Positions 1 through 49,445 of a stretch of 49,445 bases of DNA are shown here, in pieces (position 1 is the stretch's first letter; each line of letters opens with the position of its first letter). The DNA is taken from assembly GCA_017472575.1 (NCBI GenBank), contig JAFUPX010000024.1, positions 1 through 49,445 of the forward strand, in the 5' to 3' direction. The stretch is from Clostridia bacterium. GTDB lineage: Bacteria; Bacillota; Clostridia; Oscillospirales; Acutalibacteraceae. A model generated the notes under the pieces. The model made no database searches, was not told where the DNA came from, and worked only from the letters and a program-made list of their open reading frames with translations. A program made the translations under genes and the position numbers.

Positions 1-475
1 GTCCTGTACTATCTGGGGTGAAGCTAACAAAATATAGGTGCTTTCCTTGCTCTTTATAGCACAACATTCCTGATTCATCCTGCAACACTGAAAAAAATAT
101 GTCATATCGTGATGACGATGGATTTACGCAAAATGTTTTTCTACAACCGTTAGAAAACTCGAACGTTAAAAAATATTTTGTGACGGTTGTTTTGGTGCCG
201 TTAGATAGAATTGTTTTTGCTACATTAATATCTTTCGAAATCAACCGAACAAATTCGCTTTTTATTGGAAGCAGAACTTTAAGTGTGCGATTCCAAATAG
301 CTGGGACTAATGCAAAAGAAGTAATAAAAAGTATTGTAAATATCGAAAAGAAAACATTACGTAAGTCAAAATTTCTATTTTGTTGCATTCTATACCCAAA
401 AATAATTGAAAAAATCATAACACCAAAGTATATACAATTCAATAATAAGCCCAACCAATTAAAAATCTTTTTTAT
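1..475 (-). CDS. DUF2500-like membrane-anchored protein, 3' end outside window
   Basis: The frame is open on the minus strand from 475 to the left edge (158 codons) and reads as a small protein. It begins MKKIFNWLGLLL-like, has two hydrophobic stretches in about the first 65 residues, then a soluble part with a KYFLTFEFSNG...F-V stretch and DESGMLCYK near the edge. That pattern resembles DUF2500 proteins, whose function is unknown. The natural start position, 8 nt after an AGGGAG Shine-Dalgarno (484-489), is ATA rather than ATG. The alternative TTG and ATG codons further in have no ribosome site. So either a rare ATA start is used or the start codon has mutated. An overlapping plus-strand frame at 99-491 is a shadow. 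The family call is tentative; the coding strand is more certain. Confidence 0.5.
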   Translation of the reverse strand, partial: MKKIFNWLGLLLNCIYFGVMIFSIIFGYRMQQNRNFDLRNVFFSIFTILFITSFALVPAIWNRTLKVLLPIKSEFVRLISKDINVAKTILSNGTKTTVTKYFLTFEFSNGCRKTFCVNPSSSRYDIFFSVLQDESGMLCYKEQGKHLYFVSFTPDSTG

Positions 476-591
476 ACAAATTACTCCCTAACACAGCTTA
501 TTTTAACGCATTTCATAATATTATTATAGATAATAAGCACGGCAAAGTCAACAGAATATACTATTCTCCATGCCAAAAAGAGGTATAAAAA

Positions 592-614
592 ACGGGTCGG
601 AAAAACCGACCCGT
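592..614 (-). terminator. Intrinsic terminator after thiT
   Basis: The 9-bp perfect stem ACGGGTCGG/CCGACCCGT has an A5 loop. On the minus strand it is followed by a T6 run. It lies 13 bp past the thiT stop codon. Confidence 0.9.
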
Positions 615-627
615 ACAATTACTAATA

Positions 628-1188
628 TTAATCAATATACTTTTTTATCTGCGGAACCTTGAAGAGCATAACCGAGCCGATAACCGTTAAGATAAGCTCG
701 GGCAGCATATACCCACCGTTATAGCAGAATGAATAAATCCAAGGATTGCTCCATTCCGACGGCATCCAGATATCAAAGATAACTGCGCCTGAAATAAAGT
801 GGCATACAAATCTTAAAAATACGGCAAGTGCTACTCCCACGCAAATTCCCACATAGCCTTTCTTTTTGAAAATTCCCGAAAAGCCGAGAACGGTGTAAGC
901 GAGGATATAGTCAAGCAGATAGGTTGCAACAAGGCTTACAGGTGAAAGACCCCAGCCGAGAACCTCAACAAAGCTAATCCCCATCTGAATGAGCGAGTAA
1001 ACAAAGCAGGCGCCGAAGCCCCATTTTGTTCCTAGCATCAGTACCAGCATTGCCATAGGCAGCATACTGAGTATCGTTACTCCGCCTCCCAGCGGCATTT
1101 CCACTATCTTAGTAAAGCTTAAAGCAGTGCTTAAAGCCATCATAACAGCGGAGAGGGTGAGTTTGTAGATTGTTTTTTTCTTTTCCAT
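628..1188 (-). CDS. thiT: Energy-coupled thiamine transporter S component ThiT
   Basis: This is the substrate-binding membrane subunit (S component) of an ECF-type thiamine importer. It would work with a shared EcfA/A'/T module that is not in this window. The 186-aa protein has about six hydrophobic segments and the family hallmarks MPLGGGVTILSMLP near residue 31, RFVCHFISGAVIF near 126 and FCYNGGYMLPE near 154, the thiamine-binding loop region. Length matches the family. A GGAGGAAGT ribosome site precedes the ATG. It is a single-gene transcript, with its own consensus promoter, a TPP riboswitch with attenuator upstream and a strong terminator downstream. Thiamine-repressed expression is therefore expected. 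Confidence 0.95.
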   Translation of the reverse strand: MEKKKTIYKLTLSAVMMALSTALSFTKIVEMPLGGGVTILSMLPMAMLVLMLGTKWGFGACFVYSLIQMGISFVEVLGWGLSPVSLVATYLLDYILAYTVLGFSGIFKKKGYVGICVGVALAVFLRFVCHFISGAVIFDIWMPSEWSNPWIYSFCYNGGYMLPELILTVIGSVMLFKVPQIKKYID

Positions 1189-1241
1189 TTTTTACTTCCT
1201 CCAAAATAATTATTAAGCAATATTCCTGAAGAAAATAAAAA

Positions 1242-1268
1242 ATGCCGCAGGCAATATACCTGCGGCAT
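1242..1268 (-). terminator. Attenuator hairpin of the TPP riboswitch
   Basis: The 10-bp stem ATGCCGCAGG/CCTGCGGCAT lies between the TPP aptamer and thiT. On the minus strand it is followed by TTTTTTATTTT. This is the expected expression platform for transcription termination when TPP is bound. Confidence 0.9.
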
Positions 1269-1280
1269 AGGCTTATCTAT

Positions 1281-1376
1281 TCTCCTACGGCGGCATTATC
1301 CGCATCAGGTTATAGGTCGAAGCCATAGCGTTTTAAGCGGGCTCCCTCTCAGCCTGAGTTTCATCAAGCTCCCTTA
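1281..1376 (-). promoter_or_regulatory. TPP riboswitch (THI element)
   Basis: The minus strand reads GGGAGCTTGATGAAACTCAG, then GCTGAGAGGGAGCC, and later GACCTATAACCTGATGCGGA followed by TAATGCCGCCGTAGGAGA. The CTGAGA and ACCTGATNNGGATAATGCC..CGTAGG blocks are the conserved TPP-binding core. It sits between a consensus promoter and an intrinsic terminator in front of thiT, so it is an OFF switch acting by termination. Confidence 0.95.
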
Positions 1377-1389
1377 TTGCTCGGTTGGT

Positions 1390-1418
1390 ATTATACAACC
1401 TTTTTTTAAAACTGTCAA
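1390..1418 (-). promoter_or_regulatory. Consensus sigma-A promoter of thiT
   Basis: On the minus strand the -35 TTGACA (1413-1418) and -10 TATAAT (1390-1395) are separated by exactly 17 bp. The TGA stop codon of the upstream kinase gene (1415-1417) lies inside the -35 hexamer. The transcript would start just before the TPP aptamer. Confidence 0.85.
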
Positions 1419-2890
1419 GCATTTAAATATCTTTCCGCCTCAAACCAGAAGCAAACGCCGTTCTCTGTATTATAAACTCCGCAATCATTTCCATGCATTT
1501 TCATAACCGCACTGACTATTGAAAGTCCCAAGCCAAAGCGTCCGCTTTCCCTGTTATGGGATTTATCGCCCCTGTAAAAGCTCTGCCATATTCTTTCCAT
1601 ATCCTCATTTTCAATATGACTTCCGGTATTGTAAACCTCTATTTTAACGCTGTTTTCTGACACAACGCTTTCTATCCGCACTTCTCCGCCTTGATTTGTA
1701 TGGCTGGCGGCATTTTCAAGATATGCCTTTAAAACCTGCTCTGTCAAAGAGGGGTCGGCAAAAACAATACAGTCCTTTTGTATGTTGTTTGCGGTTTGAA
1801 TGTTTTTACCCTTAAAAATTCTTTTAAGCATATCTTCCGCCATGACGGATATATCAAACGGCTGCTTGTTTACAGGAATTTGTCCCGACTCGTATTTTGA
1901 AAGCTCCAAAAGGCTTAAAACCAGCTTATTCATTCGAACGCTTTCATCAATAATGGTATCGCAGTATTCCTCTCTGCTTTCGGGATTGATGTTGCATTTA
2001 AGACCCTCGGCATAACCGCTGATAATCGAAATAGGTGTTTTTAGTTCGTGAGAAACATTTGCAACAAACTCTCTGCGCATAACGTCGAGCCGTCTCTCCG
2101 CCTCGATTTCATCCTTTAACCCAGCATTTATTCTTTCAAGGTTTTTAAGTGCAGAGGAGAGGCTGTCCGACAGCTCATTTACCGAAATCGCAAGCTGACC
2201 TACTTCATCTGTTCGGTCTGTTTCAATGCGGCGGTTAAATTTAAGCTGTGCCATATCCTTGGTTATATCGTTCATCTGTGAGATAGGCTTAGAAAACCTC
2301 TTTGCAAAAATCAATACCCAAACAATAGAAAGCGCAAAGCATATAAATGATACTATTATAATAAACTCATTTGCAACCGCCGCCGAGGAATTGATAAGCT
2401 CTTTTTTTATCCTGAGCTCCGCCTGAACACCGTCCGACAAAGAGGTATGGCATACGAGATACTCGCTGTTATCCATTCGTCTTATTGCCTTGTAAAAAGT
2501 AACTCCGCCGCCGAGGTCTTCGGTTTTTTCCGCCCACATATCCTCATGCATCATAACAAATCCCGGCTGACCAGCGGCAAAATAATCCATCATCTGACTG
2601 CCGTAGGTGGTATAAAGAATTTTACCGCTATAGGCATAAATTTCAACATCGAAATTATACTTTTCGCTTATCTCCGAAAGAAGCTCGGACACCTCATTTA
2701 CATTGCTTATATCAAGCTTAGACACCCTTACCGTTTGTTCTTTAAGTCTCCCCTTTTCCCTTGCGGAGAAAAAGGAGGAAAGCAGACTCACATTGCAAAC
2801 CGCAATTACCGCCACAAAGACAGCAAAAATAAGGGCAACCTGTGTGAAAATATTAAACCACAGCTTACTTTTAAGCCCCTTAATTTTCAA
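1415..2890 (-). CDS. Membrane sensor histidine kinase (VanS/PhoR-like)
   Basis: This sensor kinase is probably the partner of the adjacent OmpR-type regulator. The 491-aa protein has a TM helix at about 12-37, an extracellular sensor of about 135 residues and a second TM at about 174-197. A HAMP follows (~196-250), then a HisKA domain with H-box FVANVSHELKTP (phospho-His 281). The HATPase_c has an N box LENAASHT near 391, an NTGSHI G1 box near 421, FYRGDKSH and the G2 box GRFGLGLSI. The start is TTG, overlapping the regulator by 11 bp, with a TGGGGT ribosome site inside the regulator gene, so translation is probably coupled. The signal sensed cannot be read from the sequence. Confidence 0.93.
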   Translation of the reverse strand: MKIKGLKSKLWFNIFTQVALIFAVFVAVIAVCNVSLLSSFFSAREKGRLKEQTVRVSKLDISNVNEVSELLSEISEKYNFDVEIYAYSGKILYTTYGSQMMDYFAAGQPGFVMMHEDMWAEKTEDLGGGVTFYKAIRRMDNSEYLVCHTSLSDGVQAELRIKKELINSSAAVANEFIIIVSFICFALSIVWVLIFAKRFSKPISQMNDITKDMAQLKFNRRIETDRTDEVGQLAISVNELSDSLSSALKNLERINAGLKDEIEAERRLDVMRREFVANVSHELKTPISIISGYAEGLKCNINPESREEYCDTIIDESVRMNKLVLSLLELSKYESGQIPVNKQPFDISVMAEDMLKRIFKGKNIQTANNIQKDCIVFADPSLTEQVLKAYLENAASHTNQGGEVRIESVVSENSVKIEVYNTGSHIENEDMERIWQSFYRGDKSHNRESGRFGLGLSIVSAVMKMHGNDCGVYNTENGVCFWFEAERYLNA

Positions 2891-3554
2891 GCTTATACCC
2901 CATTCCGTATACGGTTTTCAGCTTTGACGCGCCGTAATCCTTTAATTTTGTTCGCAGTCTTGCAATGTGGGAGTCAACCGTGCGGCAGTCCCCCACATAA
3001 TCAAAGCCCCAGATTGCATCAAGCAGCTGCTCTCTTGAGAGTACCCTGCCGGCATTTTCCTTTAAATAATCGAGAAGCTCGAATTCCTTTAAAGTAAGCT
3101 CTAAAAGCTCACCGTCCAGCGTGACGGTAAAAGAATTTTTATCAATAACAAGCCCCTTTATCTGCGGTTTTTCTTCTGCGGCACCGCCGCTTCGGCGAAG
3201 CAATGCCTCAACTCTTTTAACAAGCACTGCCGGAGAAAAAGGCTTAGTTACATATTCATCCACTCCCGATTCAAAGCCTGTAAGCAGGTCAAATTCCTCG
3301 GCTCTGGCGGAAAGCATTATTATCGGGAGATTGCTTGTTTTTCTTATTTCTTTAGTGAGCGTCCAACCGTCAATTTCGGGCATCATAATATCAATTATAG
3401 CAAGAGAAATATCACTCTGAGAATTAAAAATATCAAGAGCCTGTCTGCCGTCCGCCGCGGTAACCGTTTCGTATCCGGCAGAGGTTAAAAAATCCGATAC
3501 AAGAGAAACGATACGCTCCTCATCATCCGCTATGAGAATTTTTTTCTTATCCAT
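2880..3554 (-). CDS. OmpR/VanR-family response regulator
   Basis: The 224-aa response regulator has a receiver domain with acidic pair D10/D11, phospho-acceptor D55 (AIIDIMMPEIDG), S82 and K104 (TKPF). A winged-helix DNA-binding domain follows, with ELTLKEFELLDYL and the DSHIARLRTKL recognition helix, ending GYKLEN. A good GGGAGGAG ribosome site precedes the ATG. It is the first gene of a two-gene operon with the kinase and is divergent from lepA. Target genes are unknown; the pair is adjacent to thiT, but that gene has its own promoter. Confidence 0.95.
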   Translation of the reverse strand: MDKKKILIADDEERIVSLVSDFLTSAGYETVTAADGRQALDIFNSQSDISLAIIDIMMPEIDGWTLTKEIRKTSNLPIIMLSARAEEFDLLTGFESGVDEYVTKPFSPAVLVKRVEALLRRSGGAAEEKPQIKGLVIDKNSFTVTLDGELLELTLKEFELLDYLKENAGRVLSREQLLDAIWGFDYVGDCRTVDSHIARLRTKLKDYGASKLKTVYGMGYKLEN

Positions 3555-3623
3555 TTTAACTCCTCCCTGTTAATTATCATACTTTTAATATTTATTTATT
3601 TTATTAAGAATTTGTAAATCTGT

Positions 3624-3652
3624 TTGTATTCTACCACAAAATATGATAAAAT
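3624..3652 (+). promoter_or_regulatory. Likely lepA-operon promoter
   Basis: The -35-like TTGTAT (3624-3629), a 17-bp spacer and the -10 TAAAAT (3647-3652) lie about 35 bp before the lepA start. It was identified by eye only. Confidence 0.6.
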
Positions 3653-3685
3653 GATAGGCAAGAAAATTAAAAGGAGAAAATGTAA

Positions 3686-5491
3686 GTGTCATTCCCTCTT
3701 GATAAAATAAGAAATTTTTGTATTGTCGCTCATATTGACCACGGCAAATCCACCCTTGCAGACCGCCTTTTAGAGCTTACAAGCTCGGTAGCTCAGCGGG
3801 ATATGGAGGACCAGATACTTGACAGTATGGATTTGGAGCGCGAGCGCGGAATAACCATCAAGGCTCACGCCGTAACCCTTTATTATACCGCAGCGGACGG
3901 TGAAGAGTACGAGCTTAATTTAATAGACACCCCCGGTCACGTTGACTTTAACTATGAGGTTTCCCGTTCACTTGCCGCCTGTGAAGGAGCAGTGCTTGTT
4001 GTGGACGCTTCTCAGGGAATAGAAGCCCAGACCCTTGCCAACACCTATTTGGCGGTTGACCACGGACTTGAAATTCTGCCTGTTGTAAATAAAATTGATT
4101 TACCCTCTGCCGAGCCTGAGCGCATAAAGCAGGAAATCGAGGATGTTATCGGTATTCCGGCGGACGGCGCACCGTTAATTTCGGCTAAAACAGGAATTAA
4201 TGTTGAAGAGGTTCTTGAAAAAATAGTTACTGAGATCCCTGCACCTAAGGGGGACAGCTCAGCTCCGCTTTCGGCTCTTATTTTCGACTCGTATTATGAC
4301 CCGTATAAGGGTGTTATCGTATATTTCAGAGTTATGAGCGGTAAATTGAAAGCCGGAGACCGTATTAAAATGATGGCTACCGGTGCGGAATTCGATGTTA
4401 TTGAAATCGGAAGAAAAAGAGCTACGAGCCTTGAAAGCTGTGACTGTCTCGAAGCGGGAGAGGTTGGCTATTTGGCCGCTTCTATAAAGACCGTAAGCGA
4501 GGCGAGAGTAGGTGACACGATAACCCTTTGCTCGAACCCCGCCTCAGAGCCGCTTGCAGGCTACAGAAAGGTAAACCCTGTAGTTTTCTGCGGAATTTAT
4601 CCGGCAGACGGTGCAAAATATCCTGAGCTTCGCGAAGCTCTCGAAAAGCTACAGCTTAACGATGCATCATTGCTCTTTGAGCCTGAAACCTCTACTGCTC
4701 TGGGCTTTGGTTTCCGTTGCGGATTTTTAGGTCTTCTTCATATGGAAATCATACAGGAGCGATTAGATCGTGAATATAATCTTGACCTTGTCACAACCGC
4801 TCCCAGCGTTGAATATAAATTTGAGCTTACCACAGGCGAGACGGTTACGGTTGACAACCCCACCAACTATCCCGACCCCGCAGTTATTGCCAATGCCTTA
4901 GAGCCTGTAGCTGATGTTCATATCTACAGCCCAAGCGAATATGTTGGCACAATAATGCAGCTTTGCGAGGAGCGACGCGGCTTTTATACAGATATGAAAT
5001 ATATGGGAGACAGAGTTGATATTCACTATGTTATGCCTATGGGGGAAATCGTTTATGATTTCTTTGACGCACTTAAATCACGCACAAAGGGATATGCGAG
5101 CTACGATTATGAAATGAAAGGCTATGAAAAATCAAAGCTTGTAAAATTAGATGTTATGCTCGCAGGCGATGTTGTGGATGCACTTTCGTTTATAGTATTC
5201 TCTGACAATGCCTACACAAGAGCCAGAAAAATTGCCGAAAAGCTAAAAGACTATATCCCCCGCCAGCTTTTTGAGGTACCTGTTCAGGTTGCCGTTGGCG
5301 GTAAAATAATTGCAAGAGAGACCGTTAAGGCGCTTAGAAAAGACGTTCTTGCAAAGTGCTACGGCGGCGATATAACCAGAAAGAAAAAACTGCTCGAAAA
5401 GCAGAAGGAAGGTAAAAAGAGAATGAGAAGACTGGGTACTGTTGAAGTACCGCAGGAGGCATTTATGGCTGTTCTCAAGCTTGATGATTAA
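3686..5491 (+). CDS. lepA: Elongation factor 4 (LepA GTPase)
   Basis: This ribosome-dependent translational GTPase is associated with back-translocation and ribosome biogenesis. The 601-aa length matches the family. The G-domain carries [16 protein letters not shown] (P-loop), [14 protein letters not shown] and NKIDLPSA. The LepA-specific C-terminal region ends in [11 protein letters not shown]-like sequence (read here [17 protein letters not shown]). The start is GTG at 3686, 9 nt after AAGGAG. A minimal ATG-TAA (3680-3685) lies between the ribosome site and GTG. It is the first gene of a plus-strand run to 9830, with the next gene overlapping its stop. Confidence 0.97.
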
Positions 5492-6284
5492 AATGAAGAC
5501 CAAAAAAAATATCCTTACAATTCTTCCGGCAGTAACCCTTGTTTTAATAGGCTTATTTACGGTATACATTATACTTTCCTCTTATTTTTACGCTAAACCT
5601 GAGGAGCCGGAACGCGAAATTTCCTCTGCTGATACAATTCAGGTGGTGCAATCAGTATCCTCCGAGGCTGTTTCTTCGGAAGATAACACCTCTCCCTCAG
5701 GGCTTGATGAGGCCTTTTCAGAGCTTATTCTTGTAAATGCACAAAATCCCCTGCCTGAGGATTATGCCGTACCTGAGCTTGCCGAAATACCTGCACAGTA
5801 TTTAAACGGCGAGCTTACACAGATAAGCAAGGATGTTTTACCGTTTCTTTTAGCTATGATCGAAGCCGCAAGCAGGGACGGTGTTAATCTTCTCGTCCGT
5901 TCGCCCTACCGTTCATACGATACACAAACTATGCTTTTCAACAATCAGGTACAGAAAGAAATAAACAAGGGCTATTCAAGGCAGCAAGCGGAAATAAATG
6001 CAGCAACGGTTGTTGCCCGACCTGGCACCAGTGAGCATCAAACAGGGCTTGCCGTTGATATAAATTCTACAGCAAGCACCTTTGAAAACACAGCTGAGTT
6101 CCAATGGATGCAAGAACATTGTGCGGAATACGGCTTTATTATGCGATATCCCGAAAACAAAACCGAAATAACAGGTATAATTTACGAGCCTTGGCATTAC
6201 CGTTTTGTCGGAATAAACACTGCAAAGGAAATAAGCTCGCTTGGAATATGCCTTGAAGAATATTTTAGTATTAAAGGTGAGTAA
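5484..6284 (+). CDS. VanY-type D,D-carboxypeptidase (peptidase M15B)
   Basis: This is a zinc D-alanyl-D-alanine carboxypeptidase that trims peptidoglycan stem peptides. The ~266-aa protein has an N-terminal TM anchor (about residues 9-35) and a Ser/Glu-rich linker, so the catalytic domain is extracellular. The M15B motifs are present: SPYRSY near 140, [16 protein letters not shown] with zinc ligands H185 and D192, and EPWHYRFVG with E235 and H238. The start is ATG at 5484 (overlapping lepA by 8 bp) or ATG at 5493. No strong ribosome site is near either, so coupling to lepA is likely. Confidence 0.9.
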
Positions 6285-6286
6285 AA

Positions 6287-7012
6287 ATGAAGCTTATAAT
6301 TGTTCGCCACGCAGACCCCGATTATTCGATAGACTCTCTTACAAAAAAGGGCTGGCGCGAGGCAGAGCTTTTATCCGAAAGACTTAAAAAGCTAAATATT
6401 AAAAAAGTATATTGCTCTCCGCTCGGCAGAGCTAAGGACACCGCCTCTCTCACCCTTGAAAAAATCGACAAACAGGCTCAAATTTGCGATTGGCTTGAGG
6501 AGTTCAATGCCCGTATAGACGACCCGTATACCGGAGAAGAAAACCGCCGTGTATGGGACTGTATGCCCGCCTTCTGGACAAAGGAAAAAAATTATTTTGA
6601 CAGAGAAGAATGGTGCCATACCGAATTAATGAAAAAAGGCGATGTTGAAAAAAGATACAATGAGGTAGTTTCAGAGCTTGACCGCCTTATCGAAAGTCAC
6701 GGCTACAAACGAGAGGGCAGCCTTTACAGAGCAGTAAACCCAAATTCGGATACCGTTATACTTTTCTGCCATTTCGGGGTTGAATGTGTATTGCTTTCTC
6801 ACCTGCTTGGAATTTCTCCAATGGCTTTATGGCACGGCTTTGTGGCTCTGCCCTCCTCTGTTACGACGCTTATAACCGAGGAACGCGAACAGGGCTTTGC
6901 TTACTGGCGTTGTAAAGGTTTTGGAGATATATCTCATCTATATGCTGCGGATGAGCCGCCCTCCTTTGCGGCGCGCTTCTGCGAAAAATTTACCGACGGG
7001 GACAGACACTGA
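6287..7012 (+). CDS. Histidine phosphatase superfamily protein
   Basis: The 241-aa protein starts MKLIIVRHADPDY, giving the RH catalytic motif of the phosphoglycerate-mutase-like (branch 1) phosphatases. A second catalytic region is ILFCHFGVECVLLSHLL near residue 157, with FCHFG in place of the usual SHG. CSPLGRAKDTA near 43 matches the substrate-binding loop. It starts 2 bp after the carboxypeptidase stop and overlaps the next start by 1 bp (TGATG). The substrate is not inferable. Confidence 0.85.
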   Translation: MKLIIVRHADPDYSIDSLTKKGWREAELLSERLKKLNIKKVYCSPLGRAKDTASLTLEKIDKQAQICDWLEEFNARIDDPYTGEENRRVWDCMPAFWTKEKNYFDREEWCHTELMKKGDVEKRYNEVVSELDRLIESHGYKREGSLYRAVNPNSDTVILFCHFGVECVLLSHLLGISPMALWHGFVALPSSVTTLITEEREQGFAYWRCKGFGDISHLYAADEPPSFAARFCEKFTDGDRH

Positions 7013-8250
7013 TGCTTAAGGATGTTATTATAATCGGTGCAGGAGCATCTGGGCTTTGCGCCGCAATAAAACTAAAACAGCAAAATTCGGCAATTTCTGT
7101 AACCATACTTGAAAGATTGCCGAGAGTAGGTAAAAAAATATCGGTTACAGGTAACGGACGGTGCAACATAACCAACCGCCGCATAGCTCTTGACAGCTAC
7201 CACGGCGAAAAAACCTCCTTTGCGGAATTTGCACTTAAAAAGTATGATAATAGGCTCACCGAGGATTTTTTCTATATGCTCGGTGTTCCCTTTGTTTTCG
7301 AGGAAAACAAGGCTTTCCCCGCCTCTTTTCAGGCTTCAAGCGTTGTTGATGCATTGCGTTTTGCGGCAGATGAGCTTGGCGTTGAGACCTTAACCGAAAC
7401 AAGAGTTACAGATATCTCTCCGCTTAAAAGCGGATACAAGATATCCACCGATAAGGGAGTGTTTGAGGGAAAAACACTGCTTGTTTGTTCGGGGCTTTAC
7501 TCGGGCGGTGAGAAGTTAGGCTGTTCAGGAGATGTTCCGGCGATACTTAAAAGGCTCGGATACAGGGCTGTAAAGGCTACGCCTGCCATAGTTCAGCTTA
7601 AAACCGAAACCGATGTTGTGCGGCGGTTAAAGGGAATAAAAATTAACGCACTCGCAAGGCTACAGAATAACGGAAAGACTGTCCGCAAGGAGTTCGGCGA
7701 GGTACTTTTCTGCGATTACGGCTTATCAGGTCCTCCGATTCTTCAAATTTCAAGAAATGCTTCTCGGCTTGAAGGAAAAATTACAGTTTGTCTTGATTTA
7801 TTCCCTGAAAAACAGGGAAACGAGCTTTTGGAAGAGCTTGTAAAAAGAGCTGAAATTCTTAAAGACAGAAGTCTTGATGAATTTTTCACAGGTATGCTTA
7901 ACAAAAGGCTTGGGCAGACGGTTTTAAAGCTTTGCGGACTTCTCCTTTCTGATACCGCCGCTTCTCTTGATATAAAAGCCTTGAAAAAGGTATGCGATTT
8001 ACTCAAAGGTCTTGAATTTAAGGTCACAGGCAATACAGGCTTTATAAATTCACAGGTTACCGCCGGAGGAATTTCTACAGCCGAGTTTTACGATAAAACA
8101 ATGATGTCCAAAAAACATAAAGGACTTTTCGCCGCGGGCGAAATACTTGATATTGACGGTGACTGCGGCGGATTTAATCTGCAATGGGCATGGTCAAGCG
8201 GTATGTGCGCGGCTGACGGAATAATTTACTACCTCAAGGAGAAAAAATGA
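7012..8250 (+). CDS. NAD(P)/FAD-dependent oxidoreductase, BaiN/HI0933 family
   Basis: This 412-aa flavoprotein has the N-terminal dinucleotide-binding motif IIIGAGASGLCAA and GKKISVTGNGRCNITN, which is diagnostic of the HI0933/YhiN/BaiN family. The C-terminal GEILDIDGDCGGFNLQWAWSSG is the FAD-contacting end. Members include RdsA/BaiN-type bile-acid reductases, but most are uncharacterised, so a bile-acid role should not be assumed. It overlaps both neighbours (1 bp upstream, 4 bp ATGA downstream), indicating operonic translation. Confidence 0.9.
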   Translation: MLKDVIIIGAGASGLCAAIKLKQQNSAISVTILERLPRVGKKISVTGNGRCNITNRRIALDSYHGEKTSFAEFALKKYDNRLTEDFFYMLGVPFVFEENKAFPASFQASSVVDALRFAADELGVETLTETRVTDISPLKSGYKISTDKGVFEGKTLLVCSGLYSGGEKLGCSGDVPAILKRLGYRAVKATPAIVQLKTETDVVRRLKGIKINALARLQNNGKTVRKEFGEVLFCDYGLSGPPILQISRNASRLEGKITVCLDLFPEKQGNELLEELVKRAEILKDRSLDEFFTGMLNKRLGQTVLKLCGLLLSDTAASLDIKALKKVCDLLKGLEFKVTGNTGFINSQVTAGGISTAEFYDKTMMSKKHKGLFAAGEILDIDGDCGGFNLQWAWSSGMCAADGIIYYLKEKK

Positions 8251-9830
8251 TACTTATAAATAATGTATCCTGTCCTCTTCATACCGATTTTTCAAAAACC
8301 GAGTTTATTTCGGCAAAGGCTTTAAAAGTAAATGAAAAGAATATAATATCTGCTTCGCTCTTTAGAAAATCGGTAGATGCACGAAAAAAGGATAATGTTC
8401 ATTTCTGTTGCTCTTTCCTTGTTGAAGCTCAAAACGAGGATAGAAATTTAAAGCGAAATAAAAACGCTAAAAAATACATTCCCACTCAATTTATTTTTCC
8501 TAAGCTCGGTTTTACACCCCAAACACGTCCCGTTATAATAGGATTCGGTCCTGCAGGAATGTTTGCGGCTCTCACCCTTGCAAGGGCAGGAGCAAGACCG
8601 ATAATTTTTGAAAGAGGCGCGGATGTTGATACCAGAACTGCTGCTATTGAAGAGTTTTTTAAAACAGGTATTCTAAACGAGGAAAGCAATGTTCAGTTCG
8701 GAGAGGGCGGCGCCGGAACCTTTTCGGACGGCAAGCTAAATACAGGTATAACAGATATTCGCTGCCGCGAAGTATTAAAAGAATTTGTTTTATGCGGTGC
8801 GGATGAAAAAATACTTACAGATGCAAAACCACATATCGGAACCGATGTGTTAAAAACGGTTGTTAAAAGCCTACGGGAGAAAATAATCTCGCTTGGCGGT
8901 GAAATTCGTTTTTGCAGTAAGGTTCAAAGCATAGAAATATCAGACGGCAAAATAATCGCTGTTTATGTGAACAACGAAAAAGTACCTTGCGAAAATGTTA
9001 TTATTGCCACGGGCCACTCCGCGAGAGACACCTTTGAAATGCTCAAGGAGAAAGGTGCCGGAATGGTTAGAAAGCCCTTTGCGGCAGGGGTTAGAATTGA
9101 ACACCTGCAGGCTGATATAAACAAAGCTCTTTACGGCGATTTTGCTTCTCATCCGGCTCTTTCTGCGGCAGATTATAAGCTTTCCGCTCACCTTGAAAAC
9201 GGACGCGGAGTTTATACATTTTGTATGTGTCCCGGAGGAGAGGTTATAAACGCCTCTAGCGAGAAAAACGGTGTTGCTGTTAACGGAATGAGCTATAATG
9301 CCCGAAACGGTATTAACTCAAACAGCGCGGTTTTGGTTAATGTAAATCCCGAGGATATCGAGGGTGACGATGTTTTGTCCGGCTGTTACTGGCAAAGAGA
9401 TATCGAACAAAAGGCATTAAGGCTTTCAGGCGGTTTTGTACCTGCGCAAACGGTAGGCTCGCTTTGTTTCGGCGAGGAAAACAAAATCGGCAAGGTCACT
9501 CCTACAGTTAAACCGAAAGCCGTTATGTGTGATTTGCAAGAAATATTCCCCTCCTTTATAACCGAAAGCATCAAAGAGGGATTAAAAATATTTGACCGCA
9601 AAATTGCCGGCTTTGCAGATTCTCAGGCTATTCTCACAGCGCCCGAAACCAGAAGCTCCTCCCCTGTCAGAATAGTAAGAGGAGAGGATTTGCAGTCAGT
9701 AACAATTAAGGGCTTATACCCCTGCGGAGAGGGTGCAGGGTATGCCGGAGGAATAATGTCCGCCGCGGTTGACGGCATAAAATGCGCCGAGGCTATCATT
9801 TCAAAATTAAAAGACGAAAAAAAAGTATGA
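8247..9830 (+). CDS. FAD-dependent protein, COG2509 type
   Basis: The 527-aa protein has an N-terminal domain of about 90 residues. A GxGxxG Rossmann motif follows, VIIGFGPAGMFAALTLARAG near residue 96, then EGGAGTFSDGKLNTG near 150 and a C-terminal PCGEGAGYAGGIMSAAVDG flavin-binding segment. This is the uncharacterised FAD-dependent dehydrogenase family COG2509. A shorter homologue without the N-terminal domain is encoded at 26593-27963. It starts inside the previous gene (ATGA overlap). Its stop codon lies inside the terminator hairpin. Confidence 0.88.
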   Translation: MILINNVSCPLHTDFSKTEFISAKALKVNEKNIISASLFRKSVDARKKDNVHFCCSFLVEAQNEDRNLKRNKNAKKYIPTQFIFPKLGFTPQTRPVIIGFGPAGMFAALTLARAGARPIIFERGADVDTRTAAIEEFFKTGILNEESNVQFGEGGAGTFSDGKLNTGITDIRCREVLKEFVLCGADEKILTDAKPHIGTDVLKTVVKSLREKIISLGGEIRFCSKVQSIEISDGKIIAVYVNNEKVPCENVIIATGHSARDTFEMLKEKGAGMVRKPFAAGVRIEHLQADINKALYGDFASHPALSAADYKLSAHLENGRGVYTFCMCPGGEVINASSEKNGVAVNGMSYNARNGINSNSAVLVNVNPEDIEGDDVLSGCYWQRDIEQKALRLSGGFVPAQTVGSLCFGEENKIGKVTPTVKPKAVMCDLQEIFPSFITESIKEGLKIFDRKIAGFADSQAILTAPETRSSSPVRIVRGEDLQSVTIKGLYPCGEGAGYAGGIMSAAVDGIKCAEAIISKLKDEKKV

Positions 9831-9860
9831 TGAAGTGTATTATCACACTTCATCATACTT
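9823..9860. terminator. Bidirectional intrinsic terminator
   Basis: Perfect 16-bp arms AAGTATGATGAAGTGT / ACACTTCATCATACTT surround a 6-nt loop, with A-rich sequence before and ATTTTTATT after. It serves the plus-strand lepA operon and the converging minus-strand DUF6512 gene. The TGA stop (9828-9830) is inside the 5' arm. Confidence 0.95.
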
Positions 9861-9864
9861 ATTT

Positions 9865-10371
9865 TTATTGATTTACAGGCGGTGTGAAAATTCCGAGCGA
9901 GGGAGGGTTATAGCTCCATATAAAGGAAAACACCGCAAAGGCTAAAAGTAATACCGCCGAAATTATTTTTGCGGTTTTGCCTGTAAAAATTCTGTTTTTT
10001 GTTACCAAAGTCTTAACCGTTAGCAAAACGGCAAGCCCGATAAAGTAGGTTAAAATATTTATAAAATCAACCGTATAGCCTAAAATTCCCGAATAGGTAT
10101 AAAAGGAGGAAACGATTGCAAGCATACCGCTGAAAATTCCAAGTGTGAGAGCTGGAATAAAATTACTGTGCCTCTTATCAGAAAAGAAGAAATACTCTAT
10201 ACCGAAATAAAGTAAAACCGGCCAGAAAAGAAGCTTTAAATGCTCCCATGTACTCTCATTTACAGGGGCGAATAAACCCACAAAGTAGTTTTCGCCCGTC
10301 CAATCATAAAAGAAATGCCACACCGAGCCCAAAATACCTATTATAATAAATGCCACTACTGTTCTTTTCAT
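9865..10371 (-). CDS. DUF6512-family membrane protein
   Basis: The 168-aa protein has about five hydrophobic helices. A conserved-looking segment, GSVWHFFYDW...VGLFAPVNESTWEHLKLLFWP, matches what I recall of DUF6512. Function is unknown. The ribosome site AGAGGTG and the ATG lie inside a perfect inverted repeat (10369-10398), so initiation may be structure-controlled or an operator may sit there. It lies 37 bp downstream of the pseudouridine synthase gene on the same strand. Confidence 0.7.
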   Translation of the reverse strand: MKRTVVAFIIIGILGSVWHFFYDWTGENYFVGLFAPVNESTWEHLKLLFWPVLLYFGIEYFFFSDKRHSNFIPALTLGIFSGMLAIVSSFYTYSGILGYTVDFINILTYFIGLAVLLTVKTLVTKNRIFTGKTAKIISAVLLLAFAVFSFIWSYNPPSLGIFTPPVNQ

Positions 10372-10398
10372 ATACTAACACCTCTGTGTTAGTATATG
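10369..10398. repeat. Perfect inverted repeat over a start codon
   Basis: Thirteen-base arms CATATACTAACAC / GTGTTAGTATATG surround a 4-nt loop (CTCT), with a T-run (10399 onward) on the plus strand. On the minus strand the loop and adjacent bases form the ribosome site of the DUF6512 gene, and its ATG is the end of one arm. It could be a repressor operator, an initiation-controlling hairpin, or a plus-strand terminator; the sequence cannot decide. Confidence 0.8.
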
Positions 10399-10408
10399 TT
10401 TTTTTGTT

Positions 10409-11386
10409 CTATTTAAGTAATCTTTTATAATTTTCCGAGAATAATTTTTCTGCAAACCATACATTTTTAACCTTAAAGGTTTTGCCGTTTAAGTAGTTTA
10501 AAATACCCGCATCGGTTTTAAAATCGAATTTAAGGCTATAAGAATAAAGCGCCTGCTTATTAAAGCCCAGCTTTTTATCCTCTGCAATTTTTCCGTACTT
10601 TCCGTCCCCTAAAAGAGGATGACCGATAGAAGCCATATGCGCCCTTATCTGATGAGTTCTGCCTGTAAGCAGCTCAACCTCCAACAATGACAGCTTATTT
10701 TTTGTTTCCAAAACTGTATAGCGAGTGCGTATTGTAAGAGAATTATCGGTCTTTTTTGATTTTAGATAGACCTTATTTTTATCCTCGTTTTTTTCTAAAA
10801 AGCCTTCGAGTGTAGCGGTTTTCTTTTCAGGAATACCGTGAACAACGGCAAAATACCTTTTATCAATTTCCCTGTCCTTTATTTTATCGCAGAGTATACG
10901 CAGAGCTTCGGCATTTTTCGCGGCTATTACTATGCCTCCGGTGTTTCTGTCTATCCTGTTAGCAAGAGCAGGCTTAAAGCTGTTTTCAGCCTCGGGGTCA
11001 TACTCGCCCTTTTCGTAAAGATAATGCTGAATTCGGGCAATAAGGGTGTCGTTATATTCATTTTTATCGGGGTGAACGAGCAGACCCTGCCGCTTATCCG
11101 CAAGGAGAATATTTTCATCCTCATAAACAATATCGAGCTTTACGGGAGCGCTTAGAAAATCGTACTTCGGAGCAACGGGAGTGAAAAACTCATCATTTAT
11201 ATATGCGTCTACAGTGTCCCCTACATTCAGCCTTGTGCTGATTTCCGCCTTTTTTGAATTGACCTTAATACGCTTTGTGCGCAGATATTTATACATCAGC
11301 GATTTCGGCAGTGTGGGGCATACCTTTGTTATAAACTTGTCCAGTCTTTGATTTGCATCATTTTTTTCAATAGTAAAGCTTTTCAT
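10409..11386 (-). CDS. RluA-family RNA pseudouridine synthase
   Basis: This pseudouridine synthase modifies rRNA or tRNA uridines. The 325-aa protein has an N-terminal S4 RNA-binding domain (about 12-70). The catalytic motif ALANRIDRNTGG carries the catalytic Asp at 146, and the RluA signature LLTGRTHQIRAHMASIGHPLLGD is near 240. The Asp sits in NRIDRNTGG rather than the more usual HRLDxxTSG, a variant also seen in Firmicutes RluA paralogues. Which position is modified cannot be read from sequence. It is divergent from the RadC-like gene. Confidence 0.92.
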   Translation of the reverse strand: MKSFTIEKNDANQRLDKFITKVCPTLPKSLMYKYLRTKRIKVNSKKAEISTRLNVGDTVDAYINDEFFTPVAPKYDFLSAPVKLDIVYEDENILLADKRQGLLVHPDKNEYNDTLIARIQHYLYEKGEYDPEAENSFKPALANRIDRNTGGIVIAAKNAEALRILCDKIKDREIDKRYFAVVHGIPEKKTATLEGFLEKNEDKNKVYLKSKKTDNSLTIRTRYTVLETKNKLSLLEVELLTGRTHQIRAHMASIGHPLLGDGKYGKIAEDKKLGFNKQALYSYSLKFDFKTDAGILNYLNGKTFKVKNVWFAEKLFSENYKRLLK

Positions 11387-11404
11387 AATTTATCCATTCT
11401 GTAC

Positions 11405-11432
11405 TTGAAATTGATTTGTTTTGGTTTATAAT
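11405..11432 (+). promoter_or_regulatory. Sigma-A promoter of the RadC-like gene
   Basis: The -35 TTGAAA (11405-11410), a 16-bp spacer and the -10 TATAAT (11427-11432) end 31 bp before the start codon. Confidence 0.75.
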
Positions 11433-11463
11433 AAATATATAATAAAAATGTAAGGATGTTTAA

Positions 11464-12159
11464 ATGGCTGAGAATTTACATAGCGGACACCGCCAACGAG
11501 TAAGAAAAGAATTCCTTGAACACGGAATTGATGAAAACACTCCTGCACATAAGGTATTTGAACTGTTGCTTTTCTACAGTATTCCAAGATGCGATACAAA
11601 CGAAATAGCACATCGGCTTTTGGAAAGATTCGGGTCTATTTCAGCTGTGCTGGACGCACCTATCGAAGAGCTTATGGAGGTAAAAGGTATCAGCGAAAGC
11701 TCTGCTCTGCTTTTAAAGCTGGTTATACCGATTGCCAGAGTTTACAAATGCGAGAAACAAAAAATTCCTGTCAAATTTAACAGTCTTGACGAAATCGGTG
11801 ATTTTCTGTTAGAAAGATATTTCGGGTACACACAAGAGGTTTTCTCGCTGGTTTGTCTTGACGGTAACGGCAGATTCTTATCCTGTGAAATAATTGAGAA
11901 GGGTGATATTGCTTCAGTTGGAGTATCTGCAAGGAAAATTATACAGGCAATTTCAAAAACAAACGCGCGGTGTGTTGCTTTGGCGCACAACCATCCGGGA
12001 GGAGTAGCGGTTCCCAGCGCCGCCGATATCTCGGTAACACAGATGATAGCCGAAGCGGTTTCCCATATAGATGTTAAACTGCTTGACCATTTTATAATCG
12101 CAAACGAGGATTATGTTTCTATGGCGCAAAGCGCAAAATACCGCGAAATCTTTAAATAG
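11464..12159 (+). CDS. radC: RadC-like JAB/MPN-domain protein (UPF0758)
   Basis: The 231-aa protein has an N-terminal helix-hairpin-helix part (about 40-85, with VKGISESSALLLKL). A C-terminal JAB/MPN domain carries the JAMM zinc motif CVALAHNHPGGVAVPSAAD near residue 165. Historically called DNA repair protein RadC; the biochemical function is unsettled. It ends 2 bp from the stop of the convergent response regulator. No clear hairpin separates the two stops. Confidence 0.92.
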   Translation: MAENLHSGHRQRVRKEFLEHGIDENTPAHKVFELLLFYSIPRCDTNEIAHRLLERFGSISAVLDAPIEELMEVKGISESSALLLKLVIPIARVYKCEKQKIPVKFNSLDEIGDFLLERYFGYTQEVFSLVCLDGNGRFLSCEIIEKGDIASVGVSARKIIQAISKTNARCVALAHNHPGGVAVPSAADISVTQMIAEAVSHIDVKLLDHFIIANEDYVSMAQSAKYREIFK

Positions 12160-12161
12160 AG

Positions 12162-12839
12162 CTACACTATCCTGTAACCTGTTCCGTTCTCGGTTTCTAT
12201 ATATCCGCCGCCTATCTTGCGGCGGATATTTGTTATATTCACCCTTAAAATGCCAGTACCCTCGGTTATATGCGGTCCCCACACAGATTTCATTATAAAC
12301 TCATAGCTTAAAACCCTGTAGGGATATCGGCAAAGCAGGGCTAAAATTTTGAACTCATTTTTCGTAAGGTGGATTTTTCTGCCGTTAACCGTAACAGACA
12401 TACGGTTGAAATCTACCGTAAGACCGCGGCTTTTATATTCTTTCTCAAGTAAAATTCCGCTTTTTGCCTCTTCGCGCTCTATCCGTCTTATAATAACTCT
12501 TATGCGTGCAAGAAGCTCATTTCTAGGAACAGGCTTTTCAACATAATCATCAGCTCCGGCGTCTAAAGCATCAATTTTTGCCTTTTCGGCTGTGGCCGAG
12601 GAGATTGCTATTATCGGACAGTCCGACACTTTCCTTAAAGACTTAATAAATGAATTTCCGTCGCGTGAGGAAAAGTAAGGGTCAAGAATTATAATGTGTG
12701 GACTGACATCAGCAATATCTATAAAGTTCTCTTCTGAAATATCTACCGATATAACCTCATACCCTTGCGCCGTTAAAATATTTTGCAGCATACCCGCGGC
12801 TTTTTTATCCATCTCGCAAATTGCTATTCTGCGCTTCAG
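12162..12839 (-). CDS. Orphan OmpR-family response regulator
   Basis: The receiver domain shows acidic residues in AICEMD, the phospho-acceptor Asp in IIILDPYF, SSA and EKP. The DNA-binding winged helix (LTKNEFKILALLCRYP ... VNITNIRRKI) is near the C-terminus. No kinase gene is adjacent. The start is uncertain. A very strong GGGGGG ribosome site (12846-12851) is spaced 6 nt from a CTG codon at 12839. The only in-frame longer start is a TTG at 12884 with no ribosome site, and the first internal ATG would delete the first beta-strand of the receiver. I therefore place the start at CTG. A fully consensus promoter lies upstream. Confidence 0.85.
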   Translation of the reverse strand: MKRRIAICEMDKKAAGMLQNILTAQGYEVISVDISEENFIDIADVSPHIIILDPYFSSRDGNSFIKSLRKVSDCPIIAISSATAEKAKIDALDAGADDYVEKPVPRNELLARIRVIIRRIEREEAKSGILLEKEYKSRGLTVDFNRMSVTVNGRKIHLTKNEFKILALLCRYPYRVLSYEFIMKSVWGPHITEGTGILRVNITNIRRKIGGGYIETENGTGYRIV

Positions 12840-12919
12840 AAAAATCCCCCCTTTATTTAATAAGATTTCAAATAGATAAAACAATCAGCAAAAAACAGTC
12901 TTAACTTATTCTATACTAA

Positions 12920-12948
12920 ATTATAAGCTTGTGTTAAGAAACTGTCAA
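12920..12948 (-). promoter_or_regulatory. Perfect-consensus promoter of the orphan regulator
   Basis: On the minus strand TTGACA (12943-12948), 17 bp and TATAAT (12920-12925) precede the orphan response regulator. The expected leader is about 75 nt before the proposed CTG start. Confidence 0.85.
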
Positions 12949-12980
12949 GAAATTATATACCAAATATTCTTTATAATAAT

Positions 12981-13018
12981 GCAAAGAGTGACAGAACTTT
13001 CGTACTGTCACTCTTTGC
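12981..13018 (-). terminator. Hairpin terminator after the small gene 13037-13312
   Basis: The 14-bp arms GCAAAGAGTGACAG / CTGTCACTCTTTGC have a 10-nt loop. The minus-strand tail (ATTATTATAAAG) is only moderately T-rich. Confidence 0.7.
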
Positions 13019-13036
13019 CGGTGGTTGTTTTCAAAT

Positions 13037-13312
13037 TTACAAATCCTCTAAATCAGCGGCTGAAATATCATTTTCAAGGTTATCCCTTGCAAGATCGGTA
13101 TCTATAGCCGAGTAAACAGAAGATATCGGTCTTTCCTTTGAATGAGGAACCGAATGATATACCTTTTGAGAAGAATTTTTTGTGCCTGCGATAATAGGGT
13201 TGGCTTTTTCTTTACCGCTTTTTGCTTTTCCTTGAATTTGCGGAACAGGCGGTACATCATTTCGGGGCTGTGTGTGAGTTCGTTCTATACGTTTCATTCC
13301 CTGTTTTGCCAT
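13037..13312 (-). CDS. Small hypothetical protein, 91 aa
   Basis: The product starts MAKQGMKRIERTHTQPRN. It is hydrophilic, Pro- and Lys-rich in the first half (PPVPQIQGKAKSGKEKANP) and acidic at the C-terminus (DLARDNLENDISAADLEDL). There is no TM segment or signal peptide and I recognise no domain. The ATG at 13312 is chosen over a TTG two codons upstream because GAGGTG (13321-13326) is spaced 8 nt from the ATG. It lies downstream of a broken gene on the same strand. Confidence 0.7.
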   Translation of the reverse strand: MAKQGMKRIERTHTQPRNDVPPVPQIQGKAKSGKEKANPIIAGTKNSSQKVYHSVPHSKERPISSVYSAIDTDLARDNLENDISAADLEDL

Positions 13313-13366
13313 TTTCAAATCACCTCAGGAATAGTATTCCGCCGTTTTTCTGCCCTATGCCGCAAA

Positions 13367-13726
13367 TTAATTATCTTTTTCTATTTGTGCTTGAGCAAAA
13401 TCTATATCTTTTGTAAACATCTGAATTGTTTTTTGCAAAAGTGAAATTTTATTCTTTTGAAGCCAGGTTTCACTTAATTCATTAATGATATTTTTTGCTC
13501 TTAAGCTAATCTTTTTAAGCATTTCTATACCGAGAATATATTCCCTTATAATCAGCTCACTATCGCTGTTTTTCATATCTGCGGCATTAAGAGTACCGCT
13601 AAACGAGGAAATAAAATTATCAACCTTATCAATATCAGCATCAGTTAAATCTTCAACCAGCTTTTCATCATTTAAATCGCCTTTGAGTAAGCGGAAGGTA
13701 TCCGAAATATTTTCAAAGAATTCGGC
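13367..13726 (-). pseudogene. 3' fragment of an unidentified gene
   Basis: An open minus-strand frame of 120 codons has no good start at its upstream end and is closed there by TAA at 13727-13729. It reads as a helical, charged C-terminal part (AEFFENISDTFRLLKG ... IREYILGIEMLKKI ... FAQAQIEKDN). An internal ATG at 13576 would give 69 aa but cuts a continuous coding pattern. Sequence of an unrelated gene in the opposite orientation begins right at its upstream end. I do not recognise the family. Confidence 0.55.
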
Positions 13727-14135
13727 TTAGAGAAAAGCGGACTTACGGAAAACTCTGTTAAAATAAGCGCCGTTTCGGGCGGCTTTACTGCTTCGGCTGA
13801 AAAAATTGCCGGTGCACCGCTTTATGCCGTTCGAATTTTTGATGACACGCTCTATCATTCTTTTTATACCTCTATGTGGACAATGATAGGATTGTTCGAT
13901 ATATTTATCCTTATAATTTTCCTGTTTGTAAGCTATTTTGTAACTAAGTTTACCTACAGACCGGTTCAGCAGATAATAGACAGCGTTTCAAGCTACTATC
14001 CGTTGCCTATATTAAAGGATTTTGACGAGGTAAACTATATACGCGATACGGTTACTCAACTCAATAAAAGCAATATTAGTCTTTCGCAATCCAACAAAGA
14101 TAATCTTGTAGCGCTCCAGCAACAGCAAATGCAAA
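13727..14135 (+). pseudogene. Internal fragment of a membrane sensor/AraC-type regulator
   Basis: The frame is open across about 136 codons on the plus strand without a proper start. The translation has an extracellular tail (LEKSGLTENSVKI...), a TM helix (MIGLFDIFILIIFLFVSYFV) and then PVQQIIDSVSSYYPL and DEVNYIRDTVTQLNKSN. This layout resembles the segment between the sensor domain and the AraC HTH domain in membrane-bound Firmicutes regulators, or a sensor kinase. Coding sense is lost after VALQQQQMQ near 14135. Both termini are missing, so this is a fragment inserted between, or wrongly joined to, minus-strand coding pieces. Confidence 0.5.
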
Positions 14136-14228
14136 GTTTGGCACATCATTTTGTTTTGAAGAAATTACTGCTCTTTCTATTTTGTTTCTTTCGGCAAAAT
14201 ATTCCATTGTATCGGTTAAAACTCCCAT
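14136..14228 (-). pseudogene. 5' fragment of an unidentified gene
   Basis: A minus-strand ATG at 14226-14228 sits 6 nt after AAGG (14235-14238). It opens a frame reading MGVLTDTMEYFAERNKIERA then VISSKQNDVPNF, after which it runs into the opposite-strand sensor fragment. This looks like a genuine gene start cut off after about 30 codons. It may be the front of the gene whose end lies at 13367-13726, but that cannot be shown from this sequence. Confidence 0.4.
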
Positions 14229-14248
14229 TTTGATCCTTCCATAAAAAT

Positions 14249-14290
14249 CACCCATCGGTTACAGTAATAAAATACCATAACCGATGGGTG
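14249..14290 (-). terminator. Intrinsic terminator after the UDG-like gene
   Basis: Thirteen-base arms CACCCATCGGTTA / TAACCGATGGGTG have a 16-nt loop and are followed on the minus strand by ATTTTTAT. The 69 bp between this hairpin and the UDG-like stop at 14360 contain nothing recognised. Confidence 0.8.
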
Positions 14291-14359
14291 AAAAAGGGGT
14301 TATCTATAAGATTGTAATTGTTCTCACGGTTATAACGATAATATATGTAAGAAAAGTTA

Positions 14360-15100
14360 TCATACAGGACAACAATTAGGGTAAAAAGAATTGCTTAAAT
14401 ACAATTTACTTAAAACATCAACATAATTTTCCACCCGATAACCGCCTCTGGCAGATGGGTGCCTTAGGCTGTATACCAAAAGAGGTTTCTTTAATTGTAT
14501 ATCAACTTTTTTGTGATCGATATTCGGTGCATAAGTGCAAAGTCCAATGTAATCTTTAGCCTTTCCGACATAAATCCCTGTTTTTATAGGCTCATTATTC
14601 TCACTTTTGTCTGTAAGACTCGGTAAATTATTAAAAACCAACCTTCCAAAGCAAACCACTATATCGATTTCATTCTTGTTTACAAAATTAAACAAAGCGT
14701 TATTTAGCATAATTCGATTCTCTTTGTTCTTTACATAGTTCTTTGCAGTGTTGTCCTTAACTCCACAAAGAACATCAATGTAGTTGCCAAAATAGACTTT
14801 ATCCCAAAATTCTTCCCTTTGCAATTCGGGATCTATTCCGAACGAACATACTATTTTATCAAAAAAACGATATTCTGGAATTCTACCGTTACCTTTTTTA
14901 TGGCTTTCAAGATAGCATTTTACTATATCTTCCGTTTTATATGATGCTGCTTTCTTTTTGAGTCTTTCATTAGCTTGTTCCTCTGTTTCATTCGGTTGAA
15001 GTTTCAAATCTTCATTGCCCCAATGATGTTATTTGCCTAAAATCAAAATTTTTGTTTTTTGGTCTTTGGCTTTTGAGCCAATAAACTCTCCGGGATGCAT
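14360..15100 (-). pseudogene. Uracil-DNA-glycosylase-superfamily-like gene with in-frame TAA
   Basis: From ATG 15100 (after AAGGAAGTGAG) the frame reads MHPGEFIGSKAKDQKTKILI then LGK, hits TAA at 15029-15031, and continues HHWGNEDLKLQPNE in the same frame for 215 more codons. The split KILILGx-x-HHWG motif, VYFGNYIDVL, VVCFGRLVFNNLP and the C-terminal YSLRHPSARGGY suggest a UDG-like fold (tentative). The stop falls in the N-terminal active-site motif. A TTG at 15007 could restart translation but would lose the HHWG part and has no clear ribosome site. It lies 27 bp after the WYL gene and is probably co-transcribed. It is either a pseudogene, a sequencing error or a read-through gene. Confidence 0.55.
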
Positions 15101-15127
15101 AAACTCACTTCCTTAAAAAATTATATA

Positions 15128-16180
15128 TTATTCTTCATAATTATTCAACGCCGCTGTTAAATCCGCTTTCATTTGCTCTGCAAGGGAAGCCGGCGATAAA
15201 ATTTTAATATGCAGGGCATACTGCATTGCCCATCGGCACATTGCCTGTTCGTTAACATTCACCCGAACGGTGACCTCCGTTTCATTTTCATCGGTAAAGA
15301 TTAAGTCTTTGCCGAACCAATCAAAAAGGTCGTTAAGCAGATACTTCTGTGCTGTAAATGTTACGGGTATGCTTTCTCCTGAAAACATATATAAATGCTC
15401 TGCCATATGCTTTGGCAAATTAAAACCGTTTTCAAGCCCCTTGACCTTATTCTGCGGTTTTACGGGGGTATCAAGAAGTTTGATATTCGCAATGCGGTCA
15501 AGACGGTAATTCGAAACATTGTCGTATTTATCGTAATTGCAAATAAGATAATATCTTCCGTTGGTGGCTGCAATCTGATAAGGGTTTATAATATATTCTT
15601 TCACGCTGCCGTCATCATTCATAGCGGGATGCATCTTTTTATCTACTTCAAAATGGTTATAGTTAAAAGAAACCTGCTTACCTTTTGCAATAGCCTCGTC
15701 AAGAATTTCAATGGTATAAAAAAGTTGGCGGTTATTCGGTGAATTATCAGGCAAGGTCTTTATATAGCGCACACGGGATTTGAAATACCGGTTCGAAAGC
15801 CCTTCGAGTTTGCCGACAAGTTCTTTACATTGACTGTATGGGATATGTTTTGAGAAAAGCAAGCCGTCAATAAGAAGTCTGAGTTCGCTGTCGGAAAAAT
15901 CCCTTTCGAGATAAAAGTCAGAAAGAATATAGCTTTCTTCAAGTTCGCCGTCTTTATTTGGTATCATACGGAGCGCTTCGCTAAAATTGATGTCATACCC
16001 AAACTCAATAAGGCTCTGAATATTTCGCTTTATGCTCTTTCTGTCGGCTACCATATCATATTCGGTTTTAAGAATTTCAACAATATCCTTTTGCGAAAGC
16101 CGATGCTCTGCATCGGTATACCTACGCAAAATATCAAGTATATTCATAATAAGTAATTTTTTCGGTTTTGCGGATTTCAT
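15128..16180 (-). CDS. WYL-domain transcriptional regulator
   Basis: The ~350-aa protein has an N-terminal helix-turn-helix (KLLIMNILDILRRYTDAEHR ... DIVEIL ... SIKRNIQSL). A central WYL domain follows (INPYQIAATNGRYYLICNYD, NYRLDRIANIKLLD) and then a WYL C-terminal extension. WYL proteins bind DNA and often sense nucleic-acid ligands; many accompany defence systems (family knowledge). ATG 16180 with TGGGTGAT just upstream is preferred over an upstream TTG. It lies downstream of the PolC-like and DnaB-like genes on the same strand, separated from them by a hairpin (16223-16258). Confidence 0.92.
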   Translation of the reverse strand: MKSAKPKKLLIMNILDILRRYTDAEHRLSQKDIVEILKTEYDMVADRKSIKRNIQSLIEFGYDINFSEALRMIPNKDGELEESYILSDFYLERDFSDSELRLLIDGLLFSKHIPYSQCKELVGKLEGLSNRYFKSRVRYIKTLPDNSPNNRQLFYTIEILDEAIAKGKQVSFNYNHFEVDKKMHPAMNDDGSVKEYIINPYQIAATNGRYYLICNYDKYDNVSNYRLDRIANIKLLDTPVKPQNKVKGLENGFNLPKHMAEHLYMFSGESIPVTFTAQKYLLNDLFDWFGKDLIFTDENETEVTVRVNVNEQAMCRWAMQYALHIKILSPASLAEQMKADLTAALNNYEE

Positions 16181-16222
16181 ATAATCACCCAATCCATTAT
16201 ATCATCTTTGATTATATATTAC

Positions 16223-16258
16223 AACACCTGATGGGATGTTTTTGTCCCATCAGGTGTT
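16223..16258 (-). terminator. Hairpin between DnaB-like and WYL genes
   Basis: Perfect 14-bp arms AACACCTGATGGGA / TCCCATCAGGTGTT have an 8-nt loop. There is no strong T-run on the minus strand, so it may be a partial terminator, an operator or a processing site. Confidence 0.65.
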
Positions 16259-16261
16259 TGG

Positions 16262-17062
16262 TCATTCTATAAAGCTGTAAGTTTCGCCGTCAAACTTAAA
16301 CCGTATTGTTCCGAGTTCTCCGTTTTTATTTTTGCAGATTATGAGTTCAGTGTCAGGAATGCTGTCGTCTTGTTTTTCTGCAACGTCAAAATAACTATCT
16401 CTATGTAGTATCAAAACGCTATCGGCAAGTTTTGCAACAAGAGGGTAAACATCGTTTAAAGTTGGACGAAAACGATTTTCTTGCACTCTTTCAAGCCACA
16501 CACTGATAATTATAGGTATATTCAGACCTTTGCAGAGATTTCTGATAATCAAAAAATCCTTTTCAAAATCATGTGAAATTGCTTCAAAACCGTCAATTAA
16601 AACCATAGCCGGCTTTCTGTTAAAAGAGAGTATATTCTTTATGTTTTCACATGTTTCACTATAATCAATTACTGTTATTTTAAGCTGACTTATAATAGAG
16701 AGGGCGGCGTCCACTTTGTTTAACATATCAGAATCGTATATTTCATCAACTTCTTCTATATTAACGCTGCTAAGTTTTTGAATAAGACGCTCAACAATTC
16801 GGTAACTTGTAAATTCGTTTGTGAAATAAAAGATTTCACCTTCTGAAGTTATTGCCGAATTAAGAAGCAGATCCAACATAAACGTTGACTTGCCAATACC
16901 CTGCATTGATGCTATACACATAAGATATCCGCCATTTAAATTATTAATACCTATTATACTGTCAAGTTGTGCAAAACCCGTAGAAACAAGTCTCTCATCG
17001 GGCTTTTTTATATAGTTTTCCAGTGCGATTTCTTTGCATATTTCTTTTATACTTTTAATCAT
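16262..17062 (-). CDS. DnaB C-terminal-domain-like ATPase (short, no N-terminal domain)
   Basis: The 266-aa RecA-fold protein resembles only the motor domain of the replicative helicase DnaB. It opens with STGFAQLDSIIGINNLNGG (DnaB TGFxxLD entry). Walker A is MQGIGKST (53-60), the catalytic Glu is in TNEF (E83), Walker B is MVLIDGFE (D157), LADSVLILHRDSY matches the DnaB ADVVLFLHRD motif, and the end is CKNKNGELGTIRFKFDGETY. The DnaB N-terminal collar domain is absent; full DnaB is about 440-470 aa. No clear Shine-Dalgarno precedes the ATG, and it starts 15 bp after the PolC-like stop, suggesting coupling. It is probably a partner of that protein. Confidence 0.85.
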   Translation of the reverse strand: MIKSIKEICKEIALENYIKKPDERLVSTGFAQLDSIIGINNLNGGYLMCIASMQGIGKSTFMLDLLLNSAITSEGEIFYFTNEFTSYRIVERLIQKLSSVNIEEVDEIYDSDMLNKVDAALSIISQLKITVIDYSETCENIKNILSFNRKPAMVLIDGFEAISHDFEKDFLIIRNLCKGLNIPIIISVWLERVQENRFRPTLNDVYPLVAKLADSVLILHRDSYFDVAEKQDDSIPDTELIICKNKNGELGTIRFKFDGETYSFIE

Positions 17063-17077
17063 GGTAAATTCTGTTTA

Positions 17078-19801
17078 TTACAGCGGTATTCTGATATTTC
17101 CATTTTCGGGTATATAGTTATCAGGATCGGATTTTTCTATATCAGGCGGTAAAAAGTTAACTCCTCTGGAAATACACTCTTTTGCTGCAATCATAGCCGT
17201 GTATATATTACGGTATTCACATGAATCTTCGCCTTTAATGCTTTTCATTTTGTTTAAATGGTTATCGATTTCGGCTAAGCCTTCGGGTAAAACATTGAAA
17301 TTAAACTCATTTCGTTCAAAGTATACACTGAAATAAGCCGCATAAAATTCGGTAGGGTAATACAGTTTAAACCAAGCAAGACGCAAAGCATTTATTACAT
17401 GAGCTACAGCGTGAGCCTTGGGGAACATATATCTTATCTTCTGGCAAGAATCAAAGTACCAATCCCCAAAATGCTTTGTTATTTCTTTAAAACTTGCAAC
17501 CTCTTCGTCGCTTAGTCGTTTTTTTAACAAAAGGCCTTTTCGTATACATTCATCAAATTTATATGCGGTTGCTTTATCAACACCGTTCTTTATTAAATCA
17601 ATCATAATATCTGAGCCTAAGGCAATAAGCTCACTTAGAGAACGCTCTCCTAAGTCAATCAAATTTTCTGCATTATTTGTCCACACATCAGCGCCGTGGG
17701 CTAATCCATTGATTTTTACAAGATCGGTAAAGTTTTGAGGTTTTGTTTTGAGAAGTAAATCTCTCACAAAATCAGTACTGTATTCAGGCAGACAGAGTGT
17801 TCCTACAGAAATACCGTCAACATTTTCGGCAGTTATTCCAAGTGCACGTATATCGCTGAAAAGCTTATAGATTTCAGGATCTTTAATGTCTACATTAAGA
17901 GGAGAGATTCCCGTAAACTCCTCAAGCAATTTAAAAACATCAGGAACGCTGTGACCCAAAATATCAAGTTTTATTATGGTATCGTGTAAGTGATGAAAAT
18001 CGAAAACAGTTTTCTTATCTACCGTGAGTCGGATATTTCCTTCATAAAAATAGTAATCATCTATGGCAGAAAGGGCTGTAAAATCGTAAAAAACCTTATT
18101 TTTTGGTGCGATAAAAATTCCTGACGGATGCATACCACTATGGGTTTTAATGTTGCAAAGTTTTCCTATAAGATTATTTCTGTACTGAGGATCTGTTTTT
18201 TCGCCTGTAAGTTCTTCGTAAGTTCGAATATAGCATTCTGCAGTATGTGGCAAAATAGAATATATTGTACTTGCGTAGGCTACTCTTTTTTTCCCGAAAA
18301 ATGTTACAAGAAATTCAAATACCGCCGCTTGTACTGCAGGTGAAATATTTAAATTAATATCCGGCACTTTATCCCCGTGAAATCCCATAAATATTTCATA
18401 CGGAATATTGTGTCCGTCACACTTCATTGTAACAGCACATTCGGGACAGGATTTTTGCGGCAGATCAAATCCTGTATACACAGAGTAATCGGTTATAAAT
18501 TCTGTATGATGACAGTGGGGACATAAATAATGTGGCTCTAATGGGTTAACTTCGGTTATTCCCAAAATATATGCAACAAAAGAAGAGCCTACCATCCCCG
18601 GAGCAAAAGCATATTCACCTCGTTCTTTCAAGTATTTCACTACAAGATATGCCACCATATAATGTGAAGAAAAATTGTTGCTTATTATATGATGAAGTTC
18701 GGCATCAAGCCTTTCTTTTACAGTGTTGGGTAAAACACCGTTTTTTGCATACAACTCGTTTGCTTTTTCCCTACATAATCTATCTAAATCTTCATAATCA
18801 TACTTGTTTTTAAGAGGATAACCGTCTTCCTTAAACGGTATTATTTCTTTCACCATATCGGCAATAAGGTTTGTGTTTTTTATAACGATTTCAAAAGCTT
18901 TGTCTTCTCCAAGATATGAAAACTCTGATAACATCTCATTTGTGGTTCGAAAATATAATGGCGCTTGTTCTTCAAAATCGGCATATCCTTGATTTACCAT
19001 TAAAATCTTTCTTATAATACTATCTTCAGGTTCAATGAAATGCACATCACCGGTAGCTACAACCGGTTTTTTCAGTTTATCAGCAAGCACAACTACCATT
19101 TTATTAAAATCTTTTATTGCGTTAAAGTCTGTAACTCTTTTAAATCGGTTCTCTATTATATTTCCTTTTTTATCATATACATCGGGTTCAGCACTTTTAT
19201 TTATTATAAATTTGTTATTTTCAAGAGGTTGTATTTCAAAATAATCATAATAACTTGTAATTTTTTCAAGTTCCTTATCACTTTCACCTGAAATAATTGC
19301 TCGGTACAATTCTCCGCACTCACAGGCAGAGCCGATAATAAAATCCTTACGGTATTTGTCCAATGAAGAACGCTTAATAACAGGAGCTTTATTCCATTTT
19401 AAAAACAGTTCTGCTTCAGACATCATTTTATATAAGCTTTTTAGCCCCCTTTGATTTTTAACCAATACTATAAGGTGTGTTTTGCTGTTTACTATCTCTT
19501 TTTCGGTTAAATTTGAAATATCATTATCAACATCATTAATAAAATACAGCTCAACGCCATAGATAGGCTTGATATTTCCGCCTTCTTTTCGTATTCTTTT
19601 AACTGCATTATAAATTTCAGGATAGGCTCTAACTGACCCGTGGTCGGTGATGGCGATCGCCTTATGCCCGAATTTACAGGCTTGCATTATTATCTCATCG
19701 GCAGTCGCGGTACCGTCCTTAAAAGACATATTTGTGTGACAGTGCAGTTCTACCCTCTTTTCGCTCGCCTCATCCTTTCTTATTTTGTTAGAATAAGTCA
19801 T
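17078..19801 (-). CDS. PolC-like PHP protein with apparently inactive polymerase domain
   Basis: The 907-aa relative of DNA polymerase III PolC (usually about 1430 aa) is numbered here from the ATG. The PHP domain starts at once: LHCHT (H20, H22), ITDHG (D53, H54), GVEL (E84), H109, C160 and GDVH (D252, H254). The 3'-5' exonuclease normally inserted in PHP is replaced by about 20 residues. The palm/fingers and the zinc finger (C427, C430, C452, C455) follow. The catalytic DxD is PDINLN (D481, N483) where PolC has PDIDLN; D613 (KLDILGH) remains. The GSRGSVGSS loop is APGMVGSS, and the fingers Lys region is changed. The C-terminal helix-hairpin and clamp-binding end are missing. The start is ATG at 19801 with GGAG 8 nt upstream, not the overlapping GTG at 19810. 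Base use is visibly AT-richer than the flanks. Confidence 0.93.
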   Translation of the reverse strand: MTYSNKIRKDEASEKRVELHCHTNMSFKDGTATADEIIMQACKFGHKAIAITDHGSVRAYPEIYNAVKRIRKEGGNIKPIYGVELYFINDVDNDISNLTEKEIVNSKTHLIVLVKNQRGLKSLYKMMSEAELFLKWNKAPVIKRSSLDKYRKDFIIGSACECGELYRAIISGESDKELEKITSYYDYFEIQPLENNKFIINKSAEPDVYDKKGNIIENRFKRVTDFNAIKDFNKMVVVLADKLKKPVVATGDVHFIEPEDSIIRKILMVNQGYADFEEQAPLYFRTTNEMLSEFSYLGEDKAFEIVIKNTNLIADMVKEIIPFKEDGYPLKNKYDYEDLDRLCREKANELYAKNGVLPNTVKERLDAELHHIISNNFSSHYMVAYLVVKYLKERGEYAFAPGMVGSSFVAYILGITEVNPLEPHYLCPHCHHTEFITDYSVYTGFDLPQKSCPECAVTMKCDGHNIPYEIFMGFHGDKVPDINLNISPAVQAAVFEFLVTFFGKKRVAYASTIYSILPHTAECYIRTYEELTGEKTDPQYRNNLIGKLCNIKTHSGMHPSGIFIAPKNKVFYDFTALSAIDDYYFYEGNIRLTVDKKTVFDFHHLHDTIIKLDILGHSVPDVFKLLEEFTGISPLNVDIKDPEIYKLFSDIRALGITAENVDGISVGTLCLPEYSTDFVRDLLLKTKPQNFTDLVKINGLAHGADVWTNNAENLIDLGERSLSELIALGSDIMIDLIKNGVDKATAYKFDECIRKGLLLKKRLSDEEVASFKEITKHFGDWYFDSCQKIRYMFPKAHAVAHVINALRLAWFKLYYPTEFYAAYFSVYFERNEFNFNVLPEGLAEIDNHLNKMKSIKGEDSCEYRNIYTAMIAAKECISRGVNFLPPDIEKSDPDNYIPENGNIRIPL

Positions 19802-19929
19802 TTCAAACACTCCTTTTTTTATTATGATTGCATTTTACAACAAGCAATGGGATAAAAACAGTACATAGCTGAGTACATATTAAAAATATCTACCACGAAA
19901 ATCAGAGCAAATTTAGAACATAAAAAATC

Positions 19930-19960
19930 GTCCAAACCCACATTATTAAAGGGTTTGGAC
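19930..19960 (-). terminator. Intrinsic terminator after tRNA-Leu
   Basis: Perfect 10-bp arms GTCCAAACCC / GGGTTTGGAC have an 11-nt loop and are followed on the minus strand by GATTTTTT. Confidence 0.9.
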
Positions 19961-19962
19961 GG

Positions 19963-20049
19963 TGGTGCGGATAACAGGACTTGAACCTGCACCGAGTTGC
20001 CCCGACTAGAACCTGAATCTAGCGCGTCTGCCAATTCCGCCATATCCGC
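19963..20049 (-). tRNA. tRNA-Leu (anticodon CAG)
   Basis: The 87-nt minus-strand gene begins GCGGATATGGCGGAATTGGC and ends TATCCGCACCA with the CCA encoded. The anticodon stem CTAGA/TCTAG surrounds the loop TTCAGGT, giving anticodon CAG. The variable arm (GTCGGGGCAACTC) is long, as in class II tRNAs. The acceptor stem GCGGATA/TATCCGC is perfect. It borders the accessory block to its left. Confidence 0.96.
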
Positions 20050-20232
20050 AAATATGAAGTAATAAGTAATAGCGAATAGTGAAAAAGTATTCGGTACATT
20101 ATTACTTGTTTGGACCTCTAAATTTTACACGGCGAGGTCATCCGAGGCGGAGCTTTTTGCTTAATCCGCAAAGACTATTTTACAATTAAGCGTGCAGATT
20201 GTCAAGTGTTAATTGCTGTTTTTATCCTTGTC

Positions 20233-20261
20233 TTGTTATTTCAGTATATTTATGGTATACT
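20233..20261 (+). promoter_or_regulatory. Promoter of the GtrA-family gene
   Basis: The -35 TTGTTA (20233-20238), a 17-bp spacer and the -10 TATACT (20256-20261) lie 27 bp before the TTG start. The stretch 20050-20232 upstream holds nothing I recognise. Confidence 0.7.
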
Positions 20262-20288
20262 ATTTTAAAAAGAATTGGAGGCGATTGC

Positions 20289-20693
20289 TTGGAGAAAAAG
20301 TTGAAAATGTTTTTTAAGACCTTTTTTAGCGTGAAATTTCTGGGTTTTTGCCTTATAGGGATAATTAACACCTTCAACTCCGCGTTTTTTTCTTGGCTTA
20401 CACACCTTTTTCTGCAAGAAAATCTTGCGGCGGTTTGCGGATATATAATTTCTCTGGCGATTAACTATACTCTTAATTCAATACTGGTTTTTAAGAAAAA
20501 GCTATCCTTAAGAAGTTTTTTTCGGTTTGCCCTTTCGTATATACCCAATTTTATAATCTACTTCCTTATAACCTTCTTAACAATAAACACCTTGAATTTT
20601 TCTCAGTTTATAGGAACGGTTATTGCCGCGATGGCAGGCGGACCCGTAACATTTATTATTATCAAGCTATATGCGTTTAAGAATAATGAATAA
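20289..20693 (+). CDS. GtrA-family membrane protein
   Basis: The 134-aa protein has four predicted TM helices. It shows the GtrA pattern FLGFCLIGIINTFNSAFFSWL, then YIISLAINYTLNSILVFK (compare NFxxxRxWVF) and IAAMAGGPVTFIIIKLYAFK. GtrA proteins are linked to flipping or transfer of lipid-linked sugars in cell-envelope glycosylation; the substrate here is unknown. The start is TTG at 20289, 7 nt after TGGAGG. A longer frame to 20199 overlaps the promoter and is not the start. Confidence 0.85.
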   Translation: MEKKLKMFFKTFFSVKFLGFCLIGIINTFNSAFFSWLTHLFLQENLAAVCGYIISLAINYTLNSILVFKKKLSLRSFFRFALSYIPNFIIYFLITFLTINTLNFSQFIGTVIAAMAGGPVTFIIIKLYAFKNNE

Positions 20694-20721
20694 ACGGTTG
20701 TCTCTTTCGAGACAACCGTTT
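20692..20721. terminator. Bidirectional terminator GtrA / ABC transporter
   Basis: Thirteen-base arms AAACGGTTGTCTC / GAGACAACCGTTT surround a TTTC loop and are followed by TTATTT on the plus strand. The minus strand also has A/T-rich flanks. It separates converging units. Confidence 0.9.
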
Positions 20722-20725
20722 TTAT

Positions 20726-21715
20726 TTATCGTTCTTCTCTGAAATAGGGCAGACCCAAATGTGCAGGGGGTTGATGTTCTCTCTTTTTACGCATACTTGT
20801 AATAATAAGAACGATAATTGTTACCACATAAGGCAACATTTTGAAAAGTTCCTGTGTTTCGGTTCCAAGACCCTGAATATAGTTGTTTGCGTTGCAAAGC
20901 GCACCAAAAACAAACGAGCCGAGAATCGCAACAGAGGGTTTCCAAAGCGCAAAGATAACAAGAGCGATTGCCATCCAACCTCTGTCACCGAAAGCGTTAT
21001 TTGACCAAACACCGCTTGCATATGCCATAACATACTGCAAACCGCCAAGTCCTGCAATCCCACTACCTATACAGGTTGCGATATATTTGTATTTTGTTAC
21101 GTTTATGCCTGCAGCATCTGCGGTTGCAGGGTTTTCTCCTACCGAACGCAGATTAAGACCTACACAGGTACGATTAAGCACATACGAAACTATCAAAGCA
21201 ATTATTATTGCAAGATAGGTTAAAAAGTCATGCGAGAAGAAAAGTTCTCCAAACCAACCTAAATCGTCAGCAAAGGGAAGTTTTGCAGAGAAAAAGGAGC
21301 TTGTTTTTGTAAGGGCAATTGATGGAAGCTCGCTTTTTGTAATATTGATAAGCGAAGCGCCAAGGAAGTTGCCAAGGCCAATACCAAGCGTGGTGAGTGC
21401 AAGACCTGTTACATTCTGATTAGCGTGAAGTGTAACGGTTAAGAAACTGTATATAAGTCCCATAAGAATCGAGCCTACAATAGCGCACAAAAGAGGTATA
21501 AACACCGCAAAGAACGGGTTCATAGCGGCAATATCGTTACCGCAGGAATTTTCATAAAGGAAAGAGCCTACAACACCGCTTATAGCGCCAACATACATAA
21601 TACCCGGAATACCGAGATTAAGGTGACCCGATTTTTCGGTTACAATTTCGCCTGTTGAACCGTAAAGAAGCGGCACACCGAGGAGTATTGCACGGCAAAT
21701 AAACTGAATAATCAT
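20726..21715 (-). CDS. Nucleoside-type ABC transporter permease (second subunit)
   Basis: The 329-aa integral membrane protein of the branched/simple-sugar ABC permease superfamily has about 8-9 TM helices. It matches the smaller permease of BMP-type nucleoside importers (NupC/YufQ-like): YGSTGEIVTEKSGHLNLGIPGIMYVGA at the N-terminus, GLNLRSVGENPATADAAGINVTKYK near residue 189 and a short basic C-terminus. It overlaps the preceding permease by 4 bp (ATGA) and is the last gene of the riboswitch-controlled operon. Confidence 0.92.
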   Translation of the reverse strand: MIIQFICRAILLGVPLLYGSTGEIVTEKSGHLNLGIPGIMYVGAISGVVGSFLYENSCGNDIAAMNPFFAVFIPLLCAIVGSILMGLIYSFLTVTLHANQNVTGLALTTLGIGLGNFLGASLINITKSELPSIALTKTSSFFSAKLPFADDLGWFGELFFSHDFLTYLAIIIALIVSYVLNRTCVGLNLRSVGENPATADAAGINVTKYKYIATCIGSGIAGLGGLQYVMAYASGVWSNNAFGDRGWMAIALVIFALWKPSVAILGSFVFGALCNANNYIQGLGTETQELFKMLPYVVTIIVLIITSMRKKREHQPPAHLGLPYFREER

Positions 21716-22818
21716 ACGCCCGCCTCCTTTTTGTGCTTAAATTTAATTGAATAGTGAATAAAGAATTCACAGCCAACTAACATAAGAATTACAACACCTA
21801 CCATAATTTCCGAGAATGAAGAATTAAGAAGCGCTGTATCAACAACCTTTGCAACACCAATACGGAGGAATACAACAATCGCCGTCATAACAACCATTAT
21901 AAACGGGTTAAACTGACCGAGCCAGGACATAAGAATTGCAGTAAAGCCCTGACCGCCAACACTGTTTATGTTAATACTATGGTCTTTACCTGCAACTAAG
22001 AGCATACCGGTAATTCCGCATAAAGCGCCCGATATAATCATTGTACGGATAATAACCTTTTTAACATTAATTCCAACATATCTTGCTGTGTTCTGGCTTT
22101 CACCCACAACAGATATTTCGTAGCCTTGTTTGCTGTACTTAAGGTAGATATACATAACTACGGTAATAACTGTAACAATGGCAATATTTACAAAGTAATC
22201 ATTACCCGCAACCGAAGGGAAATTACCTGCAGATACAGGGTTAATAACGTTTGAGCCGCCACCCTTTATGTAAACATAGTATGCAATTATCTGTGTTGCA
22301 ATATAGTTCATCATAAGCGTGAACAAAGTTTCGTTTGTATTAAACAAAGCCTTAAATATCGCAGGGATAACACCCCAAATTGCACCGGCAAGAATACTTG
22401 TTATTGCAATCACTGCAAGAAGTGCGCCGTAGGGCAGCTTATCACCTAACTCAATCATACAGATTATTGATGCAAGTCCGCCCATAAGAGCTTGTCCCTC
22501 TGCGCCGCAGTTCCAGAACTTCATTTTGAATGCGGGGGTTAAGGCGAGCGCTAACGATAATAAAATTACGATCTCTTGCAGATATTTCCAAAGCATTGTT
22601 GTGTGGCCTTCGAAAAGTCGACCGAAAACACCGGAAAACATTGTCTCGTATGTTCCTGCAAAGCTTTGTCCTGTAACTGCGATCGAAAGAAAGCCAACAA
22701 TAAAGAAGGATACAACGATGGTTGCCATGCGGATAAGCCATGCTTTCCAAAGCGGCATATCATCACGCTTGACAACGTGAAAAACGGGTTCGTGAACCTT
22801 TTTTTCGGTATTATTCAT
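21712..22818 (-). CDS. Nucleoside-type ABC transporter permease (first subunit)
   Basis: The ~368-aa permease (NupB/YufP-like) has an N-terminal cytoplasmic tail followed by about 8-9 TM helices. It shows the typical WNCGAEGQALMGGLA segment near residue 107 and GESQNTARYVGINVKKV near 252 (EAA-like loop), plus GGQGFTAILMSWLGQFNP. The start ATG at 22818 overlaps the ATPase gene by 8 bp, with an AGGAGG ribosome site inside that gene. A longer in-frame start lacks such a site. Confidence 0.92.
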   Translation of the reverse strand: MNNTEKKVHEPVFHVVKRDDMPLWKAWLIRMATIVVSFFIVGFLSIAVTGQSFAGTYETMFSGVFGRLFEGHTTMLWKYLQEIVILLSLALALTPAFKMKFWNCGAEGQALMGGLASIICMIELGDKLPYGALLAVIAITSILAGAIWGVIPAIFKALFNTNETLFTLMMNYIATQIIAYYVYIKGGGSNVINPVSAGNFPSVAGNDYFVNIAIVTVITVVMYIYLKYSKQGYEISVVGESQNTARYVGINVKKVIIRTMIISGALCGITGMLLVAGKDHSININSVGGQGFTAILMSWLGQFNPFIMVVMTAIVVFLRIGVAKVVDTALLNSSFSEIMVGVVILMLVGCEFFIHYSIKFKHKKEAGV

Positions 22819-24355
22819 TTCCCGCATCCTCCTCACTGTGTTTCGATTTGGTCATAAGAAGACCGATTTCTTCTTTTGTGGCGGTTCGGCCGTCAACAAC
22901 GCCCGTTATTCTGCCCGAACCTATAACCATAATTCTGTCACAAAGCTCAATAAGTACATCAAGGTCTTCTCCGACAAATATAACTGCAACGCCCTTAGCT
23001 TTCTGCTCATTAAGCAAATTATAAATCATATAAGAAGAATTAATATCAAGTCCTCTTACAGGGTATGCCACCATAAGCACTGTGGGGGAAGCCGCAATCT
23101 CACGACCTACAAGCACCTTTTGAACATTACCGCCTGAAAGACGGCGAACAGGTGTTGATGCGCTGGGTGTTACAACCTCAAGGTCGTGAATTATCTTCAT
23201 AGCAAGGTCTTTAGGATTTTTGCGCTCAAGGAACAGTGTGTGTCCCTTTGAATAGCTTCGCAACATCATATTATCAATGATATCCATATTACCTACAAGT
23301 CCCATACCGAGTCGGTCTTCGGGTACGAAGGAAAGTCTTACGCCCATATTACGAATCTGCATTGGGGTTTTGTCACGAAGATTTTCTATGCTGTTTGTTT
23401 TGGGGTTAAGATATAAAATCTCACCCGATGACAAGTGTTGCAAGCCTGCAATCGCCTCAAGAAGTTCACGCTGACCGCTGCCAGCAATACCAGCAATGCC
23501 GAGAATTTCTCCGCTTTTTGCCGTAAATGAAACATCGTCAAGCACGGTAGCACCTACACGGTCTACACAGGTTATTCCCTTTACAACAAGACGTTCCTGT
23601 GTGTCTTTAGGCTCGTCTCTTTGAATATTAAGGTCAACCTTTTTGCCAACCATCATTTCGGTAAGCTCAGCTTCACTCGTTTCCCTTGTGTTTACTGTGC
23701 CAACATATTCGCCCTTGCGCAAAACCGAAACTCTGTCTGAAAGAGACAAAACCTCATGTAACTTATGTGTAATAATTATGATACACTTTCCATCATCACG
23801 CATGCGGCGAAGAATATTAAATAATTTTTCGGTTTCCTGAGGGGTAAGCACGGCAGTCGGCTCATCAAGAATAAGAATATCGGCGCCTCGGTAAAGAACC
23901 TTGATAATTTCAACCGTCTGCTTTTCGGAAACACTCATTGTGTAAATCTTCTTTTCGGGATCAAGCTCAAAACCATACTGCTCGCTTATTCTCTTGATTT
24001 TTTCTGTCGAAGCCTTGAGATTATATTTTCCTTCATCAAGACCTAATACTATGTTTTCGGCAGCGCTGAAAACATCAACAAGTTTAAAATGTTGATGTAT
24101 CATTCCAATTTTATACGAAAATGCATCTTTAGGCGAAGCAATAACAGCTTCTTTTTCGTCAATGAATATCTGTCCTTCATCGGGAAAATAAATTCCTGAA
24201 ATCATATTCATTAATGTTGTTTTTCCGCTGCCGTTCTCGCCCAAAATAGAAAGAATCTCGCCGCGATAAGCAGTAAGATTAATATCCTTGTTAGCAATAA
24301 CTTTGCCAAACACTTTGGTTATATTTTTTAACTGTATAGCAGGTTGTTTTTCCAC
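22811..24355 (-). CDS. Nucleoside-type ABC transporter ATP-binding protein (tandem)
   Basis: The 514-aa protein has two fused ABC domains, as in NupA/YufO and RbsA-like ATPases. The N-terminal half has Walker A GENGSGKTT near residue 39, signature MSVSEKQTVEI (LSVGEQQ in most relatives) and Walker B ILILDEPTAVLTP. In the C-terminal half the P-loop is GIAGSGQRELLEAIAGL, lacking the Lys, as is common in this family. The signature LSGGNVQKV is intact and Walker B reads VLMVAYPVRGLD. It powers the two downstream permeases. A GGAGG ribosome site precedes the ATG. Confidence 0.94.
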   Translation of the reverse strand: MEKQPAIQLKNITKVFGKVIANKDINLTAYRGEILSILGENGSGKTTLMNMISGIYFPDEGQIFIDEKEAVIASPKDAFSYKIGMIHQHFKLVDVFSAAENIVLGLDEGKYNLKASTEKIKRISEQYGFELDPEKKIYTMSVSEKQTVEIIKVLYRGADILILDEPTAVLTPQETEKLFNILRRMRDDGKCIIIITHKLHEVLSLSDRVSVLRKGEYVGTVNTRETSEAELTEMMVGKKVDLNIQRDEPKDTQERLVVKGITCVDRVGATVLDDVSFTAKSGEILGIAGIAGSGQRELLEAIAGLQHLSSGEILYLNPKTNSIENLRDKTPMQIRNMGVRLSFVPEDRLGMGLVGNMDIIDNMMLRSYSKGHTLFLERKNPKDLAMKIIHDLEVVTPSASTPVRRLSGGNVQKVLVGREIAASPTVLMVAYPVRGLDINSSYMIYNLLNEQKAKGVAVIFVGEDLDVLIELCDRIMVIGSGRITGVVDGRTATKEEIGLLMTKSKHSEEDAGNE

Positions 24356-24423
24356 ATTAAACCTCCGTTCAAAATAATTTTGAAGAAATTACTTTTCTTT
24401 TAAAATAACCTCTTCAAAATTAG

Positions 24424-24454
24424 TTTAAGGCGAGGGAGTTTCCCCCGCCTCAAA
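24424..24454 (-). terminator. Hairpin between bmpA-like and ATPase genes
   Basis: TTTGAGGCGGGGG ... CCCTCGCCTTAAA forms a GC-rich hairpin on the minus strand with only a short ATTTT tail. It is probably a partial terminator or 3' stabiliser that lets the binding protein be made in excess over the transporter. Confidence 0.55.
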
Positions 24455-24469
24455 CCTGAAAATTACATA

Positions 24470-25708
24470 TTAACCGTAATTTCTGTCAAGAAGTGTGATG
24501 CCGTCAATTTCAACATCGAAATAAGGAGCTGAACGGTGCTTTGACTCGTAGAATACACCGTCTTCAACAACCTCTGTATCCTTTGCGAAAGCTTCATCAG
24601 TATCAACGTCAGCCTTATAACTTGTAAGATGACCGTCAGCATCAACAACTGCACTGGCATTAAGTTCATCTGTAACGGTTACAGTAAAGTTTTTAACATC
24701 AAATACATTGATAGAACCGTCAAGAAGCTTAGCCTTAACTTCTTCTATCTTTTCAGCAGTACCCTCTGCTGCAGCCTTTTCGTTTACGTCGGTAAGAACA
24801 ACGGAACCGGTTTCAATTGTACCTGTCCAGTCGGTATCAATTGCTTTGTCGTTCTGAACACATTCAATCATATACTTGAAGTAAGGTGTCCAGTCAATTC
24901 TTGAAGAAACGATGAATGTGTTGGGACAAGCAGCAACAGTTGAGCCGTTGTAAGAAACATTTGGAACACCTGCGGTTTCGCAAGCTGTGGGAGCACCCAT
25001 TGAGTCAGCGTGCTGGCTAATAAGAACGCAACCGCCACTAATAAGAGCCTGAGCAGCTTCTTTTTCTTTCTGCTCGTCATACCAAGAACCTGTAAACTTA
25101 ACATCCATTGTTACGCTGGGGCAAACAGATTTAGCACCAAGATAGAAAGATGTATAACCAGACATAACCTCTGCGAAGGTGAATGCGCCAACATAACCCA
25201 TTTTAGCTTCATCTTCTGTGATGTCGCCTGCTTGGATCATTTCATTAAGCTTCATACCAGCAGCAACACCTGCGAGGTAACGGCCTTCATAGATGGAAGC
25301 AAATGCGTTGTGGAAATTATCAAGGCCTGCAGTATGAGCCTGTGTACCTGTAGCGTGGCAGAACTCAACATCAGGATACTTTTTAGCAGCATCGATAAGG
25401 AATGACTCGTGACCGAAAGAGTCTGCGAAGATGATGTCGCAACCGTCAACCTCGATAAGCTCAACAGCAGCATCATAGCAATCCTTAGATTCAGGAATCT
25501 GAGTCTTCTGAGCATATTCTACGTTCATAGCTTCACAAGCAGCTTTTGCTGCATCCATGAAATTTTTGTCATAGGTAGACTGCTCATCGTGAAGGAATAT
25601 AAATCCTACCTTGAGTGCATCTGCTGAATCGTCTCCAGAAGATGTTCCGCATGCCGCTAAGCTGAAAAGCATTGCAACAGCAAGAAGTGCGCAAATAAGT
25701 TTTTTCAT
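24470..25708 (-). CDS. BMP-family nucleoside-binding lipoprotein
   Basis: This is the substrate-binding lipoprotein of the ABC importer. The 412-aa protein has a signal peptide with lipobox SLAAC (lipid-anchored C20). The mature part shows BMP/PnrA features: VGFIFLHDEQSTYDKNFMDAA, DIIFADSFGHESFLIDAAKKYPDVEFCHATGT and EGRYLAGVAAGMK. BMP proteins of this operon type bind purine or other nucleosides. It follows xpt under the same guanine riboswitch, which supports a purine nucleoside or base. A GGAGG ribosome site is present. Confidence 0.92.
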   Translation of the reverse strand: MKKLICALLAVAMLFSLAACGTSSGDDSADALKVGFIFLHDEQSTYDKNFMDAAKAACEAMNVEYAQKTQIPESKDCYDAAVELIEVDGCDIIFADSFGHESFLIDAAKKYPDVEFCHATGTQAHTAGLDNFHNAFASIYEGRYLAGVAAGMKLNEMIQAGDITEDEAKMGYVGAFTFAEVMSGYTSFYLGAKSVCPSVTMDVKFTGSWYDEQKEKEAAQALISGGCVLISQHADSMGAPTACETAGVPNVSYNGSTVAACPNTFIVSSRIDWTPYFKYMIECVQNDKAIDTDWTGTIETGSVVLTDVNEKAAAEGTAEKIEEVKAKLLDGSINVFDVKNFTVTVTDELNASAVVDADGHLTSYKADVDTDEAFAKDTEVVEDGVFYESKHRSAPYFDVEIDGITLLDRNYG

Positions 25709-25751
25709 TTGGAAAACCTCCTAAAAAATTTATGTAAATTTAAATTACATC

Positions 25752-26327
25752 CTATTGTTTTCTAAAGGTGATAGATGTATCGTCCATACTGTCAATAATT
25801 GCAAGCGACTCAACCCTAACACCCATCTTACGCAGAGCGTCTCCTCCGCCCTGAAAGCCTTTTTCAATGGCACAGCAGGCTCCCACCGTTTCGGCTCCTG
25901 CTTGCCCGATAATATCCATAAGTCCGATTATCGCCTTGCCGTTGGCAAGAAAATCGTCAATTATAAGCACCTTTTCGCCTTTTTTAAGGTAATCACAGCT
26001 AACAACTATATTATAATCCACCCCGTGAGTATAGGAATGAACTACGGTTGTGTAAGTATCCCCCGAAATATTTCCGGTACGGTTTTTCTTTGCGAACACA
26101 ACCGGAACATGCATCGCGGCTGCCGCACCCATTGCAATAGCTATTCCCGAGGTTTCAACCGTTAATATCCTGTCAATTTCCTCATCCTCGAAAATTCGCT
26201 TTATTTCCTTTCCCATTTCGAGCAGAAAATCAACATCAAGCTGATGATTTAAAAAAGAGCCGACCTTTAGAATATGCCCAGGAAGCACAGTACCTTCTTT
26301 TAGTATCTTTTCCTCCAGAGCCTTCAT
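25752..26327 (-). CDS. xpt: Xanthine phosphoribosyltransferase
   Basis: This purine-salvage enzyme converts xanthine and PRPP to XMP. The 191-aa length matches the family. It starts MKALEEKILKEGTVLPGHIL with KVGSFLNHQ, and the PRPP-binding loop is VLIIDDFLANGKA near residue 123. TVETSGIAIAMGAA and FAKKNRT are typical Xpt segments. ATG 26327 is chosen because GGGGG lies 9 nt upstream; an upstream TTG at 26342 is too close to that site. It is the first gene of the operon after the guanine riboswitch terminator, in line with Bacillus xpt regulation. Confidence 0.95.
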   Translation of the reverse strand: MKALEEKILKEGTVLPGHILKVGSFLNHQLDVDFLLEMGKEIKRIFEDEEIDRILTVETSGIAIAMGAAAAMHVPVVFAKKNRTGNISGDTYTTVVHSYTHGVDYNIVVSCDYLKKGEKVLIIDDFLANGKAIIGLMDIIGQAGAETVGACCAIEKGFQGGGDALRKMGVRVESLAIIDSMDDTSITFRKQ

Positions 26328-26365
26328 TCGGTCAACCCCCAAACATACACATTAAAAAGAAAAAA

Positions 26366-26384
26366 CAGACTTAAAATAAGTCTG
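26366..26384 (-). terminator. Riboswitch attenuator before xpt
   Basis: CAGACTTA / TAAGTCTG arms have a 3-nt loop and are followed on the minus strand by TTTTTTCTTTTT, between the purine aptamer and xpt. It is the expected expression platform for ligand-induced termination. Confidence 0.88.
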
Positions 26385-26407
26385 CTGCCAAAATCCGAAA
26401 AAAGGAA

Positions 26408-26471
26408 CCAATAGTCGCAGCTTTGGCGCTGCGGTAGAAACAATCGGGCCGTTCATCCGAAACTATATTGG
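26408..26471 (-). promoter_or_regulatory. Guanine-type purine riboswitch aptamer
   Basis: On the minus strand, P1 is CCAATA/TATTGG, J2/3 is GTTTCTACC and P3 is CGCAGC/GCTGCG. J3/1 is GAC followed by TAT, with the specificity base C (guanine, not adenine). L2 (ATGAACGGC) and L3 (GCCAAA) deviate from the common loops but can still pair GGC with GCC. P2 seems only 4 bp (TCGG/CCGA). It is followed by an attenuator and xpt. Confidence 0.85.
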
Positions 26472-26495
26472 CATCTTTATTAACTTTATGTAGAT

Positions 26496-26524
26496 ATACT
26501 ACCATAACTTGTCCGGCTTGTCAA
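26496..26524 (-). promoter_or_regulatory. Promoter of the xpt-nucleoside transporter operon
   Basis: On the minus strand TTGACA (26519-26524), a 17-bp spacer and TAGTAT (26496-26501) lie just upstream of the riboswitch. Confidence 0.85.
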
Positions 26525-26562
26525 TAAATTTAATCGACAAATTTCTACTGTATTTTAAAAAA

Positions 26563-26583
26563 CGGACGGTAAAAAACCGTCCG
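26563..26583 (-). terminator. Terminator after the FAD-dependent gene
   Basis: The 8-bp stem CGGACGGT / ACCGTCCG has an A-rich loop and is followed on the minus strand by TTTTTTAAAATA. Confidence 0.88.
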
Positions 26584-26592
26584 CTATTAATA

Positions 26593-27963
26593 TTATTTAG
26601 AAATGCAGTCTGCAACATAAATTCCCATAGCTCCCGATTGGGAAAGTCCTCTGCAGATACCGCTGCCGTCTCCTATAATATATACGCCGTCTATCAGCTC
26701 GAATTTATTATTTTTAAATTCGGGGCGAATTGAATAATACTTGCTCTCGCAGCCGTAAAGCAGAGTATCATCATTTGCGGTGCCGGGGGCAACCTTATCA
26801 AGAGCATAAATAGTCTCGATAATATTAGTCAGAATTCTGTGGGGCAAAACAAGCGAGATATCCCCTGCAGTAGCCTTTAAAGTAGGTGTAACTGTGTTCT
26901 GACCGAGGCGGTGGTCGTTGGTGCGTCTGCCTCTTACAAGGTCTCCGAATCGCTGAACCAGTACGCTGCCGTTACCTATCATATTGGCAAGACGGGATAT
27001 ACTCTCAGCATACTCTGTAGGCTGATTGAACGGCTCTGTAAAGCGGATACTTGAAAGAATTGCAAAGTTACAGTTATCGGTCTTCTTATCAGCCTCTGCA
27101 TAGGAATGACCGTTTGCAGTTATTATGCCGTGATTGTTCTCGGCGGATACAAGACCGCCCTTGTTAAAGCAGAACATTCTGCATCTATCCTCAAAGGTCT
27201 TGGTTTTATAAAGGATTTTCGGCTCGTAGATGCGGTCGGAAAATTCTCTCCAGATTATATCCTTCATCTCAACGCGCACACCTATATCAACATGGTTTGA
27301 GCGCATATGAACACCGAAATCGCGGCAGAAGCCGGCAACAAAGTTAGCTCCGCCTCTTCCTGTAGCTATAATGATATTCTTGGCTTCAAGCCGTTTTTCG
27401 CCTGCATAGTGAAGTATGTAGCCTTCGCCGCTTTTTTCAACCTTTTCACAGTCATAAAAAGCCTTCATCTCAACTCCCTGCTCACCGAGAGCGTTTATGA
27501 GATTCTGCATTGTGATATAGTTATTATCCGTACCCAAATGCTTTACATTCATATCAAGAAGTCTTAAATTATTCTGTATGCATTTAAGCTTTAGCTCATC
27601 ATTCGAGCGGTAAATCTGAGGAATACCCGAGGTACAGTATTTATTGAGTATCTTGTCTACCTCGTCGATATATTCGTTTGCCTTATCATCGCCCAATTCC
27701 TCGCCGAGGGTGCCGCCGTAGGCGGTGCCTAAGTTAAACTTACCGTCCGAAAAAGCTCCTGCACCTGCATAGCCGCTGGTTATACTGCAGGTTTTGCAGT
27801 GGATACAGCCCTTTTGCTTGCCCGCAGGGCAGAAACGCTTTTCAAGATTATTTCCGCGCTCTGTGATAACTATTTTTATTTCGGGATTGTTTTGTTTAAG
27901 GCGGTAAGCCGCCATAAGACCGCCTATACCTCCGCCTATTATTGCAACATCATACTTTTCCAT
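26593..27963 (-). CDS. FAD-dependent protein, COG2509 type (short form)
   Basis: The ~456-aa flavoprotein has IIGGGIGGLMAAYRLKQ at the N-terminus, a Cys-rich CPAGKQKGCIHCKTCSITSG segment near residue 50, GAGAFSDGKFNLGTAYGG near 75 and the C-terminal GDGSGICRGLSQSGAMGIYVAD. It is homologous to the protein at 8247-9830 but lacks its N-terminal domain and has more cysteines (possibly metal- or redox-active). Function is unknown. ATG 27963 has GAGGG upstream; the longer frame to 28020 overlaps a terminator. Confidence 0.88.
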   Translation of the reverse strand: MEKYDVAIIGGGIGGLMAAYRLKQNNPEIKIVITERGNNLEKRFCPAGKQKGCIHCKTCSITSGYAGAGAFSDGKFNLGTAYGGTLGEELGDDKANEYIDEVDKILNKYCTSGIPQIYRSNDELKLKCIQNNLRLLDMNVKHLGTDNNYITMQNLINALGEQGVEMKAFYDCEKVEKSGEGYILHYAGEKRLEAKNIIIATGRGGANFVAGFCRDFGVHMRSNHVDIGVRVEMKDIIWREFSDRIYEPKILYKTKTFEDRCRMFCFNKGGLVSAENNHGIITANGHSYAEADKKTDNCNFAILSSIRFTEPFNQPTEYAESISRLANMIGNGSVLVQRFGDLVRGRRTNDHRLGQNTVTPTLKATAGDISLVLPHRILTNIIETIYALDKVAPGTANDDTLLYGCESKYYSIRPEFKNNKFELIDGVYIIGDGSGICRGLSQSGAMGIYVADCISK

Positions 27964-28012
27964 TTTTGTTTCCCTCTTTAAAATTTTAGAGTGGTTGTAT
28001 GCACAAAAAAGA

Positions 28013-28044
28013 GACTGCATTATCCGCCGTTGGAAAATGCAGTC
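28013..28044 (-). terminator. Intrinsic terminator after the DUF4340 gene
   Basis: GACTGCATT / AATGCAGTC arms have a 14-nt loop and are followed on the minus strand by TCTTTTTTG. Confidence 0.88.
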
Positions 28045-28089
28045 CCTACTGCTTATTTATTTTAAACCATATAGGTCTGTTTGTCAAGA

Positions 28090-28743
28090 TTATTCGCTCA
28101 CCAAATCAGAAAGTGCGAAATCAAAGCTTGATAAAACCGAGCTGTCGGCAATATACGCTTTTTCGCTGTCTTTAAGCTTAATATAAACGCCGTAGCCGTC
28201 AGGTGAGGAGTCCCCGATAAGCAGAGTATAGGTCTTGCTGTCCTGCGTTATTACCTCCACCTCGCAAACAGGTGCTTCAAGTCCGCAATCAGAGGCTGTT
28301 TTTTCGGTTATCTCTCGCATAGCGGTTATTGTAGCCGCCGCAGAAACAACACTTTCGGTTGATGCGGTGTTTGTTTTCTCCTTATCTGCGCCGGTAATAT
28401 ACCAGTTTGTAACAGTATAAGCAGACGATGTATCTGTAGCCTCGACCTGCTCTTGCGATGGTGTGAATTCAAAGGTTCCGTTGTGGTTTGTAACCTTTAC
28501 GCTTGCCAGCGTATCACTGCTTATATCCACAAGCTTCACACTCTCAAAGAGAGGATTTTCCGAGCTTGAAGAGCTTTCCTCAGGCATAAGCTTGCCTGCC
28601 GCCACAGCCGCTGCTCCTATACAAACAGCCACAACTATGCATATAATAAGCACCGTCATTTTAGAGCTGCTTTTTTTAGGCGGAGTGTGCTCTATAGGGT
28701 CATCAAAAACAGAATACTGTTCATTCGCTTCATTTTTAGCCAT
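28090..28743 (-). CDS. DUF4340-type protein of a Gld-like ABC cluster
   Basis: The 217-aa protein has a cytoplasmic N-terminus, one TM helix (about residues 29-50), a Ser-rich linker and an extracellular beta-rich domain (VKVTNHNGTFEFTPSQ, then YTLLIGDSSPDGYGVYIKL). This matches a single DUF4340 repeat, shorter than typical DUF4340 proteins. It overlaps the GldG-like stop by 1 bp (TAATG) and is the last gene of the cluster. It is probably an accessory extracellular part of the ABC system; the substrate is unknown. Confidence 0.75.
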   Translation of the reverse strand: MAKNEANEQYSVFDDPIEHTPPKKSSSKMTVLIICIVVAVCIGAAAVAAGKLMPEESSSSSENPLFESVKLVDISSDTLASVKVTNHNGTFEFTPSQEQVEATDTSSAYTVTNWYITGADKEKTNTASTESVVSAAATITAMREITEKTASDCGLEAPVCEVEVITQDSKTYTLLIGDSSPDGYGVYIKLKDSEKAYIADSSVLSSFDFALSDLVSE

Positions 28744-30311
28744 TATCGGTTCCTTCTTTTAATAAATACATATATTCCGACGGCAATCACTGCAAGCGGC
28801 AGAAGCCATACGAATACAGCGTCAACAACCAGTACGGAGCCGCTCGTTACTTTATCCGCAAAGCTTTCATTTTTAATTGTTTTTGCAGTAAAGGTTATTC
28901 CGTTGTCCTCGGCATTGACCGCTTTTTCTGCGGCGGCAACTGTTATATCCTGATTTGAAAGCGCGGAATACTGTGTCCATTGCGATTTGATATACTCAAT
29001 ACTGCCAAACGCAACTACAAAGCTTGAGCGGTCGGTATTGTCGGCTGTTTTTTCAGCCATTATAACTCCCGAATACTCATTTTTTTCATAGTCACCGTAT
29101 CCGGTCCAGTCAGACGAGGTTCCAACCGGTGCATTTACAACATTCGGAGAGGTTGTAAGAAGAGTTGTAACCTTAATACCGTCAGGTGCGGTTTCGGTTG
29201 CAGACAGCGGAACATTATATCCGCTTATGCAATAGTTCATATTGGAGGTAATATTGTCTTGACCTGAGGGATACATTCCCATAGAGGTAGGGTCGCCTTC
29301 AATATGATAATTAGCCTCGGTTTCAAAGAGGATTCCCTCCTCCTCGTTAATGCCCCATTCTTTCAAAAATGCCGCAAGGTTGGGCAAAAGAGGGGTGGTT
29401 GCATCAGCAAAGTAGATAAGACCCTTACCGAGAGTACCTGAGTTACTTAAATAATCCGCAAGAGCTTCGATTTCGCTTTCAAGGAAATCGCTTGTGGGAG
29501 CGGCTAATATAACCGCATCATACTCATTGGAAATCGAATTTATGAGCTTATCCTCTATTATATCGACTGTGTAATTGTTCTGTTGGAGCAAAGCAATGTA
29601 ATCATCGGTATAGTCGGTTTTGGAATGTCCTGTAAGCACAGCCACCTTTACTTCCTTACCGCTTACAACATAATCAATAGCCGAGGTAAGTGCGGTTTCT
29701 ATATTATTGCCTGTTACGGTGTAATAACCGCTGCTGTCACTTTCAAGCTCATAGATATCCTCATAGGTTACTACCCTATATCTTCCGCTCTCTGTTGCAA
29801 CAATTATATCGCCGTATTTAAGGCTCTCGTTAGGATAGCTGTTCATAATACCCGCAAACTCAGTAGACTGAGTATCGACATACTTTATCTCGATTTTTTT
29901 ACTGTAATCACCGTACTTATCAATAAGGTTAAGGGTTTGGGTGTAGTAATCGTTGTCGTTTCCCCCGTAAACTCTGTAATAATTATATGCATAGTAAACC
30001 ATACCGTAGGAGGCGGTATTTGCGTAGTTTTCCTCGTCCGCACATACGGTTACGGTAACCTCAGTTTTAAGATTTTTTATATATTCCTTATTTTCTTCGG
30101 AAATCGAGTTAGACTTTCCGGCAGAAAAATCGAATTTTAATTTATCTGAAAAAGCTCCCACCAAAACATTAAGCAGGATTACAGCAACAACGATAACCGC
30201 CGTTACTCCCATTATATAACCCTGATTTTTAATAAAGTTTTCTTTCTTTATCTTAAAGGATTTTCCGCGTCCCTCTTCGGGCGCGCCATTTATCATTTTA
30301 TTTTCTTCCAT
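28743..30311 (-). CDS. GldG-like ABC auxiliary protein
   Basis: The ~522-aa protein has an N-terminal TM helix (MGVTAVIVVAVILLNVLVG) and a large extracellular region of the GldG/DUF4350 type (VTVTVCADEENYAN..., VAVLTGHSKTDY, DAVILAAPTSDFLESEIEALADYL). A C-terminal TM helix ends KRRNR. In Bacteroidota, GldA/F/G belong to gliding; in Clostridia, homologues form ABC exporters of unknown substrate. ATG 30311 has AAGGGG upstream and lies 14 bp after the permease. Confidence 0.85.
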   Translation of the reverse strand: MEENKMINGAPEEGRGKSFKIKKENFIKNQGYIMGVTAVIVVAVILLNVLVGAFSDKLKFDFSAGKSNSISEENKEYIKNLKTEVTVTVCADEENYANTASYGMVYYAYNYYRVYGGNDNDYYTQTLNLIDKYGDYSKKIEIKYVDTQSTEFAGIMNSYPNESLKYGDIIVATESGRYRVVTYEDIYELESDSSGYYTVTGNNIETALTSAIDYVVSGKEVKVAVLTGHSKTDYTDDYIALLQQNNYTVDIIEDKLINSISNEYDAVILAAPTSDFLESEIEALADYLSNSGTLGKGLIYFADATTPLLPNLAAFLKEWGINEEEGILFETEANYHIEGDPTSMGMYPSGQDNITSNMNYCISGYNVPLSATETAPDGIKVTTLLTTSPNVVNAPVGTSSDWTGYGDYEKNEYSGVIMAEKTADNTDRSSFVVAFGSIEYIKSQWTQYSALSNQDITVAAAEKAVNAEDNGITFTAKTIKNESFADKVTSGSVLVVDAVFVWLLPLAVIAVGIYVFIKRRNR

Positions 30312-30325
30312 ATCGCGCACCCCTT

Positions 30326-31027
30326 TCAAGCGTATCTTCTCGACTCAAGCGAGCATACTGACAACACAAGGAAAATTGCGGTAATACTTAGTAAATACAG
30401 AACATCTCCTACAGAGAAAACCGCAGAAGTGAAATTCTGATATACTTCTATAAAAGCAAGCTTTTCAAGAAGTGATGAAATAACACTGTTATTTACAAAA
30501 GAAGCAAGGCTGGTCATATAAAGAGTAAGAATATTCGCAATAAAGGTAACTATCGCCGCTACTACGGGACTTTCGGTCAAAGAGGAAATAAACATACCCA
30601 TAGCAATAAAAGCGGCACCTAAAAACAGCATACCGAAAAGCGAGTATACATATAATAATACATTTACTTCAACATAAGCCGCAACTATTATTTCATAGAC
30701 AACCGAAGGAATAAAGCAAATGGCGAAAACCGACAATGCTGCTAAGAATTTGCCTAAAACTATCCCCTTTATTCCTACCGGAGAGGTGAATAAAATCTGG
30801 TCGGTTTTCTGGCGGCGGTCCTCACTTATAAGGCGCATTGTTAAGATAGGTATCCCGAAAACTACCAGCACGCTCACTCCGCTTATAACATTCTCCACTT
30901 CGGGAATACCGTAGCTATACATAGCTCGGAAATTTAAACCCAAAAAAAGAAAATAAAGCGCTAAAATTATATAACCTACAGGGGTTGAAAAATAAGCCTT
31001 GAATTCCCGTTTGAATATTGCAGTCAT
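30326..31027 (-). CDS. GldF-like ABC transporter permease
   Basis: The 233-aa ABC-2-type permease has about six TM helices. It begins with the typical FKREFKAYFSTPVGYIILALY and has RLISEDRRQKTDQILFTSPVG near residue 62. It overlaps the ATPase stop by 1 bp (TAATG) and precedes the GldG-like gene. It forms the membrane channel of the cluster. Confidence 0.9.
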   Translation of the reverse strand: MTAIFKREFKAYFSTPVGYIILALYFLFLGLNFRAMYSYGIPEVENVISGVSVLVVFGIPILTMRLISEDRRQKTDQILFTSPVGIKGIVLGKFLAALSVFAICFIPSVVYEIIVAAYVEVNVLLYVYSLFGMLFLGAAFIAMGMFISSLTESPVVAAIVTFIANILTLYMTSLASFVNNSVISSLLEKLAFIEVYQNFTSAVFSVGDVLYLLSITAIFLVLSVCSLESRRYA

Positions 31028-32034
31028 TATTCTTCGCCCTCCTCTTCTGTTTCTTCTATAGCTTCGCCATATTCCTCACCGTCAAGCTCCTGCTCGTCAG
31101 GCTGTGCATTTTCGGTAAGCTTTAAGAAGATTTGCTCTAAGGTCATCTTGTTATCCGTAAAGCTCAGCATTTCTCCGCCGTTTTCGGCAATACAGCGGAA
31201 AATCTCTCTGCGGATATCGGCGTCACCCTCGGGAGTGATAACAAAATCATAAGCCGAGTCTTCTTCCGATTCTTCAAAAGCCACTTCTTTAACTCCGTCA
31301 ACTTCGGCAAGAGCGTTTTTCATATTCTCCCCGTCGCATACGACCGTTGCAAGCAAGGATAAGTCCTCGGACAGCTTTTCCGAAAGCCTTTCTGGGGTAT
31401 CGTCGGCAACTATTTTGCCGTTATTTATTACAATAATACGCTTGCATACCGCCTGAATTTCAGAAAGGATATGTGACGAAAGTATAATTGTGTGATTCTT
31501 ACCCAGCTTTTCAATAAGCTCTCTTATCTCTATTATCTGCTTGGGGTCAAGACCGACTGTAGGCTCGTCAAGTATCAGAATATCGGGATTTCCGACAAGC
31601 GCCTGCGCAAAACCGACTCTCTGGCGGTAGCCCTTGGAAAGGTGCTTTATCAGCCTTTCGGAAACCTCCTCTATTCTGACAAGGCGCATTATTTCGTTTA
31701 TATGTGCTTTTTTAGGAAAGCGCACTTTTTTGAGGTCATAAACAAAATTAAGGTATTCACGCACCGTCATATCAACATAAACAGGGGGGATTTCGGGAAG
31801 ATAACCTATCCTCTTTTTAGCCTCCTCGGGGTTTTCGAGAATATCAAACCCATCAATAACGACCTTACCCCTTGTAAGAGAAAGATATCCCGTTATGATG
31901 TTCATAGTCGTGGATTTTCCGGCACCGTTCGGACCTAAAAAGCCCACTATTTCACCCTTTTCCACACTGAAACTTACATCGTTTACAGCCAGATGTGTTC
32001 CGTACCTTTTGTAAAGTCCGGTTACTTCAATCAT
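31027..32034 (-). CDS. GldA-like ABC transporter ATP-binding protein
   Basis: The 335-aa protein has an ABC domain with Walker A GPNGAGKST, signature LSKGYRQRVGFAQAL and Walker B ILILDEPTVGLDP. A C-terminal extension ends in a strongly acidic tail (EEYGEAIEETEEEGEE). It is the first gene of the Gld-like operon; a good ribosome site (GGAG) precedes ATG. The acidic tail is not part of the standard domain. Confidence 0.93.
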   Translation of the reverse strand: MIEVTGLYKRYGTHLAVNDVSFSVEKGEIVGFLGPNGAGKSTTMNIITGYLSLTRGKVVIDGFDILENPEEAKKRIGYLPEIPPVYVDMTVREYLNFVYDLKKVRFPKKAHINEIMRLVRIEEVSERLIKHLSKGYRQRVGFAQALVGNPDILILDEPTVGLDPKQIIEIRELIEKLGKNHTIILSSHILSEIQAVCKRIIVINNGKIVADDTPERLSEKLSEDLSLLATVVCDGENMKNALAEVDGVKEVAFEESEEDSAYDFVITPEGDADIRREIFRCIAENGGEMLSFTDNKMTLEQIFLKLTENAQPDEQELDGEEYGEAIEETEEEGEE

Positions 32035-32118
32035 GGTTACTCCTCCAACACGAAAATTTTACTTTTAGATTTTAACACACAAATTTCCTCACTTTTTAAA
32101 CAATTTATAAACAATAAT

Positions 32119-32937
32119 TTATTCGTAAGAGGTAACGGTATTATCTTCCGCATCCTTGCTTGAAGCCTTAATGCACACAGCCGATATGATTATTGCAAAA
32201 ACTACAAGCAGGCTTATTCCCGATATAATTATTGCTTTTTTAGGCAACCTTTTCTTTCTTACCTTAACTATACTTTCTATAGCGTTAAATATTTCGGCAT
32301 CTATGCTTTCGGGAACCTTGGTGCTTTTTTCTATGTTTTGAAAAATACTCGCAGTCTGGTTATATGTGGGAACATCTGAGCGGCTATCCTTTGCAGAAAG
32401 ACGCTTAAGCGTATTGGAAAGCTGTGTTTCGGTGGTTGAAAGCAGCATTGTAAGACTGCTTTCCTTAATTTTTGTCACCCTCGAAATTCTGCGGACGGTA
32501 AGTCTTCCTGCGGCATACATCAGGAATATATATTTTCTGCAGCTGTCAAGCTTGGAAAGAGCGGAATTTAAGTGAGAAAGTCCGTTTTCGCTGTCGCCCT
32601 CGAAAATCTCAGTATCAAGCTCAGGAGATTTATCCTGCTCAGGTTCAGGCAGCTTTTTAACCTGAAAAGCGTTTGCATCAGCCTTTAAAATTTCGTTGCA
32701 GCAGTATTTTGCGGTTCTTTGCATTAACAAAGCTTTAAAGTCCGCGTCACATTCCGGAACTTCTGTTTCAAGCCTTTTCCATATTTCATTAAATACTTTA
32801 ACGGTTGCTTTTGATGCCTTTAAATCATCCTCAAGCAATATACGGCTGAAATAATACACTCGCTGCTTATTTGATTCATAAAGCGCAAGCATAGCTTTTT
32901 TATTTCCTTTTGCCGCTTTTTCATAAACTGTTGCCAT
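32119..32937 (-). CDS. ECF sigma-like protein with C-terminal membrane anchor
   Basis: The 272-aa protein starts with MATVYEKAAKGNKKAMLALYE and a sigma-region-2-like helical block. A linker follows, then a region-4-like HTH (ALSKLDSCRKYIFLMYAAGR, RRISRVTKIKESSL) near residues 125-180. A C-terminal TM helix (about 236-257, AIIISGISLLVVFAIIISAVCI) is followed by a short extracellular tail. The lysine-rich stretch before the TM suggests the sigma-like part is cytoplasmic. Sigma activity is unproven; it may be a membrane-tethered regulator. It precedes the Gld-like cluster on the same strand (84 bp gap). Confidence 0.7.
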   Translation of the reverse strand: MATVYEKAAKGNKKAMLALYESNKQRVYYFSRILLEDDLKASKATVKVFNEIWKRLETEVPECDADFKALLMQRTAKYCCNEILKADANAFQVKKLPEPEQDKSPELDTEIFEGDSENGLSHLNSALSKLDSCRKYIFLMYAAGRLTVRRISRVTKIKESSLTMLLSTTETQLSNTLKRLSAKDSRSDVPTYNQTASIFQNIEKSTKVPESIDAEIFNAIESIVKVRKKRLPKKAIIISGISLLVVFAIIISAVCIKASSKDAEDNTVTSYE

Positions 32938-33029
32938 TTTTTCATCCTTTCTGCGTTAGTAATTTTAATCTAACATATAAAAATGTGAAAAGGCTGTTTA
33001 TATTGTAAAGGTTTTGTGAACATAAAGCT

Positions 33030-34391
33030 TTACTTTCCTACGCAGAAGCGGCGGAAAATTTCATCTGTAACCTCGTTTGTAACACGCTTTCCCGTAAGCT
33101 CTAAGAGCGCGGCGACAGCATCATCAACACAAACTCCTACTGCATCTATCGTACAGCCGCTTATCAATGCATCCTTTGCCGCTGTTACTCCGCTGAGCGC
33201 TTTTGCCGCACAGACTCTTTGCCGTTCGCTTAAGAGTACGGCAGAATCGGGGTCAAGGTTTCCGGTTCCGCAGATTTCCGCTATGGCGGCGGCTAATCGG
33301 TCATATCCGTCCCCCAGCTTTGCCGAGGTTTCAACCGTTATAAAGTCTTTAAAAGCGGAAAGGTCTGCTTTAATACTCAAATCTGATTTATTTATGATTA
33401 TTATAGTATTTAGTTCTTTGATTTTTTCGAGCAGAGCGTAATCATCGCTGTCAAGAGGGGAAGAACCGTCAAACACAGCTAAAATAAGACCTGCCGTATC
33501 AATTCTTGAGTTTGCACGCTGTACTCCCAGCTGTTCGACAGTATCGGCGGTTTCGTGAATACCTGCGGTGTCCGCAAGGCGAAGTACAATATCTCCTACG
33601 GTTACGGTATCCTCAACAACATCTCTTGTGGTTCCGGCAATATCGGTAACTATTGAGCGCTCCCAGCCGCTTAGCATATTCATAACGGTAGATTTGCCAA
33701 CATTCGGCTTTCCGACGATAGCTGTATCAATTCCCTCGCGTATTATTCTGCCTGCATCATAAGAAGCAAGCATTTGCTTTAAAGCTGTTTCAGCTTCGCA
33801 AAGCATTGCGGTAAAGCTTTCGTTGTCAAGCCCCTCGATATCCTCGTCAGGATAGTCCGAATAAGCCGAGATAGAAGCCGCCGCCGCAATAAGACTTTGC
33901 TCTATCTTTGCAATTTTTTCGCTTAAAACCCCATTGTGTGCCGCTCTCGAAAGGCGAAGCTGAGCGTCATTTTCAGCCGAGATAAGTCCCATAATACTTT
34001 CTGCTTTTGTAAGGTCAGTCTTTCCGTTTAAAAAGGCTCGCTTTGTAAACTCACCCGGAGCGGCATTTTCAGCTCCGTTTGCTAAGATAAGCCTTAATAC
34101 ATTGCGTACCATCAGTCTGCCGCCGTGTACCGAGATTTCAACAACGTCCTCGCCTGTATAGCTTTTTGGCGCTTTAAATACAAGTGCAACAGCATCGTCA
34201 AGCGTTGTTTCTCCGTCCTTTATCTCCCCGTATGCGGCTTTGTAGCCCTCAAGGTCGGCAAGTCTTTCGCCAGAAAAAGCGAAAAAAACCTTATCCGCAA
34301 TTTCTATTGCCTTTTCGCCTGATATTCTTATAACGCCTATTGAAGCCTCACCTATAGGCGAAGCAACAGCGGCGATTGTTTTCTCAGCCAT
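33030..34391 (-). CDS. mnmE: tRNA modification GTPase MnmE
   Basis: With MnmG, this protein installs the 5-carboxymethylaminomethyl group on U34 of tRNAs. The 453-aa length is standard. The N-terminal folate-binding domain starts with TIAAVASPIGEASIGVIRISG. The internal G domain has GKPNVGKST, DIAGTTRD, DTAGIHET and NKSD. The C-terminal motif is FCVGK, supplying the catalytic-region Cys. A TAGGAG ribosome site precedes ATG. Confidence 0.97.
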   Translation of the reverse strand: MAEKTIAAVASPIGEASIGVIRISGEKAIEIADKVFFAFSGERLADLEGYKAAYGEIKDGETTLDDAVALVFKAPKSYTGEDVVEISVHGGRLMVRNVLRLILANGAENAAPGEFTKRAFLNGKTDLTKAESIMGLISAENDAQLRLSRAAHNGVLSEKIAKIEQSLIAAAASISAYSDYPDEDIEGLDNESFTAMLCEAETALKQMLASYDAGRIIREGIDTAIVGKPNVGKSTVMNMLSGWERSIVTDIAGTTRDVVEDTVTVGDIVLRLADTAGIHETADTVEQLGVQRANSRIDTAGLILAVFDGSSPLDSDDYALLEKIKELNTIIIINKSDLSIKADLSAFKDFITVETSAKLGDGYDRLAAAIAEICGTGNLDPDSAVLLSERQRVCAAKALSGVTAAKDALISGCTIDAVGVCVDDAVAALLELTGKRVTNEVTDEIFRRFCVGK

Positions 34392-34511
34392 ATTCTCAAC
34401 TCCTAAAAAATAATTTTATCATAATGTTATATTTTTTTCAACCGCAGGGGTAGATTTAAGAGAAGAAATGTAGTATACTAATAAAGAACATAAAGTTCGG
34501 AGGTATAAAAA

Positions 34512-35084
34512 ATGAAAAAGAAATCTTTAATTATAATCGTTGCGGTTATTGCCGTTATAGTCGTTATCATTGCGGCTCTGGGCGGCACATACAATTCCTT
34601 TGTTTCAAAGCAGGAGGAGGTAACGGCGGCGCAGTCTGCTATTTCAACCCAGCTTCAAAGGCGGGCTGACCTTATACCTAACTTTGTAGAAACGGTTAAA
34701 GGATATTCGGATTATGAGCAGTCTACCTATACTGCTGTAACCGAGGCGCGCTCGGCTGTAAGCAAGGCTTCTTCTGTTGAAGAACAGCAGGCGGCTGATG
34801 ATGAGCTCAACCGCGCTATTTCGATTTGGGTTAATGCGGTAACCGAGGCCTATCCTGACCTTAAGGCGAACGAGCAGTATATTGCTTTGACAGATGAGCT
34901 CGCAGGAACCGAAAACCGTATTGCACAGGCGAGAAAGGATTACAATGCGGTTGCCAAGGAATACAATGTTTCAATAAAGAAAGTCCCTAAAAATATCTTA
35001 GCTTCTGTTTTTGGATTTGATGCCGCGGATTATTTTGAAGCGTCGGACTCTGCTGAAGATGTTCCGCAGGTAAGCTTTGAATGA
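34512..35084 (+). CDS. LemA-family protein
   Basis: The 190-aa membrane-anchored helical protein has a TM helix at about 4-25, then the LemA signature YNSFVSKQEEVTAAQSAIST, QLQRRADLIPNFVETVKGY and AVAKEYNVSIKKVPKNILAS. The function of LemA proteins is poorly defined; many sit beside TPM-domain genes, as here. A GGAGG ribosome site is present. Its stop overlaps the next start by 4 bp. Confidence 0.92.
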   Translation: MKKKSLIIIVAVIAVIVVIIAALGGTYNSFVSKQEEVTAAQSAISTQLQRRADLIPNFVETVKGYSDYEQSTYTAVTEARSAVSKASSVEEQQAADDELNRAISIWVNAVTEAYPDLKANEQYIALTDELAGTENRIAQARKDYNAVAKEYNVSIKKVPKNILASVFGFDAADYFEASDSAEDVPQVSFE

Positions 35085-35905
35085 TAAAGAAAATATTAAG
35101 CCTTACAGCGGTTTTACTGCTTGTAGCGGCGTTATGCGGCTGTGAGGAGCAAAGTAAATATCCTAAGCCTACAGACGAGTTTTTTGTTAATGATTATGCC
35201 GGTGTAATAAGCGACACGGATAAGAACGAAATATACTCGCGCTGTGTAGCCCTTTACGATAAAACTAAAGCGCAGACAGTGGTTGTAACGGTTGAGGATT
35301 TAAACGGCGAGGAGCCGGCGGACTATGCGCTGGGTCTTGGCAGAGAGTGGGGCGTTGGTAACGAGGAGGACAACAGCGGCATCGTTGTTCTGCTTTCAAC
35401 CGGTGACCGAGAGGTTTATATCGCAATAGGAGAGGGTCTTGAAGGCGCTCTGCCTGACAGTAAAACCGGCCGTATTCTTGACAGATACGGTATGGAATAT
35501 TTTAAAGCAGATGAATATTCCAAGGGACTTCTGAATGTTACAAAGGCTCTTATAAACGAGGTTTATATAGAGTTCGGAATAGAGGCTGAAGATGGCTATG
35601 TTCCGATTGACAGTATTCCCGAAACAGGAGTAGCTGAGTCCTACGGGGGCAAGGTTGCGGTTTCGTGGGTACTGCTTATAATAGTTGTTATACTTTATTT
35701 ACTTTTCTTCCGTAAAAAATTCGGATTTATTTTCTTCGGCGGACCGAGAGGTCCGGGCGGATTTGGCGGCTTTCACGGCGGATTCGGCGGAGGGTCTTTC
35801 AGAGGCTCAGGCGGATTTAGCTCAGGTCGCGGCGGATTTGGCGGCGGAGGATTTTCCGGAGGCGGAGGTTCCTTTGGCGGCGGAGGAGCAGGCAGAGGTT
35901 TTTAA
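35081..35905 (+). CDS. TPM-domain (YgcG-like) membrane protein
   Basis: The 274-aa protein has an N-terminal lipobox-like signal (LLLVAALCGC, Cys 21). A TPM domain follows (about 32-165; FVNDYAGVISDTDKNEIY, QTVVVTVEDLNGEEPADYA, REWGVGNEEDNSGIVVLLS). A TM helix at about 197-212 precedes a glycine-rich tail of roughly 50 residues ending GGGGAGRGF. TPM proteins are linked to membrane-protein quality control or photosystem repair in other organisms. The operon with LemA is the usual arrangement. Confidence 0.9.
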   Translation: MIKKILSLTAVLLLVAALCGCEEQSKYPKPTDEFFVNDYAGVISDTDKNEIYSRCVALYDKTKAQTVVVTVEDLNGEEPADYALGLGREWGVGNEEDNSGIVVLLSTGDREVYIAIGEGLEGALPDSKTGRILDRYGMEYFKADEYSKGLLNVTKALINEVYIEFGIEAEDGYVPIDSIPETGVAESYGGKVAVSWVLLIIVVILYLLFFRKKFGFIFFGGPRGPGGFGGFHGGFGGGSFRGSGGFSSGRGGFGGGGFSGGGGSFGGGGAGRGF

Positions 35906-35928
35906 AATTTTATTTTTTGGAGAGGTTT

Positions 35929-37023
35929 ATGCCGGATAATTTTGAGGACAAGCATTACAGCGATTATTTTAAAAAGCTTGAAAATAATATAAGCAGTGAT
36001 GTAAAAAGAAAAACAAAATCTAAGAGCGGCGTTAAGCCTTCGAGAAAATACAGGGTAATAAGAATAAGACCTGCGTTTTTAATATCTGTGGTAGCTGTTA
36101 TAACGGTTGTGGTTATCGTTGCTTGCATAGCAGGGAGGGCGGCTCCTGAAACACCCGAGACCCAAACACCCGTGGCAGAGGAAACAACCTCGGAGAAGAA
36201 AACGGTAAAGCTGCCGGTGTATGCTGAGTATACTGATGAAACAGCCGAAATAACCGACGAGAGCGACAGCAAGAATATAATTGTAATTAATACAACGGAT
36301 AATACCGTTGTTGCGGCAAGGGATGCAGAGACTCCTGTTTCTCCCGCTTCAACAACCAAGGTAATGACAATCCTCACAGCAGTTGAAAATTGTGACGATT
36401 TAAACAGCACCTTTACAATGTCCTATGAGGTTACAGACCCCCTTTATTTAAGCGAAGCTACACTTGCCGGTTTTTCGGACGGGGAAAGCGTTACGGTTAA
36501 GGATTTGCTATACGGCGCAATTTTACCGTCGGGAGCGGATGCAACGGTAGGTCTTGCAATAAAGATTGCGGGCAGTGAGGAAAATTTTGTTAAGCTGATG
36601 AATAAAAAGGTAAAGGAGCTAAACCTTAAAAATACTCATTTTTCAAACACATCAGGTCTTTACAGCGAGGAAAATTACACCTCTGCTCACGATATGGCGG
36701 TTATTTTACAGGCGGCAATAAGTAATGAGGTTTGCAAAGAGGTTCTTTCAACCTATAAATATACAACCGCCTCAACCCCTCAGCACCCCGAGGGTATAGA
36801 GCTTTCAAGCACGCTTTTCAGCTATATGTACGGCACCGAGCCTGAAACCGCCACCATTATAGGCGGCAAAACGGGCTATATTAACGAATCGGGCTATTGT
36901 ATAGCTACCTTTGGAGAAAACAATACAACTAAAAACGAATATGTTGCAGTTACATTCGGGGGAAGCAGTCTGTGGCCTGCGTTTTACGGACAAATTGAGC
37001 TTTATAAAGAATATGCAAAATAA
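35929..37023 (+). CDS. Serine-type D-Ala-D-Ala carboxypeptidase (peptidase S11)
   Basis: This penicillin-binding-protein-type DD-carboxypeptidase trims peptidoglycan. The 364-aa protein has a cytoplasmic N-terminus of about 45 residues, one TM helix (about 49-69) and a Glu/Thr-rich linker, so the enzyme domain is outside. The SxxK motif is STTK (S141-K144); the second motif is PSGADA instead of SxN; the third is GGKTG. The usual cleavable signal peptide and C-terminal amphipathic anchor are not obvious. ATG 35929 follows GGAGAGG; a TTG at 35917 overlaps that site and is rejected. It is transcribed with LemA and TPM. Confidence 0.9.
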   Translation: MPDNFEDKHYSDYFKKLENNISSDVKRKTKSKSGVKPSRKYRVIRIRPAFLISVVAVITVVVIVACIAGRAAPETPETQTPVAEETTSEKKTVKLPVYAEYTDETAEITDESDSKNIIVINTTDNTVVAARDAETPVSPASTTKVMTILTAVENCDDLNSTFTMSYEVTDPLYLSEATLAGFSDGESVTVKDLLYGAILPSGADATVGLAIKIAGSEENFVKLMNKKVKELNLKNTHFSNTSGLYSEENYTSAHDMAVILQAAISNEVCKEVLSTYKYTTASTPQHPEGIELSSTLFSYMYGTEPETATIIGGKTGYINESGYCIATFGENNTTKNEYVAVTFGGSSLWPAFYGQIELYKEYAK

Positions 37024-37073
37024 AAAAAGGTGTCTGACTTTTGAGTTGAATATCAAAAGTCAGACGCCTTTTT
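37024..37073. terminator. Bidirectional terminator
   Basis: AAAAAGGTGTCTGACTTTTG pairs with CAAAAGTCAGACGCCTTTTT (one mismatch) around a loop of about 10 nt. It separates the carboxypeptidase from the converging GH31 gene. Confidence 0.93.
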
Positions 37074-37076
37074 AAA

Positions 37077-39560
37077 TTAATCCTTAAATTCTTCTTCTGT
37101 AAGGAAAATCTGTTCCTTTAAAGCATCTATTAGTCCGCTGTATTCATATCCGTTTGCACAGGCATGGTGTATTTCGGGCATATCTATTTTATCCGTTTTG
37201 GAAAGTATTTCGGCGGTGCGTACCTTCGTTTTGGTTTCGCATTTGCACTTTTGCAGTATTTTAACACATCTGCTGTATAAATCGCCGTTATCGGTTAAAA
37301 GCTCTTTTCCGCTTATAATAAGTTTTATTTCGGAAGTGACTTTAGCGGTTACAGTTAATGTAACAGAAAAAGTATCTGCATCATACAAAGTGTTTGCTTC
37401 GTAAGCTTCACCGTCAACAAAAGCCTTAACCGAAATATCCTTATTGTAGCCTCTTAAAATAAAGCTCCAGTTTCTTTCCTGAGGAATAAGAGATAGCTCG
37501 CCTTTGGCAGGTTTCAAGGTAAATTCAGCTGTGTCGCCCCAATTAAGGCACATTTCGGTTTTAACATACTCGCCGTTTTGATAGGCGTTGCCGTCACCTG
37601 CGTCCTCATAAAGAGTAAAGCTGTTTGATGCTCCTGGGAAAATAAAAACAGCCATATCCTTACTTGGAGCAAGGGAATTTGAATTAGCCTTATGCTGATT
37701 TGTGGGTATTATCGCCCCTGCTTTTGCAAAAACAGGATAATTATCAATACTGCGGCAGCTTTTAAAGCGTTTTCCTAAATTTGATTTGTAGTGAAGACCT
37801 GTGAAGAAATCAAACCAATCACCGTCCGGCAGCCAAGTATCTGCGCTTCCCATAGCGGTTACGCTGTTATTAGGCTCTGTTATGGGCGAGACTATAAGCT
37901 CACTTCCAAACATAAACTGATTTTTAACCTCGTAAGCCGCGCTTGCTTTCGGATATGAGTAGTACATCGGCTGAACCAACGGAATTAACTCGGTGTGGTT
38001 ACGGTAATTCATAGTGTAGATATATGGAAACAGACAATGCCTTAATCTAAGCCAATCCTTGATTATGCCGCAGGTTTTATCCTCAAAGCACCACGGCTCT
38101 TTTCTTATAAATTCGTTATCACAGCTGTGAAGTCGGTTGATGGGAGAGAAAATACCCAACTGAACCCAACGGGCGGTAAGCTCATCATCGCGGTAGCCAT
38201 CCCCGTGGCCGCCGATATCGTGGCTCCACCAGCTGTAGCCTATGTTCGAGGCGGTTGCGGTGAAATAAGGCTGAAAATCTAAAGAATCCCATGTAACAAA
38301 GGTATCACCCGAAAAGCCTACGGGATAACGCTGGCTTCCGGCACCTGAAAAACGGGAGAAGAACATAGGGCGCTTGCCGTTGCGTTTTATATCGGCAATA
38401 TGCAGGTGGTTAAGCATCCAAAGCGGGTCTAAAATTTCGCGCGCGTCCTTTAAATTACCGTCCTTATTTTCCTCATGTATCCACCAATAGGAGGTTCCCT
38501 GTTGCCAATCCATCCACCAGAAGTTAACACCGTCCTCCTCATACGGGTGGTGCAGAACATCGAAATAATTTTCCATAAAGTCGGGGGAGAGTATATCAAA
38601 CGGTATTCTTTCTCCGCTCTCGGGGTCAACTCCGCATTTCTCCGCCATCTCCTTATACATTTCCTCGTGGCGGCACACTCCGGACGCGGGGTGAAGATTC
38701 AGAGAGGTTTTAAGATTATGTTCTTTTAAGAATTTTAAAAATCCCTTGTAATCGGGGAAAAGCTCCTTGTTCCAGGTATATCCTGTCCAGCCGGAGGTGT
38801 GTTGGGAGTCCTTGTCCTTTAATTCCTCAGGAATTTCTGTTATATGCCAATCCATATCAACAACGCTTACGGAGAATGGGATATCCTCCCTTTCAAACCT
38901 TTTAATAAGCTCCTCGTATTCGTCCTGAGTATATTTATGGTATCTGCTCCACCAGTTTCCGAGCGCGTAATCGGGCAGCATAGGAGGAGCGCCTGTGAGG
39001 CGGTAGAAATCCTTTACTGCTCCTAAATAATCAAAGCCGTAGCCAAAGAAATAAAGGTCAGCCGTATTTTCGGTTCTAACTTCAACCCAGCCGTTTTCAT
39101 TTAACAGCATAGAATTACTGTCATCAATAACCGAAAAACCGTTGCGCGAGCATACGCCTCTGCCCAATTTAATGGCACCGTTTGCTTCGTCAAGTGTTCT
39201 GGCTGTACCGCCTAAATCCTCAAAAGCTTCTCCGAAATTCCAGCTTGAGGCAGGCTCGGTTTTTAATTTTATACTGAGTGTATCCGCTCTGAAAGGTGAG
39301 TTTTCTTTATAGGAAAGCAATAAATTTTCAGTTTCAATTTTTAAAATGCCGTCCGATATTGTTTTGTTAAAGGAAGCTTTCGGAAAATCTCTGAAAAATA
39401 TGGTTTGGCTTGCCCTATCTTCAAAAATACCGTTTGCTGAATATTCCATTCTTATAAGCGACGGTGTTAAAACCGTAAATCGGAAATTTTCACCCGAAAC
39501 GGTGTTTTCACTCAGCGCAATGGGTCTTGTTTCGTAAATAAATCTTCTACTGTTTTTCAT
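37077..39560 (-). CDS. GH31 glycoside hydrolase (alpha-glucosidase/xylosidase type)
   Basis: The 827-aa retaining alpha-glycosidase has an N-terminal beta domain (1-180) and a TIM barrel with SVVDMDWHITEIP near 231. The nucleophile Asp is in FWWMDWQQG (D351) and the likely acid/base Asp is in GFSGDTF (D419). RYPVGF, SWWSHDIGGH and the C-terminal beta domains with a DUF5110-like region complete it. No signal peptide is seen, so it is probably cytoplasmic. Specificity (glucose, xylose or another sugar) cannot be fixed. It is divergent from the AraC regulator gene, sharing a promoter region. Confidence 0.93.
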   Translation of the reverse strand: MKNSRRFIYETRPIALSENTVSGENFRFTVLTPSLIRMEYSANGIFEDRASQTIFFRDFPKASFNKTISDGILKIETENLLLSYKENSPFRADTLSIKLKTEPASSWNFGEAFEDLGGTARTLDEANGAIKLGRGVCSRNGFSVIDDSNSMLLNENGWVEVRTENTADLYFFGYGFDYLGAVKDFYRLTGAPPMLPDYALGNWWSRYHKYTQDEYEELIKRFEREDIPFSVSVVDMDWHITEIPEELKDKDSQHTSGWTGYTWNKELFPDYKGFLKFLKEHNLKTSLNLHPASGVCRHEEMYKEMAEKCGVDPESGERIPFDILSPDFMENYFDVLHHPYEEDGVNFWWMDWQQGTSYWWIHEENKDGNLKDAREILDPLWMLNHLHIADIKRNGKRPMFFSRFSGAGSQRYPVGFSGDTFVTWDSLDFQPYFTATASNIGYSWWSHDIGGHGDGYRDDELTARWVQLGIFSPINRLHSCDNEFIRKEPWCFEDKTCGIIKDWLRLRHCLFPYIYTMNYRNHTELIPLVQPMYYSYPKASAAYEVKNQFMFGSELIVSPITEPNNSVTAMGSADTWLPDGDWFDFFTGLHYKSNLGKRFKSCRSIDNYPVFAKAGAIIPTNQHKANSNSLAPSKDMAVFIFPGASNSFTLYEDAGDGNAYQNGEYVKTEMCLNWGDTAEFTLKPAKGELSLIPQERNWSFILRGYNKDISVKAFVDGEAYEANTLYDADTFSVTLTVTAKVTSEIKLIISGKELLTDNGDLYSRCVKILQKCKCETKTKVRTAEILSKTDKIDMPEIHHACANGYEYSGLIDALKEQIFLTEEEFKD

Positions 39561-39576
39561 TTTTTACACGCTCCTC

Positions 39577-39605
39577 TTGACAATTGTGTATAATTATATT
39601 ATATT
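39577..39605 (+). promoter_or_regulatory. Promoter toward the cupin-AraC gene; overlapping divergent promoter for GH31
   Basis: On the plus strand TTGACA (39577-39582), 17 bp and TATATT (39600-39605). The minus strand across the same AT-rich stretch has TTGGAA, 16 bp and TATAAT. The two genes may be co-regulated from this 114-bp gap. Confidence 0.6.
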
Positions 39606-39674
39606 AACTTAAAATTCCAAAAACTAACACTATTTTAACGATAAATTACACTATTTTACGAAAGAGGGGCTTTT

Positions 39675-40526
39675 ATGCCGGATTACAGAGAAAAAGCAAC
39701 AAGAGGTACTCCCGATTTTCCTTTTGCATATTACAAAATGCGTCGGGGCGAAGGTTTTTCCAATATGGTAAATCTTCATTGGCACACGGAAATTGAAATG
39801 ATTTATATATTAAACGGTGAAGCCGCGGTTAATGTTTCGGAGGAAAGGCATGTTTTGAAGGCAGGAGATATATTTTTTATAAATCCTGAGGAGCTTCATA
39901 TAATAAAGCCGCAAACCTTACCGTTAAGCTATGAGGTTGCGGTGTTTTCTCCCGAGTTACTTGAATTTAAAGAGGGGCATTTTTTCGAAAAGGAATTTAT
40001 TACTCCCTTACAAAACGGCGATTTACATTTTCCGAGGATGATAGACGCCGGACATCCGCTGTATGAAAAAGTACAGCCTATAATTGAAAGGCTGTTTAAA
40101 TATGATATTAATTCAAAGCCGCTTATTCTTGCTGATTTAACGGCTGTTTTCTGTATTTTTGCCGAGAGCGGAGCAATGGTGAATTTCGATAATAAAACGG
40201 TTAAAAAGCATTCGGGTGATATAAAGCTATGTATAAGCTATATGAAGGAGCATTACACGGAAAAAATAACCCTTCAAGATTTGGCAGGGCTTGTACATAT
40301 GTCTGAAAACTATTTTTGCAGTTATTTTAAAGCATATACGGGCGTTACACCATTTACACAGCTTAACAATATAAGAATAAAAAAAGCCGCCGCCCTACTT
40401 TTAAAGAGCGACGACTCTGTATTGAATATTGCAGAAAGCTGCGGCTTTGAAAATGTAAGCTTTTTTATCCGCAAGTTTAAGGAAATTATGGGCTGTACAC
40501 CTAAATCATACCGTAAAATCACCTGA
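39675..40526 (+). CDS. AraC-family regulator with cupin sensor domain
   Basis: The 283-aa protein has an N-terminal cupin (about 30-100; LHWHTEIEMIYILNGEAAVN, GDIFFINPEELH). Two C-terminal AraC helix-turn-helix motifs follow (ITLQDLAGLVHMSENYFCSYFKAYTG; ESCGFENVSFFIRKFKEIMGCTPKSYR). It is probably a sugar-responsive activator of GH31 and/or the downstream catabolic operon. An AGAGGGG ribosome site is present. Its last 21 bp overlap the 3' end of the convergent AraC gene. Confidence 0.92.
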   Translation: MPDYREKATRGTPDFPFAYYKMRRGEGFSNMVNLHWHTEIEMIYILNGEAAVNVSEERHVLKAGDIFFINPEELHIIKPQTLPLSYEVAVFSPELLEFKEGHFFEKEFITPLQNGDLHFPRMIDAGHPLYEKVQPIIERLFKYDINSKPLILADLTAVFCIFAESGAMVNFDNKTVKKHSGDIKLCISYMKEHYTEKITLQDLAGLVHMSENYFCSYFKAYTGVTPFTQLNNIRIKKAAALLLKSDDSVLNIAESCGFENVSFFIRKFKEIMGCTPKSYRKIT

Positions 40527-41381
40527 AAGCCTGTATTCGCTCGGGGTCATTCCGGTTATTTTTTTAAAGGTTTTGTTGAAATTAGCGGTATTGTTAAAGC
40601 CGCATTTAACGGCAACATCAAGCATATTATCGGTTGAACCCTCGCTTAAAAGCAGATTTATTGCCATATCTATCCGTTTTGAAGCAATATACTGCCAAAG
40701 GGTTATATTGCTTACTTTTTTGAACAGTGAAGAAAAATAGTTGGGACTTAAATTTGCAACATCCGCAATCTGCTCGAGGGTAAGCTCTTCACTTATATGA
40801 TTATCTATATATGTAACGGCTTTTCTTATGCTTTTAAGATGACTTCGGCTAAGAGAGAGACTTTCTTCCGTATAACCGAAATTTCTTATAAGCTCAACAA
40901 GAATCATATCAAGATAGGTTTTAATCATCAAGGGATATTCTTCCTTTTTGCTTTCGAATTCCCCCTTAATAGAGGTTAAAAGTTTAGCCAGATTACCTGC
41001 ATTTTCTTTTTTTATACAGTTTTCAAAGTTAGGATTATGGCTAAAGCAAAAATTAATATGCTTTTCGCTTAAAATTTCGGACGAGCCGCTCCAAAGGTAT
41101 CTCGGCTCAAAATGCAGGTTTATCATTTTCAGCTCACCTTCGGTTACATCTGTTATACAATGCATCTCGTTGCTTGCAAAAACAAGCACATCTCCCGCAC
41201 TTATTATATATTCCTTATCACCTGTTGTATAAACAGCTTTGCCCTGCTTTATAAGGGTTATTTCAAATTGCAGGTGGTTGTGCCTGTAGAAAGTTCTTTT
41301 CCCCTCAGGAACATATACATGCCACATTTTAAGCAAAGTATCTCCTGATGAGGAGCAGATTTTTCCAATGTCTCTTATCAA
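40506..41381 (-). CDS. AraC-family regulator with cupin sensor domain
   Basis: The 291-aa protein has an N-terminal cupin (FYRHNHLQFEITLIKQGKAV, GDVLVFASNEMHCI). The C-terminal AraC HTH pair is ELTLEQIADVANLSPNYFSSLFKKV and VAVKCGFNNTANFNKTFKKITGMTPSEYR. The start is TTG at 41381 with only a weak upstream purine run. It is divergent from the enolase-superfamily gene (142-bp gap), so it probably regulates that catabolic operon. Confidence 0.9.
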   Translation of the reverse strand: MIRDIGKICSSSGDTLLKMWHVYVPEGKRTFYRHNHLQFEITLIKQGKAVYTTGDKEYIISAGDVLVFASNEMHCITDVTEGELKMINLHFEPRYLWSGSSEILSEKHINFCFSHNPNFENCIKKENAGNLAKLLTSIKGEFESKKEEYPLMIKTYLDMILVELIRNFGYTEESLSLSRSHLKSIRKAVTYIDNHISEELTLEQIADVANLSPNYFSSLFKKVSNITLWQYIASKRIDMAINLLLSEGSTDNMLDVAVKCGFNNTANFNKTFKKITGMTPSEYRLSGDFTV

Positions 41382-41431
41382 GTGAAAAACCTACTTTCGT
41401 AATAAAGTTTGCAAATACAGTAATATATTTG

Positions 41432-41459
41432 TTGAAGAAAAACGCTGTAATATTAAAAT
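41432..41459 (+). promoter_or_regulatory. Likely promoter of the sugar-acid operon
   Basis: TTGAAG (41432-41437), a 16-bp spacer and TAAAAT (41454-41459) are followed by a leader of about 60 nt and a GGAGG ribosome site. Confidence 0.5.
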
Positions 41460-41523
41460 ATAAGTAGATTGTAAACGCAAAAGCGGTAAATGTCAATCGT
41501 AAAAAATATTCGGAGGAAATAAA

Positions 41524-42867
41524 ATGAGCTTCAACAAATGTTCCAACCCCTCAGACCTTAGAATTACCGATATGCGCTTCGTTGATATAGACGGTGCGCC
41601 TAAACGCTGTACCCTGATTAAAATTATGACCAATCAGGGTATTTGCGGATACGGTGAGGTTAGAGACGCATCTTCAAAAACCTATGCACTTATGCTTAAA
41701 AGCAGAATTTTAGGAGAAAACCCTTGCAATGTGGATAAAATATTCCGCAAAATAAAGCAGTTCGGCGGACCCTCCCGTCAGGGCGGCGGCGTTTCGGGTA
41801 TTGAAATTGCCCTCTGGGATTTAGCCGGTAAGGCATACGGAGTTCCCCTTTATCAGTTACTCGGCGGTAAGTTCCGCGATGAAGTCCGCGTTTACTGCGA
41901 CACCGATGTTGACGGCAAGCACACCGGTCACGATATGGGACTGGCTTTAAAGAAAAGAATGGAAATGGGCTTTACCTTCCTTAAAATGGATTTGGGTATC
42001 GGTCTTTTGCTTGACGAGCCGGGAACGCTGAACGCACCTTTAGGCTTTATTGACGATATGAAAAAATATGCTTCCCATATTCTCAATGTTCAGGGCGGAA
42101 GCGTTACAGCGGATATGGTTAAAAGCCAGAAAAGCTATTCAATAGTTACCACCGCCCACCCTCACACAGGTATTCACATCACCGAAAAGGGACTTGATTT
42201 CCTTGAAAACTATGTAAAAGAGGTCAGAGAGGTTATCGGATATGAGGTGCCGCTGGCTATTGACCATTTCGGTCATGTATGCGTTGAGGATTGTATCCGC
42301 TTTGCAAAGAGAATGGAGCCTTATAACCTTGCATGGATAGAGGATATGGTACCCTGGATGTATACCGACCAGTATGTAAGGCTTAGAAACAGCACTACAA
42401 TTCCTGTTTGCACAGGTGAGGATATTTACCTCAAGGAGGGCTTTGAAACACTTATCAAAGCCGGCGGTGTTTCGGTAATCCACCCCGATATTTTAACCTG
42501 CGGCGGAGCATTGGAGCTCAAGAAAATAGCCGATATAGCGGATGAAAACGGTGTTGCGGTTGCGGTACATATGGCAGAAAGCCCCGTTGCCTGCTTAGCA
42601 GCAGTTCATACAGCCGCCGCAATGCATAATGTATTAGCTCTTGAATTCCATTCTGTTGATGTACCGTGGTGGAGCGATATGGTAACCGGAATTCCGAAGC
42701 CTATATTTGAAAACGGCTTTATCAAGGTTCCCGAAAAGCCGGGTCTTGGTTTCGATGACCTTAACGAAGAGGTTTTAAGAGAACACATAAACACAAGTAT
42801 ACCGGGATATTTTGAGTCTACCGACGAATGGAACACAGAGTTTTCGAACGACAGAATTTGGAGCTGA
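41524..42867 (+). CDS. Enolase-superfamily (mandelate racemase-like) sugar-acid dehydratase
   Basis: The 447-aa protein has the capping domain (TLIKIMTNQGICGYGEVRDA) and a (beta/alpha)7 barrel. Metal ligands are D247 (LAIDHFGH), E273 (WIEDM) and E299 (CTGED). K154-x-D156 (FLKMDLG) and H349 (VAVHMAES) are candidate acid/base residues. These fit the acid-sugar dehydratase (MR subgroup) pattern. There is an insertion of about 40 residues between the second and third strands. Together with the lactonase, SDR and RraA-like genes it probably dehydrates an aldonate to a 2-keto-3-deoxy acid. Exact substrate unknown. The next gene starts 4 bp after its stop. Confidence 0.88.
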   Translation: MSFNKCSNPSDLRITDMRFVDIDGAPKRCTLIKIMTNQGICGYGEVRDASSKTYALMLKSRILGENPCNVDKIFRKIKQFGGPSRQGGGVSGIEIALWDLAGKAYGVPLYQLLGGKFRDEVRVYCDTDVDGKHTGHDMGLALKKRMEMGFTFLKMDLGIGLLLDEPGTLNAPLGFIDDMKKYASHILNVQGGSVTADMVKSQKSYSIVTTAHPHTGIHITEKGLDFLENYVKEVREVIGYEVPLAIDHFGHVCVEDCIRFAKRMEPYNLAWIEDMVPWMYTDQYVRLRNSTTIPVCTGEDIYLKEGFETLIKAGGVSVIHPDILTCGGALELKKIADIADENGVAVAVHMAESPVACLAAVHTAAAMHNVLALEFHSVDVPWWSDMVTGIPKPIFENGFIKVPEKPGLGFDDLNEEVLREHINTSIPGYFESTDEWNTEFSNDRIWS

Positions 42868-42871
42868 TTTT

Positions 42872-44878
42872 ATGTTGCTTTCAAATGACAGTATAGCTGT
42901 TAAATTTGATTTGTTAAGCGGATATACAACAAGTATTTGCGACCCAAAGGACCGCTTTGGAATGAACTGGATATTAGAAAACTCCGATTGGGGCGCAGTG
43001 GAAGGCTTTACGGTTCTTAATGTTGAGAAAAATGCAGACGGAATAAGCGTTACGGCTGAAAACAGTTCAAAAACGCTTAGTCTATCAATTATAAAAAGAG
43101 TTTTTGATGGCAAATATCAAGAACAGTACCGTTTGACGAATATTTCCGATTCGGAGTATTCTCTTAACAGAGATAGCTTCGGAATACATTTTCCCTATAA
43201 CTGTATATTTGAAAACAAGCAAAATCTTCTTGATAATTCTTGTATAACCCACATTTGGTGCGGCGGCGATATTACCTGGATGTATTCTGCAAGACCAAGC
43301 GGAAAAAAGCCGTATTTGGTTTGTTATAACACAGAAGGGTCATTTTCGGATTACAGCATAAGTTATGATATCAGTCGGGTTTTAGGCGGCTGCAATTATC
43401 GAGGGGATATAGTTTTACATCCGACCGACTGTATAATACCTTCGGGAGAAGCTTTGCAGTTTTCTCTGGTTTTCATGTTTGAAAATAAGGCTCCCGATAC
43501 TGCTGAGGCAGGTAAGTTTTGCGAAATGCGGTTATTTGCCGATAAGTACAGTGCGTTTGCGGGAGAAGAAATTAATTGCGGCTTTGAATGTGCTGAAAAA
43601 TTAGATGGCTTGGAGCTTTTTTGTAACGGTGAAAAAATTCAGTATGAAATAAACGGTAAAAAAGCCGTTTGGAAATTTTCATCCGATAAATCGGGTGAAA
43701 ATAAAATTGTTGCAAAATTAAACGGTAAGCAAACATGGATGTGTCTGAATGTACTGGAGCCGCTGTCTGACATTCTTCATAAAAGAGCAAAATTCATTAC
43801 CAAAAAGCAACAGTATCATAAAAAGGGAAGCCCTATTGACGGTGCATATCTTATTTATGACCGCTGTGAAGATGAGTTAGTTTACAGCTCGTCATTTAAC
43901 GATAGCAATGCCTGCCGCGAAAGGCTGGCATTGGGAACTGTTGTGGCATTGGCTCTGCAGAAAAAATTTGACAGTTCTATGATGAAATCCTTAGCAAAAC
44001 ACCGTGAATTTGTAGAGCGTGAGATTTTTGATGTAGAAACTGCTACGGTTTTTAACGAAGTGGGACGAAATAATAATTGGCTCAGGGCCTATAATTATCC
44101 TTGGATGTCAGATTATTATTTGGAATGGTATCTTCTTACAAAAGAAATACAATGCATAAAAAATGCGGCGAGGATACTTATAAATTATTATGATCAGGCA
44201 GGCGGAATAAAGCAGGAGTCTCCTTGTATGAGACCGATAGATGTGTGTAACTGTCTTGAAAAAGAAGGCTTACTTGAGCTTAAGCAAACTCTTATTGACA
44301 GAATATCCGCTCATGCCGCAAGGATTATTCAACAGGGAGATTTGTGTTATTCGCAAGAGGTAACCTGTACACAAGGAATGTTTAACGGAAAAATCACACT
44401 TCTGTGTCAGGCTTATTTATTGACAGGGAACAAAGAATATCTTTCTTTAATTCCGTCATTTCTCGAAAAAGCGGATTGTTTTTGCGCTATGCAGCCTGAT
44501 TTTCATACAAACAGCATAGCGGTTCGGTATTGGGACCTTTATTGGTTTGGAAAGAGCAAAACCTATGGAGATTCTATGCCTCAGTGGCTTAGTGCTTGGT
44601 CAGGGGAAGTGTATAACTTACTTTGCATTTGCGGATTTGCAGGCGATTTTAAGCAACGCTGTGAGAATGTTCTTAAGAATAATTTATGCGTATATGATAA
44701 AAACGGGTTCGGTTCGGCTGGATATCTGGTACCGTACAGAGTAACACAATATTCTTCAGATCCGGAGTACAGCAATGCTTATATGACTCCCGGCGTGGCT
44801 TTCGGCCATAAATATGACGATTTTTCCAACGATCAGGATTGGGCGCTTTATTTTGCTGTAAAAATACTTATGCAGTAG
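42872..44878 (+). CDS. Unrecognised 668-aa carbohydrate-active-like protein
   Basis: There appear to be three parts. The first is an N-terminal beta-sandwich (1-220), with a THIWCGGDITWMY stretch. The second is an Ig-like region (about 225-310). The third is a C-terminal mostly helical part (about 320-665) that looks like an (alpha/alpha) toroid. In that part, NEVGRNNNWLRAYNYPWMSD, RYWDLYWFGKSKTYGDSMPQ and QEVTCTQGMFNG look conserved or functional. No signal peptide is seen. The layout recalls polysaccharide lyases or uronidases (for example GH154/PL-type), but I cannot assign a family. ATG 42872 follows TTTGGAGCTG. Cytoplasmic location and neighbours suggest oligosaccharide processing. Confidence 0.65.
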   Translation: MLLSNDSIAVKFDLLSGYTTSICDPKDRFGMNWILENSDWGAVEGFTVLNVEKNADGISVTAENSSKTLSLSIIKRVFDGKYQEQYRLTNISDSEYSLNRDSFGIHFPYNCIFENKQNLLDNSCITHIWCGGDITWMYSARPSGKKPYLVCYNTEGSFSDYSISYDISRVLGGCNYRGDIVLHPTDCIIPSGEALQFSLVFMFENKAPDTAEAGKFCEMRLFADKYSAFAGEEINCGFECAEKLDGLELFCNGEKIQYEINGKKAVWKFSSDKSGENKIVAKLNGKQTWMCLNVLEPLSDILHKRAKFITKKQQYHKKGSPIDGAYLIYDRCEDELVYSSSFNDSNACRERLALGTVVALALQKKFDSSMMKSLAKHREFVEREIFDVETATVFNEVGRNNNWLRAYNYPWMSDYYLEWYLLTKEIQCIKNAARILINYYDQAGGIKQESPCMRPIDVCNCLEKEGLLELKQTLIDRISAHAARIIQQGDLCYSQEVTCTQGMFNGKITLLCQAYLLTGNKEYLSLIPSFLEKADCFCAMQPDFHTNSIAVRYWDLYWFGKSKTYGDSMPQWLSAWSGEVYNLLCICGFAGDFKQRCENVLKNNLCVYDKNGFGSAGYLVPYRVTQYSSDPEYSNAYMTPGVAFGHKYDDFSNDQDWALYFAVKILMQ

Positions 44879-44909
44879 AGTTTGTAGCTGACTTAAGGAG
44901 GAAATTGGT

Positions 44910-46226
44910 ATGAAACCAAGTATGAGTATTCAAGAACTTCGAGCAATTTATATGCAGAAGTATGAAGAAAATAAAGAATTGGTGGACGCAAGAATTGCGG
45001 AGGGGATAGAGACATATCGCAAGGGTGACTGTTGTGTGCAAATTAAAGATAAACAGGGCAATCCCATTGCTTGTAAGAAAATAAAGGTTACACAGGTATC
45101 CCATGATTTTAAGTATGGAGCAAATTTATTTTTATTAGATGAATTTAAAAATGATAAAGCAAACGCATAATACCGTATGTTTTTTAAAGACCATTTCAAT
45201 TTAGCTACGATACCGTTTTATTGGGATACCCTTGAACCAACGGAAGGACAACCAAGATTTTCGATAGACAGCGAACGAATATATCGCAGACCGGCTACCG
45301 ATTTGTGCATGGAGTATTGTGAAGAAAACGGGGTAACACCTAAACTGCACTGTTTGTTCTACGATAAGTTTTCACCCGAGTGGTTGAAAGGTGCGGATGA
45401 AGCAACAGCAAAGATAAAATTGGAAAAGCGTATCAAGGAGATTGCAGAACGTTATAGAGGTAGGATGTTTGAATTTGAAGTAGTTAATGAGCTATTTCAG
45501 GTGCATGACCGTCAAACAGCATTAGGGGGATGCAGAGATATTATTAATTGGTGTTTTGATACAGCAAGAAAATATTTACCAAATGACCAATTAACCATCA
45601 ATGAAAACAATACTCTGCCCGAAACAGCAAGAAAAGATTATTATAGTCCATATTTTATGTTATGTGACAGCTTGTTAAAGCAAGGAGTTTCTATTGACAG
45701 GATTGGAATTCAAAATCATCAGTTTACCGGTGTATCTGCACAAAATCAAGAAGAGTACGATAGCAATGTGTTGGCAGATGTGATTTGGAACGACCCTATG
45801 ATGTATTTCAAAGCATTGGATGTAATGCAAAAATTTGGAAAGCCTTTGGAAATTACAGAAGTAACAATACCTACTTTCGGACACTCTCAAGAAGCAGAAC
45901 AGTTACAGGCAGATATGTTGAAATTGTGGTTTTCTATATGGTTTTCGCATCCGGCAGTTGATTGTGTTGTATATTGGAATACGGTAGACGGATATACTTA
46001 TGCTACGGAAAAATGGAATGAAAATAATTGTCGCGGCGGACTGTGGCACAATGACCTAACGCCTAAAAAGTCAGCGATTATGCTGAAGTCGTTATTTAAC
46101 GAGGTTTGGCATACTGAGTTAGAGTTGATGACCGATGAAGAAGGCTATGTAAAATTCAGAGGATTCTATGGAGAGTATGAGGCAAAAACAGATGATATCT
46201 CCATGAGATTCGGATTACACAAATAA
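44910..46226 (+). pseudogene. GH10-family glycosidase split by an in-frame TAA
   Basis: From ATG 44910 (good AAGGAGG site) the frame runs 86 codons, meets TAA at 45168-45170, then continues in the same frame (YRMFFKDHFNLATIPFYWDT) to 46226. The second part can restart at ATG 45177. It holds the whole catalytic barrel: acid/base E105 in FEVVNELF and nucleophile E228 in LEITEVTIP (numbered from 45177), plus FYWDTLEP and IGIQNHQF. The first part is a beta-rich N-terminal domain. GH10 enzymes are mostly endo-beta-1,4-xylanases. There is no signal peptide. Base use is AT-richer than the flanking enolase and RraA genes. It is either a pseudogene, a two-chain product via restart, or a sequencing error. 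Confidence 0.75.
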
Positions 46227-46259
46227 TTTACTTGCGTTACAATAAAAGGAGAAATAAAG

Positions 46260-47174
46260 ATGCATTTTAATGACAGAGAAAGTATAATAGCGTTGACCCC
46301 TTTATGGAAGGGAGAAAGACTTCCCGACGGCAGACCTAAAGTAGAGGATAAATATCTTGATGCGCTTTACGGTATGACCTTAGAGGAGGTATGGAAGCCT
46401 ATATATGTTTTAGGCTATGAAAATCAGTTTGTAGGCGGAGGCTTAGCGCCGCTCCAAACCTTGCATGATGACGGCAGAAAGTTAGTCGGCAGAGCGGTAA
46501 CCTGTAATTTCTGTCCTACTCGCCCCGATTTGCACGAATTGCAGTTTGCCCGCGGCGCTGAGGACGGCAGAAGCGGAAACTACAACCAGTGGGTTATAGA
46601 TAACCTTTACGAGCGTGATGTTGTAGTTTGCGATATGTATGATAAAATATATAAGGGTACATTTCTCGGCGGCAACCTTACAACCGCTGTAAAAAAGAGA
46701 ACCAAAAACGGCGGCGCTGTTATCTGGGGCGGAGTAAGGGATGTTGAACAGATGAAGCAGGTACCTGATGTACAGGTTTACTACAGAGGTATCGACCCCA
46801 CACCTATCCGTGAATTTGTTATGAAGGATTGGAACAATATAACCAATTTCGGCGGTGCTGTATGCTTACCAGGTGACGTTGTTTTCGGAGCCGGAGGCGG
46901 AGTTCTCTTTATTCCGAGCCATTTGGTTGCAGACGTTGTTGAGGGAGCGGCAAAAACCCACGTTAAGGATGATTTCGGCTTTGAAATGATAGGTCAGGGC
47001 AAGTTTACCACCGCCCAGATTGACCGCAACACCTGGACAGAGGAAATGCTGGATATGCTGCTTGACTGGATAAAGAATGACCCGAGAGGAGAAGAGTATC
47101 GGGATCTTGATTGGTCAAAGGAATACGACCTTGCCCGCAACGGTGATCCCAACGATACACAAACAGCGTTATGA
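46260..47174 (+). CDS. RraA-like / HMG-type aldolase family protein
   Basis: The 304-aa protein has an RraA-type core (about 70-240; VVCDMYDKIYKGTFLGGNLT, KNGGAVIWGGVRDVEQM with the conserved GGVRD, YYRGIDPTPI, AGGGVLFIPSHL). N- and C-terminal additions make it about twice the length of RraA. Relatives include class II pyruvate aldolases (HMG/CHA aldolase). Because it lies in a cluster with a dehydratase, lactonase and SDR, cleavage of a 2-keto acid is a better guess than RNase E inhibition. A ribosome site AAAGGAG is present; the stop overlaps the next start. Confidence 0.8.
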   Translation: MHFNDRESIIALTPLWKGERLPDGRPKVEDKYLDALYGMTLEEVWKPIYVLGYENQFVGGGLAPLQTLHDDGRKLVGRAVTCNFCPTRPDLHELQFARGAEDGRSGNYNQWVIDNLYERDVVVCDMYDKIYKGTFLGGNLTTAVKKRTKNGGAVIWGGVRDVEQMKQVPDVQVYYRGIDPTPIREFVMKDWNNITNFGGAVCLPGDVVFGAGGGVLFIPSHLVADVVEGAAKTHVKDDFGFEMIGQGKFTTAQIDRNTWTEEMLDMLLDWIKNDPRGEEYRDLDWSKEYDLARNGDPNDTQTAL

Positions 47175-48127
47175 TGAAGCATATTTATATTGCGTCCTGC
47201 GTTGCTGACGGAGGTATATATCATTACATATTTAACGGCGGCAGTCTTACCCTTATGGACAAGACTGAGCTTGACCGACCTATGTATATGGTGATAAGGG
47301 ACGGTAAAATGTATGTACTTCTTCGGGAAATTGACAGCGATACCCATTTTGGCGGACTTATCTCCTTTGATATTGACGGTGAGGGCAGGCTTGTAAACCC
47401 CTCGGATGTAATAAATACAAAGGGTATAGTTCCCTGTCATCTTGAAGTGACTGAAAAAGGTATTTATGTTGTAAATTACCTTTCAGGCAATATTGTGATG
47501 CTGCCTGATACTGTAGCCGCTCATAGCGGCAAGGGTGTTCACCCTAAAAGACAGGAGGCTCCCCACACGCATTTCACTATGCGTTCTCCCGATAAAAAAC
47601 ACATACTTTGCACAGACCTCGGAATAGATACGGTATTCCTGTATGATGAAAATCTTAATGAGCAGTATACTGCAAAGGTTCCTGACGGCTGCGGAGCAAG
47701 GCATTTGTGTTTTTCAGAAGACAGCAGATATCTTTACTGCGTTAATGAGCTTTCAAATGATGTGAGCGTATTTGAATATAACGGCGGAAAACCGATACTA
47801 AAAGGCACCTATGCCGCAATTCCCGATTTTAAAGGCGAAAGCACCGCCGCGGCAATCAGGATAAAGGACGGATATTTATATATATCCAACCGAGGCGCAG
47901 ATACTATAAGCAGGTTTAAGATTTCGGGTGAAAAGCTAACGCTTCTTGAAAATACACCCTGCGGCGGAAAATCTCCCAGAGATTTCGGGATTATTGATGA
48001 TTATATTTTCTGCACGAATGAGCAAACGAATAATGTAACAGTATTTAAGCTTGAAAACGGAAAGCCTGTTTCAACCGATATTTCTGTATCGGTTGACAGT
48101 CCGTTATGCGTATGCTCATTAGTGTAA
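47171..48127 (+). CDS. Lactonase family protein (6-phosphogluconolactonase/YbhE type)
   Basis: The 318-aa beta-propeller lactonase shows repeated blades and the family segments EAPHTHFTMRSPDKKHILCT, DGCGARHLCFSEDSRYLYCV and GGKSPRDFGI. It would hydrolyse a sugar lactone to the aldonic acid. It starts with ATG 47171 overlapping the RraA-like stop (ATGA). Because an SDR follows and no phosphorylated-sugar enzyme is present, a non-phosphorylated lactone is favoured (inference). Confidence 0.85.
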   Translation: MMKHIYIASCVADGGIYHYIFNGGSLTLMDKTELDRPMYMVIRDGKMYVLLREIDSDTHFGGLISFDIDGEGRLVNPSDVINTKGIVPCHLEVTEKGIYVVNYLSGNIVMLPDTVAAHSGKGVHPKRQEAPHTHFTMRSPDKKHILCTDLGIDTVFLYDENLNEQYTAKVPDGCGARHLCFSEDSRYLYCVNELSNDVSVFEYNGGKPILKGTYAAIPDFKGESTAAAIRIKDGYLYISNRGADTISRFKISGEKLTLLENTPCGGKSPRDFGIIDDYIFCTNEQTNNVTVFKLENGKPVSTDISVSVDSPLCVCSLV

Positions 48128-48141
48128 CAGGAGGATAAAAT

Positions 48142-48873
48142 ATGTTTGATTTAACAGGTAAAAAAGCATTGGTAACAGGCTCTACACAGGGCATAGGTGA
48201 AGCAATAGCAAAGGCTCTTTATGAGGCTGGCGCAACCGTTTATATAAACGGAGCAACAAGCCTTGAAAAGTGTAAAAAGGTAAGTGATGCGTTAGGGGAA
48301 AAAGCTATTCCTGTTGTTTGTAATCTTACCGATATCTCCTGCGCAGAAAAGCTTTATGAGGTTACCGGAGATATTGATATTTTAGTGCTTAACGCATCTA
48401 TTCAGTACCGCAAGGCTTGGGATGAGATAACAAGTGAAGAATACGAAACTCAGATGAATACCAACTTCCGTTCTTCTTTGATGCTGATACAAAAGTATGC
48501 CCCCAATATGAAGAAAAACGGTTGGGGCAGAATAGTTACCGTTGGAAGCGTTCAGCAGTATAAGCCCCATAAGGATATGTTGGTTTATGCGGCAAGCAAG
48601 GCGGCACAGATGAATATGGTAACCAATCTTGCAAAACAGCTGTCTCCTTTTGGTATTACTGTAAATAATCTTGCACCCGGAGTTATTGCAACACCGAGAA
48701 ACGAAGCGGCTTTAAGTGATAAGGAATATGCAAAACAGGTATATGCCGGTATTCCCTGCGGCTTTGCAGGTGAAGCTGAGGACTGTGCCGGAGCGGCACT
48801 GCTGCTTTGCAGTGAAGAGGGAAGATACATCAACGGTATCGACCTTGTAGTTGACGGCGGAATGAAATTATAA
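48142..48873 (+). CDS. SDR-family NAD(P)-dependent dehydrogenase
   Basis: The 243-aa classical short-chain dehydrogenase has cofactor motif TGSTQGIG (from T12), NAS, catalytic S136, Y149 and K153 (VYAASK), and ends NGIDLVVDGGM. It probably oxidises a sugar to its lactone as the first step of the operon's pathway, or acts on a keto-sugar acid. A GGAGG ribosome site lies 14 bp after the lactonase gene. Confidence 0.92.
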   Translation: MFDLTGKKALVTGSTQGIGEAIAKALYEAGATVYINGATSLEKCKKVSDALGEKAIPVVCNLTDISCAEKLYEVTGDIDILVLNASIQYRKAWDEITSEEYETQMNTNFRSSLMLIQKYAPNMKKNGWGRIVTVGSVQQYKPHKDMLVYAASKAAQMNMVTNLAKQLSPFGITVNNLAPGVIATPRNEAALSDKEYAKQVYAGIPCGFAGEAEDCAGAALLLCSEEGRYINGIDLVVDGGMKL

Positions 48874-48899
48874 AATATAAGTATAATATACAAGCAGTG

Positions 48900-48936
48900 T
48901 TTCATAGTTTCTATCAGGGGGATGGAAACTATGAAA
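48900..48936 (+). terminator. Terminator-like hairpin overlapping the next start codon
   Basis: Perfect 12-bp arms TTTCATAGTTTC / GAAACTATGAAA have a 13-nt loop (TATCAGGGGGATG) and are followed by TTTTTTAT. It looks like an intrinsic terminator for the SDR operon. The deacetylase ribosome site (AGGGGG) is in the loop and its ATG (48931) is in the 3' arm. Confidence 0.7.
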
Positions 48937-49445
48937 TTTTTTATTATAACAAAAAAGCAGTTAATGCTCTGCCTGTGCCTGATTTTAGCCGTAACAGCGG
49001 CGGCGGTAGGCTCGTTTTCGGTTTTTGCAAACGAGGAGCGCAAGCTGCCGATTTACTGTGTTGAAACCGAGAAAAAGCAGATTGCAATTTCCTTTGATGC
49101 CGCCTGGGGAAACGATGACACCGAAACGCTCATCAACATCCTTAAGGAATACGAGGTTCCCGCAACCTTTTTCGTTGTGGGAGCGTGGGTGGATAAATAT
49201 CCTGAGTCTGTAAAACAGCTTTCCGACGCAGGACATCAGATTCAAAACCACTCCAACACCCACCCTTATATGACCCAGCTTTCAAAGGAGCAGATGTGCA
49301 ACGAAATAGAGAACTGCAACAAGAAAATCGAGGCTGTAACAGGTACCTGTCCAACCCTTTTCCGCCCTCCCTACGGAGATTATGACAACGCAGTTGTGGA
49401 GTCGGTTCAGGGTATGAATATGTATACAATTCAGTGGTCGGTTGA
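48931..49445 (+). CDS. Polysaccharide deacetylase (PdaB-like), 3' end outside window
   Basis: This carbohydrate esterase 4 (NodB) family protein is open to the right edge (171 codons). It has an N-terminal hydrophobic signal or anchor (about 10-33), then NodB motifs: FDAAWGNDDT (motif 1; PdaB-like, lacking the usual FDDG), QNHSNTHPYM (motif 2, zinc His) and FRPPYGDYDN (motif 3). Firmicutes homologues act on spore cortex or cell-wall glycans. The ATG at 48931 is preferred (9 nt after AGGGGG) over an ATG at 48922. Its initiation region lies in a hairpin. Confidence 0.9.
   Translation, partial: MKFFIITKKQLMLCLCLILAVTAAAVGSFSVFANEERKLPIYCVETEKKQIAISFDAAWGNDDTETLINILKEYEVPATFFVVGAWVDKYPESVKQLSDAGHQIQNHSNTHPYMTQLSKEQMCNEIENCNKKIEAVTGTCPTLFRPPYGDYDNAVVESVQGMNMYTIQWSV

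Follow-up and report, generated by a model that had tools for sequence, protein, structure and literature searches.

The window, as we will call the whole 49,445-nucleotide stretch of Clostridia bacterium DNA analysed here, carries on its minus strand a block of four genes with an operon-like layout (14360-19801), encoding, from upstream to downstream, a PolC-like protein, a DnaB-like ATPase, a WYL/WCX regulator and a 215-amino-acid protein. The PolC-like gene (17078..19801) starts with an ATG at 19801, which is preceded by the ribosome-site-like sequence AAAAAAAGGAG, and ends with a TAA at 17078; its 907 codons hold zero internal stops, so that the intact frame reported in the first-pass annotation stands, and profile and alignment assign to its product PHP, palm, thumb, fingers and zinc finger. 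Located 15 nt downstream (16262..17062, minus strand) is the gene for a stand-alone ATPase of 266 residues, which resembles the C-terminal part of DnaB (Pfam DnaB_C, 1.6e-27) and lacks the DnaB N-terminus. Aligned with two replicative DnaBs, it keeps the Walker A lysine, the catalytic glutamate, the Walker B aspartate and the arginine finger, and has not retained the RESGSIEQD stretch of replicative DnaB. The regulator (15128..16192, minus strand) contains both a WYL and a WCX domain (Pfam 2.4e-11 and 7e-6; PADLOC WYL 1.8e-29). The 215-amino-acid protein (14360..15007, minus strand) resembles a uracil-DNA glycosylase by eye only, searches of Pfam, PADLOC and PHROGs giving no match; a relative (6e-48) is encoded at 5482-6126 of locus L085, near another WYL gene. 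Uracil-DNA-glycosylase-like genes common to the window and to locus L044 (see below) were ruled out, as they give no alignment. The end of the block coincides with a terminator-like hairpin (14248..14291, minus strand), whose 19-bp stem is the longest among the four such sites found, as compared with a mean of 4.0 in shuffled sequence. On the other side, 161 nt upstream of the PolC-like gene, lies a tRNA-Leu(CAG) gene (19963..20049, minus strand), a possible integration hot spot. In PADLOC 2.0.0, only the WYL regulator matches a family; the PolC-like protein, the ATPase and the 215-amino-acid protein match none.

Domains and catalytic sites of the PolC-like protein

The first-pass annotation had proposed a PolC relative over the whole length of the protein, and this is confirmed by a match to NCBIfam NF001688 ‘PolC-type DNA polymerase III’ (881.6 bits, cut-off 873) and by the alignment of residues 12-906 with the Geobacillus kaustophilus PolC structure (642 bits). 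With TIGR01405 the score is 832.5, under the cut-off of 1043.45, and identity to the nearest PolC of the genus is 49%. The host genome (1.2 Mb, 82% complete, 46 contigs) also encodes a canonical PolC, L002, with the motifs PDIDLN and GSRGSVGSS and the tail TNQISMF, and a DnaE, and the window gene is therefore an extra copy. Missing from it are the NTD/OB part (roughly 310-330 residues in L002) and the C-terminal 61-residue tail ending in TNQISMF, and no QLxLF-like motif was found in it, so that the NTD, the OB domain and the clamp motif of a replicative PolC are all absent. The inserted DnaQ-type exonuclease is missing too. The first-pass annotation had listed these absences; all of them stand, but that of the exonuclease is no sign of a new role because it is shared with L002, and we discarded it as a mark of the window copy, the genus's own PolC being equally without it (where L002 has no insert, 189 and 191 residues are inserted in two PolCs that bear the exonuclease). 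Whether the paralog inherited this absence or lost the domain separately depends on the root of the tree. Among the matches listed, the open frames of uncut genus PolCs are about 1270-1310 residues long. PolCs lacking the exonuclease are known from Clostridia and Negativicutes and make up 6% of PolCs, according to Timinskas et al. (PMC3919608); the window copy resembles them in its whole PHP-palm-fingers-zinc finger body without an exonuclease insert, and differs from them in its Asn and its changed GSRGS and TTGQHP motifs (described next), in its missing NTD/OB part and clamp tail and in its coexistence with a canonical PolC.

Individual residues were compared with 62 canonical PolCs taken from the genus, the order and six named genome records, after removal of L057 and L041, the former being the L002 gene again and the latter contig-cut. 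The PHP part (residues 12-262; 19016..19768, minus strand; Pfam PHP 5e-29) retains all nine metal ligands, H20, H22, D29, H54, E84, H109, C160, D252 and H254, in the order HHDHEHCDH, which agrees with the active PHP signature HHDHEH[C/H]DH given in PMC12926913, and the four zinc-finger cysteines (Cys 427, 430, 452 and 455; 18437..18523, minus strand) are all present. At the polymerase site, the codon AAT (18353..18355, minus strand) places Asn483 at the second catalytic Asp of PDIDLN, a column that is D in 62/62 PolCs. D481 and D613, the first and third catalytic Asp, are retained, and the set of three (D401, D403 and D555 in Escherichia coli) is thus incomplete; PMC3919608 reports these residues as absolutely conserved throughout the C-family. 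The GS-motif loop (18581..18613, minus strand) reads FAPGMVGSS in place of GSRGSVGSS, with changes at G399, S400, R401 and S403, each invariant in 62/62. TTGQHP has become HSGMHP (T554, T555 and Q557 being invariant in the same 62), and K519, found in 58/62, is a His, leaving neither the GSRGS nor the TTGQHP motif of a replicative PolC. Of the PolC-invariant columns, the window copy retains 40/42 in the PHP part and 31/46 in the part made up of GS loop, DxD and fingers; by Fisher's test, p is 0.001. The first-pass annotation was therefore accurate on the Asn, on the broken loop with its lost Arg, on the altered fingers and TGQHP region and on the kept PHP ligands and cysteines and, as judged from the aligned columns, ‘lost polymerase, kept PHP’ is correct for the window copy, its losses being directional and concentrated at the polymerase site. 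When the genome's own PolC was allowed to drift neutrally to 49% identity (200 runs), 13-35 stops were expected; the window gene has 0, and its intact frame is more than chance.

PolC paralogs in other genomes

Long PolC paralogs are present in at least five of the 70 genus genomes searched, the window included, and all paralog counts given here are lower bounds, at most two candidates per genome having been scored in one of the surveys. Those of the genus are, besides the window copy, L044 (737 aa), L108 (733 aa), L109 (818 aa, with a fused N-terminal DnaG zinc finger; Pfam 1.2e-35) and L110 (475 aa, with a different N-terminus and without PHP), and paralog fragments are found in at least two genus genomes, G009 (76 codons) and G029 (at a contig end). 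Outside the genus, there are at least three intact paralogs: L148 (818 aa) in another genus of the same family, L147 (810 aa) in another family and L146 (884 aa) in a third family, in a genome that also has the canonical PolC L149. In addition, L049 (genome G043, another family) is a frameshifted PolC-like gene. The canonical PolC that accompanies the paralog was read in four genomes, those of the window (L002), G149 (L149), G020 (L026) and G356 (L105), out of a set that also comprises G344, G331, G068, G487 and G043. Second PolC matches in G018, G022, G002 and G005 were rejected as paralogs because they are contig-split canonical PolCs (G342 and G359 lie outside this reading), as were the short PolC frames L150, which is canonical, and L151, which is canonical and contig-cut. 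That L044, L108, L109 and L110 end early through recent premature stops was also dismissed, since by eye the 120 codons past their stops hold no PolC tail, although PolC matches extended a few codons beyond the stop in three of these four.

Read from their sequences, the relatives reverse the pattern of the window copy: as a rule they have lost PHP ligands and kept the three Asp, and the window copy is the exception. The number of PHP ligands kept, out of nine, is 9 in the window copy, 6 in L146, 5 in L147, 4 in L108, 3 in L148, 2 in L109 and 1 in L044, the whole set thus being confined to the window copy among the paralogs compared. L146, L147, L148, L108, L044 and L109 (six of the eight intact long paralogs) each keep the three Asp together with the loop Arg, and L148 retains GSRGS too; L110 has lost both DxD Asp as well as the PHP domain, and L049 has lost DxD. 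The conservation check proposed in the first-pass annotation hence speaks against the Asn as a clade trait, and the new role suggested there for a PHP site on a PolC body is possible for the window copy only, the loss of PHP ligands in the other paralogs speaking mostly against it as a general role. By the same comparison, the feature common to the relatives is a PolC body that lacks the usual replicase ends and is encoded in an island-like setting.

The eight intact paralogs, including the three from outside the genus, form one group (100/96) in trees containing 34 of the 62 canonical PolCs, to which L149 was added in the eight-paralog tree. Support for the five genus paralogs is 86/31 with the frameshifted L049 and 100/100 and 98/99 without it. 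As the sole paralog in the tree, the window copy joins the genus PolC (99); L108 as the sole paralog, or L044 and L109 as the sole paralogs, do not. With the eight-paralog set, the AU test rejects the grouping ‘eight + genus PolC’ (p-AU 0.02) and does not reject ‘window copy + genus PolC’ (0.06) or ‘five + genus PolC’ (0.08), and in the five-paralog tree ‘window + genus PolC’ is rejected at 0.02. Given the long branches and these shifting results, one duplication and several are both compatible with the data. Purifying selection is shown in two pairs of relatives: dN/dS is 0.164 for L044 and L109 (715 codons, dS 1.58), whose two species give 0.060 when their main PolCs are compared, and 0.112 for L147 and L148 (807 codons, dS 2.47), both pairs giving rough Nei-Gojobori values at high dS that exclude the window copy itself. 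For the window copy, no orthologue that is both close and intact was found to make such an estimate.

Island surroundings and mobility

WYL genes are found in five of the nine paralog loci, those of the window, L044, L146, L148 and L110. In L146 and L148 they are of the window's kind, in L110 of another kind, and in L044 only the start is present (76% over 46 aa); distant WYL genes lie on the contigs of L109 (41%, about 9 kb off) and L108 (39%, about 25 kb off). PADLOC matches the neighbours of L110 to BnzB (3.6e-49) and PDC-M09A (1.1e-18), a dGTPase match at this locus (6.6e-44) coming from a gene that may be housekeeping. L044 is accompanied by PDC-S26 (PADLOC, 4e-64) and a Mob_Pre relaxase, and a homologue of this PDC-S26 protein (5e-181) is present at L146. 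Other recurring neighbours are one protein common to the L109 and L148 loci, DUF2779 (L108, L109, L147 and L148), RtcB, which adjoins L049 and L147, and a metallophosphoesterase (L044, L108 and L109). Among the neighbours scanned at L108, L109 and L049, PADLOC gave nothing below 1e-15, and none of 20 island query proteins was found at 13 canonical PolC loci of 5-23 kb each.

Relatives of the window's WYL regulator with at least 50% identity define eight loci outside the window, one each in G009, G020, G353, G332, G049 and G056 and two in G043, not counting two short fragments. Per locus, between one and three neighbours chosen by hand were run in PADLOC (one in G009, none in G056 and at one G043 locus), and matches below 1e-15 were obtained at five of the eight loci: PDC-S26; HEC-06 (GmrSD-type) with SoFic; a dGTPase; a retron-type RT; and a generic AAA protein. 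GmrSD and Fic stand by the WYL gene in G353, and the retron-type RT of G049 lies about 1 kb from the WYL gene on the other strand. As a control, one of ten window genes outside the block, encoding an ABC-transporter ATPase, matched below 1e-15, a contrast that is no formal test because the neighbours were chosen by eye. For BrxR-family WYL regulators, PMC9122601 gives 48% as the share near known defence systems.

In G009 (L048), related ATPase and WYL genes follow the 76-codon PolC-like remnant beside a tRNA-Leu(CAG), and the DnaB-like partner is seen only here and in the window. Between the two genomes, dS is 0.77 for the ATPase and 0.6 for the WYL gene, with 1.13-2.69 for seven background pairs and 2.40 for PolC, and no other window ORF of at least 150 aa was found in the 20 kb read at G009. 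These low values, together with the tRNA-Leu(CAG) in both genomes and the lack of any other shared window ORF, indicate that the ATPase-WYL pair is mobile. The remnant, with a dS of 2.29 over 76 codons, is unlike its low-dS neighbours, which is at odds with one recent transfer of the entire block.

Possible functions of the block

It is well supported that the window gene encodes a reduced PolC paralog without replicase-specific ends, which has partly lost its polymerase chemistry and has kept its PHP site, zinc finger and remaining body; that the gene is accessory and patchy and stands in a row, at a tRNA-Leu, with genes for a truncated DnaB-like ATPase and a WYL regulator; and that its product is one of a broader group of PolC-like proteins carried on islands. 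As to function, we infer that the block is probably a defence module, and to the complete reading, a mobile, WYL-linked island module of defence type built on a stripped PolC body, we assign a probability of roughly 0.4. The WYL protein would sense a nucleic-acid signal and control the block, by analogy with DriD and PafBC, and the PolC body and the ATPase would bind foreign or stalled replication forks, or fork proteins, and interfere by occupation; the PHP site of the window copy may in addition cleave DNA ends or nucleotides as an effector. Counted for this reading are the genome's own PolC and DnaE, the 100/96 grouping, the zero stops and low dN/dS, the WYL genes in 5/9 loci, the defence-type neighbours, the 13 clean canonical loci, the mobile ATPase-WYL pair, the WYL genes by GmrSD, Fic and retron RT, the DnaG fusion of L109 and the BrxR figure of 48%. 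Counted against it are the silence of PADLOC on three of the four proteins, the ATPase partner at two loci only, the loss of all but 76 PolC-like codons in G009 while ATPase and WYL persist, the service of WYL regulators in DNA-damage control as well, and the hand-picking of neighbours, with nothing below 1e-15 at three loci. Since, moreover, most relatives keep the three Asp, and L148 also GSRGS, a dead polymerase is not what defines the group, and from their sequences some members may synthesise DNA. The block resembles the WYL-regulated BrxR islands of PMC9122601 in having a WYL regulator beside variable island cargo, the cargo here being PolC-like and DnaB-like proteins that are in no PADLOC model. 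Among the papers listed, none on dead polymerases or on WYL or PHP proteins in defence describes such a system, and none on inactive or second PolC copies describes such a protein. More doubtful is a bolder form of the defence reading, in which cut-down replisome parts (PolC body, DnaB core and, in one relative, DnaG zinc finger) under WYL control would sense viral replication by imitating the replisome, polymerase and PHP sites being kept or lost piecemeal as members change over between synthesis, cutting and blocking alone; its odds, like those of the ImuA-ImuB-like rival below, are lowered by the three Asp in most relatives. If the defence reading is true, replisome imitation would join the known defence strategies, and a PolC relative of this kind would offer a direct route to ask what a non-replicating replicase body does: block, sense or recruit.

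The main rival, by analogy, is genome maintenance of the ImuA-ImuB kind, in which a RecA-fold ATPase and a dead polymerase, induced by the WYL protein on single-stranded DNA, would remodel the fork or aid PolC or DnaE after damage. The gene logic is the same, ImuA and ImuB being inactive RecA and Y-family polymerase homologues in one cassette (PMC3919608), the WYL proteins DriD and PafBC are activated by single-stranded DNA (PMC12340889), and the window copy retains DNA-handling parts and the zinc finger. In both cases a broken-site polymerase homologue is encoded next to a RecA-fold ATPase, but the window has a C-family in place of a Y-family protein, a DnaB_C-type in place of a RecA-type ATPase and a WYL regulator alongside, and neither DnaE2 nor any other third catalytic partner of a mutasome was recognised in the block; together with the patchy presence, the defence-type neighbours and the missing clamp tail and QLxLF-like motif, this makes the rival unlikely. 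A PolC relative without catalytic Asp chemistry in a selected, recurrent island-borne lineage would nevertheless be the C-family counterpart of ImuB. Decidedly unlikely, in our view, is a functionless drifting duplicate whose intact frame is recent luck: the G009 remnant, the frameshifted L049 and the loss of different sites in different paralogs are consistent with drift, but the window gene's zero stops against 13-35 in the neutral runs, the dN/dS of its relatives (pairs that exclude it), the concentration of its losses at the polymerase site (p 0.001) and the operon-like layout with a ribosome-site-like sequence are not.

The nine PHP ligands and 40/42 invariant PHP columns would also suit a PHP-only phosphoesterase or nuclease, unrelated to defence, that uses the dead PolC body as a DNA binder. 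Bacterial PolX1, belonging to a subset of PolX proteins described in PMC12926913, likewise has kept PHP and lost polymerase chemistry. PolX1, however, is of the X-family, and among the PolC paralogs PHP loss rather than polymerase loss is the rule, all other intact ones keeping 1-6 of 9 ligands or, as in L110, no domain, which renders this account quite improbable. That the relatives are accessory, low-processivity island polymerases, and that the window copy retains weak or altered synthesis despite its Asn, accords with the three Asp and loop Arg in 6/8 intact paralogs, but is very improbable given that the window copy is altered in one Asp, in the TTGQ columns and in the GS motif, including its Arg. 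We consider equally slight the chance that the block serves the replication of a plasmid or phage that has integrated, to which the tRNA-side position, the Mob_Pre relaxase near L044 and the DnaB- and DnaG-like parts might point: no phage structural genes were recognised by eye in the block, and PDIDLN and GSRGS are intact in each of eight PolCs from viral, phage and plasmid records, some of which may be bacterial DNA gone astray. None of these eight joins the paralog clade in the tree, and a phage origin of the window gene was rejected on this ground. Viral contigs searched for peptide patterns of P0001, P0002, P0003, P0004 and P0008, at low sensitivity, yielded no relative, and the A1 peptide-pattern scan of viral contigs returned four canonical PolCs.

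Metallophosphoesterase and DnaB_C-like genes at the islands

A metallophosphoesterase gene recurs across the islands, with copies at L048 (2270-3034), where a related ATPase-WYL pair lies beside tRNA-Leu(CAG), at the paralog loci L044 (1755-2489) and L109 (2017-2733) of the window's genus, and at L093 (8790-9566), L142 (548-1282) and L144 (5044-5811). The metallophosphoesterases of L048, L044 and L093 share 69-73% mutual identity. At L093, the gene adjoins one for a stand-alone DnaB_C-like protein (9573-10421), which is missing the Walker A Lys and the catalytic Glu, and no PolC-like gene was found at this locus.

Genes beside WYL and PolC-like genes

In L142 (1947-6371), a WYL gene is followed, after a 3-nt gap, by a GmrSD restriction gene and then a Fic gene. 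The 215-aa protein of the window (14360-15007) has no family match; a relative (L085, 5482-6126) is encoded close to another WYL gene. Two genomes belonging to a single family have an RtcB-like RNA ligase gene immediately next to their PolC-like gene, which is intact at L147 (3059-6742) and frameshifted at L049 (6655-10403); the ligase gene lies on different sides of it at the two loci.

Apparent PolC absence and unusual architectures

For two genomes of the genus, G013 and G357 (95% and 89% complete, respectively), PolC was not found among the matches listed, the only match being DnaE-type, and this absence may reflect assembly gaps. At the contig end of G011 (L054, 2325-4175), the reading frame of a terminase-like ORF continues into sequence of the PolC exonuclease and polymerase until the contig stops, which is perhaps an assembly chimera. 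The PolC-like protein of L109 (6474-8930) has a degraded PHP domain and is fused in frame to a DnaG-type zinc finger, and the intact paralog of L146 (4124-6823), from another family, carries around 120 additional N-terminal residues; ahead of its gene lie two others, one for a WYL protein and one for a protein of 268 aa, and a 1183-aa ORF follows it.
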